62,943 bases of DNA, from NCBI GenBank assembly GCA_009377795.1, contig WHTJ01000006.1:1-62943 (forward strand), written 5' to 3'. Position 1 is the stretch's first letter; every line of letters begins with the position of its first letter. The notes beneath the pieces are model-generated. The model saw only the letters and a list, made by a program, of their open reading frames with translations. It ran no database searches and was not told the DNA's origin. This document shows positions 1-62,943 of this stretch, one piece after another. This DNA comes from Propionibacteriales bacterium. GTDB lineage: Bacteria; Actinomycetota; Actinomycetes; Propionibacteriales; Nocardioidaceae. The translations under genes and the position numbers were made by a program.

Positions 1-663
1 GGTCAGCCCGGCCCGTACGGGGGCCAGCCCGGCACTTACGGGGGCCAGCCTGGACCCTACGGACAGCCGGGCCCGTACGGATACGGCCATCCGTACGCCG
101 CCTACCCGCCGCCCGGCCACCTGGCCGATCCGCACCAGCGCCCGGCGACGCTCCTCACGGCGCTGATCCTCACCTGGGTGGGTGCCGGTCTCGGCCTGCT
201 GATCGGCATCTTCCTGGTCGCGGCCGCGGGGAACTCCGAGCTTCAAGAGGGATTCGCCGAGAGCGCCGGGATATCGACGGACGACCTCGGCAGCGTCCAG
301 ACCTTCCTGATGGCGGCGGGCGGTGTGCTCGCCGCATGGTGCGCGGCCGTCGTCCTGGTCGCGATCTTCGCCGCGCGCCGGGCGAACTGGGCACGCATCA
401 CCCTCACCGTGATGGCGGGGGTCTACCTCGTGCTCCAGATGATCTCGCTGGTCGTCGGCCAGCTCGAGTCGATCATCTTCGTCGCGTACGTCGCCGCGGT
501 CGTGGTGCTGCTGTGGCTGCCGCGATCGCGATTCTGGTACGCCGCCCGGAACCTCCCGCGGGACGGTTCGGCGTACCCCGGAGGGCCCCCACCGCCCGGC
601 CCGCCGCCCTACCAGGGGCCACCGCCGTCACAGGGGTCGTCGGGGCATCAGGGTCCCTGGTAG
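1..663 (+). CDS. multi-pass membrane protein with Gly/Gln/Pro/Tyr-rich head (5' truncated)
   Basis: The frame is open from the first base of the window, so the true start lies upstream. The visible 220 residues begin with imperfect repeats of the type GQPGPYG (first 30 residues), followed by about four hydrophobic segments near residues 50-76, 98-123, 133-152 and 157-174, and a proline-rich tail containing PGGPPPPGPPPYQG. Low-complexity cytoplasmic ends around a four-helix core are common in actinobacterial membrane proteins of unknown role. No catalytic motif is visible. It converges with the aminotransferase gene, 7 bases away. The function is not recognised. Confidence 0.75.
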   Translation, partial: GQPGPYGGQPGTYGGQPGPYGQPGPYGYGHPYAAYPPPGHLADPHQRPATLLTALILTWVGAGLGLLIGIFLVAAAGNSELQEGFAESAGISTDDLGSVQTFLMAAGGVLAAWCAAVVLVAIFAARRANWARITLTVMAGVYLVLQMISLVVGQLESIIFVAYVAAVVVLLWLPRSRFWYAARNLPRDGSAYPGGPPPPGPPPYQGPPPSQGSSGHQGPW

Positions 664-670
664 GCCGGGT

Positions 671-1858
671 TCAGGTACGCAGGCCGGCCCGCAGCCGGTC
701 GATCGCCTCGTCCAGTACGTCGTCCCGCTTGCAGAACGCCCAGCGGACCAACGGACGCCCCATCTCCACGTGGTCGTAGAAGACCTGATGCGGTACCGCC
801 ACGACGCCGCATCGTTCCGGCAGCGACAGGCAGAACCGCACGCCGTCTTCGGCCCCGATGCTTCGGATGTCGGTGGTCACGAAGTACGTGCCCTGCGGCA
901 CGAAGACCTCGAGCCCGACCTGACGCAGACCCTCGCAGAGCCGGTCGCGCTTCTTCTGCAGCGACTGCCGCAGGTCGGCGTAGAACTCGTCACCGAGCGG
1001 AAGACCCTTGGCGATCGCCGGCTGGAACGGAGCGCCTGAGACATACGACAGGAACTGCTTGGCGGTCATTACCGCGTTGACCAATGACGGTGTCGAGCAC
1101 ACCCAGCCGATTTTCCACCCAGTGAAAGAAAAAGTTTTGCCTCCGCTGGAGATTGTGACGGTACGGTCACGCATTCCGGGGTACGTCGCGAGCGGTCGGT
1201 GCACGGCGTCGTCGTAGGTGAGGTGCTCGTAGACCTCGTCTGTCACCACGACCAGGTCCCGCTCGACCGCCAGCTCCGCGATCGCGGCCAACTCGGTGTC
1301 ATCGAGCACGGTCCCCGTCGGGTTGTGCGGGGAGTTGATCAGCAACAGCCGGGTGCGGGGCGTCACCGCGCGGCGGAGCGCGTCGACGTCGAGCCGGAAG
1401 TCCGGAGGGCGCAACGTGATCGGCACCCGTACGCCGCCCGCCATCGAGATCGCCGCGACGTACGAGTCGTAGTAGGGCTCGAGCGCGATCACCTCGTCAC
1501 CCGAGTCGACCAGCGCGAGCAGGCTGGCCGTGATCGCCTCGGTGGCGCCGGTGGTGATGAGCACCTCGGTGTCCGGGTCGTACTCGAGACCGTAGAAGCG
1601 CCGCTGGTGCTCGGTGACCGCGTGCCGCAACTCGGGTACGCCGATGCCGGGCGGGTATTGGTTCCGTCCGGCCCGGATCGCCTCGATCGCGGCCTCGCGT
1701 ACGACGTCCGGACCGTCGGTGTCCGGGAAGCCCTGCCCGAGGTTGACCGACTGGGTCGCTACCGCGAGCGCCGACATCTCGGCGAAGATCGTCGTACCGA
1801 GCCCGCGCAGCCGGGGTGCGAGCAGCGTGTCCTCGGGGTCTTGGTCGTGGTCGCTCAT
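671..1858 (-). CDS. class I/II PLP-dependent aminotransferase
   Basis: The 395-residue product is a fold-type I aminotransferase, probably cytoplasmic. Visible family motifs are NSPHNPTG (175-182), TDEVY (207-211) and the PLP-lysine motif SSGGKTFSFTGWK with Lys241. An Arg near the C-terminus (RPLVRWAFCK) fits substrate carboxylate binding. It resembles the DapC/kynurenine aminotransferase branch, so N-succinyldiaminopimelate or aromatic/methionine transamination are possible; the substrate cannot be read from sequence. The start is the ATG at 1856-1858 because MSDHDQDPED is the first plausible N-terminus; an upstream extension is Arg/Ala-rich and unlike the family. No strong ribosome site is visible. 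It is divergent from the sortase gene. Confidence 0.88.
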   Translation of the reverse strand: MSDHDQDPEDTLLAPRLRGLGTTIFAEMSALAVATQSVNLGQGFPDTDGPDVVREAAIEAIRAGRNQYPPGIGVPELRHAVTEHQRRFYGLEYDPDTEVLITTGATEAITASLLALVDSGDEVIALEPYYDSYVAAISMAGGVRVPITLRPPDFRLDVDALRRAVTPRTRLLLINSPHNPTGTVLDDTELAAIAELAVERDLVVVTDEVYEHLTYDDAVHRPLATYPGMRDRTVTISSGGKTFSFTGWKIGWVCSTPSLVNAVMTAKQFLSYVSGAPFQPAIAKGLPLGDEFYADLRQSLQKKRDRLCEGLRQVGLEVFVPQGTYFVTTDIRSIGAEDGVRFCLSLPERCGVVAVPHQVFYDHVEMGRPLVRWAFCKRDDVLDEAIDRLRAGLRT

Positions 1859-1980
1859 GGCCCGAACTGTATGCCGCCCGGCCGCGCCGGCGGGCGACCG
1901 TCTTACGGCCGCTTGCCGTGCGGGGTGAACCGGCGACGCGACGCCTGGCGTCACGATCCGGCGTACCGCACAATGGAGGC

Positions 1981-2652
1981 ATGTCCGACGTACCGGCCAG
2001 GAAAAAGCGCAAGCCGCTGCTCATCGGCGGCATCGCGCTGATGCTGGTCGGCGTCGGGCTGCTCGGCTGGGTCGCCTGGCAGTACTGGGGGACGAACATC
2101 GTGTCCAAGCAGCGCCAGGACGTCATCGCCCAGGACCTGCTGCACTCGTGGGACGACCCCGCGGTCGAAGACCTGGTCGGACCGCAGGGCGGCACCGATC
2201 TCGGCGACGCGCTGGCGCTGGTGCGCATTCCGCGGTTCGGTGACGAGTTCGTCGTACCGGTCATCGAGGGGGTCCGCCCCGGTGACCTCGCGCAGGGGTT
2301 GGGCCACTACCCGGGTACCGCGCTCCCGGGCCAGGTCGGGAACTTCGCGGTCGCGGGGCACCGGGTGACCCACGGTGAGCCGTTCCGCCAGCTGCCCGAA
2401 ATGCGGATCGGAGACAATGTCGAGGTCGAGACCGCGGACGCGTACTACACGTACAAGCTGAGCAGCGACCCGAACGACCTGATCTTGAAACCCGGTGACA
2501 CCTGGGTACTCGACCCGATACCCGGCAAGCCCGCGGGAGCGCCGCCGGACATGGCACGCCTCACCCTGACCACGTGCGCGGAGCTGTTCCACACCGATGA
2601 TCGGATGATCGCCTTCGGCAAGCTGATCGACACCGAACGCAAACGCGCCTGA
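1981..2652 (+). CDS. class E-like sortase
   Basis: The 223-residue membrane-anchored transpeptidase would join sorting-signal proteins to cell-wall peptide. An N-terminal signal anchor spans about residues 12-34. The catalytic triad is visible as His127 in VAGHRVTHGEPFR, Cys199 in TLTTCAELFH and Arg208 in DDRMIAFG. The TLTTC motif and the short length fit the actinobacterial SrtE group, whose substrates carry LAxTG-type signals. No substrate gene lies beside it. The ATG at 1981 gives the basic N-terminus MSDVPARKKRK before the anchor. It ends 23 bases before pyrE and may be cotranscribed with it. Confidence 0.88.
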   Translation: MSDVPARKKRKPLLIGGIALMLVGVGLLGWVAWQYWGTNIVSKQRQDVIAQDLLHSWDDPAVEDLVGPQGGTDLGDALALVRIPRFGDEFVVPVIEGVRPGDLAQGLGHYPGTALPGQVGNFAVAGHRVTHGEPFRQLPEMRIGDNVEVETADAYYTYKLSSDPNDLILKPGDTWVLDPIPGKPAGAPPDMARLTLTTCAELFHTDDRMIAFGKLIDTERKRA

Positions 2653-2675
2653 GCGGTGCTTTAGAGTCCGGGCCC

Positions 2676-3221
2676 ATGGACGATCGCGCACAACTGATCG
2701 AGCAGATCAAGCAGAAGGCCGTGGTGCACGGCAAGGTGACGTTGTCCTCCGGCCGGGAGGCCGACCATTACGTGGACCTGCGGAGAGTCAGTCTCGACGC
2801 CGAGGCCGCGCCGGTGATCGGGCGGGTGATGCGCGATCTCACCTCCGATCTGAAGTACGACGCAGTCGGTGGACTGACCCTCGGCGCCGACCCGGTGGCG
2901 ACGGCGATGTTGCACTCGGCCGCGGCCGAGGGTGCGGGTGTGCGGCTCGACGCGTTCGTCGTACGCAAGGCGGAGAAGACCCACGGGCTGCAACGCCGGA
3001 TCGAGGGACCGGACGTCGCGGGACGGCGGGTACTCGCGGTCGAGGACACCTCGACGACCGGGGGATCGGTGCTGACCGCGGTCGAGGCCCTGCGCGAGGC
3101 GGGTGCGGACGTCGTCGCGGTGGCGGTCATCGTCGATCGCGACACGGGCGCGCGGGAGCGGGTGGAGTCCGAGGGACTGGAGTACCGCTACGCGATCGGC
3201 CTCGCCGACCTCGGCCTCTGA
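2676..3221 (+). CDS. pyrE: orotate phosphoribosyltransferase
   Basis: Converts orotate and PRPP to orotidine 5'-monophosphate in pyrimidine synthesis. The 181-residue protein has the phosphoribosyltransferase PRPP loop VLAVEDTSTTGGS at 119-131 and the flexible-loop lysines in VRKAEKTHG (96-104). Length and motifs fit the short bacterial PyrE class. Its TGA stop (3219-3221) directly abuts the stop of the convergent aldolase gene, leaving no room for an intergenic terminator. Other pyrimidine synthesis genes are not in the window. Confidence 0.92.
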   Translation: MDDRAQLIEQIKQKAVVHGKVTLSSGREADHYVDLRRVSLDAEAAPVIGRVMRDLTSDLKYDAVGGLTLGADPVATAMLHSAAAEGAGVRLDAFVVRKAEKTHGLQRRIEGPDVAGRRVLAVEDTSTTGGSVLTAVEALREAGADVVAVAVIVDRDTGARERVESEGLEYRYAIGLADLGL

Positions 3222-4247
3222 CTACTTGCGGAGGGTGGTGCCGGTGGACCGGAGGTGCTCGCAGGCCAGGACGACCCGCTCGGCCATCGAGGACTCGGCC
3301 GACTTGCCCCATGAACGCGGGTCGTAGGTCTTCTTGCTGCCCACCTCGCCGTCGACCTTGAGTACGCCGTCGTAGTTGGTGAACATGTGCGCGGCGACGG
3401 CCCGGGTGAAGGCGTACTGCGTGTCCGTGTCGACGTTCATCTTCACCACGCCGTAGTCCAGCGCCTCGTGGATCTCCTCCAGCAGCGAGCCGGAGCCCCC
3501 GTGGAAGACCAGGTCCAGCGCCTTCTCCTTGCCGTACTTGTCGCTCACGGCCTCCTGCGCCTCCTGCAGGATCTCCGGCCGCAGCTGGACGTTGCCCGGC
3601 TTGTAGACGCCGTGCACGTTGCCGAAGGTCAACGCCGTGATGTAGCGGCCCCGCTCGCCCAGCCCGAGGGCGTCGGCCACGGCGAGGGCGTCGTCCGGCG
3701 TGCTGTAGAGCTTCTCGTCCATCGCGCCGACGATGCCGTCCTCCTCACCACCGACGACGCCGACCTCGATCTCCAGGATGACCTTGGCCGCGGCCGCCTT
3801 CTCCAGTAGCTCTTCCGCGATCTGGAGGTTTTCGTTCAGCGGTACGGCGCTGCCGTCCCACATGTGCGACTGGAACAGCGGACCCTCGCCTCGGCCGACC
3901 CGCTCGATGGACGCGGCGAGCAGCGGGCGGACGAAACCGTCCAGCTTGTCCTTGGGGCAGTGGTCGGTGTGCAGGGCCACGTTGATCGGATAACTGTCGG
4001 CGACCTCGTGGGCGTACGCCGCGAACGCGGTCGAGCCCGACACCATGTTCTTGACCGTCGGGCCGGAGAGGTACTCGGCGCCGCCGGTCGAGATCTGCAC
4101 GATGCCGTCGCTCTCGGCGTCGGCGAAGCCACGCAGCGCCGCGTGCAGGGTCTGTGACGACGTCACGTTGATGGCCGGATAGGCGTACGCCTCGCGCTTG
4201 GCCTTGTCGAGCATCTCGCCGTAGATATCGGGCGTTGCAATGGGCAT
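3222..4247 (-). CDS. fbaA: class II fructose-bisphosphate aldolase
   Basis: Zinc-dependent aldolase of glycolysis and gluconeogenesis, 341 residues, cytoplasmic. Visible residues are the HTDH motif at 93-96 (catalytic Asp95, zinc ligand His96), His212 in GNVHGVY and His249 in FHGGSGS, the last also forming the phosphate loop. Length and N-terminus (MPIATPDIYGEM) match the long class IIA form of actinobacteria. A GAGGAG ribosome site precedes the ATG. The next gene upstream, the SpoU methylase, is on the same strand but about 200 bases away across a long palindrome (4354-4403) that could separate the two transcripts. Confidence 0.95.
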   Translation of the reverse strand: MPIATPDIYGEMLDKAKREAYAYPAINVTSSQTLHAALRGFADAESDGIVQISTGGAEYLSGPTVKNMVSGSTAFAAYAHEVADSYPINVALHTDHCPKDKLDGFVRPLLAASIERVGRGEGPLFQSHMWDGSAVPLNENLQIAEELLEKAAAAKVILEIEVGVVGGEEDGIVGAMDEKLYSTPDDALAVADALGLGERGRYITALTFGNVHGVYKPGNVQLRPEILQEAQEAVSDKYGKEKALDLVFHGGSGSLLEEIHEALDYGVVKMNVDTDTQYAFTRAVAAHMFTNYDGVLKVDGEVGSKKTYDPRSWGKSAESSMAERVVLACEHLRSTGTTLRK

Positions 4248-4353
4248 CGTGCGGCTCCTCGAACGCAGAACGACGTGTCAACGCCCACCATATTGCGTAC
4301 GGCACGGACGTACGACCGCGCCCGCGCCCCGTTCCCCGTTCCCCCAGCTCACT

Positions 4354-4403
4354 TCGCGCCGAGATTGCACTTGTGGTCGACCACAAGTGCAATCTCGGCG
4401 CGA
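4354..4403. repeat. element A, full palindrome (copy 1)
   Basis: A perfect 50-bp palindrome between the SpoU methylase and fba genes. Each arm carries the conserved outer part (TCGCGCCGAGATTGCAC and its complement); the inner part is the copy-specific TTGTGGTC/GACCACAA. It can form a long hairpin in either transcript. There is no flanking T-run, so it is not a canonical terminator, though it could still stop or stabilise a transcript. Confidence 0.92.
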
Positions 4404-4410
4404 GAGAAGC

Positions 4411-4436
4411 GGCCAGAACTGCAATCTCGGCGCGAA
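4411..4436 (+). repeat. element A, single half-unit
   Basis: One half-unit (GGCCAGAACTGCAATCTCGG then CGCGAA) in direct orientation 7 bases after the palindrome at 4354-4403. This order, a palindrome followed by a direct half-unit, recurs at 12855 and 45215. Confidence 0.88.
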
Positions 4437-4451
4437 AGGGGGGCGGGCGGA

Positions 4452-5096
4452 TCAGGAGTCGGGCGGCTTGGCGTGCTGGCGGATCCAGGCGTGCATGGCG
4501 ATCGCGGCCGCGGCGGAGGCGTTGATCGAACGGGTCGAGCCGTACTGCGCGATCGAGTACGCCGACTCGCAGGCCGCCCGGGCCGCGTCACTCAGCCCGG
4601 GTCCCTCCTGGCCGAACACCAGGCAGCACCGCTCCGGCAGGGAGCCGGTCTCCAGCGGCTGCGAGCCCGGCAGGTTGTCCACCCCCAGCAGCGGCACCCC
4701 GGCCGCCGCGGCCCAGACTGCGAGGTCGTCGACGCTCTCGTGATGCCGGACATGCTGATACCGGTCGGTCACCATCGCGCCCCGCCGGTTCCAGCGTCGG
4801 CGCCCCACGATGTGCACCTCGGCCGCGAGGAACGCGTTCGCCGTACGCACGATCGACCCGATGTTGAAGTCGTGCTGCCAGTTCTCGATCGCCACGTGAA
4901 ACGGATGTCGCCGGCTGTCGAGATCGGCGACGATCGCCTCGACCGTCCAGTAGCGGTAGCGGTCCGCGACGTTTCTGCGGTCCCCGTGCGCGAGTAGCTC
5001 GGGGTCGAGCCGGTCGTCGTCCGGCCATGGTCGCGGATGCGGCCCGACACCGACCGGCTGTTCGCCGGGTGCGACGTACCCCAGGGACGGCTCCAC
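4452..5096 (-). CDS. SpoU/TrmH family RNA 2'-O-methyltransferase
   Basis: A 214-residue SAM-dependent RNA ribose methylase of the SPOUT knot class. The three SpoU motifs are visible: NIGSIVR (78-84), FGQEGPGLS (161-169) and STRSINASAA (187-196). The N-terminal ~60 residues are a short variable region without a recognisable RNA-binding domain. The substrate (tRNA or rRNA position) cannot be assigned. The start is a GTG giving MEPSLGYVAP. It sits upstream of fba on the same strand, separated by element A, an arrangement common in actinobacteria apart from the element. Confidence 0.88.
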   Translation of the reverse strand: MEPSLGYVAPGEQPVGVGPHPRPWPDDDRLDPELLAHGDRRNVADRYRYWTVEAIVADLDSRRHPFHVAIENWQHDFNIGSIVRTANAFLAAEVHIVGRRRWNRRGAMVTDRYQHVRHHESVDDLAVWAAAAGVPLLGVDNLPGSQPLETGSLPERCCLVFGQEGPGLSDAARAACESAYSIAQYGSTRSINASAAAAIAMHAWIRQHAKPPDS

Positions 5097-5192
5097 CCGC
5101 CCAGGCTAGAGGGTGCGCTCACAAATCCGGCCGACCCCGGGAGTATCCGATAATTTCACCCCAGGTTTGGCTTCAACAGTTAATCTCGTGTA

Positions 5193-5891
5193 GTGCGTAC
5201 AACCTTCTTGGTTCACTCGCAGCTACTGGGGCTCGACTTCCTCGATCCGGAGAAAATCCTCCGGGAGTTCGGCACGTGGGCGCTGTGGGCCGCCGTGTTC
5301 ATCGTCTTCGCCGAATGCGGGCTCCTGATCGGGTTCTTCCTCCCCGGTGACTCGCTGCTGTTCACCGTCGGGCTGTTCATCTCGCGGGACTTCCTGCCGC
5401 AGCCGCTGTGGTTCGCCTGTATCGTGCTCACGCTCTCGGCGGCCGTTGGGAACATGTGCGGGTACTGGATCGGCTGGAAGGCCGGCCCGGCGATCTTCAA
5501 CCGTCCGCGATCACGGGTGTTCAAGCCGGAGCATGTCGAGAAGACGCACGCGTTCTTCGAGAAGTACGGCAACCGGGCGATCGTGCTGGCCCGGTTCGTG
5601 CCGATCGTGCGGACGTTCATCACGGTCACGGCGGGCGTCGCGAAGATGGACTTCCGTCGTTACGCTCTGTACACGAGCATCGGCGGCATCCTCTGGGCGA
5701 CCGGGGTCACGGTGCTCGGGTACTACATGGGCCGGATCGAGTTCGTCCGGGAGCACATCGAAGCGATGCTCGTCCTGATCGTGCTCGTGTCCATCGTGCC
5801 GATCCTGGTCGAGATGCTCAGGGCCGGGGTGGTCCGCAATGTCCGGTCCCGCTTGGCGAGACAGCGCGACCGCGACCAGCACCTCCGTTAG
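5193..5891 (+). CDS. DedA family membrane protein
   Basis: A 232-residue polytopic membrane protein. Family features are AECGLLIGFFLPGDSLL near residue 40, the conserved block with FVPIVRTFITVTAG (Arg/Pro/Arg pattern), and several hydrophobic helices with a basic C-terminal tail. DedA proteins are linked to membrane homeostasis and, in some members, polyprenyl-phosphate or phospholipid flipping; the exact substrate here is unknown. The start is GTG 5193 immediately after TAATCTCGTGTA, with no clear ribosome site. It is divergent from the SpoU methylase gene. Confidence 0.87.
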   Translation: MRTTFLVHSQLLGLDFLDPEKILREFGTWALWAAVFIVFAECGLLIGFFLPGDSLLFTVGLFISRDFLPQPLWFACIVLTLSAAVGNMCGYWIGWKAGPAIFNRPRSRVFKPEHVEKTHAFFEKYGNRAIVLARFVPIVRTFITVTAGVAKMDFRRYALYTSIGGILWATGVTVLGYYMGRIEFVREHIEAMLVLIVLVSIVPILVEMLRAGVVRNVRSRLARQRDRDQHLR

Positions 5892-5966
5892 CCGGACGCG
5901 ATCTCCGAGGACATGCCGGACTGAACTAGGGTCTCTCCCGGGTGAGCTAGACGATTGGGTGTGACC

Positions 5967-6374
5967 ATGCACGAAGACCTGCTTGGCGGGCCGCCGGAGA
6001 CCCGGCTGCCGGCCGACCCTGCTATGGAGCTGCTCGAGGGCGGGGAGCCGGCGGATTCCGTCGTACGGCGGTACCCGGAGTCGAGCCTGGCCTGGGCGGT
6101 CCTGGCCGAGTCGGCGCTCGATGACGAGCGCGACGTCGAGGCCTATGCGTACGCGCGCACCGGCTACCACCGTGGGCTGGACGCACTACGACGCAACGGA
6201 TGGAAGGGCCACGGCCCGGTGCCGTGGGAGCACGTGCCGAACCGGGGATTCCTGCGGGCGCTGGCCGGATTGGGCAAGGCGGCCGGCCGGATCGGGGAGG
6301 ACACCGAGGCCGCGCGGTGCGCAGAGTTCCTGCGAGACTCCAGCCCGGAGGCGGCCGACGTCCTCGGCCGCTGA
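5967..6374 (+). CDS. DUF3151 family protein
   Basis: A 135-residue soluble, acidic protein of the actinobacterial DUF3151 family, typically found beside fba and purA as it is here. Characteristic stretches include ESSLAWAVLAE, EAYAYARTGYHRGLDALR and VPWEHVPNRGFLRALAGLG, which look helical and TPR-like. There is no known enzymatic activity. I prefer ATG 5967 (MHEDLLGG); GTG 5961 and TTG 5955 are in frame and cannot be excluded. purA starts 30 bases downstream, so cotranscription is likely. Confidence 0.82.
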   Translation: MHEDLLGGPPETRLPADPAMELLEGGEPADSVVRRYPESSLAWAVLAESALDDERDVEAYAYARTGYHRGLDALRRNGWKGHGPVPWEHVPNRGFLRALAGLGKAAGRIGEDTEAARCAEFLRDSSPEAADVLGR

Positions 6375-7688
<1,314 letters not shown>

Positions 7689-7743
7689 GCTCGGGCCGGT
7701 CGCCTGACAGGCTCCGCGAGGACGTGCAATAGCCTTCGGGATC

Positions 7744-9000
7744 GTGAAGGTATTGGTGATCGGATCGGGTGGCCGGGAGCATGCACTCACACTGGCGTTC
7801 GCCCGCGACTCCGAAGTGACCGAAGTGCACTCCGCGCCGGGCAACCCCGGCATGGCGGCGGTCTCGACCGTGCACGACGTCGACCCGCTGGCCGCGGATC
7901 AGGTGGCCGATCTCGCCGAGCGGCTGGCCGCCGACCTGGTCGTGATCGGGCCGGAGGCGCCGCTGGTCGCGGGCGTCGCCGATGCGGTCCGGGCCCGCGG
8001 GGTCGCCTGCTTCGGGCCGAGTCGGGACGCGGCCCGCCTCGAGGGGTCGAAGGCGTTCGCCAAGGAGGTCATGGCGGGCGCGCAGGTGCCGACCGCGATG
8101 GCGCACGTGTGCGTGACCCCCGACGAGGCGGCCGCCGCATTGGACGCGTTCGGCGCGCCGTACGTCGTCAAGGACGACGGACTCGCGGCCGGCAAGGGTG
8201 TCGTCGTCACCGAGGATCGGGAGGCGGCGCTCAACCACGCGGCGGCCTGTGAACGGGTCGTGGTCGAGGAGTATCTCGACGGCGCGGAGGTGTCGCTGTT
8301 CGCGATCACCGACGGGGAGGCCGTCGTACCCCTGCTTCCCGCACAGGACTTCAAGCGCATCCACGACGGCGACGACGGCCCCAACACCGGGGGCATGGGC
8401 GCGTACGCCCCGCTGCCCTGGGCGCCGCCCGACCTGGTGAGCGAGGTACACGACCGGGTGCTGCGGCCGACGCTCGACGGGATGCGACGCAGGGGTACGC
8501 CGTTCCAGGGCCTGCTGTACGCCGGGCTCGCGCTGACCTCGCGCGGGGTGCGCGTGGTCGAGTTCAACGTGCGGTTCGGCGACCCCGAGACCCAGCCGCT
8601 GCTCGCCCTGCTGGAGTCGCCGCTGGCCCGCGTGCTGCACGCCGCCGCGACCGGGAGGCTCGCCCAGGCCGAACCGCTGCGCTGGCGGGCCGGCGCGGCC
8701 GTGACCGTCGTGATGGCGGCCGACGGATACCCCGGCAGCCCGCGCAAGGGCGACGTGATCACGGGAGTGGACAAGGCCGAGGCGGCGGAGGGCGTCGACG
8801 TGATCCATGCCGGTACGGCGATCCGAGACGGCGAGCTGGTTACCGCCGGTGGGCGGGTCCTTGGAGTCACGGCCGTGGGCGACGACCTGATGCTCGCCAG
8901 GCAGCGTGCCTACGCGGCCGTGAACACCATCGCCTTCGGCGGCGCGCAGTACCGGACCGACATCGCCGCGGCGGCCGCGACCGCGAGCACCGTCACCTAG
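7744..9000 (+). CDS. purD: phosphoribosylamine-glycine ligase (GAR synthetase)
   Basis: ATP-grasp enzyme of step 2 in purine synthesis, 418 residues, starting at GTG 7744. The N-terminal motif VLVIGSGGREHAL, the ATP-grasp core with KDDGLAAGKGVVV, and FNVRFGDPETQPLL near the metal site are all present. It is a stand-alone PurD with no fused PurM or PurN domains. It lies in a purA-purD pair; the GDSL hydrolase gene starts 95 bases after its stop. Confidence 0.96.
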   Translation: MKVLVIGSGGREHALTLAFARDSEVTEVHSAPGNPGMAAVSTVHDVDPLAADQVADLAERLAADLVVIGPEAPLVAGVADAVRARGVACFGPSRDAARLEGSKAFAKEVMAGAQVPTAMAHVCVTPDEAAAALDAFGAPYVVKDDGLAAGKGVVVTEDREAALNHAAACERVVVEEYLDGAEVSLFAITDGEAVVPLLPAQDFKRIHDGDDGPNTGGMGAYAPLPWAPPDLVSEVHDRVLRPTLDGMRRRGTPFQGLLYAGLALTSRGVRVVEFNVRFGDPETQPLLALLESPLARVLHAAATGRLAQAEPLRWRAGAAVTVVMAADGYPGSPRKGDVITGVDKAEAAEGVDVIHAGTAIRDGELVTAGGRVLGVTAVGDDLMLARQRAYAAVNTIAFGGAQYRTDIAAAAATASTVT

Positions 9001-9095
9001 GCCGTCTCGACCACCGCGGGCCCTTGCGAATCACCCACGGCTGCGGCACTGTGACTCACAGTGTTGCGGGCGGCCTGCGAGAACGGACGACGACC

Positions 9096-9899
9096 ATGAT
9101 CCGGAGCATGCGAAGGCGGCCGTGGGCCGTATCGGTGGCGCTCTCCGTCCTGCTGGCGCCGGCCGTGGCGGCGGCCGCGCCGGTCCACGCGGCGCCGGGA
9201 GGTCAGTACGTCGCGCTCGGGGACTCGTTCACCTCGGGAGTCGGCACCCGCGAGTACTACGACGAGAGCTGCTCCCGCTCCGATCACGCCTATCCGAGAC
9301 TCGACGCAGAACGGCTCGGCCTGGAGCTGAGCTTCGACGCCTGCAGCGGCGCGACCGTGCAGGACGTGCTGAACGACCAGCTCCACAACCTGAACCGGCG
9401 CACCGATTTCGTGACCCTGATGGTCGGCGGCAACGACGCGGGTTACGCGGACGTGATCACCGCGTGCGCTATGCCGTGGTGGGCGTCCGACTGCGACCGC
9501 GCCATCGACCGGGCGGAGGCGTTCATCCGAAACAGGCTGCCTGGTCTGCTGGACGGCCTCTACGACGAGGTGCGGAGCCGCGCGCCGTACGCCCGGGTGA
9601 TCATCGTCGGCTACCCGCACCTGTTCATGGGGGAGGACTGCAACGCGGCCACCTTCTTCAGCCCGCGCGAGATGAACCGGCTGAACGCGGCCGGCGACCT
9701 GCTGAACGAGACCACGGCCGCGCGGGCGCGTGCGGACGGCTTCGACTACGTGAACCCGGTGGACGCGTTCACCGGTCATGCGGTCTGTGACGACGTGGAG
9801 TGGATCAACGGGCTGTCCCGTCCGGTGACGGAGTCGTACCACCCGAACCGCGGCGGTCACGTCGGGTACGCCGACCTGGTCGACGACCATCTCGGGTAA
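9096..9899 (+). CDS. secreted SGNH/GDSL hydrolase
   Basis: A 267-residue exported esterase or lipase-like protein. The first ~33 residues are a signal peptide (basic MIRSMRRRPW, hydrophobic core, Ala-rich cleavage zone near VHAAPGG). The SGNH blocks are visible: ALGDSFTSG with nucleophile Ser44, GGND (111-114), and SYHPNRGG with catalytic His near 249. At least six Cys residues after the signal suggest disulfides, as in Streptomyces secreted GDSL lipases. The start is ATG 9096; upstream in-frame codons are less suitable. The substrate is unknown. Confidence 0.88.
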   Translation: MIRSMRRRPWAVSVALSVLLAPAVAAAAPVHAAPGGQYVALGDSFTSGVGTREYYDESCSRSDHAYPRLDAERLGLELSFDACSGATVQDVLNDQLHNLNRRTDFVTLMVGGNDAGYADVITACAMPWWASDCDRAIDRAEAFIRNRLPGLLDGLYDEVRSRAPYARVIIVGYPHLFMGEDCNAATFFSPREMNRLNAAGDLLNETTAARARADGFDYVNPVDAFTGHAVCDDVEWINGLSRPVTESYHPNRGGHVGYADLVDDHLG

Positions 9900-9935
9900 C
9901 CGTCGTATAACCCGTCGACCCGATATCCCACCCGG

Positions 9936-9964
9936 TGACAACCTGATGGCGGGATGCTCCGTAT
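9936..9964 (+). promoter_or_regulatory. possible ECF-type promoter upstream of the sigma factor gene
   Basis: TGACAACC at 9936-9943 resembles the AAC-type -35 of group 4 sigma factors, followed after 15 bases by CCGTAT (9959-9964). Such genes are often autoregulated. The match is by eye and weak. Confidence 0.3.
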
Positions 9965-10003
9965 ATGCCGGTGACAGAGCATCTGAGCTGACGGGAGCCT
10001 CAC

Positions 10004-10516
10004 GTGCGGATGCAGAGGCGGGACGCCGAGTTCACGGAGTACGTCGCGGCGCGGCGAACGCACCTTCGGAGAACCGCCTACCTGATGTGTGGCGACTGGC
10101 ATACCGCGGACGATCTGGTGCAGACCGCGCTCGCGAAGCTGTACGTCGCATGGCCGCGAATCCACCGTGACGTTCCGCCGGACGCGTATGTTCGCCGCAT
10201 CCTGGTGCGCGCGAACATCGACGAGTCCCGCCGACCGTGGCGGCGAGAGCGAGCCACCGAGGAGCTGCCCGAATCACCGGCCGAGGAGACGTTCGCGGTG
10301 GAGGACCGCGAGCAGGTGCGGGCGGCGCTCGCCCGACTGGCACCCGGCCAGCGGACCGCCGTGGTCCTGCGTTACTGGGCAGGACTGTCGGTGGAGGAGG
10401 TCGCTCGAGACATGGAGTGCTCGATCGGCACGGTGAAGAGCCAGACCGCGCGCGCGATCGCCCGGCTCCGCGACCAGCTCAGCGCATTGGAGCCGACCCC
10501 GAGGCGGGAGTCATGA
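10004..10516 (+). CDS. SigE-family ECF RNA polymerase sigma factor
   Basis: A 170-residue group 4 sigma factor. Region 2 includes RTAYLMCGDWHTADDLVQTALAKLYVAW (given here as features: the RTAYLMCGDWHTADD and LVQTALAKLY stretches), and region 4 has LAPGQRTAVVLRYWAGLS followed by the helix-turn-helix SVEEVARDMECSIGTVKSQT. This composition is typical of the actinobacterial SigE70 group. The start is GTG 10004 with GGGAG upstream; ATG 10010 is an alternative. Its TGA overlaps the ATG of the next gene (ATGA at 10513-10516), so the two are translationally coupled. Confidence 0.88.
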   Translation: MRMQRRDAEFTEYVAARRTHLRRTAYLMCGDWHTADDLVQTALAKLYVAWPRIHRDVPPDAYVRRILVRANIDESRRPWRRERATEELPESPAEETFAVEDREQVRAALARLAPGQRTAVVLRYWAGLSVEEVARDMECSIGTVKSQTARAIARLRDQLSALEPTPRRES

Positions 10517-11409
10517 CCGAGAAGAACCTGCACGACCTGCTGAACGACCTGTGCGCCGACCCGCCGACCTCCGATCAGCTGCCGGGCGACGACATCCGCC
10601 GGGGCCGGCGGCTGCTGCGCCGCCGTCGGGTCGCTCTCGGCGGTACGACGCTGGCCTCGGTCGCTGTACTCGCCGTCGGTGTCACGCTCGCGCCCGACGT
10701 ACTCTCGGCCGACGGCGGAGCATCCGACTCGGGGGTAACCTCGACCCAGCAGGCACTCTCCGACGGCGAGATCCTGGAGGGTTGCGCCGTCGCGGACGAG
10801 CAGTTCAGAGACGCCACCGATCCGGCCAAGGCCGGTGGGGGGACGGACCCGATCGACGACTGGCGCGTGGAGGTCAGCGGGCTGAACGATCGCGGCGTGA
10901 CCGCGGTCCTGGTGTCGCCCGACCGTGAGCGGTACGCGTTCTGCGGCCTGGACGAACGCGGTTCGGAGTACGGCGACTACTACCGCCATGGCGTCGACGT
11001 GGTCCCGCCGTCGTTCGACGTGTGGGTGCAGTACGACAGGGAACGCTGCGAGCCGTCGGACCCCGAGTCCGGGCGATGCCTCGCGTGGTACGCCGGTGGC
11101 CTGGCCCCCGCGGAGGTTGACCGGGTGACCTTCAGGACGCCGGACGGCGAAGTCACCGAGGCGGATGTCTCGAACGGCTACTACGTGTGGACTGCGGAGT
11201 CCGAGGGTCGCGTCGACGAGACGAAGCCGGTGTGGGCGACGTTCTACGACGCCGACGATGAGCAGCTCGCCCGGCGGAACGCCAATGCGGCGTCCGGCGA
11301 GGGGCCGGTGAAACAGTGTTCGCGTACGGAAGGCGACGACACCATCGTGTGGACCGTCCCCGAGGTCCAGACGTGCGCGGACGGGTCGGAGGACTCCGGG
11401 TCCCGATAG
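10513..11409 (+). CDS. membrane protein cotranscribed with the sigma factor (possible anti-sigma partner)
   Basis: A 298-residue protein with a short acidic N-terminal cytoplasmic part, a run of basic residues (GRRLLRRRR near 31-39), one membrane helix at about 40-60 and a large extracytoplasmic domain with several Cys residues. The 4-base overlap with the sigma gene and the topology suggest it senses an outside signal and controls the sigma factor. No zinc-binding anti-sigma HxxxCxxC motif is seen, so this role is inferred from context only. Many SigE70-type sigma genes have such membrane neighbours of unknown function. Confidence 0.72.
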   Translation: MTEKNLHDLLNDLCADPPTSDQLPGDDIRRGRRLLRRRRVALGGTTLASVAVLAVGVTLAPDVLSADGGASDSGVTSTQQALSDGEILEGCAVADEQFRDATDPAKAGGGTDPIDDWRVEVSGLNDRGVTAVLVSPDRERYAFCGLDERGSEYGDYYRHGVDVVPPSFDVWVQYDRERCEPSDPESGRCLAWYAGGLAPAEVDRVTFRTPDGEVTEADVSNGYYVWTAESEGRVDETKPVWATFYDADDEQLARRNANAASGEGPVKQCSRTEGDDTIVWTVPEVQTCADGSEDSGSR

Positions 11410-11415
11410 GCGACA

Positions 11416-12843
11416 ATGGGTCGCGTGATTGCGAATGTCCTCGCCCAGCGTTATGCCTCGCGTGAGCTCGCGGAGCTGTGGTCTCCGGAGCACAAGGTCC
11501 GGCTCGAGCGTCAGCTGTGGGTCGCCGTGCTCAAGGCGCAGCGCGACCTCGGCGTGGAGGTGCCGAACGGCGTGATCGAGGCGTACGAGAAGGTCCTCGA
11601 CCAGGTCGACCTCGCCTCGATCGCGGAGCGGGAGCGGGTGACGAGGCACGATGTCAAGGCCAGGATCGAGGAGTTCTCGGCGCGCGCGGGTCACGAGCAC
11701 GTCCACAAGGGCATGACCAGCCGTGACCTGACGGAGAACGTCGAGCAGCTCCAGGTGCGGGAATCCCTTGTCCTGATGCGAAATCGCATGGTCGCCACGC
11801 TCGCCCGGCTCGGCCGGCTCGCGGCCGAGCACCAGACCCTGGTGATGGCCGGCCGATCGCACAACGTCGCCGCCCAGGCGACGACGTTGGGCAAACGGTT
11901 CGCGACCGTCGCCGACGAGATGCTGGTGGCCCTCGACCGGGTGGAGGAGCTCCTGGCGCGCTATCCGTTGCGAGGCATCAAGGGTCCGGTGGGTACGTCG
12001 CAGGACCAGCTCGACCTGCTGGACGGCGAGCCCGCGCGGCTCGCCGAGCTGGAGGGACGAGTCGCCGAGCACCTCGGGTTCGCCCGCGTGCTGACGAGTG
12101 TGGGTCAGGTGTACCCGCGGTCCCTGGACTTCGACGTCGTGTCCGCCCTGGTGCAATGCGCGGCCGGCCCGTCCAGTCTGGCGACCACGATCCGGCTGAT
12201 GGCCGGCAACGAGCTCGTGACCGAAGGCTTCCAACCGGGTCAGGTCGGTTCGAGCGCGATGCCGCACAAGATGAACACCCGCTCCTGCGAGCGGATCAAC
12301 GGCCTTGCGGTGGTCTTGCGCGGATGCCTGTCGATGGTCGGAGAGCTGGCCGGCGACCAGTGGAACGAGGGCGATGTGTCGTGCTCCGTCGTACGCCGGG
12401 TCGCGCTTCCGGACGCCTTCTTCGCCGCCGACGGGTTGTTCGAGACCTTTCTCACCGTGCTCGACGAGTTCGGGGTGTTCCCCGCCGTCGTACGCCGTGA
12501 GCTGGATCGCTACCTCCCCTTCCTCGCGACCACCAAGGTGCTCATGGCCGCGGTGCGGCGCGGCGTCGGCCGCGAGACCGCTCACGAGGCGATCAAGGAG
12601 CACGCGGTGGCGGTCGCCCTGGAGATGCGCGAGCAGGGCGCCGAGCACAACGACCTGTTCGACCGGCTCGCGGGCGACGACCGGCTGCGGTTGAGTAGGG
12701 CGGATCTCGACGCCCTCGTGACGGATCCGGTGTCGTTCACCGGAGCCGCGGTGGGGCAGGTCGACGACGTCGTACGCCGGATCGAGGCCGTGGCCGCCGC
12801 CCATCCGGAGGCCGCGGCCTACAACCCGGGTTCGATCCTCTGA
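11416..12843 (+). CDS. purB: adenylosuccinate lyase
   Basis: Cleaves SAICAR to AICAR and adenylosuccinate to AMP, releasing fumarate each time. The 475-residue protein carries the fumarase/aspartase superfamily signature SSAMPHKMNTRSCE and the conserved GMTSRDLTEN and HNVAAQATTLGKR segments. ATG 11416 is used here; GTG 11425 (MIANVLAQRYAS) would match the usual PurB N-terminus more closely. It starts 6 bases after the preceding gene. A stem-loop of element A begins 12 bases after its stop and probably marks the transcript end. Confidence 0.95.
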   Translation: MGRVIANVLAQRYASRELAELWSPEHKVRLERQLWVAVLKAQRDLGVEVPNGVIEAYEKVLDQVDLASIAERERVTRHDVKARIEEFSARAGHEHVHKGMTSRDLTENVEQLQVRESLVLMRNRMVATLARLGRLAAEHQTLVMAGRSHNVAAQATTLGKRFATVADEMLVALDRVEELLARYPLRGIKGPVGTSQDQLDLLDGEPARLAELEGRVAEHLGFARVLTSVGQVYPRSLDFDVVSALVQCAAGPSSLATTIRLMAGNELVTEGFQPGQVGSSAMPHKMNTRSCERINGLAVVLRGCLSMVGELAGDQWNEGDVSCSVVRRVALPDAFFAADGLFETFLTVLDEFGVFPAVVRRELDRYLPFLATTKVLMAAVRRGVGRETAHEAIKEHAVAVALEMREQGAEHNDLFDRLAGDDRLRLSRADLDALVTDPVSFTGAAVGQVDDVVRRIEAVAAAHPEAAAYNPGSIL

Positions 12844-12854
12844 GGAACTGTTTC

Positions 12855-12910
12855 GCGCCGAGATTGCACTTCTGGCCGACCTTGGTCGGCCAGAAGTGCA
12901 ATCTCGGCGC
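12855..12910. repeat. element A, full stem-loop (copy 2)
   Basis: Two 27-base arms (outer GCGCCGAGATTGCAC, inner TTCTGGCCGACC) pair perfectly around a 2-base TT loop just after the purB stop. The inner arm sequence differs from copy 1, yet is fully compensated. It may act as a transcript end, although no T-run follows. Confidence 0.92.
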
Positions 12911-12920
12911 AAGGGGAGCG

Positions 12921-13116
12921 GGCCTGATGTGCAATCTCGGCGCGAAGGACATCTAGCGTGGCGAGAAATGGCTGATGTCTCCGAGATTTGGCGACCAATC
13001 CGCGCCACACAATGTACAACCAGAGCCAGAACGCGCCACGCATGGCCATGGCCCGACGGGCAGATGTGCAGTCTCGGCGTGAGGGGGGCGGCCTGATGTG
13101 CGATCTCGGCGCGAGA
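12921..13116 (+). repeat. cluster of element A half-units between purB and purC
   Basis: Three direct half-units lie at 12921-12946 (perfect core GTGCAATCTCGGCGCGAA), 13061-13083 (GTGCAGTCTCGGCGTGAGG, two changes) and 13091-13116 (GTGCGATCTCGGCGCGAGAG, one change). A family B repeat sits between the first and second. The decay gradient suggests copies of different age. The last copy ends 25 bases before the purC start, so its GCGAGAG end is part of the purC leader. The rest of the purB-purC gap shows no gene. Confidence 0.85.
12957..13040. repeat. family B hairpin repeat, copy 1 (84 bp)
   Basis: An 84-bp block matching 53466-53549 at about 70 percent, equal in length. Its ends are imperfect inverted repeats (CGTGGCGAGAAATGGCT against the complement of AGCCAGAACGCGCCACG) and an inner TGGCG...CGCCA pair suggests a nested hairpin. 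On the minus strand both copies can be read as a similar peptide with FWLW, WR and QPF in common. I treat it as a structured DNA repeat, not a gene. Confidence 0.75.
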
Positions 13117-13141
13117 GATCGGGTCTGAGAGCATCGTGCCC

Positions 13142-14026
13142 ATGACGGAGACCACCGGCATTCCGGGCGCGACGCATCTGCACTCCGGCAAAGTGCGAGA
13201 TCTCTACGAGCTGTCCGACGGCGCCCTGTTGATGGTCGCCAGCGACCGCATCTCGGCGTACGACTTCGTGCTAACGCCCGCGATCCCCGACAAGGGGCGC
13301 ATCCTCACCCGGATGTCCCTGTGGTGGTTCGAGCAGCTCGGACGGCTCGTGGACAACCACGTGATCGGCCGGGACCTACCGGACGACGTGCCGCCCGCGC
13401 TGCGCGTCCGTTCCGTGATGTGCGAACGGCTCGAGATGATCCCGGTCGAGTGCGTGGCGCGGGGCTATCTCGCCGGTTCCGGTCTGGTCGACTACTCGCG
13501 TACCGGGAAGGTCTGCGGCATCGATCTGCCGCGTGGTCTGACCGGCGGCTCCCGCCTCGACGAGCCGATCTTCACCCCGGCGACCAAGGCGCCGCAGGGC
13601 GAGCACGACGAGAACGTCTCGTACGATGCCGTCGTCGCCACCGTCGGGCCAGAGGTCGCCGACACACTCCGCTCGTTGACGCTGGAGCTCTACCGGTACG
13701 CCGAGCAGATCACCCGCGAACGCGGGATCATCCTGGCCGACACGAAGTTTGAGTTCGGCCGCCGCGCCGATGACTCGATCGTGCTCGGGGACGAGGTGTT
13801 CACGCCGGACTCCTCGCGATTCTGGCCGGTCGACGAGTGGCGGCCGGGCCGGCCGCAGCCGTCGTACGACAAGCAGTTCGTCCGCGACTGGCTGACGTCG
13901 GAAGCGAGCGGATGGGACCGCGGGTCCGGTGCGCCGCCTCCCCCGCTGCCGGACGACATCGTGCAGAAGACCCGCGCCCGATACATCGAGGCCTACGAAC
14001 GCCTCACCGGCGAGACGTTCGGTTGA
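13142..14026 (+). CDS. purC: SAICAR synthetase
   Basis: Couples CAIR and aspartate with ATP to form SAICAR in purine synthesis. The 294-residue protein has the long actinobacterial/eukaryotic-like form of PurC, with [11 protein letters not shown] at the N-terminus, the signature [15 protein letters not shown] and [10 protein letters not shown] near the active site. I chose ATG 13142 over GTG 13136, two codons upstream. The leader is unusual: about 290 bases of repeats (element A and family B) separate it from purB. Confidence 0.95.
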
Positions 14027-14158
14027 GCCGGCCCTCGGGTGTGACGTCGTCCGGCGTACACGGAGATATCGAGCACTGTCGACCAACGCGGACAACCTGA
14101 CTAGGTTGAGCACGTACGGTGCCATGCGCTTGCGGTGCCCGACCCTGGAGGTAGGACG

Positions 14159-15709
14159 ATGCTCAACCTGGCGATGCTGCTCGACGACTCCGCCCGCAAG
14201 CAGCCCGATCGGACCGCGGTCGTGCTCGGCGACACCCGGCTGCCGTACTTCGCGATCACCGCCGCCGCCAACCAGGTCGCGAACCTGCTCACCAGCCGCG
14301 GCATCGGGCCCGGAGACAAGGTGGCGCTCAGCTGCCCCAACCTGCCGTACTTCCCGATCATCTACTACGGCATCCTCAGGGCCGGCGCGGTCGTCGTACC
14401 GCTCAACGTGCTGCTGAAGGGACGCGAGGTCGCCTACCATCTCGACGACTCGGATGCGCGGGCGTACTTCTGCTTCGAGGGCACGCCGGAGCTCCCGATG
14501 GGCCAGGAGGGGTGGACCGGATTCGGCGACACCGCCGGCTGTGAGCACTTCTTCCTCATCACCGCCGACCCCGCCGCCGCGTCGTCGATCGACGGTGCGG
14601 AGACGTTCGGGGCTGCGGTGAGCCAGCAGCCCCCGACGTACGACACTGCGCTCACGGAGCCGGATGACACCGCGGTGATCCTCTATACGAGCGGTACGAC
14701 GGGACAGCCCAAGGGTGCCGAGCTGTCGCACGCGAACATGGTGATGAACGCCGTCACGTGTCTCCGGCTGTTCGAAGGCAGCCCACTCAACCCGGACATC
14801 CATCTGCTCTCCTTACCGCTGTTCCACTCGTTCGGGCAGACCGTTCAGATGAACGCCGGCTTCGCCATCGGGTCGACGCTCGTGCTCATGCCGCGCTTCG
14901 ATCCAAAGCAGGCGCTTTCCTTGATGCAGAAGGAAAACGTCACCTACTTCGCGGGTGTGCCGACGATGTACTGGGCTCTGCTCGGCGCGCTCGACGACAG
15001 GGTGGACGTAGAGCTCCTCGCACGAAATCTGCGGATCGCCTGCGCCGGCGGGTCTTCGTTGCCGGTGGAGATCATCAAGGAGTTCAAGTCCCGGTTCAAC
15101 GTTCAGATCCTCGAGGGCTACGGGCTGTCGGAAACGTCGCCGGTCGCGACGTTCAACCATCGCGACCGCGAGCCCAGGCCGGGCTCCGTCGGCACCCCGA
15201 TCTGGGGGATCGAAACGAAGCTCATCGACCCGGAGTGGAAGACCGTCGAGGGTCCGGACCAGGTCGGCGAGATCGCGATCAGGGGCCACAACATCATGAA
15301 GGGCTACTACCGGCGGCCCGAAGCCACGGAAGAGGTGATGCGCGACGGCTGGTTCCGGACCGGGGACCTCGCGCAGCGGGACGAGGACGGCTACTACTAC
15401 ATCGTCGACCGGGCCAAGGACATGATCATCCGCGGTGGGTTCAACGTCTATCCCCGCGAGATCGAGGAGGTGCTGATGACCCACGAGGCGGTGTCGCTCG
15501 CGGCCGTGGTCGGCGTACCTCACGAGGAGCACGGCGAGGAGGTCAAGGCGTTCGTCATCAGGAACGACGGCGCCGAGATCAGCGAGGACGAGCTGATCGC
15601 CTGGTGCAAGGAGCAGATGGCGAGCTACAAGTACCCGAGGATCGTCGAGTTCCGCGACCAGCTGCCGATGACCGCGACCGGCAAGATCCTCAAACGGGAG
15701 CTCAGCTGA
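14159..15709 (+). CDS. long-chain fatty-acid-CoA ligase (AMP-forming)
   Basis: A 516-residue ANL-superfamily enzyme that adenylates a carboxylic acid and transfers it to CoA. Visible signatures are the phosphate loop YTSGTTGQPKGAE (176-188), YGLSETSP in the adenylate-binding region, GWFRTGDLAQRDEDG, and the catalytic lysine Lys509 in TGKILKREL near the end. The chain-length preference is not readable. A strong GGAGGT ribosome site (14147-14152) fixes ATG 14159. It converges with the TetR gene across two element A half-units. The TetR gene may regulate lipid or export functions nearby, but this is only context. Confidence 0.92.
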   Translation: MLNLAMLLDDSARKQPDRTAVVLGDTRLPYFAITAAANQVANLLTSRGIGPGDKVALSCPNLPYFPIIYYGILRAGAVVVPLNVLLKGREVAYHLDDSDARAYFCFEGTPELPMGQEGWTGFGDTAGCEHFFLITADPAAASSIDGAETFGAAVSQQPPTYDTALTEPDDTAVILYTSGTTGQPKGAELSHANMVMNAVTCLRLFEGSPLNPDIHLLSLPLFHSFGQTVQMNAGFAIGSTLVLMPRFDPKQALSLMQKENVTYFAGVPTMYWALLGALDDRVDVELLARNLRIACAGGSSLPVEIIKEFKSRFNVQILEGYGLSETSPVATFNHRDREPRPGSVGTPIWGIETKLIDPEWKTVEGPDQVGEIAIRGHNIMKGYYRRPEATEEVMRDGWFRTGDLAQRDEDGYYYIVDRAKDMIIRGGFNVYPREIEEVLMTHEAVSLAAVVGVPHEEHGEEVKAFVIRNDGAEISEDELIAWCKEQMASYKYPRIVEFRDQLPMTATGKILKRELS

Positions 15710-15860
15710 CGATCTCCCAGGCGGAGGTCGCTACGCCGGGCGATGCCGTCTCCGCCCGGAGCCGACTTCGTCGGCTCTTTTGCGCCCGGCCACACCCGAG
15801 CCGGCATCGCCCGGCTCCGCTCCGCTGTCGTTGGCCGGCGCCGGCTCCACCAGGCGGGTC

Positions 15861-15918
15861 GGCCAGATGTGCAATCTCGGCGCGAGAGGTGCGGCCAGTT
15901 GTGCAATCTCGGCGCGGG
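15861..15918 (+). repeat. two tandem direct half-units of element A
   Basis: Half-units at 15861-15887 and 15893-15918 share GGCCAG(A/T)TGTGCAATCTCGG then CGCG, 32 bases apart start to start. The second ends three bases before the stop codon of the convergent TetR gene. No inverted partner is present, so unlike the full copies they cannot fold into a long hairpin. Confidence 0.9.
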
Positions 15919-15920
15919 GA

Positions 15921-16520
15921 TCAGCGCGCGGCGAGGAGGGCGCGGAGCCCGTTGGCGTACGACCTGGGTGTCACATCGCCGACCAGCAGACGTTGCACGA
16001 TGAACCCCGGGAACAACCCCATCAGGGCCTGTCCCACATGCTGCGGATCGGCGTCCGCCGGCAGGTGCCCGGCGGCCTGCCACCGGCGGGCGATCTCGAT
16101 CCATAGCTCGCGGATCTGCCGGATCTTGGGCATGACGATGTCGAGCACCTTCCCGCCGCGGACGGCCTCTCCCCAGGCCTGGACGGCGATCACGGTGAAG
16201 TCCCCCTCCTCGTCATCGGCGTGCTCGACGATCCATTCGAGCATGGTCTCGATGACGTCCGCGGGGTGCGGTGCCGCGCCGTCCGCGAGGAGCTCCAGGA
16301 GCATGTCCTCCACCCGGCCGATCGACTGATCGGCGATCGACTCCAAGATCTGCTCCTTGCCCTTGAAGTAACGGTAAACCGCGCCGGCCGATAGTCCGGA
16401 CTCGGCGATCACGTCGGCCATGCTGGCTTGGTGGAATCCCTTGCGGAGCACGCATTTTCGGGCCGCTGAGATGATCTGCTCGCGGCGGGCAGCCCGGTGC
16501 TCTTCGGTGACCTTCGGCAT
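15921..16520 (-). CDS. TetR/AcrR family transcriptional regulator
   Basis: A 199-residue one-component repressor. The N-terminal helix-turn-helix region includes MADVIAESGLSAGAVYRYF, and the C-terminal ligand domain ends in LLAAR. The start ATG at 16518-16520 gives MPKVTEEHRAARREQI. It is divergent from a membrane protein gene, and the 114-base gap holds two similar inverted repeats built on AACGA..TCGTT, so autoregulation and control of the divergent gene are likely. The gene's 3' end abuts an element A half-unit. Confidence 0.9.
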   Translation of the reverse strand: MPKVTEEHRAARREQIISAARKCVLRKGFHQASMADVIAESGLSAGAVYRYFKGKEQILESIADQSIGRVEDMLLELLADGAAPHPADVIETMLEWIVEHADDEEGDFTVIAVQAWGEAVRGGKVLDIVMPKIRQIRELWIEIARRWQAAGHLPADADPQHVGQALMGLFPGFIVQRLLVGDVTPRSYANGLRALLAAR

Positions 16521-16534
16521 GCTGGGGACTGTAA

Positions 16535-16548
16535 AACGAATATTCGTT
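16535..16548. promoter_or_regulatory. candidate TetR operator 1
   Basis: AACGAATATTCGTT is a perfect 14-bp palindrome 15 bases upstream of the TetR start and just before a TTGACA at 16550. Its position would block both divergent promoters. Confidence 0.65.
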
Positions 16549-16549
16549 C

Positions 16550-16579
16550 TTGACAACCCCGGCTCGGCGGGAGCATGCT
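16550..16579 (+). promoter_or_regulatory. candidate promoter for the divergent membrane gene
   Basis: TTGACA at 16550-16555 is followed after 18 bases by CATGCT (16574-16579), and lies between the two candidate TetR operators. The -35 is a consensus match; the -10 is weak. Confidence 0.45.
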
Positions 16580-16592
16580 GTGGGCCAAAGAG

Positions 16593-16606
16593 AACGACCA
16601 TTCGTT
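16593..16606. promoter_or_regulatory. candidate TetR operator 2
   Basis: AACGACCATTCGTT shares 12 of 14 bases with operator 1, with its centre 58 bp away. It lies upstream of the ribosome site of the membrane gene, in its leader if the TTGACA promoter is used. Confidence 0.55.
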
Positions 16607-16634
16607 TTAGGCGGTGTCGCCGAAGGAGGAGCCG

Positions 16635-17657
16635 ATGTCTGACCACACAGCGCCCACTGCGCCGTCGTCGTGGCGCCGGGTCGCGGGAGCGGTCGTGTTG
16701 CTGACCGCGATCATCTCACTGTTGTTGACCGCCTTCGCGTGGCCGGCGACCCGATCGGAGCCGCGCGACCTGCCGATCGCGGTGGCGGGACCCGAGCCGA
16801 TGGCTCAGCAGGTCGCCGCCGCCCTGGCCGAGGAACGGCCGGGCGCGTTCGAGGTCGACGTGGTGGCGGACCGGGATTCCGCCGAGCAGGCGATTCTCGA
16901 TCGGGACGCCTACGCGGCGTTCGTGCTGAGCCCGGACGGCCCGCCCGAGGTGCTCACCGCGTCGGCGGCGAGCCCCGCGGTCGCGCAGGTCGTCAACCAG
17001 ATCGCGCAACGCCTCGCCGCCGAGCAAGCGCCCGAGGCGACCGCGCCGGTGCCGGTCACCGACGTCGTACCGCTGCCGGACGACGACCCGCGCGGCGCCG
17101 GACTCACCGCGGGCGCGTTGCCGCTGGTGTTGGGCGGCATCCTGGCCGCCGCACTCCTGACCCAGATGCTGCAGGGAGCGGTACGCCGGCTCGTGGGCGC
17201 GCTGAGCTTCGCGGTTCTGGGTGCCGTCGCGATGTCCGCGATTCTGCAACTGTGGTTGGGATCCCTGGAGGGCGACTACTGGGCGAACGTCGGCGTCACC
17301 GCGCTCTCGATCGCCGCGACGTCGACCACCATCCTCGGGCTGGAATGGTCGTTCGGCAATCCGGGTCTCGGCCTCGGGGCCGCGGTCATGATGCTCCTGG
17401 GCAACCCCCTGTCCGGCATGGCCAGCGCTCCGGAGATGCTCCCGTCCGGATGGGGCGAGCTGGGTCAGCTGCTCCCGCCCGGCGCGGCCGGGACCCTGCT
17501 GCGGTCGACGGCCTTCTTCGACGGCGCCGGCGCCGCCGGTCCGGTCACGGTGCTCGCAAGCTGGGTCGCGATCGGGTTCGCGTTGTGCCTGCTCGGTTCG
17601 CTTCGCAGTCGAGTTCGCCGTACTCAACCCGCGAGCGCGGGCGCGGCGACCGCCTGA
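16635..17657 (+). CDS. ABC-2/YhgE-like multi-pass membrane protein
   Basis: A 340-residue integral membrane protein. One helix at about 17-36 is followed by an extracytoplasmic domain of ~120 residues and then five or more helices (LPLVLGGILAAALLTQML, LSFAVLGAVAMSAILQLWLG and others). This layout resembles the permease part of YhgE/Pip and ABC-2 exporters, and the RDLPIAVAGPEPMA strand recalls DUF3533/YhgE proteins. No ATPase lies beside it. AAGGAGG (16623-16629) fixes ATG 16635. The divergent TetR gene and operators suggest inducible efflux or envelope stress response. Confidence 0.78.
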   Translation: MSDHTAPTAPSSWRRVAGAVVLLTAIISLLLTAFAWPATRSEPRDLPIAVAGPEPMAQQVAAALAEERPGAFEVDVVADRDSAEQAILDRDAYAAFVLSPDGPPEVLTASAASPAVAQVVNQIAQRLAAEQAPEATAPVPVTDVVPLPDDDPRGAGLTAGALPLVLGGILAAALLTQMLQGAVRRLVGALSFAVLGAVAMSAILQLWLGSLEGDYWANVGVTALSIAATSTTILGLEWSFGNPGLGLGAAVMMLLGNPLSGMASAPEMLPSGWGELGQLLPPGAAGTLLRSTAFFDGAGAAGPVTVLASWVAIGFALCLLGSLRSRVRRTQPASAGAATA

Positions 17658-17675
17658 GATGGCTCTGCTTCGCTG

Positions 17676-17728
17676 AGTGTGACGTTTTCGACGGACGCGC
17701 CGGAGTGTCGCGTCGAAAACGTCCCACT
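17676..17728. repeat. family C hairpin repeat, copy 1
   Basis: Arms of 17 bases (AGTGTGACGTTTTCGAC at 17676-17692 and its complement with one mismatch at 17712-17728) around a 19-base loop. It lies between the YhgE-like gene and purS and matches 21847-21894 at about 80 percent. It may end transcription before purS; no T-run follows. Confidence 0.8.
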
Positions 17729-17809
17729 CGGCGGCGACGCGCGCCTTCCCTACAATGGGCGCGCCGGACCGACCGTCGAATCGGCGTACTTCACAGCGAG
17801 GAGTTCCGC

Positions 17810-18109
17810 GTGGCCCGTGTCGTCGTTGACGTCATGCTCAAGCCCGAGATTCTCGACCCGCAAGGCAAGGCCGTGCATGGGGCGCTGAACCGGCTCGGGT
17901 TCGCGGGCGTCAACCAGGTCCGCCAAGGCAAGCGGTTCGAGATCGAGCTGGACGGCGACGTGGACGATGCGCGTCTGTCCGAGGTGCACGCGTTCGCCGA
18001 GCAGCTGCTCTCCAACCCGGTGATCGAGGACTACACGGTGCGGGTCGAGGGGGACGCCCGCACCGGCGAGGCCGGACTGGAGCGCGCCGCGGATGGTGCG
18101 GAGCGATGA
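17810..18109 (+). CDS. purS: FGAM synthase subunit PurS
   Basis: Small subunit of the three-part formylglycinamidine ribonucleotide synthase, bridging PurQ and PurL. The 99-residue product has the family pattern [19 protein letters not shown] and [21 protein letters not shown] (17798-17803) precedes the GTG start 17810. Its TGA overlaps the purQ ATG (ATGA), so the two are coupled. purL, normally next, lies 24 kb away. The C-terminal ~15 residues ([16 protein letters not shown]) extend beyond the usual ~80-residue core. Confidence 0.93.
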
Positions 18110-18777
18110 AGGTCGGGGTCGTCACCTTTCCGGGCTCGCTCGATGATCACGATGCGATGCGCGCCGTCAGGCTGGCCGGCGGCGAGCCGGTGTCCTTGTG
18201 GCACGGCGATCGCGACCTCAAGGGCGTCGACGCCGTTGTGCTGCCGGGAGGCTTCTCGTACGGCGACTACCTGCGGGTCGGGGCGATAGCCCGGTTCGCG
18301 CCGGTCATGACCGAGGTGATCGAGGCCGCCGACCGCGGGATGCCGGTGCTGGGGATCTGCAACGGGTTCCAGATCCTGTGCGAGTCGCATCTGCTTCCCG
18401 GTGCGCTGGTCCGCAACGACCGGCAGAGATTCGTGTGTCGTGACCAGCGACTGCGGATCGAGAACTCGCAGACGGCGTGGACGTCGGCGTACTTCCCCGG
18501 TCAGGAGGTCACGCTGGTGATCAAGAACGGCGAGGGCGGTTATGTCGCCGACGACAAGACCCTCGATCGCCTCGAAGGCGAGGGTCGGGTCCTGGCCCGC
18601 TATCTGGACGTCAACCCGAACGGATCGCTGCGCGACATCGCGGGCGTGTGCAACGAGAAGGGCAACGTCGTCGGACTGATGCCGCACCCGGAGCACGCGG
18701 TCGACGAGCTGTGCGGCGCCGGCACTGATGGCCTCGGCTTCTTCAGCTCGGTCCTGCCGGCCGCCGTGGCCCACTAG
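18106..18777 (+). CDS. purQ: FGAM synthase glutaminase subunit PurQ
   Basis: Class I glutamine amidotransferase that releases ammonia for FGAM synthesis. The 223-residue protein shows the nucleophile Cys85 in VLGICNGFQ and His194/Glu196 in [10 protein letters not shown], plus the oxyanion motif [11 protein letters not shown]. It is translationally coupled to purS. In related bacteria purL follows directly; here the next gene on this strand is more than 4 kb away and purL is at 42641, so purL must have its own promoter. Confidence 0.95.
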
Positions 18778-18784
18778 CACCCAA

Positions 18785-18796
18785 CTTCGGCGCGAG
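18785..18796 (+). repeat. remnant of an element A half-unit
   Basis: CTTCGGCGCGAG keeps only the outer end of the half-unit, 8 bases after purQ. It could be chance, but it sits at the left edge of the catabolic block, between two converging stops. Confidence 0.4.
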
Positions 18797-18802
18797 ACCG
18801 GC

Positions 18803-21800
18803 CTAAGGTCCGACGGTGCGGGCACGGGTGGCAGCGGCGAGCGCGGCGACCGCTTGGGTGAAGACCTCGGCCGGAGGGGTGACGAGTCCGGCGCCGACCT
18901 GGCCCGTGCCGGCGACCTTGCCGGCCATGCCGGTGTTGATCTGCGGCAAGATGCCCGTACGTGCCACGGCGGTGACGTCGATTCCGGTGGGTACGCCGCG
19001 GAACTCCAGCGCGGGGATCGTCCATCGGGAGCTCTCGGCCAGGGTGATCTCGTACATCCGCCGGGTGGTGCTCAGCGCGTCCGGCACGCTGCCGCCGACG
19101 AACCGCACGATCGCCGGCGCGGCCGCCATGGCGAAGCCGCCCAGCCCCGCGGTCTCGGCGATCGCGGAGTCGCCGATGTCGGGGTTGGCGTCGTCCGGCC
19201 CGAAGTCGCCGAGGTAGAGGCCGTCGGGGATTTCGGCGGGTGCGGTGAACCAGGTGTTGCCGGTTCCGGCGACCTGGATGCCGAAGTCGGTGCCGTTGCG
19301 GGCCATCGCGACCACCATGGTGGATCCCTCGATGTCGCGGGCGGCGTCGAGGGCGAGCTTGCAGGTGGGCATCGCGAGGTTGAGAAAGAAGTGGTCGTTG
19401 TTGCCGATGAACCGCACCGCGTCGGCGATGTCGTCTCCCGGCGTACCGGACGCGATCATCGCGGGCACCAGGTCGCGCATCAGCATCAGGGTGCCGGCCC
19501 GGTTGCGGTTGTGCGCCTCGTCGCCCATCTGCAGCATCTGGGTGAGAATCCCGGTCACGTCGACCGGGCCGGTCTCCCGCACGGCGTACTGCAACAACGG
19601 CCCGAGCACGCGGCCCATCCAGCGCAGCCGGTCCAGCACGTCCGGCCCGTACGCGCCGTACCGCAGCACCTTGCCCAGACCCTCGTTCAGTGAGCAGTAC
19701 GTGCGCCGGCCGGTGTCGGCGTCCTCGAGCACGAACATCCACATCGAGGCCGACACGACACCGGCCATCGGCCCGACCGCGCCATGGTGATGGCATGGGT
19801 CGAGGGTGACGCCCCGGCCGGACTCCAGCAGCGGCACGGCGTCCTCGGGCCGTTCGGCCAGGCCCTCCAGCGCACACGCACCCATGAGCGCGCCGCGGAG
19901 CGGACCGGCGGCCAGCTCCCACGTGACCGGCGGGCCGGCGTGCAGGAAGTCGCCCGGGCTCAGCCCCAATGCCTCACTCGCGGGTACGACGTCGACGAGC
20001 ATCGCCTGCGTGCCCAGGACCCGGCGTACCGCCTCGGCGTTCGCGTTCTCGCGGAGCGGGTCGGCGGCCACCGTCGCCAGGTCGTTGCCGGTTCCCGGCA
20101 TCGGTGGCCGCCACTCGACCCGGCGTACCCGGCCCGCCTGAGCGGCGATGGAGTCCGCCAGCAGATCCGCCCCGACTGCCACGATTGACGGCTCGTCGAG
20201 CAGCCCTTCGCGCCGAGATTGCACATCTGGCCGCTCTTTTCGCGCCGAGATTGCAGAAGTGGTCGATCTGCGGTCGGCCACTTCTGCAATCTCGGCGCGA
20301 GAGTGGGGGGCGTGACCGGTCAAGAGCGCGAGCGCGGCCCGGGTGGCCTGGGCGTTGGAGGCGAAGACCCAGGCACCGGCGGCGGCCAGAGCCTCCGCCT
20401 GCCGGTGCAGGTCTTGTGGGTCTGCGGTGGTGCCGATGCAGCTGACGACGACCGGCAGGTCCCGGCCCTGCTCGGCGGCGGCCGCACGGGCGGACCGGAT
20501 GGCGGGTGCCAGGTCGGCCGCCGGGTCCGGGTGGGCGGCGTGGCCGAGTACGACGTCGAGCAGGAGTACGCCGGTCGCCGGGTCCGCGGCGTGTTCGGCC
20601 AGGTGTTCCAGCCGCAAGGTCGGGTCGATCATCGGATGCGCGCGACCAGCGGTGAGCCGATCGTCGCCGAAGTCGATCATCAGATGCCCGCCGGCCGTGA
20701 GTGACTCATCCAGGGCGAGTTCCGGGCTCAACGGGATGTTGCTGCGCACCGGCCCGAGCTCGTCGGTCGTCAGCAGCATGGCCTCGTCGCAAAGCGTGCC
20801 ACCGCAGAACAGCCCCCGCAGAAGGCCCATTTTTCCGCGCCGAGATTGCACATCTGGTCGACCAGATGTGCAATCTCGGCGCGAAGGAACGCCCCAAGTG
20901 GGCCAGGTCGGCACGTCGTACCCCAATGTGGTCAGCAGCTCCTCGGCGGCGACCGTGAGATCCGGCCGGCCGGGCCCGAGGAGCGCCCACTGGACCGGCG
21001 TACCCAGGCTCGCCGCATGGTCCTCCAACGCCGCGGCCACGTCGGGAGCCGGCGGCTTGGAGATCACCACGATCCGCTCGGTCGCCGGGTCGGCGTCGAG
21101 CATCCGCAACGCCTGCCGGGTCGCCAGCCCGCCGATGGCCGCGGACAGGTCGCGGCCCCCGACGCCGAGCGCCGCGCTGACCCCGGCGCCGGCCGCATCG
21201 AGCAGGGCGAGCAGCTGCTGGCATCCCGTACCGGACGCGGCCACGATGCCCACCGGACCGGGGCGTACGGCGTTGGCGAAGCCCAGCCCGAGCCCGCCGA
21301 CCACGGCGGTGCCGCAGTCCGGCCCCATCACCAGCAGCCCGCGCCGGTCGGCCTCGGTCTTGATCCGGACCTCCTGCTCCACCGGCACGTTGTCGCTGAA
21401 CACCATCACATGCCGGCCCGCCTGCAACGCGTCCATCGCCTCGGCGAACGCATACTGTCCGGGCACCGACACCAGCACCAAGCCCGCGTCGTCCCCCCGG
21501 CGCAACGCCGACCCGGTGGTGCGCGCGGCTACGTCCTCCTCGACACCGACCATCGGGCCCGACGAGGCGGCGGCCAGCGCGGACTCCACGGCCTCCAGCC
21601 CGATCGCCGAGTCCAGCCCATCACGCACGCGTACGGCGACCACCATGTCGGTGGGCGAAGCCTCCGGCACCTCGAATCCCATGTCTTCGAGCAGTTCCAG
21701 GTTGAGCGGCGTCGCCATGGCGACCATCGCGGTCTCCACCCCGCCGACCGACGACACGTCGCGGCTCACCTGCATCAGGGTCACCGAATCCGCATAGGAG

Positions 21801-21829
21801 CCGCGGCGGACCTCCACATGCTCGGCCAT
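18803..21829 (-). CDS. fdrA: FdrA-DUF1116 fusion (candidate oxamate/acylurea carbamoyltransferase subunits)
   Basis: The 1008-residue product joins an FdrA-like protein (about residues 1-509; acyl-CoA synthetase-like fold with MGPDCGTAVVGGLGLGFAN and LLRGLFCGGTLCDEAM) to a DUF1116/YlbE-like protein (about 542-1008; LDPCHHHGAVGPMAGV, FIGNNDHFFLNLAMPT). In E. coli these are separate genes, which together with a DUF2877 gene have been reported to encode oxamic transcarbamylase (oxalurate plus phosphate to oxamate plus carbamoyl phosphate). Two in-frame element A insertions lie at residues 316-332, in a linker inside FdrA, and 510-541, exactly at the fusion joint. The start ATG overlaps the DUF2877 stop by one base. 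Whether the product stays fused is unknown. Confidence 0.85.
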   Translation of the reverse strand: MAEHVEVRRGSYADSVTLMQVSRDVSSVGGVETAMVAMATPLNLELLEDMGFEVPEASPTDMVVAVRVRDGLDSAIGLEAVESALAAASSGPMVGVEEDVAARTTGSALRRGDDAGLVLVSVPGQYAFAEAMDALQAGRHVMVFSDNVPVEQEVRIKTEADRRGLLVMGPDCGTAVVGGLGLGFANAVRPGPVGIVAASGTGCQQLLALLDAAGAGVSAALGVGGRDLSAAIGGLATRQALRMLDADPATERIVVISKPPAPDVAAALEDHAASLGTPVQWALLGPGRPDLTVAAEELLTTLGYDVPTWPTWGVPSRRDCTSGRPDVQSRRGKMGLLRGLFCGGTLCDEAMLLTTDELGPVRSNIPLSPELALDESLTAGGHLMIDFGDDRLTAGRAHPMIDPTLRLEHLAEHAADPATGVLLLDVVLGHAAHPDPAADLAPAIRSARAAAAEQGRDLPVVVSCIGTTADPQDLHRQAEALAAAGAWVFASNAQATRAALALLTGHAPHSRAEIAEVADRRSTTSAISARKERPDVQSRREGLLDEPSIVAVGADLLADSIAAQAGRVRRVEWRPPMPGTGNDLATVAADPLRENANAEAVRRVLGTQAMLVDVVPASEALGLSPGDFLHAGPPVTWELAAGPLRGALMGACALEGLAERPEDAVPLLESGRGVTLDPCHHHGAVGPMAGVVSASMWMFVLEDADTGRRTYCSLNEGLGKVLRYGAYGPDVLDRLRWMGRVLGPLLQYAVRETGPVDVTGILTQMLQMGDEAHNRNRAGTLMLMRDLVPAMIASGTPGDDIADAVRFIGNNDHFFLNLAMPTCKLALDAARDIEGSTMVVAMARNGTDFGIQVAGTGNTWFTAPAEIPDGLYLGDFGPDDANPDIGDSAIAETAGLGGFAMAAAPAIVRFVGGSVPDALSTTRRMYEITLAESSRWTIPALEFRGVPTGIDVTAVARTGILPQINTGMAGKVAGTGQVGAGLVTPPAEVFTQAVAALAAATRARTVGP
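20207..20300. repeat. element A inside the fdrA-DUF1116 gene at the fusion joint (half-unit plus stem-loop)
   Basis: On the plus strand, a half-unit at 20207-20232 (TTCGCGCCGAGATTGCACAT...) is followed by a stem-loop at 20240-20300 with perfect 23-base arms (inner AGAAGTGG/CCACTTCT) and a 15-base loop. Read on the gene strand it encodes about 32 Arg/Ser-rich residues, including RPDVQSRRE, without a stop. The DUF1116-like sequence resumes immediately after it. Confidence 0.93.
20836..20883. repeat. element A inside the FdrA part (perfect 48-bp palindrome)
   Basis: A perfect 48-bp palindrome (16 codons) with inner arm CATCTGGTC/GACCAGATG. In the gene frame it encodes SRRDCTSGRPDVQSRR. It lies just before the conserved LLRGLFCGGTLC segment that starts the second FdrA domain, so it occupies an interdomain linker. 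Its length is a multiple of three, so the frame is preserved. Confidence 0.95.
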
Positions 21830-22662
21830 CAGACCACCCGGGTGACTGTGACGTCTTCGACAGACACGTTGGCGGGTCGCGCCGAAAACGTCACGCTCAA
21901 CGGATCATCGAGGGCGAGCGCGGACCCCAACGCCAACCCGGCACCCGAGGTATGTCCCACCGCCAGCAACCGCGACATCGCCGGTTCGACCGACTCGCCT
22001 GCATGTCGGGCCTGCAGCACATCCCGCAGCTGAGGGATGGTCTCGCCCACCGCGGCACGGAGCAGCAGGGTCGCGGACAGCGGTGCCGTACGACCCGCCG
22101 CCACCTCCCGCTCCACCGCATCCGCGACCCGCCCGCACGGGCGGCCGGCCGCACGCCGGGTCACCAGCCACCCGGCCAGCACGTCGTCACCCACTGGGGT
22201 CAGGCCGCCGCCCCGCCCCAGCAGCGCGTCCACCGCCGCCGGGGCGCCGTCGGCCAGCCGAGACAGCGCCGCCTCGGGCAGCTCGGCGCGTACGGCGGCT
22301 AGCGAATCGTCGTACGCCGCATACGCACCGGCCGGCACGGGCTCCGAGCGTTCCAGGCCGGGCAGCCGCGGAACCCCCGGATCCACCAGCCGCCTCACCC
22401 GCACGTCGTACCGCCCCCACGACACCGACCCGCCACCCACCACCGCCGCGTCCCCGGCCTCGGGCAGAACAAGCCGGGTCGTCCGCAGCCCACACGGCAA
22501 CCACACCGCGCGTGCGGCGAGGACGCCGATCCATGCCCCGCCGACATCCACATACGCCGCATGCGATCCGCGTGCCACCACGGGCACCGTGCGTGGCGGA
22601 CCCGCGACCCGCTCCGCCACCCACGGCGAGGTGGCGGCGGCCACGGTGGTGCGCGCAGTCAC
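21829..22662 (-). CDS. DUF2877 family protein (YlbF/AllH-like)
   Basis: A 277-residue protein of the DUF2877 family, the third partner of FdrA and DUF1116 in the reported oxamic transcarbamylase. The family core LLGRGGGLTPVGDDVLAG is at 148-164, with APLSATLLLRAA and LLAVGHTSGAGLALG further on. It is first in a minus-strand operon: its TGA and the ATG of the fusion gene share one base (TGATG). The last ~20 residues are encoded by a family C repeat (residues 257-272), so the C-terminus was probably altered by the repeat. The start is GTG. It is divergent from the permease gene. Confidence 0.82.
   Translation of the reverse strand: MTARTTVAAATSPWVAERVAGPPRTVPVVARGSHAAYVDVGGAWIGVLAARAVWLPCGLRTTRLVLPEAGDAAVVGGGSVSWGRYDVRVRRLVDPGVPRLPGLERSEPVPAGAYAAYDDSLAAVRAELPEAALSRLADGAPAAVDALLGRGGGLTPVGDDVLAGWLVTRRAAGRPCGRVADAVEREVAAGRTAPLSATLLLRAAVGETIPQLRDVLQARHAGESVEPAMSRLLAVGHTSGAGLALGSALALDDPLSVTFSARPANVSVEDVTVTRVV
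21847..21894. repeat. family C repeat, copy 2, in the 3' end of the DUF2877 gene
   Basis: Arms GTGACGTCTTCGAC (21847-21860) and GCCGAAAACGTCAC (21881-21894) pair at 12 of 14 positions around 20 bases. About 80 percent identical to 17679-17729 over 51 bases. It is translated as part of the DUF2877 C-terminus. Confidence 0.75.
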
Positions 22663-22796
22663 TTGGCTGGGCTCCCGTCCGATCCGGTCCGCGCGAAGGT
22701 ACCGACACGTTCCCCATTTGCGACACTATCCGCCGCCCTCGCGAGCACACTAGGGTCAGGTCGGGTAGGGGCGGTGCACGCGCTGAGGAGGTCACC

Positions 22797-24239
22797 GTGG
22801 CTATGTTCGGTTGGAAGGTCGTGCACGGGGGCAAGACGCCACCCCCGGGCGGCGTGGTGGCTCCCGACGAGCGCCTGTCGTGGCCGCGGATGGCCGGGTT
22901 CGGTGCACAGCACGTGGTCGCGATGTTCGGGGCGACGTTCGTCTTCCCGATCGTGATGGGGCTCGACCCGCAGCTCGCGGTGATGATGTCCGGCGTTGCC
23001 ACGATCCTCTTCCTGCTGATCGTGCAGGGAAGGGTGCCGAGCTACCTGGGTACGTCGGCGTCGTTCGTCGGCGGTGTGTTCGCGATCCGCGCGGCCACCG
23101 ACAGCGACTCGCTGGTGACCGGCTCGATCATGATCGCGGGCGTCGTGCTGGCGCTGACCGGAATCCTGATCACGCTGCTCGGGATCCAGGCGATCCACCG
23201 GGTGTTCCCTCCGGCCGTGACCGGTGGCGTGGTCATGCTGATCGGCTTCGGGCTGGCCTTCGTCGTGGCCGACACGTACTGGCCACAGGACCGCTGGGTC
23301 GCGAGCCTGACCATGCTGGCGACGTTCCTGTTCACCGTGGTGCTGCCCGGCTTCTGGGGCAGGATCGCCGTACTCCTCGCGTTGATCTTCGGCTACGTGT
23401 TCTCGTGGTTCCTCGACCTGAGTGCCGGACCGATCACGTCCGTCCTGCCCGGCGCGAACCTGCGCGACGCGGCGGGCGAGCCGTGCGACGCCGAGGGGCC
23501 GTACTGTGTCGCGACCGCGTTCTCCCACGACCGGGTGAGCTTCGACGCGGTCGGTGACGCCGCGTGGATCGGTCTGCCGACGTTCCATGGGCCGTCTTTC
23601 GAGGTGTCCGCGATCATCCTCGTACTCCCGGCCGTGATCGCGCTGATCGCCGAGAACACCGGTCACGTCAAGGCGGTCGCCGAGATCACCCGCCGTGACC
23701 TCGACCCGATGATCGGGCGCGCGATCTTGGCCGACGGCGTGGGTACGGCGGTGTCCACGAGCGTCGGCGGTTCGCCGACGACGACGTACGCCGAGAACAT
23801 CGGCGTCATGGCGGCGACCCGGATCTACTCCACCGCCGCGTACTACATAGCCGGCGGGATCGCGATCCTCTTCGGGCTGTGCCCGAAGTTCGGCGCCTTG
23901 ATCGCGGCGACGCCCGGCGGTGTGCTCGGCGGCATCACGGTGGTCCTGTACGGGATGATCGGCCTGCTCGGCGCGAAGATCTGGATCGAGAACCGTGTCG
24001 ACTTCGCCAACCCGATCAACCTGGTGCCGATCGCGGCCGGGATCATCCTCGCCGTCGGGCCGGTCTCGCATCAGATCAGCGAGGACTTCACCCTGGAGGG
24101 CATCGCCCTCGGCACCATCGTGGCGCTCGCCGGCTGGCATCTACTGCGGTCGCTGGCTCCGGCGCACTTCAAGCAGATGCTGGAGGACGAGCGGATCCAG
24201 GCGATCAACGACGCGCAGGCCCGGCGCGACGAGGGGTGA
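22797..24239 (+). CDS. NCS2 (UraA-type) nucleobase permease
   Basis: A 480-residue NCS2 transporter with about 12-14 membrane helices, predicted to import a nucleobase by proton symport. The substrate-site motifs are AENTGHVKAVAEIT (near 285) and PTTTYAENIGVMAATRIYST (near 326). The second matches the UraA/PyrP uracil branch better than the xanthine (XanQ) branch, which favours a pyrimidine-like substrate. GAGGAGGT (22785-22792) supports GTG 22797; ATG 22803 is possible. The 134-base divergent gap to the DUF2877 gene probably holds both promoters. The stop is followed by TCTCGGCGAGGGAG, a possible element A remnant. Confidence 0.9.
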   Translation: MAMFGWKVVHGGKTPPPGGVVAPDERLSWPRMAGFGAQHVVAMFGATFVFPIVMGLDPQLAVMMSGVATILFLLIVQGRVPSYLGTSASFVGGVFAIRAATDSDSLVTGSIMIAGVVLALTGILITLLGIQAIHRVFPPAVTGGVVMLIGFGLAFVVADTYWPQDRWVASLTMLATFLFTVVLPGFWGRIAVLLALIFGYVFSWFLDLSAGPITSVLPGANLRDAAGEPCDAEGPYCVATAFSHDRVSFDAVGDAAWIGLPTFHGPSFEVSAIILVLPAVIALIAENTGHVKAVAEITRRDLDPMIGRAILADGVGTAVSTSVGGSPTTTYAENIGVMAATRIYSTAAYYIAGGIAILFGLCPKFGALIAATPGGVLGGITVVLYGMIGLLGAKIWIENRVDFANPINLVPIAAGIILAVGPVSHQISEDFTLEGIALGTIVALAGWHLLRSLAPAHFKQMLEDERIQAINDAQARRDEG

Positions 24240-24297
24240 TCTCGGCGAGGGAGGATGGAGCTGTGCTATCGCGTTCCGGGGAGGTGAGCACGCACCG

Positions 24298-25737
24298 GTG
24301 AAACCGCGGCCGTTTGCCTATGCCCGCCCGGACGGCGTCGACGAGGCCGTCTCGATGCTGGCCGGGCATCCGGACGACGCGAAGGTCCTTGCCGGTGGGC
24401 AGAGCCTGATCCCGCTGCTGTCGATGCGGCTCGCGGCTCCGGCGATACTGGTCGACATCAACCGGATCGGGGAGCTCGCGTACGTCCGGACCGACGAGGA
24501 CGGCGTGCGGGTCGGCGCGGTCGCGCGGCACAGCGACGTCGAGTACGACGAGGCGGCGGCCGCCGCGCAACCCTTGCTGCGCAAGGCGCTGCGACTGGTC
24601 GCGCATCCGACGATCCGCAACCAGGGCACGGTCGTGGGCTCGATCGCGCATGCGGACCCGGCCGCCGAGCTGCCGTTGGCGCTCACCCTGCTGGAGGGCG
24701 CCGTCACCTGCCGGTCGCGCGGTGGCGAGCGGCGGATACCGGCTGCCGAGTTTTTCGTTGGACCATTGGAAACGGCTCTGGCGCCCGATGAGCTGGCGAC
24801 CGAGGTCTTCTTCCCCGTGCTGCCGGCGGGCAGCGGCACGTCCTATCGCGAGATCTCCCGGCGGCACGGCGACTACGCGGTGTGCGGGGTGGCGGCCGTC
24901 GTTCGGGTGGACGGGCAGGGTGCCGTGGTCTCGGCGCGGGCCGGCTACCTGTCGATGGCGCCGACGCCGTACACCGTGGACCTCACCGTGCCACTCCACG
25001 GCGGTCGCGTCGACGACGGCACGGCATTGGATGGCGCCGTCCAGCTCGCGACTGCGACTGTGGAGCCGGGTACCGACGTCCACGCGACCGCGGACTACCG
25101 CCGCCATCTGGCCGGAGTACTGACCCGCCGTGCGCTACACGAGGCCTACGCCAAGGCCGTGCAGAGTTCTGACTCCTCCCCCCGAGATTGCACATCTGGT
25201 CGACCAGATGTGCAATCTCGGCGCGAAAAAAGGGGACGACGCTCTCCCGCGAAGACGCACGACATCCGGCTGCACGTCAACGGGACGGCGTACGACGTCA
25301 CCGTCCCCGCGCGGCGGTTGCTGTCCGACGCCCTCCGCCACGACCTCGGGCTCACCGGCACGCACGTCGGCTGCGAGCACGGCGTCTGCGGCGCCTGCAC
25401 CGTGCTGATCGACGGGGAGCCGACGCGCTCGTGCCTGATGCTGGCGGTAGCCGCCGAGGGCCACGAGATCACCACGGTCGAGGGTCTCGCCGAGGACGAC
25501 GGCACCCTCGGACCCGTACAGCGGGCGTTCAAGGAGTGCCACGGCCTGCAATGCGGGTTCTGTACGCCCGGGTTCCTGACCACGGTCACCGCCGGTCTGC
25601 GGGACAACCCGGCGCCGACGCGCGAAGAGGCGCGGGACATGGTGGCCGGAAATCTCTGCCGCTGCACGGGATACCAGAACATCGTCGCCGCAGTCCTCGG
25701 AGCCGCCGAGCAAGCGCCGGAGACGGTGGCGCCATGA
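24298..25737 (+). CDS. molybdenum hydroxylase FAD subunit fused to 2Fe-2S subunit
   Basis: A 479-residue product that joins two normally separate subunits of the xanthine dehydrogenase family. Residues 1-~290 are a CoxM-like FAD domain (AGGQSLIPLLSMRLAAP; HPTIRNQGTVVGSIAHADP). Residues ~318-479 are a CoxS-like iron-sulfur protein with the plant-type cluster CEHGVCGAC (from Cys359) and the helical-domain cluster CGFCTPG...NLCRCTGY. The linker at about 295-315 is an element A palindrome read as RDCTSGRPDVQSRRE. There is no stop between the parts; an in-frame GTG inside the element could also start a separate CoxS. The gene overlaps the large subunit by ATGA. The start is GTG 24298. Confidence 0.87.
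   Translation: MKPRPFAYARPDGVDEAVSMLAGHPDDAKVLAGGQSLIPLLSMRLAAPAILVDINRIGELAYVRTDEDGVRVGAVARHSDVEYDEAAAAAQPLLRKALRLVAHPTIRNQGTVVGSIAHADPAAELPLALTLLEGAVTCRSRGGERRIPAAEFFVGPLETALAPDELATEVFFPVLPAGSGTSYREISRRHGDYAVCGVAAVVRVDGQGAVVSARAGYLSMAPTPYTVDLTVPLHGGRVDDGTALDGAVQLATATVEPGTDVHATADYRRHLAGVLTRRALHEAYAKAVQSSDSSPRDCTSGRPDVQSRREKRGRRSPAKTHDIRLHVNGTAYDVTVPARRLLSDALRHDLGLTGTHVGCEHGVCGACTVLIDGEPTRSCLMLAVAAEGHEITTVEGLAEDDGTLGPVQRAFKECHGLQCGFCTPGFLTTVTAGLRDNPAPTREEARDMVAGNLCRCTGYQNIVAAVLGAAEQAPETVAP
25182..25221. repeat. element A at the FAD/2Fe-2S joint (40-bp perfect palindrome)
   Basis: CCGAGATTGCACATCTGGTC and its exact complement. The right arm continues into the standard GCGCGAA end, while the left outer end is altered (CTCCCCCCGAG), so one end has decayed or was cut on insertion. 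It encodes the same peptide, in the same frame, as the copy at 20836. Confidence 0.94.
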
Positions 25738-28142
25738 CCACGAGGTTGTTCGGCGAGCCGATCCGGCGGGTGGAGGACGAGCGGCTGCTGCGCGGAGACG
25801 GGCAGTACGTCGACGATCTAGGCTCGGACGCCCTGCACCTGGCCGTCGTACGCTCGCCACACGCGCACGCCCGCATCGTCGACATCGACGTCGACGCCGC
25901 GCTGGACGTCGACGGGCTGGTCGCGATCTACACGTACGACGACCTCACCGGCCCGCTCGCCGAGCCGCTGCCCCTGCTGATCCCGCATCCGAATCTCACC
26001 CAGGGGCGTACTCAGTACGCCCTCGCCAAGGACGAGGTGAACCACGTCGGCGAGGCGGTCGCGATGGTGGTCGCCACCGACCGCTACGCGGCCGAGGACG
26101 CCGTGGACCGGATCGACGTCACCTACGAACCCCTGCCCGCGGTCGTCGGCCTCGACGCGGCTCGCCGGGCGGAACACCTCGTGCACGACGACGTACCCGG
26201 CAACGTCGCGGCCCGCATGGGCCAGTCCAACGGCGACGCCGCGTCGGCGATCGCGTCGGCGCCGCACCGGCTGAGCCTCGACCTCCAGATCGAGCGGAGC
26301 GCCAGTACGCCGCTCGAGGGCCGGGGCGTGCTCGCCCGATGGGACACCGAGGCGCACCGAATGCGGGTCTGGTCGTCCACCCAGACCTCGACCGGCGTCC
26401 GGGCGGCGATCGCGGCCAAGCTGGGTCTCGACCTCGGCCAGGTCGACGTCATGACGCCGGATGTCGGCGGCGGCTTCGGGGTGAAGATCGTGCATCCGTG
26501 GCCGGAGGAGGTGATGGTGCCGTTCGCGGCGCGGGCGCTCGGTCGCCCGGTGAAGTTCACCGAGGACCGGCGCGAGCACTTCGTCTCCGCCGCGCACGAG
26601 CGCGCGCAACAGCACCACGTCGAGGTCGGATTCGACGACGACGGCCGCATCCTCGGACTGGCGGTGAGGTTCTGGCACGACAACGGCGCCTACACGCCGT
26701 ACGGCCTGATCGTCCCGATCATCAGCTCGACCCAGCTGCTCGGGCCGTACAAGCCGGGTGCCTACACCGTCGAGTTCGAGAGCCTCTACACCAACACCGT
26801 GATCGTCACTCCCTATCGGGGTGCGGGACGGCCGCAGGGCGCCTTCGTGATGGAACGCACGGTGGACGCGATCGCCCGCTATCTCGGCAAGGACCGCATC
26901 GAGGTCCGGGAGACCAACTTCATCCAGCCGCAGGAGATGCCGTACGACCACGGTCTGGTGTTCCAGGATGGCAAGCCGCTGATCTACGACTCGGGCGACT
27001 TCCCGGCCACTCTGGACAAGCTCAAGAAGCTGGTCGGCTGGGAGGAGTTCGAGTCCTTCCGAGCGCAGGCTCGTGCCGAGGGGCGGCGGGTCGGCATCGG
27101 GCTGGGTTGCTATGTCGAGGGCACCGGGGTCGGGCCGTACGAGGGCGGGCACGTGCAGATCGAGACCAGCGGCAAGGTCAAGGTCGCGACTGGGCTGACC
27201 TCGCAGGGGCAGGGGCATCAGACGGTCTTCGCGCAGGTGGTCGCGGACGAGCTCGGCGTACCGATCGAGGACGTCGAGGTCGTCACCGGTGATACCCGAA
27301 GATTTCCTTATGCGGTGGGGACTTTCGCCTCACGGGCGGCGGTGATGAGCGGTTCGGCGATCGCGCTCGCCGCCCGCAAGGTGCGGGCCAAGGCGCTCCA
27401 CATCGCTGCGGATGCGCTGGAGGTGGACGAAGCCGACCTGGAGATCGTCGACGGCGTGGTACAGGTCCGGGGCGCGTCGAAGAACCAGATCGCGCTTGGG
27501 ACGGTCGCCGTACTCTCCAACCCGCTGCGGTACGCCTTCGACCGGGCATCGGTCGCGGCCACCCAGTTCGCCGTCGGGGACCCGACGCAGCCTCCCGTTC
27601 CCGAGGGCCAGGAGCCGGGTCTCGAGGGCCGCGACTACTACTCGCCGAACCAGTCGACCTTCGCCAACGGGATGCACGCCGTCGTGGTCGAGACCGACCC
27701 GGACACCGCGGAGATCTCGATCCTGCGGTATTGCGTCGTGCACGACTGCGGCCCGATGATCAATCCGCGAGTCGTGGAGGGGCAGATCCACGGCGGGGTG
27801 GCGCAGGGCGTCGGAGGAGCGTTGTACGAGCGGATGGCGTACGACGAGCACGGACAGCTGGTCAACGCGTCGTTCATGGACTTCCTGATGCCGTACGTCA
27901 CCGAGATCCCCGACACCATCGAGATCGACCATCTGGAGACGCCGACCCCGTTGAACCCACTGGGGATCAAGGGCGCCGGGGAGGCCGGGGTGATCCCCAC
28001 CGCGGCAGCGCTCGCGGCCGCGATCGAGGACGCCGAAGGCTTCCCGATCACCCGGATGCCGATCTCACCCTCGGATCTGTTCGAGCTGCGGCGGCTCCAT
28101 GCTCAGGGGGACGCCGGCTCGGAGAGGAGCGACGACCGATGA
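25734..28142 (+). CDS. molybdenum hydroxylase large (Mo-cofactor) subunit, xanthine dehydrogenase family
   Basis: The 802-residue catalytic subunit hydroxylates a substrate using water. Visible motifs are GGGFGVKIVHPWPEE, PYRGAGRPQGAFVMER (near 360), LTSQGQGHQTVFAQV, and the active-site glutamate region IKGAGEAGVIPT (near 745). The loop lacks AYRCSFR, so it is not a true CO dehydrogenase; it belongs to the broad CoxL-like/xanthine dehydrogenase group. With the UraA-type permease and barbiturase upstream and downstream, a pyrimidine such as uracil is a possible substrate, by analogy with actinobacterial uracil/thymine dehydrogenase. ATGA overlaps on both sides tie it to its neighbours. Confidence 0.92.
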   Translation: MTTRLFGEPIRRVEDERLLRGDGQYVDDLGSDALHLAVVRSPHAHARIVDIDVDAALDVDGLVAIYTYDDLTGPLAEPLPLLIPHPNLTQGRTQYALAKDEVNHVGEAVAMVVATDRYAAEDAVDRIDVTYEPLPAVVGLDAARRAEHLVHDDVPGNVAARMGQSNGDAASAIASAPHRLSLDLQIERSASTPLEGRGVLARWDTEAHRMRVWSSTQTSTGVRAAIAAKLGLDLGQVDVMTPDVGGGFGVKIVHPWPEEVMVPFAARALGRPVKFTEDRREHFVSAAHERAQQHHVEVGFDDDGRILGLAVRFWHDNGAYTPYGLIVPIISSTQLLGPYKPGAYTVEFESLYTNTVIVTPYRGAGRPQGAFVMERTVDAIARYLGKDRIEVRETNFIQPQEMPYDHGLVFQDGKPLIYDSGDFPATLDKLKKLVGWEEFESFRAQARAEGRRVGIGLGCYVEGTGVGPYEGGHVQIETSGKVKVATGLTSQGQGHQTVFAQVVADELGVPIEDVEVVTGDTRRFPYAVGTFASRAAVMSGSAIALAARKVRAKALHIAADALEVDEADLEIVDGVVQVRGASKNQIALGTVAVLSNPLRYAFDRASVAATQFAVGDPTQPPVPEGQEPGLEGRDYYSPNQSTFANGMHAVVVETDPDTAEISILRYCVVHDCGPMINPRVVEGQIHGGVAQGVGGALYERMAYDEHGQLVNASFMDFLMPYVTEIPDTIEIDHLETPTPLNPLGIKGAGEAGVIPTAAALAAAIEDAEGFPITRMPISPSDLFELRRLHAQGDAGSERSDDR

Positions 28143-28768
28143 GGATCGCCGGAGACGCCGTACTCCATGCGCCGGTCGGGGAGGTCTGGGACGCGCTGCT
28201 CGATCCCGCGATCCTGGTGCGCACCATCCCCGGCTGCGAGCGGCTGGAGTCCACGGGGGAACACACATACGCGATGACCGTGACCGCCGGGGTCGCCTCG
28301 ATCACGGGTACGTACGCCGGCACGGTGGAGCTGCGCGACCTCGACCGGCCGAGATCGTTGACCATGAGGATCGCCGCTTCCGGCGCACCAGGAACCATCG
28401 GCGCCGACGTGAACGTGACATTCTCCGGCGACGATGACCACACCACGCGGCTCGCCTATGAGGCGGACGCGGTCGTGGGCGGGACGGTCGGCGGCGTCGG
28501 CCAGCGGATGCTCACCTCGGTGGGCAGGCGCCGGGCGGGCGAGTTCTTCACCGCGGTGGACGACGTGCTGACCGGACAGGCGCCCGCAGCCGCGGTGGAC
28601 GGTGGCCGTACGCCGTCCTCCGGGACGGACTCGGAAGTCGGCACGGTCTTCACCGCACCTGCCCGCACGACGGGACGCGACGACTTCTCCAAGGGACTCG
28701 TCGTCGGCGGCGGGCTGGTGCTGCTCGGGGTCGTCGCCGGAGCCGTCGCGAGTCGGCGCAGGCGCTGA
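28139..28768 (+). CDS. CoxG/SRPBCC family protein with C-terminal membrane anchor
   Basis: A 209-residue protein: an SRPBCC lipid-binding-like domain (residues ~1-145; VWDALLDPAILVRTIPGCE, family-typical), a linker, and a C-terminal helix GLVVGGGLVLLGVVAGAVAS ending in RRRR. CoxG-type proteins have been described as attaching CO dehydrogenase to the membrane and linking it to quinones; an equivalent role for this hydroxylase is likely. ATGA overlap with the large-subunit gene indicates one operon. The hydrophobic anchor supports membrane attachment of the enzyme. Confidence 0.87.
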   Translation: MRIAGDAVLHAPVGEVWDALLDPAILVRTIPGCERLESTGEHTYAMTVTAGVASITGTYAGTVELRDLDRPRSLTMRIAASGAPGTIGADVNVTFSGDDDHTTRLAYEADAVVGGTVGGVGQRMLTSVGRRRAGEFFTAVDDVLTGQAPAAAVDGGRTPSSGTDSEVGTVFTAPARTTGRDDFSKGLVVGGGLVLLGVVAGAVASRRRR

Positions 28769-28861
28769 CGCGGGACGCGGGCCGGGCGAGGCGGTCTCGC
28801 ATCCGGCTGCGGTTCCCATTCGTACAAGACCACGGACGGCCGGGCGACCTAATGTCGCGGC

Positions 28862-29257
28862 ATGACGGAACGAACACGCCCCTCCGCACAGCCGCAACCG
28901 ATGCTCGCCGTGAGCGATGTCGAGAAGGCCAGCAAGTGGTATCAGCAGGTGCTCGCGGGAGTGAGTGGTCATGGTGGCCCCGAATATGAACGGTTGCTCG
29001 TCGACGATGTGCTGGTCCTGCAGTTGCATCAGATCGACGTCGAGCACCACCACGGCCCCTTCGGCGACGCGACACAGCCGCTCGGCAACGGGATGGCAGT
29101 CTGGTTCGAGGTCGACGATTTCGACGCCGCGGTGGACCGCGTTCGCCGGGCCTCGGCACAGATCGTGACCGATGTGCATCACAACCCGAATGCCGGACAT
29201 CGCGAGATCTGGCTGCGCGACCTCGACGGGTATCTCGTCGTGCTGGCCGGAAGCTAG
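28862..29257 (+). CDS. VOC (glyoxalase/bleomycin resistance) family protein
   Basis: A 131-residue protein with one or two beta-alpha-beta-beta-beta modules of the vicinal oxygen chelate fold (PMLAVSDVEKASKWYQQVL at the start; REIWLRDLDGYLVVL at the end). Members bind a metal and act as isomerases, dioxygenases or drug-binding proteins. The conserved Glu/His positions cannot be assigned with certainty. It starts at ATG 28862, 94 bases after the CoxG gene, and may be part of the catabolic unit or independent. Confidence 0.8.
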   Translation: MTERTRPSAQPQPMLAVSDVEKASKWYQQVLAGVSGHGGPEYERLLVDDVLVLQLHQIDVEHHHGPFGDATQPLGNGMAVWFEVDDFDAAVDRVRRASAQIVTDVHHNPNAGHREIWLRDLDGYLVVLAGS

Positions 29258-29306
29258 TCGCGCCACCTGTAAGGCGTACCGGTGCCGGTCCTCGCGGGAA
29301 GAACGC

Positions 29307-29360
29307 CATGACACGTTCGGTCACGGTGCACCCGGGTGCGGTGTGACTGAACGTGTCATG
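29307..29360. repeat. long imperfect hairpin (18-bp arms)
   Basis: CATGACACGTTCGGTCAC (29307-29324) pairs with 29343-29360 at 17 of 18 positions, the exception being a G-T pair in one strand; the loop contains the perfect 12-mer GCACCCGGGTGC. It lies between the VOC and amidase genes. It could be a transcript terminator or a paired operator. Confidence 0.75.
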
Positions 29361-29375
29361 CGTTTGCGCGAGGTC

Positions 29376-29402
29376 GGCCAGATGTGCAATCTCGGCGCGA
29401 GG
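29376..29402 (+). repeat. element A half-unit upstream of the amidase gene
   Basis: GGCCAGATGTGCAATCTCGG then CGCGAGG, 42 bases upstream of the amidase ATG. The frame of its GTGCAATCTCGG (VQSRRE) is open into the amidase gene. The AGGAGG made by its end sits 2 bases before an in-frame GTG at 29408. Confidence 0.9.
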
Positions 29403-29443
29403 AGGACGTGCCGGACGAGGTCTTCGGCGGTACCGTCGTAAGC

Positions 29444-30364
29444 ATGAGAGCGTTCACCGCGGCGGCGGTTCAGGTGCAGCCGCGCCACGAGGAGCTGTCG
29501 CCGGACACCATCAAGGCCAACGTCGAGCACTGCGCGGACTGGGTCGAACGCTGCGTCGAGTCGACCGGCGCCGAGCTCGTCGTTCTCCCGGAGACCTGTA
29601 CGACCGGCTTCACGCCCGCCGTCACTCCGGAGAAGCTGTGGGATCTCGTCGAGGGATTCCCCGGTGCCATGACCGAACCCCTCCACGAGGTGGCGGGCCG
29701 GGTCGGGGTTCATGTGGTGTACGGCGCGTATGAGCGAGGTCCCGAGCGTGGGGTGGTCTACAACTCCGCCGTACTCGCCGGACCCACGGGAGATGTGCTC
29801 GGCGTCTACCGCAAGACCCACCCGTTCTGCACCGAGCTCCGCTCGCGTGGTGGATGGGTGACGCCGGGGGACGACGTGTGTGTCGTCGACACCGATCTGG
29901 GAAGGATCGGGCTGATCGTCTGCTTCGACGGCGACTACCCGGAGCTGTCGCGGATCACGGCGCTCAAGGGCGCCGAGGTCATCTGCCGGCCGTCCGCGCT
30001 GTTGCGGTCCGCGGACATCTGGGAGCTCACCAACCGGGCACGCGCGTATGACAACCACGTCTTCGTCGTCGGCGCGAACGCAGTCGGCATCGACCCCGGC
30101 GGAATGCTGTACTACGGCAACTCGATGATCGTGACGCCGATCGCCGAGGTGATCGGCCGTACCTCGACGTACGAGTCCTGGGTCTCGGCACGGCTCGATC
30201 CGGCGACCGCGATGGCGGCGCTGAGTCCCGGCTCCAGCGTGCCGCAGGGGTTCGACCATCTCGCCGATCGCAACCTCGAGTTGATCCGTCGTCATGTCGA
30301 CACGTTGACCGGCGAGGGCGGGACGTCCTTCCCGTTCGATCGCCCCGACCCGCGCCACGCCTGA
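29444..30364 (+). CDS. nitrilase-superfamily C-N hydrolase (amidase)
   Basis: A 306-residue amidohydrolase with the Glu-Lys-Cys triad visible: Glu50 in LPETCTTG, Lys124 in YRKTHPF and Cys160 in VCFDGDYPE. It resembles N-carbamoyl amino acid hydrolases, beta-ureidopropionases and aliphatic amidases; the exact substrate is unknown. In this block it could release ammonia from an amide such as oxamate or malonamate, or act on a ureido acid. I chose ATG 29444 because MRAFTAAAVQVQP matches the family N-terminus; the frame is open upstream through GTG 29408 and into the element A half-unit. Confidence 0.87.
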   Translation: MRAFTAAAVQVQPRHEELSPDTIKANVEHCADWVERCVESTGAELVVLPETCTTGFTPAVTPEKLWDLVEGFPGAMTEPLHEVAGRVGVHVVYGAYERGPERGVVYNSAVLAGPTGDVLGVYRKTHPFCTELRSRGGWVTPGDDVCVVDTDLGRIGLIVCFDGDYPELSRITALKGAEVICRPSALLRSADIWELTNRARAYDNHVFVVGANAVGIDPGGMLYYGNSMIVTPIAEVIGRTSTYESWVSARLDPATAMAALSPGSSVPQGFDHLADRNLELIRRHVDTLTGEGGTSFPFDRPDPRHA

Positions 30365-30387
30365 CCGGCGTACGGTTCAATGGCGTC

Positions 30388-32526
30388 ATGGTCGCCGTAC
30401 CTTCCGCACCGCAGCACCGCCTGCGGATCGGGATCGACACCGGCGGCACGTTCACCGACGTGGTGGCGTTCGACGAGTCCACCGGCACGCTGACCACGAC
30501 CAAGACCCCGTCCACGCCGAGCGAGCCGGCCGACGCCTTCCTGGCCGGTATCGAGAAGGTGCTCCAGATCGCCGGTCTGCCGGACGTCGGCGGTGAGGCG
30601 ATCACGGCGGTGAGTCACGGTACGACGGTCGCGACCAACCAGCTGCTCGAGGGAAAGGTCGAGCGGCTCGGCTTCGTCACCACCGAGGGCTACGAGTTCG
30701 TGCTGGAGATCGCCCGGCAGTCCGTGCCGGACGGCTATGGCAACTCGTACTTCTGGGTGAAGCCCGACCGCATTGTGCCGGTCGACCTGGTGAGGACGGT
30801 CGGCGGCCGGCTGGACTACACCGGAGCGGAGATCCGGCCGTTCGACGAGGAGCAGGCGCGGGCCGTTGCGCGGTGGTTCCGCGAACGCGGCATCGCGACG
30901 ATCGGCGTGTGCCTCCTCCACTCGTACGCGAACCCGGCGCACGAGGAACGGATGGGCGAGATTCTCACCGAGGAGCATCCGGAGGCGGTGTGCTCGCTCT
31001 CGTCGCAGGTGCTGCGTGAGTACCGCGAGTACGAGCGGTCGATGACGACGCTAGTCGACGCGGCGGTGAAGCCGCGGGTGTCGGCGTACGTCGCGAGCAT
31101 CCGTACCCGCCTCGACGCCTACACCGGTGGCGACGAGGACGCCCGCCGGGTGCCGTTCTACATGATGAAGTCGAACGGCGGTGTGCTCAGCGCGGACGAG
31201 GTCGTGCACCAGCCGATCAGCACCGTGCTGTCCGGACCGGCCGCCGGGGCTCTGGGTGCGGCGCTCATCGCCCGCCACGCCGGGTTCGACAAGGTGCTGA
31301 CCTGCGACGGCGGCGGTACGTCCACCGACGTCTGCGTGGTGGTCGACGGCGAACCCACGCTGACCACGGAGGGCAGCGTAGGCCGCTATCCGAGCAAGAT
31401 CCCGATGATCGACATCGTGACGGTGGGCGCCGGTGGCGGGTCGATCGCCTGGCTCTCGCCGGAGGGGACGCTCAAGGTGGGCCCCGCCTCGGCGGGCGCC
31501 GATCCGGGTCCGCTGTGCTACGCCAAGGGCGGTACGGACGTCACGATCACCGATGCGCATGTGGTCCTGGGGCGCATCCCGCCGTACCTGCTCGGCGGCG
31601 AGATCCCGCTGGAAGTCGAGGCCGCCCGGCGTGGGCTCACCCAGCTTGCGGACAAGCTCGGCATGGGCGTGGAGGAGTGCGCCCTCGGGGTGCTCGAGAT
31701 CTCGGCCTGGAACCAGGCCAACGCCGTACGGCAGCTCACCGTGCAGCGTGGGCTTGATGTCCGCGACTTCACGCTCACCACCTTCGGCGGGTCCGGCTCG
31801 CTGCTGCTCTGCCGGCTGATCGACGTACTGAACCTCCCCGCCGTACTCGTGCCGCCGGACCCCGGCAACGTGTCCGCGTTCGGTCTCCTGACCGTGGACG
31901 TGAAGAACGACTATGTCCAAACGTTCGTTTCGTTGCATGAAAATCTCGATCTGGAAGAGGTGGCTTCGCGGTACGCCGAGCTGACCGACAAGGCGGCCGA
32001 AGCGCTGGACAAGGAGGGCTTCGCGCGGGATCGGCATCGATATGCCCGCACGGCCGACCTGCGCTACTTCGGTCAGGCTTACGAGGTGCGGGTCGGCGTA
32101 CCCAGCGGGCCGATCGACCGGCGCCTCGCCGACCGGGTGGCCGAGTCCTTCCACGCCGAGCATCGCGCGTTGTACGGCTACGACTTCGCGGGTGACGACC
32201 GGCAGCAGGTGGAGTGGGTGAACCTGCGGGTCTCGGGGATCGGCCCGATCCAGCGGCCGGAGGTCCGCCGGCACGACCCGGTGCCGGACGGTGCGGCGGC
32301 GGGACCGTCTGGCACGCGGCCGGTCTGCTTCTCGGCGGAGGGTGCGTACGTGGAGACGCCGCTCTATGCGCGGGACGATCTGCGGCCCGGGAACCGGCTG
32401 GCGGGTCCGGCGATCATCGAGGAGTACGGCGCGACGGTGCCGGTCCACCCCGGGTTCGTCGCCCGCGTCGACGACTACCTGAACATCATCGTGACCCGGG
32501 AGGAGGGCGCGGATGACGGCGTATGA
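30388..32526 (+). CDS. hyuA: hydantoinase/oxoprolinase subunit A
   Basis: A 712-residue ATP-dependent lactam hydrolase subunit of the HyuA family. Signature segments are GIDTGGTFTDVV near the N-terminus, VLSGPAAGALGA, CDGGGTSTDVCVV, GAGGGSIAWL and GPASAGADPGP. It pairs with HyuB to open hydantoin-like, N-methylhydantoin or 5-oxoproline rings with ATP. It overlaps hyuB by 14 bases. Full length, with no visible damage, even though its partner gene is broken. The ATG at 30388 follows the amidase stop by 23 bases, which suggests one transcript. Confidence 0.92.
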   Translation: MVAVPSAPQHRLRIGIDTGGTFTDVVAFDESTGTLTTTKTPSTPSEPADAFLAGIEKVLQIAGLPDVGGEAITAVSHGTTVATNQLLEGKVERLGFVTTEGYEFVLEIARQSVPDGYGNSYFWVKPDRIVPVDLVRTVGGRLDYTGAEIRPFDEEQARAVARWFRERGIATIGVCLLHSYANPAHEERMGEILTEEHPEAVCSLSSQVLREYREYERSMTTLVDAAVKPRVSAYVASIRTRLDAYTGGDEDARRVPFYMMKSNGGVLSADEVVHQPISTVLSGPAAGALGAALIARHAGFDKVLTCDGGGTSTDVCVVVDGEPTLTTEGSVGRYPSKIPMIDIVTVGAGGGSIAWLSPEGTLKVGPASAGADPGPLCYAKGGTDVTITDAHVVLGRIPPYLLGGEIPLEVEAARRGLTQLADKLGMGVEECALGVLEISAWNQANAVRQLTVQRGLDVRDFTLTTFGGSGSLLLCRLIDVLNLPAVLVPPDPGNVSAFGLLTVDVKNDYVQTFVSLHENLDLEEVASRYAELTDKAAEALDKEGFARDRHRYARTADLRYFGQAYEVRVGVPSGPIDRRLADRVAESFHAEHRALYGYDFAGDDRQQVEWVNLRVSGIGPIQRPEVRRHDPVPDGAAAGPSGTRPVCFSAEGAYVETPLYARDDLRPGNRLAGPAIIEEYGATVPVHPGFVARVDDYLNIIVTREEGADDGV

Positions 32527-34544
32527 CGAGACCGCGGCGTCGAGTCCGGCGCCCACCCGGTTTCCGTTCGGCATGCTGACCGCCGACGCCGGCGCGTCGG
32601 TCGACCCCGTCGTACTCGAGATCGTTCAGGGCAGCCTCGCGTCGGTGGAGAAGGAGGTCGAGACCGCGATCGCACGGACGTCGCGGTCGCCCATGATCAG
32701 GGATGCGCACGACTTCCGCGCGGGAATCCACGACCGGCTTCTGCGCAAGCTCACCGGCCGTTCCTACAGCGCGCTGGTGCATCCGGTGGTACGTGACTTC
32801 CCGCTGGAGGAGATGCGTCCGGGCGATGTCTTCTTTCACAACGACGTATACGAATCCGAGGGTGGGATCGGCCACCTGCCCGATCTCTGCGTGACGGTCC
32901 CCGTAATCTCGGCGCGAGGGGGCGCGCGAGGGGGCGCGCGAGGGGGCGCGCGAGGGGGCGCGTGAGGGGGCGCGTGAGGGGGCGCGTGAGGGGGCGCCGG
33001 AGGTGGTGGCGTTCGTCCAGGCGTTCGGACACCACGACGACATCGGCGGAGCCGTGCCGGGGTCGATGCCGAGCGAGGCGACCTCGGTGTTCGTGGAGGG
33101 ACTGATGGTCCCCCCGATCAAGCTGTGGGAGGGCGGGCGGCCGAACCGGGCGGCGCTCACGATCATGACCCGGAACACCCGGATGCCGGAGTCGCTGGCC
33201 GCCGACCTCGATGCCGAGTGCTCGGCCTGCCTGATGGGCGCGCGGCGGCTGGGCGAGCTGTTCGAGCGGTACGGCCTGGAGACCGTCGAGGCGTGCTTCG
33301 ACGCGATCATCGACCGTACGACGCAGACCTACCGCCGGGAGATCCTCTCCAAGATCCCGGTCGGCCAATGGGTGTGGGAGGACTACGCCGAGCACGACGG
33401 CGTCGACCCGCCGACGCTGCACCGGCAGCGCATCACCCTCACCCGGACTCCGCCGGAGGACCCGGACGGCGAGCAGCTGGTGATCGACTTCGCCGGCACG
33501 TCTCCGCAGGCCAAGGGGCCGATCAACCACTGCGGGGACTATTCCGACGGGGTGTTCCTCAAGAAGTGGCTCGCGCCGATACTCCGCAATCTCGCCGACT
33601 CGCCCGAGCGGATGGCCGAGCTGGACGTCAACGAGGGCGTCGTGCCGCTGATCGAGATGCGGTTCCCCCCGAAGGGCACTCTCCTCACGCCGGAGTTCCC
33701 GGCGCCGACCAACGCGCGTACGTTCGTGATCCTGCGGCTGCTCGGCGTGCTGGCCGGCGTACTCGCCAAGGCGGTCGACGGCCGGATGCCCGCCGACCAG
33801 GAGACGATCCGCTACACCGGGGTGTACGGCGAGGACGCCGACGGCCGGCCCTACCTGATGCGCGAGGTGCTCGGCGGCGGGTCGGGCGGCCGGTACTACG
33901 CGGACGGCGAGGACACCATCCACGTCGTCCCGGACTCGCGGAACCTGCCGACTGAGTTCACCGAGTCTCGTTTCCCCTTTGTGGTCGAGCGATTGGGCCT
34001 GGCGGTGGACTCCGGGGGACCGGGTGCCCATCGCGGCGGTCTCGGGTACGAGAAGCACATCCGGATGCTCAAGGACGCGCACTTCATGTCGATCGCCGAT
34101 CGGTCGATCCTGTCCTGCTGGGGAGTACGCGGTGGGAAGGCCGGACGGCCGTTCCAGGTCGTGGTCGACCCGGGCGGTCCGAACGAACGCGAGGTGCACG
34201 CGCTCGCGGATGCGGAGCCGGTCCGGGCAGGCGAGATCATCCGGATCCGTACGACCGGCGGCGGAGGCTGGGGTGACCCGCTCGAACGCGACCCCGAGCT
34301 GGTAGCACGCGACGTCCGATGGGGCAAGGTCTCGACCGGCGCGGCGCACGCGGACTACGGCGTCGCCATCATCGGCAACGTCGACGGCGACGATCTGGGA
34401 TACGACGCGGCCGCGACCCGCGAGCTGCGCGCCGAGCGAACCCAAGGCCGTACCGCCAACGCGGCCGACGAGCCCTTCTTCGACCGAGGACCGGGCTACG
34501 CCCAACTGGCCGGCCTGCCGTCCGCGCCAGCCGACTGGCTCTGA
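32513..34544 (+). pseudogene. hyuB: hydantoinase/oxoprolinase subunit B, frame broken at an element A-derived repeat
   Basis: Two reading frames together make one HyuB. The N-terminal part (32513-32965) includes VHPVVRDFPLEEMRPGDVFFHND-type sequence and GHLPDLCVTVPV, then runs into ISARGGARGG repeats and stops at TGA 32963. The C-terminal part (from about GTG 33003 to 34544) resumes in another frame with VVAFVQAFGHHDDIGG, a normal HyuB continuation, and ends with TTGGGGWGDPLERDP. The shift must fall between TAA 32904 in the second frame and TGA 32963. Seven G5 runs lie there, so a single-base slip would restore the frame. Either HyuB is inactive, two polypeptides are made, or the sequence has an indel error. 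Confidence 0.85.
32904..32996 (+). repeat. element A end amplified as seven 12-bp tandem repeats inside hyuB
   Basis: TAATCTCGGCGCGAGGGGG, a mutated half-unit end, is followed in phase by seven 12-bp units from 32913 to 32996: four CGCGAGGGGGCG, then three CGTGAGGGGGCG. In the N-terminal hyuB frame the C-to-T change turns CGA into TGA. The array is GC-pure and prone to slippage. Confidence 0.93.
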
Positions 34545-34569
34545 TCCCCGTCGCGGACAGGAGGAAAGC

Positions 34570-35436
34570 ATGGCAACGGATTTCACCGAAGAGACCGCCA
34601 CCGACGCCGTCGTCGCAAGCCTCGCCGATACCCCCGACCCCCGGCTCCGCGAGATCCTGACCGGCGTGGTGCGGCACCTGCACGAACTGGTCCGCGAGGT
34701 CGGGCCGACGCTGGACGAGTGGGAGCAGGCCATCGACTACCTCACCGCGGTCGGGCAGATGTGTGACGACAAACGGCAGGAGTTCATCCTGCTGTCCGAC
34801 GTGCTCGGAGTCTCCATGCTGGTCGAGACCATCAACGGCCGGCGCTCCGACGCGGCCACGAACTCCACCGTCCTCGGGCCGTTCCACGTCGTCGAGTCAC
34901 CGGCCCGCGAGCTTGGCGCGAGCATCGACCTGATCGGCGACGGCGAGCCTTGTGTCGTGACCGGGCGCGTCGTATCCGTCGACGGGACCCCGCTCCCCGG
35001 CGCACAGCTCGATGTCTGGCAGGCGAACGACCACGGCTTCTACGACGTGCAGCAGCCGGATGTGCAGCCGCTGGGCAACGGCCGTGGGCTGTTCACCGCC
35101 GATTCCAACGGCGAGTTCTGGTTCCGCACCGTCCTTCCGAGCCATTACCCGATCCCGACGGACGGCCCGGTAGGGAAGCTGCTCGACAACACCACGCGAC
35201 ACCCGTACCGGCCGGCGCACATCCACTTCATCGTCGGCGCGGAGGGACACACTCCGGTGACGACGCACATCTTCGTCTCGGACAGCCCCTACATCGAGAC
35301 CGACGCGGTGTTCGCGGTGAAGAAGAGCCTGATAAAGGAGTTCCGCCGGGTCGACGATCGCAGCGAGGCGGAGAAGTACGGCGTACCCTCGCCGTTCCGG
35401 CTGACGAACTTCGACATCGTCCTCGAACCCGCCTAA
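34570..35436 (+). CDS. intradiol ring-cleavage dioxygenase (hydroxyquinol 1,2-dioxygenase-like)
   Basis: A 288-residue Fe(III) dioxygenase. An N-terminal helical dimer domain is followed by the catalytic beta-sandwich with the four iron ligands visible: Tyr158 (GFYDVQ), Tyr193 (SHYPIPTDGP), His217 and His219 (RPAHIHF). These motifs match hydroxyquinol/catechol 1,2-dioxygenases. AGGAGGA (34559-34565) fixes ATG 34570. Its link to nitrogen-heterocycle genes is unclear; it could act on a hydroxylated ring product, or just be cotranscribed. No maleylacetate reductase, the usual next enzyme, is in the window. Confidence 0.9.
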   Translation: MATDFTEETATDAVVASLADTPDPRLREILTGVVRHLHELVREVGPTLDEWEQAIDYLTAVGQMCDDKRQEFILLSDVLGVSMLVETINGRRSDAATNSTVLGPFHVVESPARELGASIDLIGDGEPCVVTGRVVSVDGTPLPGAQLDVWQANDHGFYDVQQPDVQPLGNGRGLFTADSNGEFWFRTVLPSHYPIPTDGPVGKLLDNTTRHPYRPAHIHFIVGAEGHTPVTTHIFVSDSPYIETDAVFAVKKSLIKEFRRVDDRSEAEKYGVPSPFRLTNFDIVLEPA

Positions 35437-35442
35437 CCCCCT

Positions 35443-35468
35443 TTCGCGCCGAGATTGCACATCTGGCC
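35443..35468 (-). repeat. element A half-unit after the dioxygenase gene
   Basis: TTCGCGCCGAGATTGCACAT then CTGGCC, in the inverted orientation, 6 bases after the dioxygenase stop. No second arm is present. The rest of the ~197-base gap before carbamate kinase shows no gene. Confidence 0.9.
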
Positions 35469-35633
35469 GACTCGCGGTCCGGGTCAGGCGGGCAGCGCCT
35501 CGCCGCCGACCGGCCGGATCGGGTGGAGCGGAACGCGCCACGCTAGCTGCCACCCACCCCCACCCCGGGTCGCGCCCTGCGGATCAGGCGATAACCCCGC
35601 CACCGGCAGTACGCAACGGCTACATTCGTCGCT

Positions 35634-36572
35634 GTGAGGCTGTTGATCGCCCTGGGCGGGAACGCGATGACGGCCGCGGACGGTTCGGCGCGGCCGGCCG
35701 ACCAGCGGGCGGCGATCACGGCGGCGATGGAGGCCGTGGCCGATCTGGTGGTCGCGGGTCACCGGGTGGTGCTGACGCACGGCAACGGCCCGCAGGTGGG
35801 CAATCTTCTGTTGAAGAACGAGCTGGCCGCCGAGGTGGTGCCTCCGGTTCCGCTGGACTGGTGTGGTGCGCAGACCCAGGCGACGATCGGCATGTTGGCG
35901 ATGGACGCACTGGACCGGCTGCTTCCCGAGCGAGGGTCGTCGACGCGGTCTGCGACGCTGGTCTCCCGCACGCTGGTCGACCGGGACGATCCGGCGTTCG
36001 CGACGCCGACCAAGCCGATCGGCCGTTATGTCACGCGTGCCGAGGCGGAGCTGATGATGGACCACGGCCAGCACTGGGTGGAGATCAAGGATCGTGGCTG
36101 GCGTCGCGTGGTCGCCTCACCCGAGCCTCGCGAGTGTCTGGATGTCGCGGGTGTGACTGCGCTGCTGGATGCTGGTTATGTTGTGGTCTGCTCCGGTGGT
36201 GGTGGTATTCCGACGGTGTCCGACGAGCAGGAGGGATACATCGGTGTGGAGGCGGTCATCGACAAGGACCTCACCGCGGCGCTGCTCGCCATGCAGCTGG
36301 ACGTGGATACGCTCGTGATCGCGACCGACGTGGACTCTGCCGTCATCGGATGGGGTACGCCGCAGGCCAGGCCGTTGGGTCGGGTCACCCCGGTCGAGTT
36401 ACGGCGTCTGGCCACCGAGGGCCACTTCGCGGCCGGCTCGATGGCGCCGAAGGTGGAGGCCGTGACCCGGTTCGCCGAGCGCACCGGGCGTCCGGGCGTG
36501 ATCACGTCGCTGGCTCGGATCGAGGCCGCCGTCGCGGGTGACGCAGGCACTCGTGTCTTGGTGGACGTGTGA
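35634..36572 (+). CDS. arcC: carbamate kinase
   Basis: Makes ATP from ADP and carbamoyl phosphate, releasing carbamate that breaks down to ammonia and CO2. The 312-residue amino-acid-kinase-fold protein has [11 protein letters not shown] at the N-terminus, [14 protein letters not shown] (47-60) and SGGGGIPTV. The start is GTG 35634. No arginine deiminase or ornithine carbamoyltransferase is present. In this block the likely source of carbamoyl phosphate is the FdrA/DUF1116/DUF2877 enzyme, as reported for the E. coli allantoin cluster. The next gene starts 52 bases downstream. Confidence 0.93.
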
Positions 36573-36624
36573 GTGTATTGCCCGCCGTACAAGAGAATCT
36601 CAACCTCGCGGAAGGACAGCTCAC

Positions 36625-37731
36625 GTGCCATCTGCAATCGAAGTGCGCAAGGTGCCGCTGCACTCGGTCAGCGACGCCAGCGAGTTCGCCAAGCTGATAG
36701 ACGACGGCGTGATGGAGGCGGACCGGGTGATCGCCATCATCGGCAAGACGGAAGGCAACGGCGGCGTCAACGACTACACCCGGATCATCGCCGACCGCGC
36801 ATTCCGCGAGGTGCTGGTCGGGAAGGGCAGCCGGCCGATGGACGAGGTCAAGCAGATACCCGTCGTGTGGTCGGGCGGCACCGACGGCGTGATCAGCCCG
36901 CACGCGACGGTGTTCGCCACCCTGCCGGAGGAGAAGGCCGCGCCGACCGACGAGTTGCGGCTGACGGTGGGGTTCGCGATGAGCGAGCAGTTGCTGCCCG
37001 AGGAGATTGGGCGTACGCCGATGATCTCCAAGGTCGCCGACGCGGTGAAGACCGCGATGGGCCGGGCCGGAATCTCCGACCCGGCCGACGTGCACTACGT
37101 ACAGACCAAGACCCCGCTGCTGACCATCGACATGATCCGGGACGCCAAGCAGCGTGGAAAGACGGTCTGGACCGAGCACACCCTGGAGTCGATGGATCTG
37201 TCCAACGGCGTGACCGCGCTCGGGGTGGCGGTAGCGCTCGGCGAGATCGAGATGCCGACCGACGAGGACGTGCTCCGCAATCGGGACCTCTACTCCGCAG
37301 TGGCGTCCTGCTCATCCGGCGTGGAGCTGGACCGCGCACAGGTCGTGGTCGTCGGCAACACCCGTGGGGTCGGCGGGCGCTACCGCATCGGCCATTCGGT
37401 GATGCGGGACGCGCTCGACGCCGACGGGATCTGGGACGCCATCAGGGACGCCGGCCTCGAGCTCCCGGAGCGCCCGCATCCCCGTGACCTGAGCGGCCGC
37501 GTGGTCAACGCGTTCCTCAAGTGCGAGGTCAGCCAGGACGGTCAGGTGCGCGGACGACGCAACGCGATGCTGGACGACTCCGACGTGCACTGGCACCGGC
37601 AGATCAAGGCGTGCGTCGGCGGAGTGGCGGCGGCCGTCACCGGTGACCCGGCGGTCTTCGTCTCGGTGTCCGCAGCCCATCAGGGCCCGGACGGCGGCGG
37701 TCCGGTCGCGGCCATCGTCGACCTGGGCTGA
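36625..37731 (+). CDS. ring-opening amidohydrolase (barbiturase/cyanuric acid hydrolase family)
   Basis: A 368-residue member of the small family that opens cyclic imides. Three concatenated repeat units are visible, each with a Lys and a Ser: [10 protein letters not shown] (Lys41) with VWSGGTDG (Ser83); VQTKTPLLT (Lys162) with SCSSGVELD (Ser230/231); AFLKCEVSQ (Lys299) with [14 protein letters not shown]. Barbiturase converts barbiturate to ureidomalonate; the cyanuric acid enzyme gives carboxybiuret. The permease type and Mo hydroxylase favour barbiturate, but sequence alone cannot decide. GGAAGGA (36610-36616) supports GTG 36625. Confidence 0.9.
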
Positions 37732-37741
37732 CCTTCCCACC

Positions 37742-37803
37742 TTCGCGCCGAGATTTCCGCAATCACGGCGCAAAAAGCGTGCAGAGGTGCAATCTCGGCG
37801 CGA
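37742..37803. repeat. element A, compact hairpin plus half-unit at a convergent gene end
   Basis: TTCGCGCCGAGATT (37742-37755) and AATCACGGCGCAA form a short imperfect hairpin, followed by a direct half-unit GAGGTGCAATCTCGGCGCGA at 37784-37803. Located between the converging barbiturase and DUF2269-like genes. The degenerate inner part suggests an internal deletion of a full copy. Confidence 0.8.
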
Positions 37804-37845
37804 GAAGTGCGACATTCGGGCTTGGGCAGGGCATGGCCGCGGTGC

Positions 37846-38400
37846 TCAACCTCGTCGTACGCCGGGAGGGGCGGTCGGAGGCGACGTGACTCCGCTTCGC
37901 TTGCTCGGCTGGTGCTGCTTGCGCCACCCGTACCGGGTGAGGCCCCGCGGCTTGTAGATGTTCAGGACCAGCGGTCCGAGCAACACCAGCAGGCCGCCCA
38001 CCGAGTGGAAGAGATCGCCGCTCAGCGCGCTGGGATCGACGTCCGGATCCGCCGCCGCGTCGGCCATCTCGCCGATGGCCGGCAGGTGCGAGACCAGGAT
38101 GACGGTCGCGAAGAGGGTCAGCAGGAGACTGATCACGACCCAGTAATGCCGGAACAAACCCCAGGGCGTGCCCAGGGCCTGCACGATCCCGGTGAGCAGC
38201 GAGGCGAGAGCCAACGGAACGATGGCGAACCGGGCGACCGGCTCCATCATCAGGTAGGCGGCGCGGACCGTCTCGGGGTCCTGGCTGGTCAAAGCGGGTA
38301 CGTGGAGCGCCAGGTACGCCGCGATCGCTCCGAGCCAGCCGACCGACGTCATGACATGAACGGTGAGCGCGAACTTGCGCATGCGGGGTGGCATGGTCAT
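37846..38400 (-). CDS. DUF2269-like integral membrane protein
   Basis: A 184-residue protein with four predicted helices: residues 9-29 (FALTVHVMTSVGWLGAIAAY), FAIVPLALASLLTGIVQAL, YWVVISLLLTLFATVILV and GGLLVLLGPLVLNIY. A His in the first helix (TVHVMTSVGW) is typical of the family. The function is unknown. I chose ATG 38400 with GAGGGG upstream; GTG 38451 adds 17 residues and would overlap the small membrane gene at 38441-38614, with which it is probably cotranscribed. Confidence 0.8.
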   Translation of the reverse strand: MTMPPRMRKFALTVHVMTSVGWLGAIAAYLALHVPALTSQDPETVRAAYLMMEPVARFAIVPLALASLLTGIVQALGTPWGLFRHYWVVISLLLTLFATVILVSHLPAIGEMADAAADPDVDPSALSGDLFHSVGGLLVLLGPLVLNIYKPRGLTRYGWRKQHQPSKRSGVTSPPTAPPGVRRG

Positions 38401-38440
38401 CGGTGGCCGCCCCTCTCGCCGAGGCGCGGCGGCAGGAGCA

Positions 38441-38614
38441 TCAGTGGCCACCGGGCCCGAACGAATCAGGACCGTGACCGCCGCTGATCAGCATGATGGC
38501 GCCAACCGCCAGGATCACGAGACCCACGATGACGCCCGACACCCACACCCATCGTGGGGTCTTGGGTGGTGCGTCGGTGTCGTCGGTATCCGAGGTGGGG
38601 GGTGGGTCAGCCAT
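38441..38614 (-). CDS. small single-helix membrane protein
   Basis: A 57-residue protein: acidic N-terminus MADPPPTSDTDDTD, one helix VWVSGVIVGLVILAVGAIML and a Gly/His-rich end. A strong GGAGGAGG precedes the ATG at 38612-38614. It is first in a two-gene unit with the DUF2269-like gene and divergent from a TetR gene, whose product probably regulates it. No family is recognised. Confidence 0.72.
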   Translation of the reverse strand: MADPPPTSDTDDTDAPPKTPRWVWVSGVIVGLVILAVGAIMLISGGHGPDSFGPGGH

Positions 38615-38651
38615 GTGCGTGTCCTCCTCCGCGTTCGCGCGAAACGATTTT

Positions 38652-38668
38652 ACGATACAAGATGTCGT
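38652..38668. promoter_or_regulatory. candidate TetR operator
   Basis: ACGATACAAGATGTCGT has 6-base arms ACGAYA around 5 bases, typical of TetR half-sites, in the 101-base gap between the TetR gene and the divergent small membrane gene. Confidence 0.55.
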
Positions 38669-38703
38669 CATAATATCCAGGGTGTCGCGAGAGGGACTTC
38701 GCG

Positions 38704-38709
38704 TATCCT
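38704..38709 (+). promoter_or_regulatory. candidate -10 box of a leaderless TetR transcript
   Basis: TATCCT lies 6 bases before GTG 38716 and no ribosome site is present, which suggests a leaderless mRNA starting at or next to the start codon. No clear -35 was found. Confidence 0.4.
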
Positions 38710-38715
38710 GGTCTG

Positions 38716-39294
38716 GTGCCGAAGCTGTGGAAGGACACGATCGAGACGCACCGCCAGACGGTGCGCGAGGCGATCATGGACACCACCTGGAGGCTGGTCG
38801 CCGAGCACGGCCTGCTGTCGGTGACGATGTCGCAGATCGCCGAGCAGGTCGGCATCGGGCGAGGGACGTTGTACAAGTACTTCCCGGACGTCCAGTCGAT
38901 CCTGTTCGCCGAGCACGAGCGCCACGTCAGCGGTCACCTCGAACAGCTCGCCGAGCTTCGCGAGCGGGCCGGCGACCCCGCGGAGCGACTCGAGGCGGTG
39001 CTGCAGGCCTATGCGCGCATCTGCCATTACCGCGAGCGCCACGGCACCGAGGAGCTTGGGGCCCTCCTGCATCGCGGTGAGCACGTCACGCGGACGCAGC
39101 AACAGCTCCTCGACTTGTTCCGGGACCTGTTGAGCGAGGTCGCGGCCACCGGTGATCTTCGCGACGATGTCTCGCCCGCCGAGCTCGCGAGCTACTGCCT
39201 GTACGCCCTCTCGGCGGCGGGCAGCCTGCCGTCCGAGGCGGCGGTTCGCAGCCTTGTCGCGGTCACCCTGGACGGACTGCGTCCCCAACCGTGA
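38716..39294 (+). CDS. TetR/AcrR family transcriptional regulator
   Basis: A 192-residue repressor-type protein. The DNA-binding domain includes VTMSQIAEQVGIGRGTLYKYF (read as the MSQIAEQVGIGRGTLYKYF helix-turn-helix, near residues 37-55). The ligand-binding half has no recognised specificity. The GTG start at 38716 is probably leaderless. The divergent small membrane gene and the ACGATA-type operator between them suggest it controls that two-gene unit and itself. Confidence 0.87.
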   Translation: MPKLWKDTIETHRQTVREAIMDTTWRLVAEHGLLSVTMSQIAEQVGIGRGTLYKYFPDVQSILFAEHERHVSGHLEQLAELRERAGDPAERLEAVLQAYARICHYRERHGTEELGALLHRGEHVTRTQQQLLDLFRDLLSEVAATGDLRDDVSPAELASYCLYALSAAGSLPSEAAVRSLVAVTLDGLRPQP

Positions 39295-39690
39295 TTCGCT
39301 TCGGTGCCGCCCGGGCGGCGATCCCGCTCGGCCTCCCACAAATCCGTTTCTGACATCGGGTAGGCGACGGGGACGGCATCGGCTGCGCACGGAGCGTGGT
39401 CGGGCGACGGGATTGCTTGCCACCACGTCTGGTTGGTCACGCGGGATTGCGGATCCCAACGCAGGAGGTGTGGGGGTGTTCTTCGGCCGTCGGCCATCCG
39501 TCGTACACCTGCGACGGCTACGGGCAGCGGCCTTTTTCTAACCCGACGCAGCACCGGCATGCCACCGGGTCGCCGCATGCGTCGGCGCCATAGCCGAGCG
39601 TGACGTGGATGGGGGGCGCTCGGTCTTCACCTTGGGGGTCTCGGGAGCGGCGGCCGGGACGGTCCCGTCGTTTGAAACGGAGAGGTGGCT
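39295..39690. other. intergenic region without a recognisable gene
   Basis: This 396-base stretch between the TetR gene and the collagen-like gene shows no convincing coding frame by codon pattern or homology. It contains a short inverted repeat CCGTCG...CGACGG (39498-39517) and a T5 run at 39533-39537. Nothing else was recognised. Confidence 0.5.
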
Positions 39691-40146
39691 ATGAAGATAT
39701 TCCGCAGCCGAGTCGTCGCAGTTGCGACTGGTGCTGTCTTGCTGGCCGGTCTTGGAGGAATCGGCGGTGCGACGGCGGCCAGCATGATCGGCACCGACGA
39801 CATCCGTAATGGTGCGGTGACGAAGCCGAAGGTCGCCAAGGACAGCGTCGGAGGCGCTGAGCTTATCCATGGCAGTGTGCGAAGTGGCCCCGTCGCGGAT
39901 GGCTCGCTCGGCATGAGGGACCTCAACGACTTCACCAAGGAGAAGATCAAGTCGGTGGGGCCCGAGGGGCCGGCAGGGCCGGTGGGTCCCGAGGGTCCGG
40001 CAGGGCCGGAGGGGCCCGTTGGTCCGATCTGCCCGGACGGACTGGAGCTGACCGGACCGTTCATGGTTCGGACCGGCACGCAGGGCACGGCCGTTCACGT
40101 GGAGGCGTGGTTGTGCACACCGGTTGAGTCGGAGACCACGCCCTAA
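39691..40146 (+). CDS. exported protein with short collagen-like repeat
   Basis: A 151-residue protein. An N-terminal signal peptide (MKIFRSRVVAVATGAVLLAG, cleavage near GATAASM) is followed by a region of the type IGTDDIRNGAVTKPKVAKDS, seen in actinobacterial surface proteins, and by about eight Gly-X-Y triplets (GPEGPAGPVGPEGPAGPEGP). The last ~35 residues contain two Cys. GGAGAGG precedes the start; ATG 39691 is preferred over GTG 39685. Possibly a trimeric surface or spore-associated protein. Confidence 0.78.
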   Translation: MKIFRSRVVAVATGAVLLAGLGGIGGATAASMIGTDDIRNGAVTKPKVAKDSVGGAELIHGSVRSGPVADGSLGMRDLNDFTKEKIKSVGPEGPAGPVGPEGPAGPEGPVGPICPDGLELTGPFMVRTGTQGTAVHVEAWLCTPVESETTP

Positions 40147-40168
40147 CGCGGGCGCGGCAGCTCCACCC

Positions 40169-40204
40169 GGAGGCCCCTGTCCCTACGAGGGGGGAGGGGC
40201 CTCC
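40169..40204. terminator. hairpin between convergent genes
   Basis: GGAGGCCCCT...AGGGGCCTCC forms a strong stem between the collagen-like and CoA-transferase genes and overlaps the last codons of the latter. It probably terminates both transcripts, though without a T-run. Confidence 0.55.
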
Positions 40205-41394
40205 GCCGTGTCTTGCACGGCCGTGTCCAGGCCGTCCAGCCAGGCGCGGACGCTCTCGTCGTGCTGCCCTAGGGTCGGCGGCGGCTGGTGGGTCGCGCGC
40301 CCGCCGGCGTACGGCTGGTCGTCGAGCCGCAGCACCGGACCCGGCAGCGCGATCCGTCCGGCCGTGGGATGGTCGACGTCGATCACCAGCCCCTGGGACC
40401 GGGTCTGCTCCCAGGTGTAGACCTCGTCGAGTGAGCGGACCTTGCCGGCCGGAACGCCGGCCTTCTCCATCAGCTGCAGCCAATGCTCGGCCGGATGGGT
40501 CGCGAACCGCTCCTCGATCACCGCGATCAGCTCGTCACGGTGGAGCACCCGGTCGTGGTTCGTGGCGAACCGCGGCTCGTCGGCGTCCAGACCCGCCGCG
40601 TCCGCGAAGGCGCGCCACAATGACTCGGACCCGCAGGTGATCTGAACCGGCGCCGTCGCGGTGTGGAACAACCCGTACGGCGAGATCGACGGATGGTGCG
40701 CACCCGCGACGCCGGGCACCTCACCGGCAATCGTGTACCGCGTGCCCTGGTAGGCATGGATGCCGACGACGCCGGCCAGCAAGCTGGTGCGTACGACGCG
40801 CCCGCGCCCGGTGCGCTCGCGTTCGTAGAGTGCGGCCACGACGCCGTACGCGCCGTTCATCCCGGCCAGCAGGTCGGTCAGCGGCACACCCACCTTGGTG
40901 GGCTGGTCCTCCGACCAGCCGGTCATGCTCATCAGTCCGCCCTCACCCTGCAGGATCTGGTCGTAGCCCGCGCGATGCGACTCCGGCCCGTCGTGCCCGA
41001 AGCCGCTGATCGACAGCACGATGAGCCGCGGGTTGATCTCGTGCAGACGCTGCACCGAGAAACCCAGGCGGTCGAGCACACCGACCCGGAAGTTCTCGCA
41101 CAAGACGTCGGCTCGCTCGACCAGCCGGGTCAGGAGGGACTTGCCCTCGTCGGTCTTGAGATCCGCCGTGACCGACTCTTTGTTGCGGTTGCAGGAGAGG
41201 AAGTACGTCGACTCGCGCTGGTCGTCATCTCCGACGTACGGCGGCCCCCATCCGCGGCTGTCGTCCCCGGTCGGGCTCTCCAGCTTGATCACCCGGGCGC
41301 CGAGATCGCCCAGCATCATGGCGGCGTGTGGCCCGGCCATGGCGCGGGTGAGGTCGAGTACGAGGATGTCGGACAGTGGGCCTTCGGTTTGCAT
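40183..41394 (-). CDS. CaiB/BaiF (family III) CoA-transferase
   Basis: A 403-residue family III CoA-transferase, which moves CoA between carboxylic acids. Features include ILVLDLTRAMAGPHAAMMLGD at the N-terminus (shown as ILVLDLTRAMAGPHA), ARVIKLESPTGDD, and the catalytic-Asp segment GYDQILQGEGGLMSMTG. The start is the ATG at 41392-41394 (MQTEGPLSD); 13 upstream in-frame residues look non-native. The substrate is unknown (oxalyl, formyl, carnitine or bile-acid-type CoA transfer all occur in the family). It is not obviously linked to its neighbours. Confidence 0.9.
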   Translation of the reverse strand: MQTEGPLSDILVLDLTRAMAGPHAAMMLGDLGARVIKLESPTGDDSRGWGPPYVGDDDQRESTYFLSCNRNKESVTADLKTDEGKSLLTRLVERADVLCENFRVGVLDRLGFSVQRLHEINPRLIVLSISGFGHDGPESHRAGYDQILQGEGGLMSMTGWSEDQPTKVGVPLTDLLAGMNGAYGVVAALYERERTGRGRVVRTSLLAGVVGIHAYQGTRYTIAGEVPGVAGAHHPSISPYGLFHTATAPVQITCGSESLWRAFADAAGLDADEPRFATNHDRVLHRDELIAVIEERFATHPAEHWLQLMEKAGVPAGKVRSLDEVYTWEQTRSQGLVIDVDHPTAGRIALPGPVLRLDDQPYAGGRATHQPPPTLGQHDESVRAWLDGLDTAVQDTAEAPPPS

Positions 41395-41565
41395 GGCATG
41401 CACGGTAGCCGCCCGACCGACCGGGGCCGACACGAGGCCTCAGGTGGCTGGCCGGCCGCCACGGGGGAAAGACGACCGGCCAGGCCGCTGACTGTAGCAG
41501 TCGCCCGATGCCAATTCTAGAGGTCGCCGACCGGTCAGAATCGGTCGTTCTGCGGGCGCGATGCG

Positions 41566-42486
41566 TCAGCTATCCAGGGCGACGAGGGAGACCGCGACCG
41601 CGGCCAGCGCGAGACCCGCGGCCTGGCCGCGATGGATCCGCTCGTGCAGCAGGATGGCGGCCAGCAGGACGGTGGACGCGGGATAGAGCGACGACAGTAC
41701 GGCGCTGACCGACAGCAGCCCGAGCTGGGTCGCGAACAAGAACATTCCGGTCGCCGCGGCACCGAGTGGCCCCACGATCACCGCCCGCAGAGCCTCCCGG
41801 TCGGTCGGCCACCATTGCGCGCGCAGGATCGTGGCGAGTGCGACGATCGCCGGCAGCGACACCACCTGGGCGACCGCCAGGGCCGGTAGCTCGGCGTCCC
41901 CACCGACCTGTCCCAGCCCGGCGAACAGAGTGCCGAATCCGAGCCCCGCGAGCAGCCCGTCGACCACACCCGTACGTCGCGCCTTCGCCCATACGGACTC
42001 ATGAACGACCACGCGAGCATCGCCGTGGGCCCCCGGGTTGCTCGCCGGCTCGGTATGTCCTCCCGCGAGGTCCTCCTCGATCTCGGACGATCGCGACACC
42101 AACCAGATCGCGGGAAAGGCACACACCACACCCAGCCAGGTAAACGCCGCCGGACGCTCGCCGCTCACCACTCCGACCGCGACCGGCAGCAAGGCGGAAC
42201 CCACGGCGGACAACGGAGCGACCACGGTCATCCGCCCACTGGCCAGGCCGCGATAGAGGAACGCCGAACCCACGGCCGTGCCGACGCCTGCGACGGCACC
42301 CCAGGACGCGTCCGCCATGGTCGGTCGGCCGCCGACCACGAGCGCCACGAGCAGCGTGCACGCCGCGGACGAGACCTGCGCAACGAACGCCACCGACCAC
42401 ACCTGCGTGCGTCGCGACAGCAGCCCGCCGACGAAGTCGGACACCCCATAGATCAGCGCCGATCCCAGCGCGAGCACGATCGCCAT
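41566..42486 (-). CDS. EamA family (DMT) transporter
   Basis: A 306-residue drug/metabolite transporter with about ten helices and two EamA repeats, separated by a hydrophilic loop (residues ~135-170, SSEIEEDLAGGHTEPASN). The second repeat ends with SLYPASTVLLAAILLHERI, a typical EamA motif. Substrate unknown; such proteins often export amino acids or metabolites. It is divergent from purL with a 154-base gap. Confidence 0.87.
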   Translation of the reverse strand: MAIVLALGSALIYGVSDFVGGLLSRRTQVWSVAFVAQVSSAACTLLVALVVGGRPTMADASWGAVAGVGTAVGSAFLYRGLASGRMTVVAPLSAVGSALLPVAVGVVSGERPAAFTWLGVVCAFPAIWLVSRSSEIEEDLAGGHTEPASNPGAHGDARVVVHESVWAKARRTGVVDGLLAGLGFGTLFAGLGQVGGDAELPALAVAQVVSLPAIVALATILRAQWWPTDREALRAVIVGPLGAAATGMFLFATQLGLLSVSAVLSSLYPASTVLLAAILLHERIHRGQAAGLALAAVAVSLVALDS

Positions 42487-42640
42487 GGGCCGACCCTAAG
42501 GTGCGCCTCCTATCCGCCGTCCTACTGCGCGGCCCCCGGCGGGCGGGCCGGCTCGCGCGGGCCGCCGTCGAGGTCGGTCGATCTGGGCGGCCGATAGCCT
42601 GGGCCTGATCCGTCTCGTCTCGATTCAGGAGTACGCCGCA

Positions 42641-44917
42641 GTGGCCCGCGCCCGTCTGCTCGACACCGTCCAGAACGCCGCCGCCAGTCCCGATCAGGAG
42701 CAGCCCTGGGCGGAGCTCGGGCTCAAGCCCGACGAATACGCGCGCATCCGGGAGATCCTCGGCCGCCGGCCCACGTCGAGCGAGCTGGCGATGTACTCGG
42801 TGATGTGGAGCGAGCACTGCTCCTACAAGAGCTCGAAGGTCCATCTCCGCCGGTTCGGGGAGCTGCCGCAGGAGACCCCGGTCGGGAAGATGCTGGCCGG
42901 CATCGGCGAGAACGCGGGCGTCGTGGACATCGGCCAGGGCTATGCGGTGACGTTCAAGATCGAGTCGCACAACCATCCGTCGTACGTCGAGCCGTACCAG
43001 GGCGCCGCCACCGGAGTCGGCGGCATCGTGCGCGACATCCTCGCGATGGGTGCGCGGCCGGTCGCCGTGATGGATCCGCTGCGGTTCGGGCCCGCCGACT
43101 CGCCGGACACGCATCGAGTGCTGCCGGGTGTCGTCGCCGGGATCGGGGGCTACGGCAACTGCCTCGGGTTGCCGACCATGGGCGGCGAGGTCGTGTTCGA
43201 CCCGTCGTACGCCGGCAATCCGCTGGTCAACGCGCTCTGCGTCGGCGTGCTCCGGCACGAGGACCTGCATCTCGCCAAGGCGGCCGGGGTCGGCAACCAG
43301 GTCATCCTGTACGGCGCCACCACCGGTGGCGACGGCATCGGCGGGGTATCCGTCCTCGCCTCGGAGACCTTCGACGAGTCCGGACCGGCCAAGCGCCCGA
43401 GCGTCCAGGTGGGTGACCCGTTCCTGGAGAAGCTGCTCATCGAGTGCACCCTCGAGCTGTTCGCCGAGGGACTGATCGTCGGGATTCAGGACCTCGGAGG
43501 AGCCGGGCTGTCCTGCGCGACATCGGAGCTGGCTAGCGCCGGCGAGGGTGGCATGTTCATCCGGCTCGACGAGGTGCCGCTACGGGACTCCTCTCTGAGC
43601 CCGGAAGAGATCCTGATGAGCGAGTCGCAGGAACGCATGATGGCGGTTGTCGAGCCGGACAACGTCGAGCGTTTCTTTGCCGTGTGTGAAAAATGGGGAG
43701 TCGACGCCACCGCGATCGGTACGGTCACCGCGACCGGGCGACTCGTCGTCGAGTGCGCGGGCGAGACCATCGTCGACGTACCACCGAGAACGGTCGCGCA
43801 CGAGGGTCCGGTCTACGAGCGGCCGCTCGCCCGGCCCGCCTGGCAGGACGACCTGCGGTCCGGATCTCCGCCGGTCGGCGAGCTGGCTCGCCCGCGGACC
43901 GGTGCGGAGCTGCGGGAGACGATGCTGCGGATGGCCGGCTCGCCGAACCTGTGCGACAAGTCGTGGGTCACCGATCAGTACGACCACTACGTGCGCGGGA
44001 ACACCGTCCTCGCACAACCCGAGGACTCGGGAGTCGTACGCGTCGACGAGGACACCGGGCTCGGAGTGGCGGTCGCGACCGACGGCAACGGCCGGTTCGT
44101 CAAGCTCGATCCCTATGGGGGAACGCAGCTGGCTCTGGCCGAGGCGTATCGCAATGTCGCGGTCACCGGTGCCCGGCCGCTGGCGGTGACCGACTGCCTC
44201 AATTTCGGCTCCCCCGAGGATCCCGCGGTCATGTGGCAGTTCGCCGAGGCGACCCGTGCACTTGCCGACGGGTGCCGTCAGTTCGGTATCCCGGTCACCG
44301 GGGGGAATGTGAGTTTTTACAACCAGACTGGAGAAACCGCGATCCTTCCGACCCCGGTCGTCGGTGTGCTCGGTGTGCTCGATGACGTACGCCGGCGTAC
44401 ACCGCAGGGATTCCGCGAACCGGGTCGGCGGATCTACCTGCTGGGCGAGACGCGCGACGAGCTGGCCGGCTCCGAGTGGGCGCACGTGGTGCACGGCCAC
44501 CTGGGCGGTCGCCCGCCGGTGGTCGATCTGGAGGCCGAGCGTGACCTGGCCGGTGTACTGATCTCGGCGGCCGCCGACGGCTTGGTCGACGCCGCGCACG
44601 ACCTCTCCGAGGGTGGGCTGGCGCAGGCGCTGGCGGAGTCGTCGCTTCGTCACGGCGTGGGGTGCCGGGTCCGGCTGCCGGCCAGCCTGGATCCGTTCGT
44701 CGCGCTGTTCAGCGAGTCCGCGGGCCGGGCGGTCGTGGCCGTGCGGGAGGTGGCGGAAGAGCGGTTCCGGGACCTGTGTACGGCGCGGGGGGTACCGCAT
44801 GCGCCGATCGGGGAGGTCGGCGGCGACGCGGTCGTCGTACACGATCAGTTCGACCTGCCGCTCCCTGAGTTGCGTGCCGCATGGTCGGGCACCCTTCCGG
44901 CGCTCTTCGGGGACTGA
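42641..44917 (+). CDS. purL: FGAM synthase subunit PurL (small form)
   Basis: ATP-dependent synthase subunit that makes FGAM from FGAR with ammonia delivered by PurQ. The 758-residue length is that of the short bacterial form that needs PurS and PurQ. Signature segments are [33 protein letters not shown] and [14 protein letters not shown]. The start is GTG 42641 with AGGAGT upstream. Unusually it is about 24 kb from purS-purQ, with the catabolic block between, and so must be expressed separately from its partner subunits. Confidence 0.95.
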
Positions 44918-45214
44918 GCGCGAAGGGGACGGCCCGATGCAATCTCAGCGCATGCTGCCTGGGTCCGGGCGCATCCGGTGGCGTCGCGCATGTCATGTGG
45001 GACGTCTTCGCTCGCGGGCTTGCTGCTTGCTCGTTCAACCGTGCCGCATACGGAGCTTTTCGGGCACAGGACGGTAGTCGGGCGAGTGAAGAGCAGTGCG
45101 GCGAGTAAACAGCGTCGACGCCCGGTCGACGCGACCTCTGCCTGCGGCCCGGCCTCTGCTCGCGGCCCGACCGGGTACGCCCCCAACTGCCTGACCGTCG
45201 CCGATGCCTGACCG

Positions 45215-45330
45215 TCGCGCCGAGATTGCAGTGGCGGTCGACCAGATGTGCAATCTCGCCGCGAAGAAACGGCCAGATGTGCAATCTCGGCGCGAGAGGG
45301 ACGGGCCTGATCTGCAATCTCGGCGCGAGG
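45215..45330 (+). repeat. element A cluster: palindrome plus two direct half-units
   Basis: An imperfect palindrome (45215-45264; the right arm has CTCGCCGCGA for CTCGGCGCGA and the inner arms do not fully pair) is followed by half-units at 45271-45296 (GATGTGCAATCTCGGCGCGAG) and 45304-45330 (GATCTGCAATCTCGGCGCGAG, with one change). Start-to-start spacing of the half-units is 33 bases, close to the 32 seen at 15861. Confidence 0.92.
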
Positions 45331-45371
45331 GAGGCGGGCGCGAGGGGGAGGCGGGCGGTTGGATTTGGCGG

Positions 45372-45407
45372 GAGGGGCGTGGCCGTACGACGACGGCCAC
45401 GCCCCTC
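45372..45407. terminator. strong 15-bp hairpin
   Basis: GAGGGGCGTGGCCGT (45372-45386) and its exact complement (45393-45407) surround a 6-base ACGACG loop. A likely transcript terminator or processing site, without a T-run, downstream of purL and the element A cluster. Confidence 0.55.
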
Positions 45408-45650
45408 ACCCCTCCGGCACGCCTTGAGGCCGGCCGGACCCCCCGACCCCGGCTGGCCTCGGCTCGTCATTTCCTCCCGGAGACGAGCCGCACCACCCCG
45501 CGGGTGGGGGCGAACTCCATCGGTCCCCAGCAGCCGACGGCCCGACACCGTCCCCATGGCGAAATGGTGCTTCCTAGAACTCAGACGTCCGGCGAGCCCG
45601 ATTCGGTTTGCGCTGCCGGAGAACGTTTCCGATTCGTTATCGTTTTGCCC

Positions 45651-46025
45651 ATGCCGACCCGTCTTCGACCCTTGGACGACGCCACGGTGTCCAAAGCGTG
45701 GGACGCGTTGCGGAGCACCCCGGATCCATCCGCCGACGCCCTGCGTCTGCTCACGAAGCATTACCTCGCGGTGCTCGTGCAGAGATATCCCGGCAAGAGC
45801 GTCGAGGTCCGGGTGCCGCCGTACGCCGTGGTCCAGTGCCGCGAGGGTGCCCGACACACCCGCGGCACTCCGCCGGCCGTCGTGCAGACCGACCCGATGA
45901 CGTGGATCCGGCTCGCCCGCGGCGACCTCTCGTGGACGGATGCGGTGCGCTCGGGGCAGGTCACCGCGTCCGGTGAACGGTCGGACCTCGACGACCTGCT
46001 GCCGCTGGCGTCGTTGTCCGGGTAG
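45651..46025 (+). CDS. sterol carrier family (SCP2-like) protein
   Basis: A 124-residue protein of the actinobacterial sterol-carrier-type family usually found between purL and purF, as here. Typical stretches are RYPGKSVEVRVPPYAVVQC, and TDPMTWIRLARGDLSW, followed by RSGQVTASGERSDLDDLLPL. These resemble the C-terminal lipid-binding domain of SCP2. The biochemical role is unknown. No ribosome site is visible before ATG 45651, so it may be leaderless or weakly translated. Confidence 0.82.
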   Translation: MPTRLRPLDDATVSKAWDALRSTPDPSADALRLLTKHYLAVLVQRYPGKSVEVRVPPYAVVQCREGARHTRGTPPAVVQTDPMTWIRLARGDLSWTDAVRSGQVTASGERSDLDDLLPLASLSG

Positions 46026-46032
46026 GTCGCCG

Positions 46033-46813
46033 CTACAGCATCCGCTCCAGCCGGGCGGCCACCTCGCGATACCGGCTGACCGGTACGAGGTGCACGCCGT
46101 CGAACGCGCCGGACTCGTGGATCCGCAGGACCTGCGCGCAGGCGGCATCGACTCCCGCTTCGGAATCGGCGGCCACATTCTCAACCAGGCTGGAAGGGAC
46201 GTCGATGTCCGGGATCGCCGCCGCCAACCGGCGCGCATGTCCCTCGCTGGCGAGGACCATCACCCCCGCGTAGACGGGGATGTCGACCGGGTTGGCGTCC
46301 CGCCAGCGCAACAACGCCTCCAGTGAGAACGTCACCTGCACGAAGATGAAGTCGGCCGCGCGTTTCCACTCCGGTAGTGCACGGGAGTCCGGACGCCGTG
46401 CCGAACCGGAACGGCGGGAAGCCGGCGAACGCCGCATCATCGGAGATCCCGCGCACCTCCTCCATCATGGCCTGCACGGTGAGCTCGCTCGTCCGGCCAC
46501 CGGCGGTCGGTTTATCGCTGTACACAAAGAAAAACTGGTCCACGCCGTACGCCGCCGCCGTCAACAGGTCACGCCGGAGACCGAGGAGGTTCCGGTCACG
46601 GGAGTTCAGACACGCGATGCTGCGCCCGCCCATCGCCTGCACCTCGTGCGCGACGGCGACGCTGGACACGGTGGCGCGGCCGAGGTGGTTGTCCGGGATC
46701 AGGAACGAGTCGGCGACCGTGCCGAGGGTCCCGATCTGGTGGCGGACATGCTTCAGGTCCGGCCGGGTCGGCGGCTCGATCTCACACACGACCTGGAACG
46801 GGGTGGCGTTCAT
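46033..46813 (-). pseudogene. methylenetetrahydrofolate reductase-like gene with a one-base frameshift
   Basis: Two minus-strand frames make one ~259-residue MTHFR/MetF-domain protein. The N-terminal frame (from ATG 46813, MNATPFQVVCEIEPPTRPD) carries the Glu-Pro-rich start, IPDNHLGRATVSS and DQFFFVYSD, up to FRFGTASGL. The C-terminal frame resumes with RALPEWKRAADFIFVQVTFS and ends at 46033. Removing one C from the CCC at 46383-46385 (GGG on the plus strand) joins them as ASGLRALPEW. This is either a recent inactivation or a homopolymer error. The canonical MetF role (5,10-methylene-THF to 5-methyl-THF) is not certain for this short variant. Confidence 0.85.
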
Positions 46814-46894
46814 GGGCGCCAATCTAGTGAGCATCTAGTGAGCGCATGCCGGAACCGTCCGCGGCCGGGCGGTGTACAGAAGAGGGAGGCAAGC

Positions 46895-47626
46895 ATGCGT
46901 GCCACGAAACTCACACTCGCCGTTGTGATCACCCTGGCGGCGGGGATCCTCGCCGTACCGCCGGCCCATGCGGGCAATTGGGCCGCCACCGTGCTCGACC
47001 CGCTGCCCCAACGCATCCAGCCCGGCCAGACGTACACCGTCGGCTACTGGGTGATGCAGCACGCCGCGCATCCGTACGAGAATTCCTACGGACCGCTCGG
47101 CAAGACCGCCCTGCGGATCGTCGACGAGGACGGCACCGCGCACACGTTTGCGGGTGTGCCGCTCGGCCAGCCTTCGCACTACGCCGCCACCCTGTCCGTT
47201 CCACACGCTGGTACGTGGAAGCTCGTCGCCCAGCAAGGGAGATTCGGCACGTACCGGATAGGAACGCTGACCGTTCCCGGCGGTCTCGAAGTGATCGAGC
47301 TGCCACCGCCGGTCAGCGGTCACGAATGCCAAGAGCGGTGGGGACTCATCAGGTCACCCGCCGTCGGGGGAACCGGTACCGACTGCGAAGGAGGAGACGA
47401 CACGCACGCTGCAGCAGCCGCTGGATCGCAGCACGAGGACGGGCAGGCGCAGGGCGTCGTACCCGCCGATAATGCGGACGGGTCGGCCGCGGCGCCGGGG
47501 TCGGACCTCCCGGCGAACTCGCTCTGGGTGCTTGCCGTCCTGACGGTGCTGGGAGGGATGTGGTTCCTCGTTCGACGCGTCCAAACGCGAGTACACCGTC
47601 GCGCCCCGGGCGGCGCACGAGAGTAA
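46895..47626 (+). CDS. exported protein with C-terminal membrane anchor
   Basis: A 243-residue protein: signal peptide (MRATKLTLAVVITLAAGILA, cleavage near AHAGN), a ~100-residue beta-rich domain (QRIQPGQTYTVGYWVMQHA; TLSVPHAGTWKLVAQQG) like YtkA/Ig-type extracytoplasmic domains, an Ala/Asp-rich linker, and a C-terminal helix SLWVLAVLTVLGGMWFLV with a basic tail. GGGAGG (46884-46889) supports ATG 46895. Function unknown; YtkA-like domains are sometimes linked to copper or cytochrome assembly, but no metal motif is seen here. Confidence 0.75.
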   Translation: MRATKLTLAVVITLAAGILAVPPAHAGNWAATVLDPLPQRIQPGQTYTVGYWVMQHAAHPYENSYGPLGKTALRIVDEDGTAHTFAGVPLGQPSHYAATLSVPHAGTWKLVAQQGRFGTYRIGTLTVPGGLEVIELPPPVSGHECQERWGLIRSPAVGGTGTDCEGGDDTHAAAAAGSQHEDGQAQGVVPADNADGSAAAPGSDLPANSLWVLAVLTVLGGMWFLVRRVQTRVHRRAPGGARE

Positions 47627-47672
47627 CCGCTCAGCCGAACTGCGTGGGCGCCGCACGCCCTAGGATCGGCGC

Positions 47673-49025
47673 ATGGTCGACGACATACGCGACGCGGTGC
47701 GGCAGGTCCTCCCCGGTGTGCGGGCCGATCTGGAGGCGCTGGTGCGCATCCCGTCGGTCAGCGCGGATCCCGGTCGTCATGGTGAGGTACGCCGTTCGGC
47801 CGAGGCCACCGCCAGACTGTTCGGCGAGGCCGGATTCCCCGACGTACAGATCCTCAGCGCCGGGTCCGGACAGCCCGCGGTCGTCGCCCGGCGACCGGCG
47901 CCCGACGGCGCTCCCACCGTGCTGCTCTACGCCCATCACGACGTGCAGCCCGAGGGTGCGCACGCCGACTGGGCCACCGACCCGTTCGAGCCGACCGAGC
48001 ACGACGGCCGGCTCTACGGTCGCGGGGCTGCCGACGACAAGGCCGGAATCGCCGTCCACTTGGCCGCGATCCGTGCGCACGAGACCGTTGCTGGCCGGGA
48101 CGGCCCGCCGGTCGGGGTCACCGTCTTCGTCGAGGGCGAGGAGGAGATCGGGTCACCGAGCCTGGCGGAGTTCCTGGAGGCCTATCGAGACCGGCTGGCC
48201 GCCGACGTGATCGTGATCGCCGACGCGGTCAACTGGCAGGTCGGCACGCCGGCGCTGACCACGTCGCTGCGCGGCCTGGTCAACTGCGTGGTGGAGGTCC
48301 GGGCGCTCGAGCACGCGGTCCACTCCGGCATGTACGGCGGTCCGATCCCCGACGCGTTGACCGCGCTGACCCGGCTGCTGGCCACCCTGCACGACGAGGA
48401 CGGCAACGTCGCGGTCGAGGGGCTGAGCTCCGGCCGGGCGGCCGACCTGGAGCTCTCCGAGAAGCGGCTGCGTAGCGAGTCGAGCATGCTCGACGGCGTT
48501 CGGTTGATCGGCAGCGGTTCCCTCGTCGACCGGCTCTGGGCCCGGCCGGCGATCGCCGTACTCGCGGTCGACGCGCCACGGGTCGCCGAGGCCTCGAACA
48601 CGCTCATCCCGTCGGCGCGGGCCAAGATCTCCCTGCGGGTGGCGCCGGGCGACGATGCCGAGGCGGCGTACGCCGCGATGATCCGGCATCTGGAGGGTCA
48701 CGCGCCGTGGGGCGTCCAGGTCCGGGTGAGCGATCCTGAGATCGGCGAGCCGTACGCCGTACGCGCCGACACCGCGCCGTACGACGCCGCCAGGTCCGCG
48801 TTCCGGGAGGCCTGGGACGGCACCGACCCCGTGGACATGGGCACCGGCGGCTCGATCCCGTTCATCGCCGCGTTCGCCGAGGCCTGTCCGGAGGCGGCGA
48901 TCCTGATCACCGGCGTGGAGGATCCCGACACACGCGCGCACGGAGCGAACGAGGGGCTCCACCTGGCGGAGTTCGAACGGGCGTGTCTCGCCGAGGCCCT
49001 GCTGCTCGACAAGCTCGCCGAGTGA
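47673..49025 (+). CDS. M20 family dipeptidase/metallopeptidase
   Basis: A 450-residue di-zinc exopeptidase. Visible ligands and catalytic residues are His88/Asp90 in YAHHDVQPEG, Asp121 in GRGAADDKAG and Glu156/Glu157 in VEGEEEIGS, then the lid dimerisation domain with VHSGMYGGPIPDAL, and a final His in GANEGLHLAEF. It fits the M20 dipeptidase subfamily acting on Xaa-Xaa dipeptides. The ATG at 47673 gives MVDDIRDAVRQ. It is an isolated gene with no evident operon. Confidence 0.9.
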   Translation: MVDDIRDAVRQVLPGVRADLEALVRIPSVSADPGRHGEVRRSAEATARLFGEAGFPDVQILSAGSGQPAVVARRPAPDGAPTVLLYAHHDVQPEGAHADWATDPFEPTEHDGRLYGRGAADDKAGIAVHLAAIRAHETVAGRDGPPVGVTVFVEGEEEIGSPSLAEFLEAYRDRLAADVIVIADAVNWQVGTPALTTSLRGLVNCVVEVRALEHAVHSGMYGGPIPDALTALTRLLATLHDEDGNVAVEGLSSGRAADLELSEKRLRSESSMLDGVRLIGSGSLVDRLWARPAIAVLAVDAPRVAEASNTLIPSARAKISLRVAPGDDAEAAYAAMIRHLEGHAPWGVQVRVSDPEIGEPYAVRADTAPYDAARSAFREAWDGTDPVDMGTGGSIPFIAAFAEACPEAAILITGVEDPDTRAHGANEGLHLAEFERACLAEALLLDKLAE

Positions 49026-49170
49026 CGTCGCGATCCGTGAAGCACGGGTGCAGCCAATGCAGACCCGTGCACTGAAGGGCCCTGTAGCGGTCGGCTGCGG
49101 TCGTCCTGGTTTCCACAGCGGAGCCGGATTATCTCGGCTACGGCACACCTACTACGGCATACTTTCGAGT

Positions 49171-49857
49171 ATGGAGGCTCCTCTGAGCGTTGCCGCCGCT
49201 GATGGCTGCTACGAGGCCGCTCGGGCAGCGGCTCTCTCTGGCGTGCCCAAGTCAACGATGTACTGGTGGGCGCGGCAAGGCATCGTGGTGCCGTCGGTTT
49301 CTCCGGTACAAGAGAAGTTGTGGTCCTACTCCGACCTCATGTGCCTTCGCATCGTCTCCTGGCTTCGCCACCCGAAGGCCGCACCTCACGGTGCGGAGCT
49401 TCCAGCCAACCCGATGTCACAGGTGCGCCGAGCGCTCGTACTCCTAGAGCGTCGCGGGCTGGATCTTTGGGCTCCGGATTCTCCCGGGCACTCGCCGATT
49501 CTGGTCGACGCCGCAGGAGCCATCTTCGTCCGGTCTGATGGCGAGATCCTCGATTTGCACGAACAGCCGGCACTGCTGCCCGAGGGCAGGCTTGAATTGA
49601 CAATGCCGTTCCGGCAGGACGGCGTAGAGGGTCCGAACCTCCTTCGGCCGCGGCCACACTTGCGGATCGTCCCCGCAAAGGTGGCAGGAGAGCCGCACAT
49701 AGCGGATACGCGGCTCACCACCCAGAGTGTGGCGGCGTTGGCCGCGCGTGGCTTCTCGTCGGAGCGGATAGCCGACATGTACGCAAGCCCGGTCGAATCC
49801 ATCAATGAGGCAATAGACCTCGAGCGACAGTTGATGGCCGTTCCTGCGATCGCCTGA
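49171..49857 (+). CDS. MerR-like/DUF433 antitoxin-type protein
   Basis: A 228-residue protein with an N-terminal MerR-like helix-turn-helix (AAALSGVPKSTMYWWARQG) and a C-terminal DUF433-type domain (KVAGEPHIADTRLTTQSV, RGFSSERIADMYASP). Such two-domain proteins are paired with PIN-like toxins. The next gene, 3 bases downstream, is exactly such a toxin, but with a frame break. The antitoxin itself appears intact. Local GC is lower than in neighbours, consistent with acquired DNA. The start is ATG 49171; a GGAGG falls inside the beginning of the gene and no upstream site is clear. Confidence 0.83.
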   Translation: MEAPLSVAAADGCYEAARAAALSGVPKSTMYWWARQGIVVPSVSPVQEKLWSYSDLMCLRIVSWLRHPKAAPHGAELPANPMSQVRRALVLLERRGLDLWAPDSPGHSPILVDAAGAIFVRSDGEILDLHEQPALLPEGRLELTMPFRQDGVEGPNLLRPRPHLRIVPAKVAGEPHIADTRLTTQSVAALAARGFSSERIADMYASPVESINEAIDLERQLMAVPAIA

Positions 49858-49860
49858 CCG

Positions 49861-50362
49861 GTGAGCGCGTTGCGGCTCGCACTCGATCAGAACTTTCCGA
49901 CGCCGCTCATACGCGCTGTTGAGAGCTTCCTCCCGTCCGAGCCCGAAATTGACCAGCCTCCATCAGCTGGATCCAAGGTTGTCGTCCTTGAGCGACCGGC
50001 GCTTGTTCGTCGCGTTGTATCAGCTCGGTTGGGACGGTCTGATCACGAACAACTACAGGATGCTCAGGATCCCGGCAGAATTGGCTGCGATCATCAAGAC
50101 CAAGGCGACGGTGGTCGCGATCGAGGGTCTGGGACACGATCCGCTGCGCGCTGTGGGTGCCCTCCTGCTTGAGCTGCCGGGCCTTCCTGGTCGTGTGGTG
50201 CCATCGTGTGCGAACGTCTTCCGCCTTTCATATGCACGCCGTAGGCCGGTTGACGCGTGGAGGTACCTCGCGAGAGTTGCCGAGAGCCGAGGCCAGAACA
50301 CAGAGGCGTTGTGGCAGGAGGTGCAGGTCAGCGATGAGGAGTTGGCAGCGTCTGTGTTCTAA
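49861..50362 (+). pseudogene. PIN-like (DUF5615-type) toxin gene with a one-base frameshift
   Basis: The first frame starts at GTG 49861 (LRLALDQNFPTPLIRAVESF, with the early Asp of the PIN active site) and the second continues from about 49946 with TSLHQLDPRLSSLSDRRLF, then GWDGLITNNYRMLRIPAEL, typical of this toxin class, to 50362. Deleting one A from AAA 49946-49948 joins them as SEPELTSLHQLD. Either the toxin is inactivated, leaving an orphan antitoxin, or there is a homopolymer error. Tightly linked to the antitoxin gene. Confidence 0.83.
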
Positions 50363-50478
50363 GTTCGGCGAGCGGATCGCCCCCCACCGGATCGGGTGAG
50401 CGCCAGTGTGTCGGAGTCGACGTCCGGCGCGCCCAGGCTCACAACCAGGATGCGCCAGTCAGCCCGTAGACTCGTCAC

Positions 50479-52005
50479 GTGGCTCGCGGTGACGGTCGTC
50501 TGACACACGATCTCGACCCTCAGGAGAAGGGCCCGCAGGATGCCTGCGGAGTCTTCGGTGTGTGGGCACCGGATGAGGATGTGGCCAAGCTCACGTACTT
50601 CGGTCTCTATGCGCTGCAGCATCGTGGGCAGGAGTCGGCGGGCATCGCGATCAGCAACGGCCAGCAGATCGTCGTCTACAAGGAGATGGGTCTCGTCTCC
50701 CAGGTCTTCGACGAGCCGACTCTGGAGTCGCTGAAGGGTCATCTGGCGGTCGGCCACTGCCGGTACTCCACCACCGGAGCCAGCACCTGGCTCAACGCCC
50801 AGCCGACTTTCCGCTCCACCGCCACCGGGTCGATCGCCCTGACCCACAACGGCAACCTGATCAACACCCGCGAGCTCGCCGACCAGGTCGCGACCAGCGC
50901 CGGCAGCGGGGAGCTCGAGCTGCCGCGTGGCGGTCTCGACATCGCGACCACCGACACCAGCGTGATGACCGCACTGCTGGCCGGCCATCCCGAGCTGAGC
51001 ATCGAGGAGTCCGCGCTCAAGGTGCTGCCGTTGCTGCGGGGTGCGTTCAGCCTGGTCTTCATGGACGAGGGCACGCTGTACGCCGCTCGAGACCCGCAGG
51101 GGATCCATCCCCTGGTTCTGGGCCGGCTGGAGCAGGGCTGGGTAGTGGCCAGCGAGACCGCCGCCCTCGACATCGTCGGCGCCTCCTTCGAGCGGGAGGT
51201 CGAGCCCGGCGAGCTGCTCGTGATCGACGAGCTGGGCCCGAGGTCGCGGAACTTCGCCGCCCCCGAGCCCAAGGGCTGTCTCTTCGAGTTCGTCTACCTG
51301 GCGCGGCCGGACACCCGCATCACCGACCAGCGGGTGCACTCCGTGCGGGTCGGCATCGGCCGCCGCCTGGCTCGCGAGCACCCCGTCGACGCCGATCTGG
51401 TCATCCCCGTACCGGAGTCCGGCACTCCGGCGGCGATCGGTTACGCCGAGGAGAGCGGGATCCCCTACGGGCAGGGACTGGTGAAGAACTCGTACGTCGG
51501 CCGCACCTTCATCCAGCCCAGCCAGACCATCCGGCAGCTCGGCATCCGGCTGAAGCTCAACCCGCTGCGGGACGTCATCGAGGGCAAGCGCCTGGTCGTG
51601 GTGGACGACTCGATCGTCCGGGGCAACACCCAGCGCGCCCTGGTAAAGATGCTCCGCGAGGCCGGGGCGAAGGAGGTGCACGTACGCATCTCCAGTCCGC
51701 CGGTGAAATGGCCGTGCTTCTACGGCATCGACTTCGCGAGCCGTTCCGAGCTGATCGCCAACGGCCTGTCGATCGAGGAGATGTGCCGGTCGATCGGTGC
51801 GGACTCGCTGGGCTACGTGTCCCTGGATCATCTGATCGACGCCACGGGTGTCGCCAAGGACAACCTGTGCCGGGCCTGTTTCGACGGCGTCTACCCGGTC
51901 GAGCTGCCAGTTGCGGAGGACCTCGGCAAGCATCTCCTCGAATCCGGGTCCGGGGACGACGGCCAGACGGCGGCGCTCGATCCCGCGGGGCTGGCCACGC
52001 TGTGA
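50479..52005 (+). CDS. purF: amidophosphoribosyltransferase
   Basis: First enzyme of purine synthesis: PRPP plus glutamine to phosphoribosylamine. The 508-residue protein has a 22-residue propeptide ending before Cys23 in DACGVFGVW, the N-terminal nucleophile exposed by self-processing, and the PRPP motif VVVDDSIVRGNTQRA. Cys residues near the C-terminus (DNLCRACF) fit the iron-sulfur type seen in Bacillus PurF. The start is GTG 50479. Its stop overlaps the purM start (GTGA at 52002-52005). Confidence 0.95.
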   Translation: MARGDGRLTHDLDPQEKGPQDACGVFGVWAPDEDVAKLTYFGLYALQHRGQESAGIAISNGQQIVVYKEMGLVSQVFDEPTLESLKGHLAVGHCRYSTTGASTWLNAQPTFRSTATGSIALTHNGNLINTRELADQVATSAGSGELELPRGGLDIATTDTSVMTALLAGHPELSIEESALKVLPLLRGAFSLVFMDEGTLYAARDPQGIHPLVLGRLEQGWVVASETAALDIVGASFEREVEPGELLVIDELGPRSRNFAAPEPKGCLFEFVYLARPDTRITDQRVHSVRVGIGRRLAREHPVDADLVIPVPESGTPAAIGYAEESGIPYGQGLVKNSYVGRTFIQPSQTIRQLGIRLKLNPLRDVIEGKRLVVVDDSIVRGNTQRALVKMLREAGAKEVHVRISSPPVKWPCFYGIDFASRSELIANGLSIEEMCRSIGADSLGYVSLDHLIDATGVAKDNLCRACFDGVYPVELPVAEDLGKHLLESGSGDDGQTAALDPAGLATL

Positions 52006-53051
52006 ACCATCCGACGACGTACGCCGACTCGGGGGTGTCCATCGGCGCCGGCGACAAGGCCGTCGAGCTGATGAAGGTCTGGGTCGACAAGGCGCGCCGG
52101 CCGGAGGTACTGGGCGGCATCGGCGGGTTCGCCGGGCTGTTCGACGCGAGCTCCCTCACGTCGTACAAGCAGCCGCTGCTCGCCTCGTCGGCCGACGGCG
52201 TGGGCACCAAGGTCGCGGTCGCCCAGCTTATGGACCGGCACGACACCATCGGGTACGACCTCGTCGGCATGCTCGTCGACGACCTCGTCGTGTGCGGTGC
52301 CGAGCCGCTGTTCCTGACCGACTACATCGCGTGCGGCCGGGTCGTGCCGGAGCGGATCGCGGCGATCGTGCAGGGGATCGCGGAGGCGTGTGTCGCGGCC
52401 GGTTGCGCGCTGCTCGGTGGGGAGACCGCCGAGCATCCCGGGCTGCTGGAACCCGAGGAGTACGACGTCGCGGGGGCGACCACCGGCGTCGTGGAGGCGG
52501 CCGACCTGCTCGGCCCGGGGCGCGTCGTATCCGGCGACCGGGTGATCGCGATGCGGTCGAGCGGGCTGCACAGCAACGGATACTCCCTGATCCGGCACGT
52601 CTTCTTCACGCTCGCCGGATGGGACGTCGGGCGCGACGTACCGGACCTCGGCCGTACCCTCGGCGAGGAGCTGCTCGAGCCGACCCGCATCTATGCCAAG
52701 CCCTGCCTCGACCTGATCAGGCAGACCGAGGTGCACGCGATGGCGCACGTGACCGGAGGCGGTCTGGCCGCCAACGTGGCGCGCGTCGTTCCCGACACCG
52801 TGGACGTGACCCTCGACCGGTCGACGTGGGCCCCGCAGCCGGTGTTCGGCCTGGTCGGCGAGGTCGGGGCGGTCGATCGGGCGGAGCTCGAGTCGACCCT
52901 GAACATGGGCGTCGGCATGGTGGCCCTCGTCGCGGACTCGGCGGCGGACCGTGCGCTGGCGGTGCTGGAGGCGGCCGGGATCAAGGCCTGGGTGGCCGGA
53001 GATGTGGTCGCCGGTCAGGGCCGGGTGAACCTGCACAACGACTATGCCTGA
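52002..53051 (+). CDS. purM: phosphoribosylformylglycinamidine cyclo-ligase (AIR synthetase)
   Basis: Closes the imidazole ring of AIR using ATP. A 349-residue protein with ASSADGVGTKVAVAQ, DDLVVCGAEPLFLTDY and GLLGGETAEHP-type sequence (here ALLGGETAEHPG), and AHVTGGGLAANVARV, all typical of PurM. It is coupled to purF by a 4-base overlap and followed by the usual DUF3073 gene. Three 8-bp GAGCGGCC repeats (53050-53073) run from the stop codon into the downstream spacer. Confidence 0.95.
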   Translation: MNHPTTYADSGVSIGAGDKAVELMKVWVDKARRPEVLGGIGGFAGLFDASSLTSYKQPLLASSADGVGTKVAVAQLMDRHDTIGYDLVGMLVDDLVVCGAEPLFLTDYIACGRVVPERIAAIVQGIAEACVAAGCALLGGETAEHPGLLEPEEYDVAGATTGVVEAADLLGPGRVVSGDRVIAMRSSGLHSNGYSLIRHVFFTLAGWDVGRDVPDLGRTLGEELLEPTRIYAKPCLDLIRQTEVHAMAHVTGGGLAANVARVVPDTVDVTLDRSTWAPQPVFGLVGEVGAVDRAELESTLNMGVGMVALVADSAADRALAVLEAAGIKAWVAGDVVAGQGRVNLHNDYA

Positions 53052-53193
53052 GCGGCCGAGCGGCCGAGCGGCCGAGGGGTGGTGTGGGGAATTTGTCGGG
53101 CGGCAGGTACGGTTGTGCTACGAAAAGACGAACTCCAGCCCGGGCCCTCCGCGGGAGCTGGCCCCGGCCTAGATGTGCGAGGGGGTCGACCCT

Positions 53194-53403
53194 ATGGGGC
53201 GCGGCCGAGCCAAGGCTAAGCAGACGAAGGTCGCTCGTGACCTGAAGTACCGCACCTTAGAAACTGACTTCGACCAGCTCGAGCGCGAGCTACACGGTGA
53301 GCAGGAGTCGGAGAGTCCGCCATCGGAGGACGGGGCACGCGACGAGCCCTTTGGCGAGGTACCGGACCCCCACGGGGACGACGTGGAGTCCTCCGCGCGC
53401 TGA
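53194..53403 (+). CDS. DUF3073 family small protein
   Basis: A 69-residue basic-then-acidic protein beginning MGRGRAKAKQTKVARDLKY, the hallmark of actinobacterial DUF3073, located after purM as in relatives. No function is known; the basic head could bind nucleic acid. GAGGGGG upstream supports ATG 53194. A longer frame from 53173 (MCEGVDP) is possible but unlike the family. Confidence 0.85.
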   Translation: MGRGRAKAKQTKVARDLKYRTLETDFDQLERELHGEQESESPPSEDGARDEPFGEVPDPHGDDVESSAR

Positions 53404-53465
53404 CCGGCGTACGCCGGCCACCCCCTTCGCCAAGATCCGCCTAGTGCTGGCGGGGGCCGGTCTTG

Positions 53466-53549
53466 CGTGGTGCGAAATGGCTGTGATTTTGCCAATTTGG
53501 CAGCCAGAACACGCCACGCGACGTACGACCAGAGCCAAAACGTGCCATG
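53466..53549. repeat. family B hairpin repeat, copy 2 (84 bp)
   Basis: Same length and about 70 percent identity to 12957-13040. The ends CGTGGTGCGAAATGGCT and AGCCAAAACGTGCCATG are imperfect inverted repeats. It lies between the convergent DUF3073 and valine dehydrogenase genes. Confidence 0.75.
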
Positions 53550-53557
53550 CGATGTAA

Positions 53558-54667
53558 CTACCGCAGCCAGAGCCCGCGCAGCCTGCCCACCTCGGTCATC
53601 CGGCGCTCGGCCAGCCGGTCGGCGGCCACCGCGGGTGGCACGTCCTCGGTGGCGGCCAGCTCGAACACCGACTTCGTGGTGTCGAAGATCCGGGCCGCGC
53701 GGGCCTTCGCCCGCTCGAAGGAGAAGCCCTCCAGCTCGTCGGCGACCTGGATCAGTCCGCCCGAGTTCACGCAGTAGTCCGGGGCGTACAGGATGCCGCG
53801 GGTGTCGAGCACCTTCTCGATGCCCTCGTGGGCGAGCTGGTTGTTGGCCCCGCCGCAGACCACCTTGGCCCGGAGCACGTGGACCACCTCGTCGGAGATC
53901 GCGCCGCCGAGCGCGCACGGCGCGTAGACGTCGATGTCGGATCGCACCAGAGCGCCCGTGTTGTCGACGACCTCCACGCTCGGGTGGGCCCTGGACACGG
54001 TCTCGATCGCCCGCGCGCTCACGTCGGTGACGACGACCTCGGCGCCGTCCTCGACCAGGTGGGTCACCAGATGCCTGCCGACCTTGCCGACGCCCGCGAC
54101 TCCGACCCGCTTCCCGGACAACGTGGGGTCTCCCCAGACCCGTTCGGCCGCGGCCCGCATGCCCTGGTAGACGCCGTACGCCGTGAGCACCGACGAGTCG
54201 CCCGCACCGCCGTGTTCGACCGTACGGCCGGTGACGTAGGAGCACTCCCGGGCCACGATGTCCATGTCCTCGCTGTACGTGCCGACGTCGCAGGCGGTAT
54301 AGTACCGGCCGCCCAGCGACTGGACGAACCGGCCGTACGCCCGCAGCAGCGCCTCGGTCTTGACCTCGTCCGGGTCGCCGATGATGACCGCCTTGCCGCC
54401 GCCCAGGTCGAGCCCGGCCAGGGCCGCCTTATAGGCCATGCCCTTCGACAGATCCAGCACGTCTTCGAGCGCGGCCTGCTCGGTGGTGTACGGGTAGAAG
54501 CGGGTGCCGCCCAGTGACGGGCCGAGGGCGGTGGAGTAGACGGCGATGATGGTCCGGAGGCCGGTGGCCTCGTCGGAACAGAAGACGACCTGCTCGTGTC
54601 CGGTGCGCCGTCCGAACACTTCGGTGGGAGCCCCCGTGGTGTGGGAGCTCTCGTGGGATCCGGTCAC
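53558..54667 (-). CDS. vdh: Glu/Leu/Phe/Val dehydrogenase (probably valine dehydrogenase)
   Basis: Oxidatively deaminates a branched-chain amino acid with NAD+. The 369-residue protein has the substrate and catalytic lysines Lys80 and Lys92 in [17 protein letters not shown], and a Rossmann motif [12 protein letters not shown] near 189-200. Position beside DUF3073 and bldC matches valine dehydrogenase of Streptomyces, supporting the Val/Leu assignment. The start is GTG (54665-54667) with GAAGGGG upstream; the divergent gene starts 121 bases away. Confidence 0.9.
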
Positions 54668-54788
54668 GGTAGTGACCCCTTCCGTGTCCTGTTATGGGTC
54701 CCGCCGGGTGTGCGGTGAGTATGACCACGATAGGGCTCCGGAGCGGGATCCCGGGAGACCGCCCGGGTGGGGCGTATAGCCTCGTTAC

Positions 54789-55610
54789 GTGGTTCCTTAC
54801 GTCGCGTACCTCCGGGTATACGAGCCGCTGTCCGCGTTCGAGGACGCCGAGGCCGCCCGCTGGGCGGCGTACGCCGAAGAGCGAGCCGAGGCGCACGACT
54901 CGGTGGCCGTGCTGCGCGCGGAGCAGCACACCTCGCTGACCGCCGTGCTGAACGCGCCCACGCTGGCGGCGCCGATTCCCGGCGACGAGGGGGCGTACGT
55001 GCTGCGCGAGGGCTCCGACCTGTTCGTCTGCCCGTACGACATGCGGCTGCGGTCGTGGCTGGCGCTCGCCGAGCTGATCGACGAGCTGGGCGACGCGCAT
55101 CTGCGGCTGCTCGCGCCGGGCAGCCTCGAGTACGTCAGTCCGGAGTTCATGTCGTGGCGCAGCGAGCATCCGGAGGCGGTTCCGCACATTCGGCAGCAGA
55201 CCTGGCAGATCCCTCCGGTGTGGTTCCTGCTGGTGGAGTCGGCCGAGCGAGAGTTCTACAACGTGGACGGCAATCTCAGCATGCGGATGAGGACGCCGAT
55301 CGTCCGTGCGCGCAAGCGGGTCGCCCGTGCCCATTCCGTCGTACGCCGGTCCTTCGAGGAGGACCCGATCTCGGATCTCATCGCCGAGCTGGGCGGATGG
55401 CTGGAGTCCTTCCACCCGCATTCGCGGGTGGAGCTGGACTACGCGGGGCTCGCCCGGCTGCTCGGCGACCTGGAGGAGGACACCTCGCCGGAGGACGTGG
55501 CCGCGGCGGTGTCCGCGCTCGCCGCGGGCCAGGTGCAGGAGGCCACTTCGGCATACGAGAGGGTAGTCACGCGATGGCAAGCTGTGAGAATGTCTGAATA
55601 CGCAAATTGA
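54789..55610 (+). CDS. conserved actinobacterial protein of unknown function upstream of bldC
   Basis: A 273-residue soluble protein beginning VPYVAYLRVYEPLSAFEDAE. A homologous gene sits between valine dehydrogenase and bldC in Streptomyces, so the order is conserved. Notable are RLRSWLALAELIDELGDAHL and the acidic C-terminal half (LGDLEEDTSPEDVAAAV). No catalytic motif or membrane helix was recognised. The start is GTG 54789 with no clear ribosome site. Confidence 0.78.
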   Translation: MVPYVAYLRVYEPLSAFEDAEAARWAAYAEERAEAHDSVAVLRAEQHTSLTAVLNAPTLAAPIPGDEGAYVLREGSDLFVCPYDMRLRSWLALAELIDELGDAHLRLLAPGSLEYVSPEFMSWRSEHPEAVPHIRQQTWQIPPVWFLLVESAEREFYNVDGNLSMRMRTPIVRARKRVARAHSVVRRSFEEDPISDLIAELGGWLESFHPHSRVELDYAGLARLLGDLEEDTSPEDVAAAVSALAAGQVQEATSAYERVVTRWQAVRMSEYAN

Positions 55611-55780
55611 GAATTACCGCCATGTCAGGAAGAAATTTCGATAACCTGTCTGGACAGACGACAAATAAATGACTAAATCGAGACATCACCTAGCAAACCC
55701 AACAGCGGGGTGAGATGATGGGTCTCGACGACGGGTTGGGTGGCAGGACCCTTGCACCCGTTTGCATTCAGAGCTTTGCT
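55611..55780. promoter_or_regulatory. AT-rich bldC upstream region
   Basis: Unlike the rest of the window this leader is AT-rich (AAATAAATGACTAAATCG) and has the inverted repeat CTGTCTGGACAG at 55646-55657. It probably contains the bldC promoter and regulator sites; exact boxes could not be assigned. Confidence 0.5.
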
Positions 55781-55794
55781 GGAGGAGACCGCTG

Positions 55795-56013
55795 ATGGAC
55801 ACGCGAGCAACGGATTCAGAGCCGCTGCTTACACCGGCCGAGGTGGCCGCGATGTTTCGGGTAGACCCGAAGACCGTGACACGCTGGGCCAAGGCCGGCA
55901 AGTTGAGTTCGATCCGTACGTTGGGCGGCCACCGCCGCTACCGCGAGTCGGAGGTGCGGGCTCTCCTCTCCGGTAACGTCCCGGAGCAACGTCAGCCCGA
56001 CGAGGCTGGTTGA
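55795..56013 (+). CDS. bldC: BldC-type MerR-like DNA-binding protein
   Basis: A 72-residue developmental regulator. It consists of a single winged helix-turn-helix (LLTPAEVAAMFRVDPKTVTR, then GKLSSIRTLGGHRRYRESEV) with the short acidic tail of BldC. In Streptomyces BldC binds head-to-tail on repeats and delays differentiation. GGAGGAG (55781-55787) fixes ATG 55795. Neighbours match the Streptomyces order. Its presence suggests, but does not prove, a complex life cycle, as BldC is widespread in actinobacteria. Confidence 0.92.
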   Translation: MDTRATDSEPLLTPAEVAAMFRVDPKTVTRWAKAGKLSSIRTLGGHRRYRESEVRALLSGNVPEQRQPDEAG

Positions 56014-56087
56014 CTACTCACACCGCATCCATAGGACGGGACCACGCACGGCCGGTGACCGCGAGTCACCCGAGGCCGGACGTACGG

Positions 56088-56125
56088 ACGGGGCGCATGC
56101 CGTAACCACGGCGCGTCCCGCTTTT
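56088..56125 (+). terminator. possible bldC terminator
   Basis: ACGGGGCGCATGCCGT and ACGGCGCGTCCCG can form an imperfect stem, followed by CTTTT. It is placed about 75 bases after the bldC stop. Confidence 0.45.
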
Positions 56126-56274
56126 CGTTTGCCTGATCGATGTGGGATCGAGCCGGAGTCGATATCCTGCGGGCCTAGTCTCATCGGGCGAGAGCGTCGA
56201 GGTGGCGGGCCGCGGAGGCCGCATCCAGGACCATCCGATGAGGCGGACGCGTTCGGCCCGAGGGGGTTGTTGGG

Positions 56275-57180
56275 TTGACGGATTTCCCCGGGCGGGCCGG
56301 CGGCGGTCCGCGGCGCAGCGTTCGACCGCTGACGGTTCCGCTCGGCGTGCTCGTCTTGGGCATCACCGGTGTCGTCGGGGTGACCTGGGGGGAGCGGACC
56401 GAGCTGCCCGGCCGGGCGATACGGCTGAGCGACGCCGGAGAGTGGGGCGTGCTGCTCGCGGCGTCCGCGGCCTGGGTCGCCGCGGCCGCCCTGGTATTCG
56501 CGCGCACCGCTCGGGACGGCAACCGGCGCCGCGCGTTTCGCAAGGCGGCGCTTCTCCAGGTGGCGCTCACCACGGCACTCCTGCTCCTGTTGAGCCGAGG
56601 CGAAGCCGTGCTCCCCGGCGGTTCGGCCGGGGGTCAGCCAGGGCTGCCCGCTCTCCCGCGCGGAAGGCTCGAGGTGGATCTCCCGCTCAACGTCGTGGTC
56701 ATCGGCCTCGTGGTGACGGCCGCGGCGGCCGCCGTACTGCTGGTGCTCCTGACCGCCCTCGGGATGCGCCCGCGTTACGGGCGGCTGGCTGGTACGACCT
56801 GGCGGGAGCGGCGGTTCGGCCGTGGCCGTCGTACACCGGCCGAGCCGGAGACCCTGCGCGAGGCCCTGGCCCGGGCCCGGCGTGCCCTTGGCACCGATGA
56901 CGACGCGCGGCGAGCCGTCATCGCCGCCTACGCTGCGATGGAGTCCGCCATCGAGGCTCACGGCCTGCGAAGACGGGTCTCCGACACCGCCGGGGAGTTT
57001 CTGCACGATGCGCTGGCCAGCCGTGTGCTCCGCTCGCGTCGTGCCGCGACCGGGCTGCTCGACCTGTTTCACGCGGCGCGGTTCTCCCACGAGGCGATGC
57101 CACCGGACGCCCTGCCGAGAGTGCGGGATCACCTCGACACCTTGGAGTCCGATCTGCGGGTCGGGAGTGAGCGGTCGTGA
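56275..57180 (+). CDS. DUF4129 membrane protein
   Basis: A 301-residue protein with three helices (LTVPLGVLVLGITGVVGVTW, WGVLLAASAAWVAAAALVF and LNVVVIGLVVTAAAAAVLLV) and a C-terminal DUF4129 domain (residues ~190-300; AVIAAYAAMESAIEAHGL, DTAGEFLHDALAS). DUF4129 is usually linked to transglutaminase/MoxR/DUF58 systems, as here. The start appears to be TTG 56275 with GAGGGGG upstream. First gene of a five-gene overlapping operon. Confidence 0.82.
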   Translation: MTDFPGRAGGGPRRSVRPLTVPLGVLVLGITGVVGVTWGERTELPGRAIRLSDAGEWGVLLAASAAWVAAAALVFARTARDGNRRRAFRKAALLQVALTTALLLLLSRGEAVLPGGSAGGQPGLPALPRGRLEVDLPLNVVVIGLVVTAAAAAVLLVLLTALGMRPRYGRLAGTTWRERRFGRGRRTPAEPETLREALARARRALGTDDDARRAVIAAYAAMESAIEAHGLRRRVSDTAGEFLHDALASRVLRSRRAATGLLDLFHAARFSHEAMPPDALPRVRDHLDTLESDLRVGSERS

Positions 57181-57662
57181 AACGGCTGCCGATGATCCAT
57201 GTGCTCCTGTTCGTGGCGGCGTGGGTCGTCGGCTACCTCTCGGGTCCGGTCGGGCTGGTGATCGCCACCTCCGTGCTGGTCGGCCTCGAGCTGGTGCTGT
57301 GGCGGGTCGACCTGGTCGAGTTGCCGCGTCGCCGCCGTACCTGGTTCGAGGTGGCCGAGCGGGACCGGCGCGGTGCGGCTCCGGCGTACGACGACATCCG
57401 GCACGCCGTCCTGATGGGACGGCACAGCCGCCGGGAGTTCGACTTCGCGCTGAGGCGCCGGCTCGAGCACATCGCCAGCAGCCGGCTCGCCGAATCCGAG
57501 GACGTCGACCTGCACCGCGATCCCGAACGCGCCCGGGCGATCCTCGGCGCCGACCTGTGGAGTCTGATCGATCCCCGCCGTCCGATCAGCCGTGACCGAA
57601 CCGGTGGTGGTGTGAGCGAAGCTGAGCTCGCCGAGTTCGTCGACCGTCTGGAGAAGCTGTGA
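57177..57662 (+). CDS. small membrane protein of the MoxR/DUF58 operon
   Basis: A 161-residue protein with two N-terminal helices (LLFVAAWVVGYLSGPVGLVI, then TSVLVGLELVLWRV) and a hydrophilic, charged C-terminal domain. GTG 57177 overlaps the DUF4129 stop, and its TGA overlaps the MoxR start, so it is translationally coupled on both sides. No family is recognised beyond its conserved position between DUF4129 and MoxR genes. Confidence 0.78.
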   Translation: MKRLPMIHVLLFVAAWVVGYLSGPVGLVIATSVLVGLELVLWRVDLVELPRRRRTWFEVAERDRRGAAPAYDDIRHAVLMGRHSRREFDFALRRRLEHIASSRLAESEDVDLHRDPERARAILGADLWSLIDPRRPISRDRTGGGVSEAELAEFVDRLEKL

Positions 57663-58660
57663 CCGAGAGCATCAGCGGCAGCATCGAGGAGACGCATCGC
57701 CTCAGTACGCAGATCCTCGACGAGGTGGAGCGCGTCATCTACGGCAAGCGCGCGGCCCTGGAGCTCGTGCTGATGGGCATCCTGGCCCGCGGGCACGTAC
57801 TCCTGGAGGACCTGCCGGGTCTCGGCAAGACGATGCTGGCTCGGTCGTTCGCGCGCGTACTCGGGCTGTCCTTCAACCGGGTGCAGTTCACCCCGGACCT
57901 GTTGCCACAGGACCTCACCGGCGCCGTGGTGATGGACCATCGGACCAAGGAGTTCGTGTTCCGCCAGGGCCCGGTGTTCGCTCAGCTGCTGCTCGCCGAC
58001 GAGATCAACCGCACGCCGCCGAAGACCCAGTCCGCGCTCCTGGAGGCAATGGCCGAGCAGCAGGTCACCGCCGACGGCGTCACCCACCGGCTGCCGTCGC
58101 CGTTCGTCGTGCTCGCGACCCAGAACCCGATCGAGTACGAAGGCACGTATGCGCTGCCGGAGGCGCAGCTCGACCGGTTCCGCTTGCGGGCGAGCCTGGG
58201 ATATCTCGAGGCCGACGGCGAGGCCGGGATGGTACGCCGCAAGCTGGACCAGCGCGGTCAGGAGGCCGAGCTGAAGCAGGTGTGCGGCGCGGCGGACCTG
58301 CTCGCGATGATGGACTCGCTCGAATGGGTCGAGGTGCATCCTGACGTACTCGACTACGTCGTGGCGATCGTCCACGCCACCCGGGAGCAGGGCAAGACTC
58401 TGGTCGGCGCCAGCCCGCGCGGGACCCTCGCGCTCACCCAGCTGGCGAGGGCATCCGCCGTGCTCGCCGGTCGCGCTCATGTCACGCCCGACGACGTCAA
58501 GCGGCTGGCGGTGCCCGCACTCGGTCATCGCCTGGTGCTGCGCCCCGAGCTGTGGGTCGCCCGGGTCACCGGCGACGACCTCGTGCGGGAGGTGCTCGAG
58601 CAGGTCGAGACCCCACTCGTCGATCCCGGTGAGGCGGTCCGCCGATGGCGGCAGGGCTGA
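57659..58660 (+). CDS. MoxR family AAA+ ATPase
   Basis: A 333-residue ATPase with Walker A DLPGLGKTM (51-59), Walker B LLLADEIN, and sensor region LATQNPIEYEGTYALPEAQ. MoxR proteins act as chaperones with von Willebrand or DUF58 partners to mature other complexes. GTG 57659 overlaps the preceding stop; its end overlaps the DUF58 gene by 16 bases. Confidence 0.93.
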   Translation: MTESISGSIEETHRLSTQILDEVERVIYGKRAALELVLMGILARGHVLLEDLPGLGKTMLARSFARVLGLSFNRVQFTPDLLPQDLTGAVVMDHRTKEFVFRQGPVFAQLLLADEINRTPPKTQSALLEAMAEQQVTADGVTHRLPSPFVVLATQNPIEYEGTYALPEAQLDRFRLRASLGYLEADGEAGMVRRKLDQRGQEAELKQVCGAADLLAMMDSLEWVEVHPDVLDYVVAIVHATREQGKTLVGASPRGTLALTQLARASAVLAGRAHVTPDDVKRLAVPALGHRLVLRPELWVARVTGDDLVREVLEQVETPLVDPGEAVRRWRQG

Positions 58661-59964
58661 GCCCGAGGGCCACCGGTGTGCGCGGCGGCGGTCCGGACGG
58701 GAGGCGTACGACGACCACCGCGACACCGACGTGGCGGCCGTCCCCGCTGACCCGCCGGTTGATGACCATGGTGGTGCTCGGCATCGGCCTCGGCGTCGTG
58801 AGCCAGAACCCCACCCTCGTCGCGTTCGCCCTGCCCGGCCTGCTCGCCATGGCGGTGTGGCTGCGCGGCCGCCGGCCCGAGCGGGTCGAGCTGACGGTGG
58901 AGCTCGACACCCCCCGCACGTTCGAACACGAGGCCCGGCGGCTGGCGGTCCGGTCGACAGCCACGCCGCATGGCGGGGCCGTACACCTGATCCTGCGCCC
59001 CGAGTCGCCGGTCCACGTCACCGGGGACCGGGTGGGGGTGTCCCCGCTGCCGGAGGCCCGGGCGCACTGGCGGCTCGCTCCCACACTCTGGGGTTACTGG
59101 AGCACCGGAACGGTGATCGCCCGGACCCGATCCGCAACCCGGGCGTGGGTGTCGGAGACCTCCCTTGAGGGGCCGAGGCTGACGGTATATCCACCGGCCT
59201 CGGCAACCGCCGATGCGCCCCCGCCGCCACATCTGCGGCGGCGGTTGGGCCCGCACGTCTCGCGCGCGCCGGGGGCCGGTGTGGAGTTCGCCGGGACCCG
59301 GGAGTACCTGCCGGGCGACTCGGTACGCCGGGTCAACTGGGCTCAGAGCAGCCGGGCGGACCGCTGGATGGTGAACGAGTTCGCACAGGAGCGGATGGCC
59401 GATGTCGTCGTCCTCATCGACTCGGTCCGAGACGTCGGTCCGGTGGGGCAGACCACGGTCGACCGGTCGGTCAGGGGCGCCACGAACGTCGTGCGAAGCT
59501 ACCTGTCGGTGGCCGACCGGGTCGGTGTGGTGGCGTTCGGGAGTGCGTTGCGCTGGCTGACGCCCACGACCGGTAACCGGCACTTCTATCGGGTGGTCGA
59601 GACGTTGCTGCAGGCCCGGCAGGCGAGGACGTACGTCGACCCCAGCCTCGACCGGCTGCCGCTGGCCGTGCTTCCCACGGGCGCGTTGGTGGTCTGCTTC
59701 AGCCCGATGCTGGACGATCTCGTGGTCGAGGCGATCCGGGATCTCCGGGAGCGTGCACACCCGGTGGTGGTGGTCGACGTACTCACGCTGGACGAGCGCC
59801 CGGCGCCGCGGGACGAGCTGGCGGTGCGGTTGTGGCGGCTGGAGCGCCAGGCGCTGAGCGCGTCGCTGCGGCGGATCGGGATCCGGGTGGTTCCGTACGC
59901 CGACACCGTGCACGGCACGCTGGGCTGGCTGGCGAGTGTGCGGAGTGCGGGTGGCCGGCCATGA
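58645..59964 (+). CDS. DUF58 family protein
   Basis: A 439-residue protein with two N-terminal helices (MTMVVLGIGLGVVSQNP, LVAFALPGLLAMAVWL) and the DUF58 core EYLPGDSVRRVNWAQSSRAD near residue 221, followed by a vWA-like part (VVLIDSVRDVGP). The canonical partner of the preceding MoxR ATPase. It probably acts at the membrane in assembly or quality control. Its stop overlaps the next ATG (ATGA at 59961-59964). Confidence 0.9.
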   Translation: MAAGLSPRATGVRGGGPDGRRTTTTATPTWRPSPLTRRLMTMVVLGIGLGVVSQNPTLVAFALPGLLAMAVWLRGRRPERVELTVELDTPRTFEHEARRLAVRSTATPHGGAVHLILRPESPVHVTGDRVGVSPLPEARAHWRLAPTLWGYWSTGTVIARTRSATRAWVSETSLEGPRLTVYPPASATADAPPPPHLRRRLGPHVSRAPGAGVEFAGTREYLPGDSVRRVNWAQSSRADRWMVNEFAQERMADVVVLIDSVRDVGPVGQTTVDRSVRGATNVVRSYLSVADRVGVVAFGSALRWLTPTTGNRHFYRVVETLLQARQARTYVDPSLDRLPLAVLPTGALVVCFSPMLDDLVVEAIRDLRERAHPVVVVDVLTLDERPAPRDELAVRLWRLERQALSASLRRIGIRVVPYADTVHGTLGWLASVRSAGGRP

Positions 59965-60467
59965 GCGCGCGGTGGTGGCTGCTCGTGGGTGCGACGGCCA
60001 GTGGATGGGTCGCGCTGGCGCTGGCGGCGATCGGTGGTGCGGGCGAGTCCTGGTGGGCGGTGGCGGCCGGCGCCGTCAGTCTCGGCGCTTGGAATCGCAG
60101 GCTGTCCTGGCTGAGTGTCGCCGTGCCGGTCGGGGTTGTGCTGTTGTTGCTGTACTCCGGCTCGGTGGTGGCCGGGGCGGCTTGTGGTCTGCTGGTGCTG
60201 TTTCACGTCGTACTGGTCGACCTGGCGGAGGACTCGTACGGCGCGTCGGCCGACGGGGCGGTCCGTGCGCTGCGGCCGTTGGTTCCCGGCCTGGCGGCCG
60301 CCGTCGTGGCCGCGGTCGCGGGTGGACTGTCGGTGGTGTGGGCGCGGGGTGTGGACGCGGTGACCCCGGTGGTGGTGGCCGCCCCGCTCGTGCTGCTGGT
60401 GGCCGCGATGGTGGCTCTGGGCTCGGAGACCCGGCGGGAGTTCTGGCTGTGGCTCTCCCGCCGCTAG
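59961..60467 (+). CDS. integral membrane protein closing the MoxR/DUF58 operon
   Basis: A 168-residue protein made almost wholly of hydrophobic segments, about five or six helices (WWLLVGATASGWVALALAAI; VAVPVGVVLLLLYSG; LVPGLAAAVVAAVAGGLSVV; PLVLLVAAMVALG). Coupled to DUF58 by ATGA. Function unknown. A compact element A hairpin follows 10 bases after its stop and may serve as a two-way terminator with the convergent aminotransferase gene. Confidence 0.78.
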   Translation: MSARWWLLVGATASGWVALALAAIGGAGESWWAVAAGAVSLGAWNRRLSWLSVAVPVGVVLLLLYSGSVVAGAACGLLVLFHVVLVDLAEDSYGASADGAVRALRPLVPGLAAAVVAAVAGGLSVVWARGVDAVTPVVVAAPLVLLVAAMVALGSETRREFWLWLSRR

Positions 60468-60477
60468 GCCCCCTTTT

Positions 60478-60506
60478 TCGCGCCGAGATTGCACATCTCG
60501 GCGCGA
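60478..60506. repeat. element A, compact palindrome at a convergent gene end
   Basis: TCGCGCCGAGA and TCTCGGCGCGA (11-base perfect arms) around TTGCACA. The inner half of the normal palindrome is missing, as if deleted between the CA repeats. The preceding CCCTTTTT gives a T-run for the minus-strand transcript's complement, and the position suits a bidirectional terminator. Confidence 0.9.
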
Positions 60507-60554
60507 TGGGCCGATCCACCACGACCGTCTTCCGACCCAAAACCCCTAGACGGA

Positions 60555-61853
60555 TCAGGTGGGGAGCTCCCGGTCGGCGTACGCCAGAGCGTCGGTGAGG
60601 ACGCCCAGGCCCTCGTCGGTCTCCTCGTCGGTCAGCGTCAGCGGCGGACCGATCCGGATGACGTTGCCGTAGAGCCCGCCCTTGCCCACCAGCAGCCCAC
60701 CGTCCCTGCACCGCTCCAGGACCGCGGCGGCCGCCCGCGGGGACGGCGTGGTCGAGCCGGGCTCGACCAGCTCGAGTCCGATCAGCAGGCCCTTGCCGCG
60801 TACGTCTCCCAGGGTCGCGAACCGCGACTGCGCCGACCGCAGCCCGGACAGCAGCCGTGCGCCCTGCTTGGCGGCGTTGGCCTGCAGGTCGTGGTCGAGT
60901 ACGTAGTCGACCACGGCGGCCGCACCCGACATCGCGACCGGGTTGCCGCCGAACGTCGAGATGGAATTGGCGGCGAGGCAGTCCATGAGCTCGGCCCGGG
61001 CCACCACGCCCCCGATCGCCAGCCCGCTGCCGAGACCCTTGGCGAACGTCATCGCGTCCGGCGTGACGTCGTGCGCCTCGATACCCCAGAAGTGCTCCCC
61101 GGTGCGCCCCCACCCGGTCTGCACCTCGTCGGAGACGAACAGCACGCCGTACTCGTCGAGCACCTCCTTGAACGCCGCGAACAACCCGTCGGGCGGCGTC
61201 GCGAAACCGCCGACGCCCTGGATCGGCTCGGCGATCATGCAGGCGACATCTCCCGAGGTCGTGGTCTCCAGCACCTCGCGCAGATCGGCTACGCAGGCCG
61301 CGATGTACTCGGAGTCGGACCGGTCCCGGAACGGGCTGCGGTACGGATATCCGCCATGCACATAGCTCACCTGGAGCGGGCTGAGGCTGGACGCCGACCA
61401 GCCGCGGTTGCCGGTGATGCCGACGGTCGCGAATGCCCTGCCGTGGTAGGAGTTCCGCAGGGCGAGGACTTGGTTCGACCGGCGGTATGTCGTCGCCAGC
61501 ATCAGCGCGGCCTCGTTGGCCTCCGTACCGCTGTTGGTGAAGAAGACCTTGGCGTCCGGGATGCCGGACAGCTCGGCGATCTGCTCCGCCAGCTCGACCT
61601 GCCGCCGGATGAGATAGAGCGTCGAGGTGTGCAGGACGCCGGTGTCGAGCTGGCGGCGTACGGCGTCGGTGACCTCGGGGACGCCGTAGCCGAGCATGTT
61701 CGTGAGGATCCCGGCGAAGAAGTCCAGGTACGTCTTGCCGTCGACGTCGGTGACGCGTCGTCCCTGGCCGCCGACGATCTCCAGCGGCTCCTCGTAGTAG
61801 AGGGCCAGCCAGTTCGGGAGTACGGCGCGGTGGCGTTCGATCAGCTCGTCCAT
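60555..61853 (-). CDS. class III aminotransferase
   Basis: A 432-residue fold-type I enzyme of the omega-amino acid/GABA/alanine-glyoxylate group. PLP-site features are FFTNSGTEANEAALM, SDEVQTGWGRTG and the Schiff-base lysine Lys272 in TFAKGLGSG. The substrate cannot be fixed; alanine-glyoxylate, GABA and beta-alanine aminotransferases are alternatives. beta-Alanine would link to pyrimidine breakdown, but the gene is 23 kb from the catabolic block. ATG 61853 is supported by the family start. Confidence 0.9.
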   Translation of the reverse strand: MDELIERHRAVLPNWLALYYEEPLEIVGGQGRRVTDVDGKTYLDFFAGILTNMLGYGVPEVTDAVRRQLDTGVLHTSTLYLIRRQVELAEQIAELSGIPDAKVFFTNSGTEANEAALMLATTYRRSNQVLALRNSYHGRAFATVGITGNRGWSASSLSPLQVSYVHGGYPYRSPFRDRSDSEYIAACVADLREVLETTTSGDVACMIAEPIQGVGGFATPPDGLFAAFKEVLDEYGVLFVSDEVQTGWGRTGEHFWGIEAHDVTPDAMTFAKGLGSGLAIGGVVARAELMDCLAANSISTFGGNPVAMSGAAAVVDYVLDHDLQANAAKQGARLLSGLRSAQSRFATLGDVRGKGLLIGLELVEPGSTTPSPRAAAAVLERCRDGGLLVGKGGLYGNVIRIGPPLTLTDEETDEGLGVLTDALAYADRELPT

Positions 61854-61903
61854 GCGGCCCAGTATTCCTACTGTGTCGCCGGCTGTCTTGGCATGATCGA
61901 CCC

Positions 61904-62425
61904 GTGACCATTCACGGCGATCATCCGTTCCTGCCGCCCGAGGGCGAACGCAGTCCCGTACGCCGGTTCCGCGGCCGCCTGGCGACCGGGGTCACGGTGT
62001 GGACCTCGGCGTACGGCGGCCGCCGGGCCGGGCTGACCGTGTCGTCGATGATGGTCGCCGACGGCGACCCCGCCCGGCTGCTCGCGCTGATCGACCCCGA
62101 CTCGGACCTCTGGGAGGTGCTCGCCGAGTCGGAGACGGTGGCGGTGAGCGTCCTGGGGTACGACGACCGGGCGCTCGCGGAGGCGTTCGCCGGCGTGGCA
62201 CCGGCGCCGGGTGGGCCGTTCCGGCTCGGCTCGTGGATCGAGACCGAGTGGGGGCCGGTGCTGGATTCGGCGTACCCCTGGGCCGGGGGTCGACTCCTCG
62301 ACGACGGGACGCGTGAGGTCGGCTGGGCGTTGCTGGTCGAGGCGGTGCTCGAGCACGTGGACCTGCGTACGGCGGACTCCGGGTACCTCACCCACCACCG
62401 CGCGCGCTACCACCGGCTCGACTGA
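61904..62425 (+). CDS. flavin reductase-like (FMN-binding split barrel) protein
   Basis: A 173-residue protein with RFRGRLATGVTVWTS at the N-terminus, AGLTVSSMMVADGDP (typical of the flavin reductase split barrel, where the T-SS stretch contacts FMN), and LLVEAVLEHVDLR near the end. Could reduce flavin for a monooxygenase; no partner gene is adjacent. The start is GTG 61904, divergent from the aminotransferase. Confidence 0.82.
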   Translation: MTIHGDHPFLPPEGERSPVRRFRGRLATGVTVWTSAYGGRRAGLTVSSMMVADGDPARLLALIDPDSDLWEVLAESETVAVSVLGYDDRALAEAFAGVAPAPGGPFRLGSWIETEWGPVLDSAYPWAGGRLLDDGTREVGWALLVEAVLEHVDLRTADSGYLTHHRARYHRLD

Positions 62426-62529
62426 TCCGCGCGGCGAGTGGCGAATTTTCGTGGCCGAAACGCATTCGCCGCAGCCGGGCAACGCGTTTCGTCCATCCTG
62501 AAGCGGTCTGACTGAGATGGGAGGGTCCG

Positions 62530-62943
62530 ATGGAGTGGAGAGTACGCACCACGCTCGTGGATCGGCCGCATGCGCTCGCGACGCTGGTCCGGCGCAGCGG
62601 AGATCTCGGAGTGCACATCCTCGGCCTGCAGAGCTCGCGCTCGGCCGAGGGGGTCTCGGACGAGGTGACCCTGAGTACGCCGGAAGGCTGGCGGTCCCTC
62701 GACGTGACCGCGCTGGTGGAGGACGTCGGCGGTACGGACGTGTCCGTGACCCGGTCTGCGCGCCCGGGGAACCGGGCCGATGCTGAGCGCAGGCCGGTGA
62801 GCGCGACCCCGGAGCTGCGGCTCGGCCATCTCGCGGACATCTCCGCGGTGATGCGCATGCATCAGCGCTGCTCCACGCAGACGCTGGCGAGCCGCTACCG
62901 CACTCCGGTCTCCGCGTTGAGCTGGCGTGCTGCCCGGCACCTG
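62530..62943 (+). CDS. ACT domain plus GNAT-type acetyltransferase (3' truncated by the window)
   Basis: The frame stays open to the window edge, giving 138 residues. An ACT-like regulatory domain (RTTLVDRPHALATLVRRSG, residues ~1-72) is followed by a linker and then RLGHLADISAVMRMHQRCS, the start of a GNAT-like acetyltransferase domain (the arrangement of HQRCSTQTLASRYRTP resembles protein/amino-acid acetyltransferases). GGGAGGG supports ATG 62530. In actinobacteria ACT-GNAT fusions are amino-acid-responsive acetyltransferases acting on proteins such as acetyl-CoA synthetase; that role here is inferred from architecture, since most of the GNAT domain is outside the window. Confidence 0.75.
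   Translation, partial: MEWRVRTTLVDRPHALATLVRRSGDLGVHILGLQSSRSAEGVSDEVTLSTPEGWRSLDVTALVEDVGGTDVSVTRSARPGNRADAERRPVSATPELRLGHLADISAVMRMHQRCSTQTLASRYRTPVSALSWRAARHL

Follow-up and report, generated by a model that had tools for sequence, protein, structure and literature searches.

A palindrome that is read in frame within enzyme genes of a Propionibacteriales bacterium is probably one copy of an interspersed REPIN-like repeat, whose copies in genes would be survivors that preserve the reading frame, two of them apparently joining neighboring genes. The palindrome had been noticed in a stretch of 62,943 nucleotides (contig WHTJ01000006.1 of GCA_009377795.1; hereafter the window) by a first-pass annotation, which held that it encodes the same peptide in the same frame in unrelated proteins, and named Rickettsia palindromic elements as the known parallel. 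Our analysis of the window and of its source genome, an assembly of 182 contigs (69% GC, 96.83% complete) taken as assembled, confirms that observation and partly supports its interpretation.

The arm of the repeat, TGCAATCTCGGCGCGA, has 29 matches in the window at up to 3 mismatches as against 1.29 expected, and 303 exact copies in the source genome, where a reversed control has 0. The oriented unit, TCGCGCCGAGATTGCANNNNTGGYCG, is about 26 nt long and occurs singly (single arms at 56/161 sites), as direct pairs, whose spacing is mostly 31-33 nt, and as inverted pairs, for the most part with a spacing of 34 or 43-46 nt. Of the inverted pairs, 50 have the 34-nt spacing and 32 that of 43-46 nt; they are palindromic elements of 50-61 nt that form long hairpins (two examples folded; folding energy -49.3 kcal/mol, z -11.9). 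Two inverted units with a variable spacer are also what defines a REPIN, namely two inverted REPs, in PMC8049555. In the wide form the inner arms match their own partner (1.28 mismatches as against 3.23 with shuffled partners, 0/2000 as good), and in the 34-nt form they are uncoupled (554/2000 shuffles as good); the stem does not continue into the bases beyond the arms. The whole window gave no Rfam match at gathering scores, the letters of the arm had no match in the literature text searched, and an exact-pattern scan of a named genome collection, from which this genome's own or near-identical records may have been excluded, retrieved no match.

For the genomic distribution, 187 sites were reduced to 166 with an exact arm and then to 161 lying more than 300 nt from a stretch end; these cover 243/303 exact arms, and degenerate ORF-internal arms at window position 32902 and at position 2651 of locus L012, having no exact arm, were left out. 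As many as 153 of the 161 sites are intergenic, against the notion of a repeat specialized for genes. The distance from a facing stop codon to the element (n=200) has a median of 20.5 nt and a modal bin of 10-14 nt, with 98/200 distances below 20 nt. Within co-directional gaps, 50/84 sites lie at most 25 nt from the upstream stop as against 19.6 under random placement (sd 3.5, maximum 30 in 500), and among the 157 arms that face a 3' end no more than 60 nt away, 121 share one orientation and 36 have the other. Sites fall in 84 co-directional, 58 convergent and 10 divergent gaps, the corresponding numbers for all gaps of at least 40 nt being 221, 76 and 94. These counts show that the home of the repeat is at gene 3' ends, close behind stop codons, with few copies in coding sequence (Table 1). 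PMC3733652 and PMC8049555 describe REPs and REPINs in the same terms, as numerous repeats that occur singly or as inverted pairs and lie mostly between genes, near 3' ends, in convergent or co-directional gaps.

Position and orientation behind stops, the excess of convergent gaps and the strong hairpin would equally suit a transcription terminator or mRNA 3' stabilizer selected at gene ends, with the in-gene copies being accidental. We nevertheless regard this as unlikely, since the hairpin is preceded by pyrimidines and followed by purine-rich sequence with no U tract, which is the wrong way round for an intrinsic terminator as judged from composition. Single arms are moreover frequent, and among four single units folded (three from the source genome and one of the G009 dialect described below; z -1.95, -0.83, 0.67 and 0.47) one clearly out-folds most shuffles; the repeat is also confined to two genomes and one further match among 245 family genomes.

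Table 1. ORFs and copies of the repeat in the window
Feature	Position	Strand	Context
1008-aa ORF, FdrA (AllF) + AllG, oxamate carbamoyltransferase subunits	18803..21829	-	assigned by Pfam and NCBIfam
Three arms (<<>, spacing 32 and 45)	20208..20300	.	fdrA|allG junction; no stop, both genes in one ORF
50-nt palindrome (inverted arm pair, spacing 34)	20835..20884	.	in frame in FdrA/AllF interdomain linker; encodes SRRDCTSGRPDVQSRRG
479-aa ORF, CoxM-like FAD subunit + CoxS-like 2Fe-2S subunit	24298..25737	+	upstream of CoxL-like large subunit
50-nt palindrome	25177..25226	.	coxM(FAD)|coxS(2Fe-2S) junction, one ORF here
Element <>>	4354..4435	.	intergenic; 16 nt from stop of minus-strand gene
Element <>>	12853..12945	.	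intergenic; 9 nt behind stop codon
Degenerate pair >>	13067..13114	.	intergenic; no exact arm, outside the 161 sites
Pair >>	15870..15917	.	intergenic, between convergent genes; 3 nt from stop
Single arm	29385..29400	+	intergenic
Single arm	35444..35459	-	7 nt behind stop codon
Inverted pair	37743..37803	.	between convergent genes; 11 nt behind stop
Four arms <>>>	45215..45328	.	intergenic
Single arm (shortened hairpin)	60478..60493	-	convergent genes; 10 nt behind stop

Copies within single genes were located by comparison with element-free relatives. The 1008-aa ORF matches the Pfam profiles AllG (3.2e-96) and Ligase_CoA (3.6e-36) and the NCBIfam profile FdrA (5.8e-130). Its FdrA linker measures 69 nt with the element as compared with 27-48 nt in 20/20 relatives, and the block at residues 321-330 has a mean pLDDT of 51 in the AlphaFold2 model. 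Judged from this comparison, the copy is an in-frame insertion in the interdomain linker; the alignment with element-free orthologs that had been proposed for defining the insertion exactly recovers the longer linker but not the exact ends, which are not fixable because host linkers differ in length. Likewise, a loop of RsmB spans 99 nt with the element as against 51-75 nt in 24 relatives, and in the AlphaFold2 model (mean pLDDT 92.6) the sole segment below 50, residues 300-309, overlaps the inserted unit (RAEIAHQ from 304). Both the FdrA and the RsmB insertions preserve the frame, as Rickettsia palindromic elements (RPEs) do. Another palindrome, in the frame of the FdrA and CoxM-CoxS copies, occurs in a biotin carrier protein and aligns with the stretch that, in PDB chain 4hr7_B, comes before the biotinyl domain and that we take to be a flexible linker; at E 1e-10 this protein has no relative in 60 other family genomes. 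The called start of PrmC lies within the VQSRR frame. All four gene-touching palindromes of the 34-nt form are in one frame (p 0.012; 0.037 for any frame), and by the first arm read 6/8 gene-touching sites agree (p 0.02; 0.06 for any frame), the later arms of L171 and of the fdrA|allG site being in other frames; the frame preference is thus modest. These locations are consistent with a process in which new copies would arise by mobile, copy-out means and genic ones would be purged unless frame-preserving and in a flexible place, the survivors seen being located in linkers and a loop, at the ends of genes and at junctions between them, and there the unit would be translated as a short spacer.

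The first-pass annotation had further noted freedom from stops in all six frames and called a repeat that can enter genes without stopping translation rare. We find freedom from stops to be close to chance, and it is weak evidence for adaptation to coding: composition-matched palindromes are stop-free in 14-18% of cases (0.142 and 0.175 under two nulls), those built from window 25-mers in about 50% (0.499 under a third), and a stop triplet is present in 14/82 genomic palindromes. Stop-freedom was accordingly rejected as a mark of coding adaptation. The in-frame copies and the frame shared by the four 34-nt palindromes could be ascribed to a gene-targeting, protein-coding repeat like the RPEs, spread by being stop-free, but we hold this reading, already disfavored, to be very improbable, as a mere 8/161 sites touch an ORF despite a coding share of 86.6% in the examined stretches, and stop-free palindromes are common by chance. 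The Rickettsia parallel itself is a fair analogy, given that PMC10969869 and PMC3767692 describe RPEs as palindromes translated in frame within unrelated proteins; however, it is not unique, since ORF-internal REP copies encoding extra residues have been published for several other bacteria (PMC3733652). Membership among the RPEs, which are palindromes of 100-150 bp from Rickettsia and Wolbachia, was rejected: the present elements are 50-61 nt long and mostly extragenic, they reside in an unrelated host with a 69% GC genome whose named protein relatives are mostly actinobacteria, and two copies join neighboring genes.

At these two sites the genes on either side are otherwise distinct. The fdrA and allG genes are separate ORFs in 20/20 relatives and a single ORF here, with a gap of 132 nt as against 17-86 nt, and the three arms are read as RAEIAEVADRRSTTSAISARKERPDVQSRRE, adding about 31 codons where about 32 residues had been estimated for 20207-20300. 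The coxM and coxS genes are separate in 45/45 relatives having both subunits, one of which (L122) has a truncated FAD ORF; the gap is 126 nt here as against 26-119 nt, and the copy is translated as PRDCTSGRPDVQSRRE within the 479-aa ORF. Hence, of the earlier description of the palindrome as carried in frame inside enzymes, the frame stands on paper at all three sites, each continuing into the downstream protein in the VQSRR frame, but two of them are gene-gene junctions. The 479-aa ORF is matched below cut-off by TIGR02963, a model of the xanthine dehydrogenase small subunit. Natural fusions in molybdenum hydroxylases likewise combine an FAD part and a 2Fe-2S part on a single chain, usually in the order 2Fe-2S then FAD, whereas here FAD precedes 2Fe-2S and the repeat joins them. 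We infer that at both junctions, which are overlapping or close in relatives, the repeat replaced the stop/start junction and, being stop-free and in frame, would then turn the two genes into a single ORF.

Each of the two ORFs is probably translated as one fused polypeptide. The absence of fused translation, with AllG and CoxS restarting at the GTG of the element (GTG CAA TCT CGG CGC, VQSRR) or with the genes being decayed or mis-assembled, is an unlikely alternative to which several observations nonetheless lend themselves: the VQSRR frame leads into AllG and CoxS and holds the PrmC start, intergenic copies often lie close behind a stop codon, and an out-of-frame TGA (25170-25172) stands 4 nt ahead of the copy at coxM|coxS, and the fusion could therefore be due to a single-base error or mutation close to where coxM ends. 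Against it, there is no in-frame stop between the fused genes, no Shine-Dalgarno-like sequence was seen by eye before the GTG, which lies within a very stable stem, and the same frame runs through the FdrA and biotin carrier linkers, where a restart would split one protein. Under fused translation, we tentatively entertain the possibility that the repeat serves, once translated, as a ready-made linker making operon neighbors bifunctional (FdrA-AllG and CoxM-CoxS single chains), with selection keeping the hydrophilic SRRDCTSGRPDVQSRR frame in the copies within genes. Intragenic REP copies being already published, what we put forward as new, with no claim as to its absence from print, is the apparent fusion of operon neighbors through a repeat. 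If the fusions are true, an extragenic repeat of a common kind can fuse domains where operon genes adjoin, a testable route to new multidomain enzymes. With this repeat, an actinobacterium-like lineage joins the genomes whose palindromic repeats read as protein, with element-free relatives locating the insertions.

The architecture also raises the question of a true RAYT-driven REPIN, or of a MITE of a resident IS200/IS605 element, which would share with the repeat its small, non-coding, dispersed and inverted-repeat character. In line with such an origin, a Y1_Tnp domain is present in exactly 2/61 family genomes compared for it, and those two, the source genome and G009, are the ones in which the repeat is numerous. 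The only match in the source genome, however, lies on a contig of 5,959 bases and is a frameshifted copy of the IS200/IS605 type, and the Y1_Tnp genes adjoin a second ORF, presumably TnpB-like in the IS605 arrangement. No arm was found on that contig at up to 3 mismatches or in the 7,001 bases surrounding the G009 copy at up to 2, and no RAYT was recognized in the source genome, whose completeness leaves room for a missing one. The GTAG/CGTC tag of REPs is absent at either end in the position-by-position composition of 344 arms with 30 bases on each side, and no target-site duplication recurs (offsets 0-8 and lengths 3-10 in 40 + 23 simple pairs; the best, 3 nt in 4/40, has no computed null). 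Direct arrays at 31-33 nt are a further departure from REPs and REPINs, and the single unit, to judge from the four folded, may not consistently be a hairpin. The correlation with Y1_Tnp may reflect shared ancestry, since G009 has the highest RsmB identity (65%) among the genomes searched. With the correlation confounded by kinship and tag, duplication and neighboring arm lacking, a RAYT or MITE origin was rejected, and we consider it distinctly doubtful. The 245 family genomes compared for the repeat itself included 242 with no match and one, G233, with a single direct match; G009, of one other genus, carries a dialect with the same architecture and another consensus (66 direct and 16 inverted matches).

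The repeat is built on a 16-nt arm, TGCAATCTCGGCGCGA, with 303 exact copies in the 4.58-Mb genome of the host, as against none for the reversed control; the 36-bp core has 41 matches at ≤3 mismatches. A consensus built on 344 arms, with ≤2 mismatches allowed, consists of TCGCGCCGAGATTGCA followed by four variable bases and TGGYCG, and is preceded by pyrimidines. Across 161 sites these units occur singly or as arrays, with direct spacings of 31-33 nt in 46/56 cases and inverted spacings of either 34 nt, seen 46 times, or 43-46 nt, seen 26 times. The own-genome spacing classes (inverted 34 and 44-45; direct 31-33) lie about one helical turn apart, a difference that might reflect a DNA-bound protein.

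Inverted pairs form near-perfect hairpins, with folding energies of -49.3 and -58.3 kcal/mol in two examples. In the wide form (43-46 nt spacing) the inner arms show 1.28 mismatches to their own partner versus 3.23 to shuffled partners, with none of 2000 shuffles as good. Such coupling was not seen in the 34-nt form, for which 554/2000 shuffles were equally good, and in both forms the bases outside the arms pair no better than shuffled ones. A search around the element recovered no recurrent target duplication.

Genomic placement was studied in 114 own-genome stretches around listed arms together with the window, which were picked around elements rather than as a random genome sample and hold 243/303 exact arms, i.e. 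four fifths; genes were called with a codon-usage script of our own. Although 86.6% of these stretches is coding, 153 of the 161 usable sites are intergenic, with seven within ORFs and one across an ORF start. The element typically lies just beyond a stop codon (median distance 20.5 nt, interquartile range 11-45, n=200). Of the 84 sites between co-directional genes, 50 are ≤25 nt from the upstream stop, compared to 19.6 at random (sd 3.5, maximum 30 in 500), and 121/157 arms facing a gene end share one orientation. Likewise, in G009, another genome of the family, all 12 distinct sites from 11 fetched loci are intergenic (14 rows, two duplicating a place; codon model trained on the own genome).

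REPs, as described in PMC3733652, sit near 3' ends where the flanking genes are convergent or co-directional, and several species also have in-ORF copies. PMC10969869 and PMC3767692 place RPEs in frame within genes. REPINs are defined in PMC8049555; our element behaves like one but lacks two defining features that were tested, the tag and a recognised RAYT, and hence we do not file it as a REPIN. It is a REPIN-like extragenic repeat, in which frame-preserving in-gene copies are rare.

The palindrome positions in the first-pass annotation are borne out by inspection of the sequence and repeats of the window, and the peptides it quoted in gene frame match the ORF translations. Its emphasis on the palindrome being stop-free does not hold against chance: 14.2% (mononucleotide-shuffled halves), 17.5% (dinucleotide-shuffled halves) and 49.9% (random window 25-mers) of null palindromes are equally stop-free, and stop triplets occur in 4/50 and 10/32 real ones of the 34-nt and wide forms. 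The proposed in-frame carriage inside enzymes stands for the FdrA linker, where the anchor-to-anchor distance is 69 nt versus 27-48 nt in 20/20 relatives. In an AlphaFold2 model of FdrA residues 1-509 (mean pLDDT 86.5), the block 321-330 between both domains scores 51; residues 90-104, bearing no relation to the element, also fall below 50. The other two copies are instead at junctions of genes that are separate ORFs in relatives: fdrA and allG in 20/20, and coxM and coxS in all 45 with both subunits found (3/48 loci have one subunit only; L122, among the 45, has a truncated FAD ORF). The fdrA-allG gap is 132 nt and stop-free versus 17-86 nt in relatives, and the coxM-coxS gap is 126 nt versus 26-119 nt in 47 loci, one further anchor being misplaced. 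What sets this repeat apart, as read from sequence, is that two pairs of genes are apparently fused through it, with an out-of-frame TGA calling for caution at coxM-coxS. Of the eight ORF-touching copies in the genome sample, three belong to a single cluster in the window.

Features of the repeat and associated loci
Feature	Location	Observation
FdrA linker	window 20835-20884	in frame
fdrA-allG junction	window 20208-20300	
coxM-coxS junction	window 25177-25226	
TGA	window 25170-25172	out of frame
Cluster	window 18803-28768	AllF-AllG-AllH, nucleobase permease, CO-dehydrogenase-like operon
Biotin carboxyl carrier protein	L018	palindrome read in SRRDCTSGRPDVQSRRE frame, as at FdrA linker and coxM-coxS; aligns with stretch preceding biotinyl domain of 4hr7_B
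RsmB	L178	single unit, in frame; ~30 nt extra vs 24 relatives
ORF	L171	three arms near C-terminus
ORF	L172	one arm near C-terminus
PrmC	L012 2994-3043	upstream palindrome holds GTG called as start (VQSRREGG)
Y1_Tnp, own genome (G000)	L146 (C26) 3672-4038	frameshifted
Y1_Tnp, G009	L267 (C33)	intact
12-nt tandem repeat GCGCGAGGGGGC	window 32902-33007	adjoins degenerate arm at ORF end

The RsmB unit overlaps the only segment of its model with pLDDT <50 (residues 300-309), and at prmC the repeat may supply the start codon. Counting the first arm read per site, the SRRD/VQSRR frame accounts for 6/8 sites (p 0.02 for a named frame; 0.06 for any frame), RsmB and fdrA-allG being the two in the RAEIA frame; this preference is suggestive only.

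Named protein relatives of the host are mostly actinobacteria. The exact arm occurs in 2/39 genomes of the relatives search, own genome counted. Looser patterns recover 37 direct and 72 inverted matches in the own genome, 66 and 16 in G009 with its own consensus, and one in G233, the remaining 242/245 genomes having none. As the consensus differs between the own genome and G009, the repeat was probably amplified separately within each lineage. No arm is present on the own-genome contig with the Y1_Tnp gene, nor in a 7,001-base stretch surrounding its G009 counterpart. Y1_Tnp genes are found in 2/61 family genomes, namely the two repeat-rich ones, and in none of the other 59, each adjoined by an ORF which we take to be TnpB-like; this points to Y1_Tnp as a lead, not proof, for a partner of the repeat.
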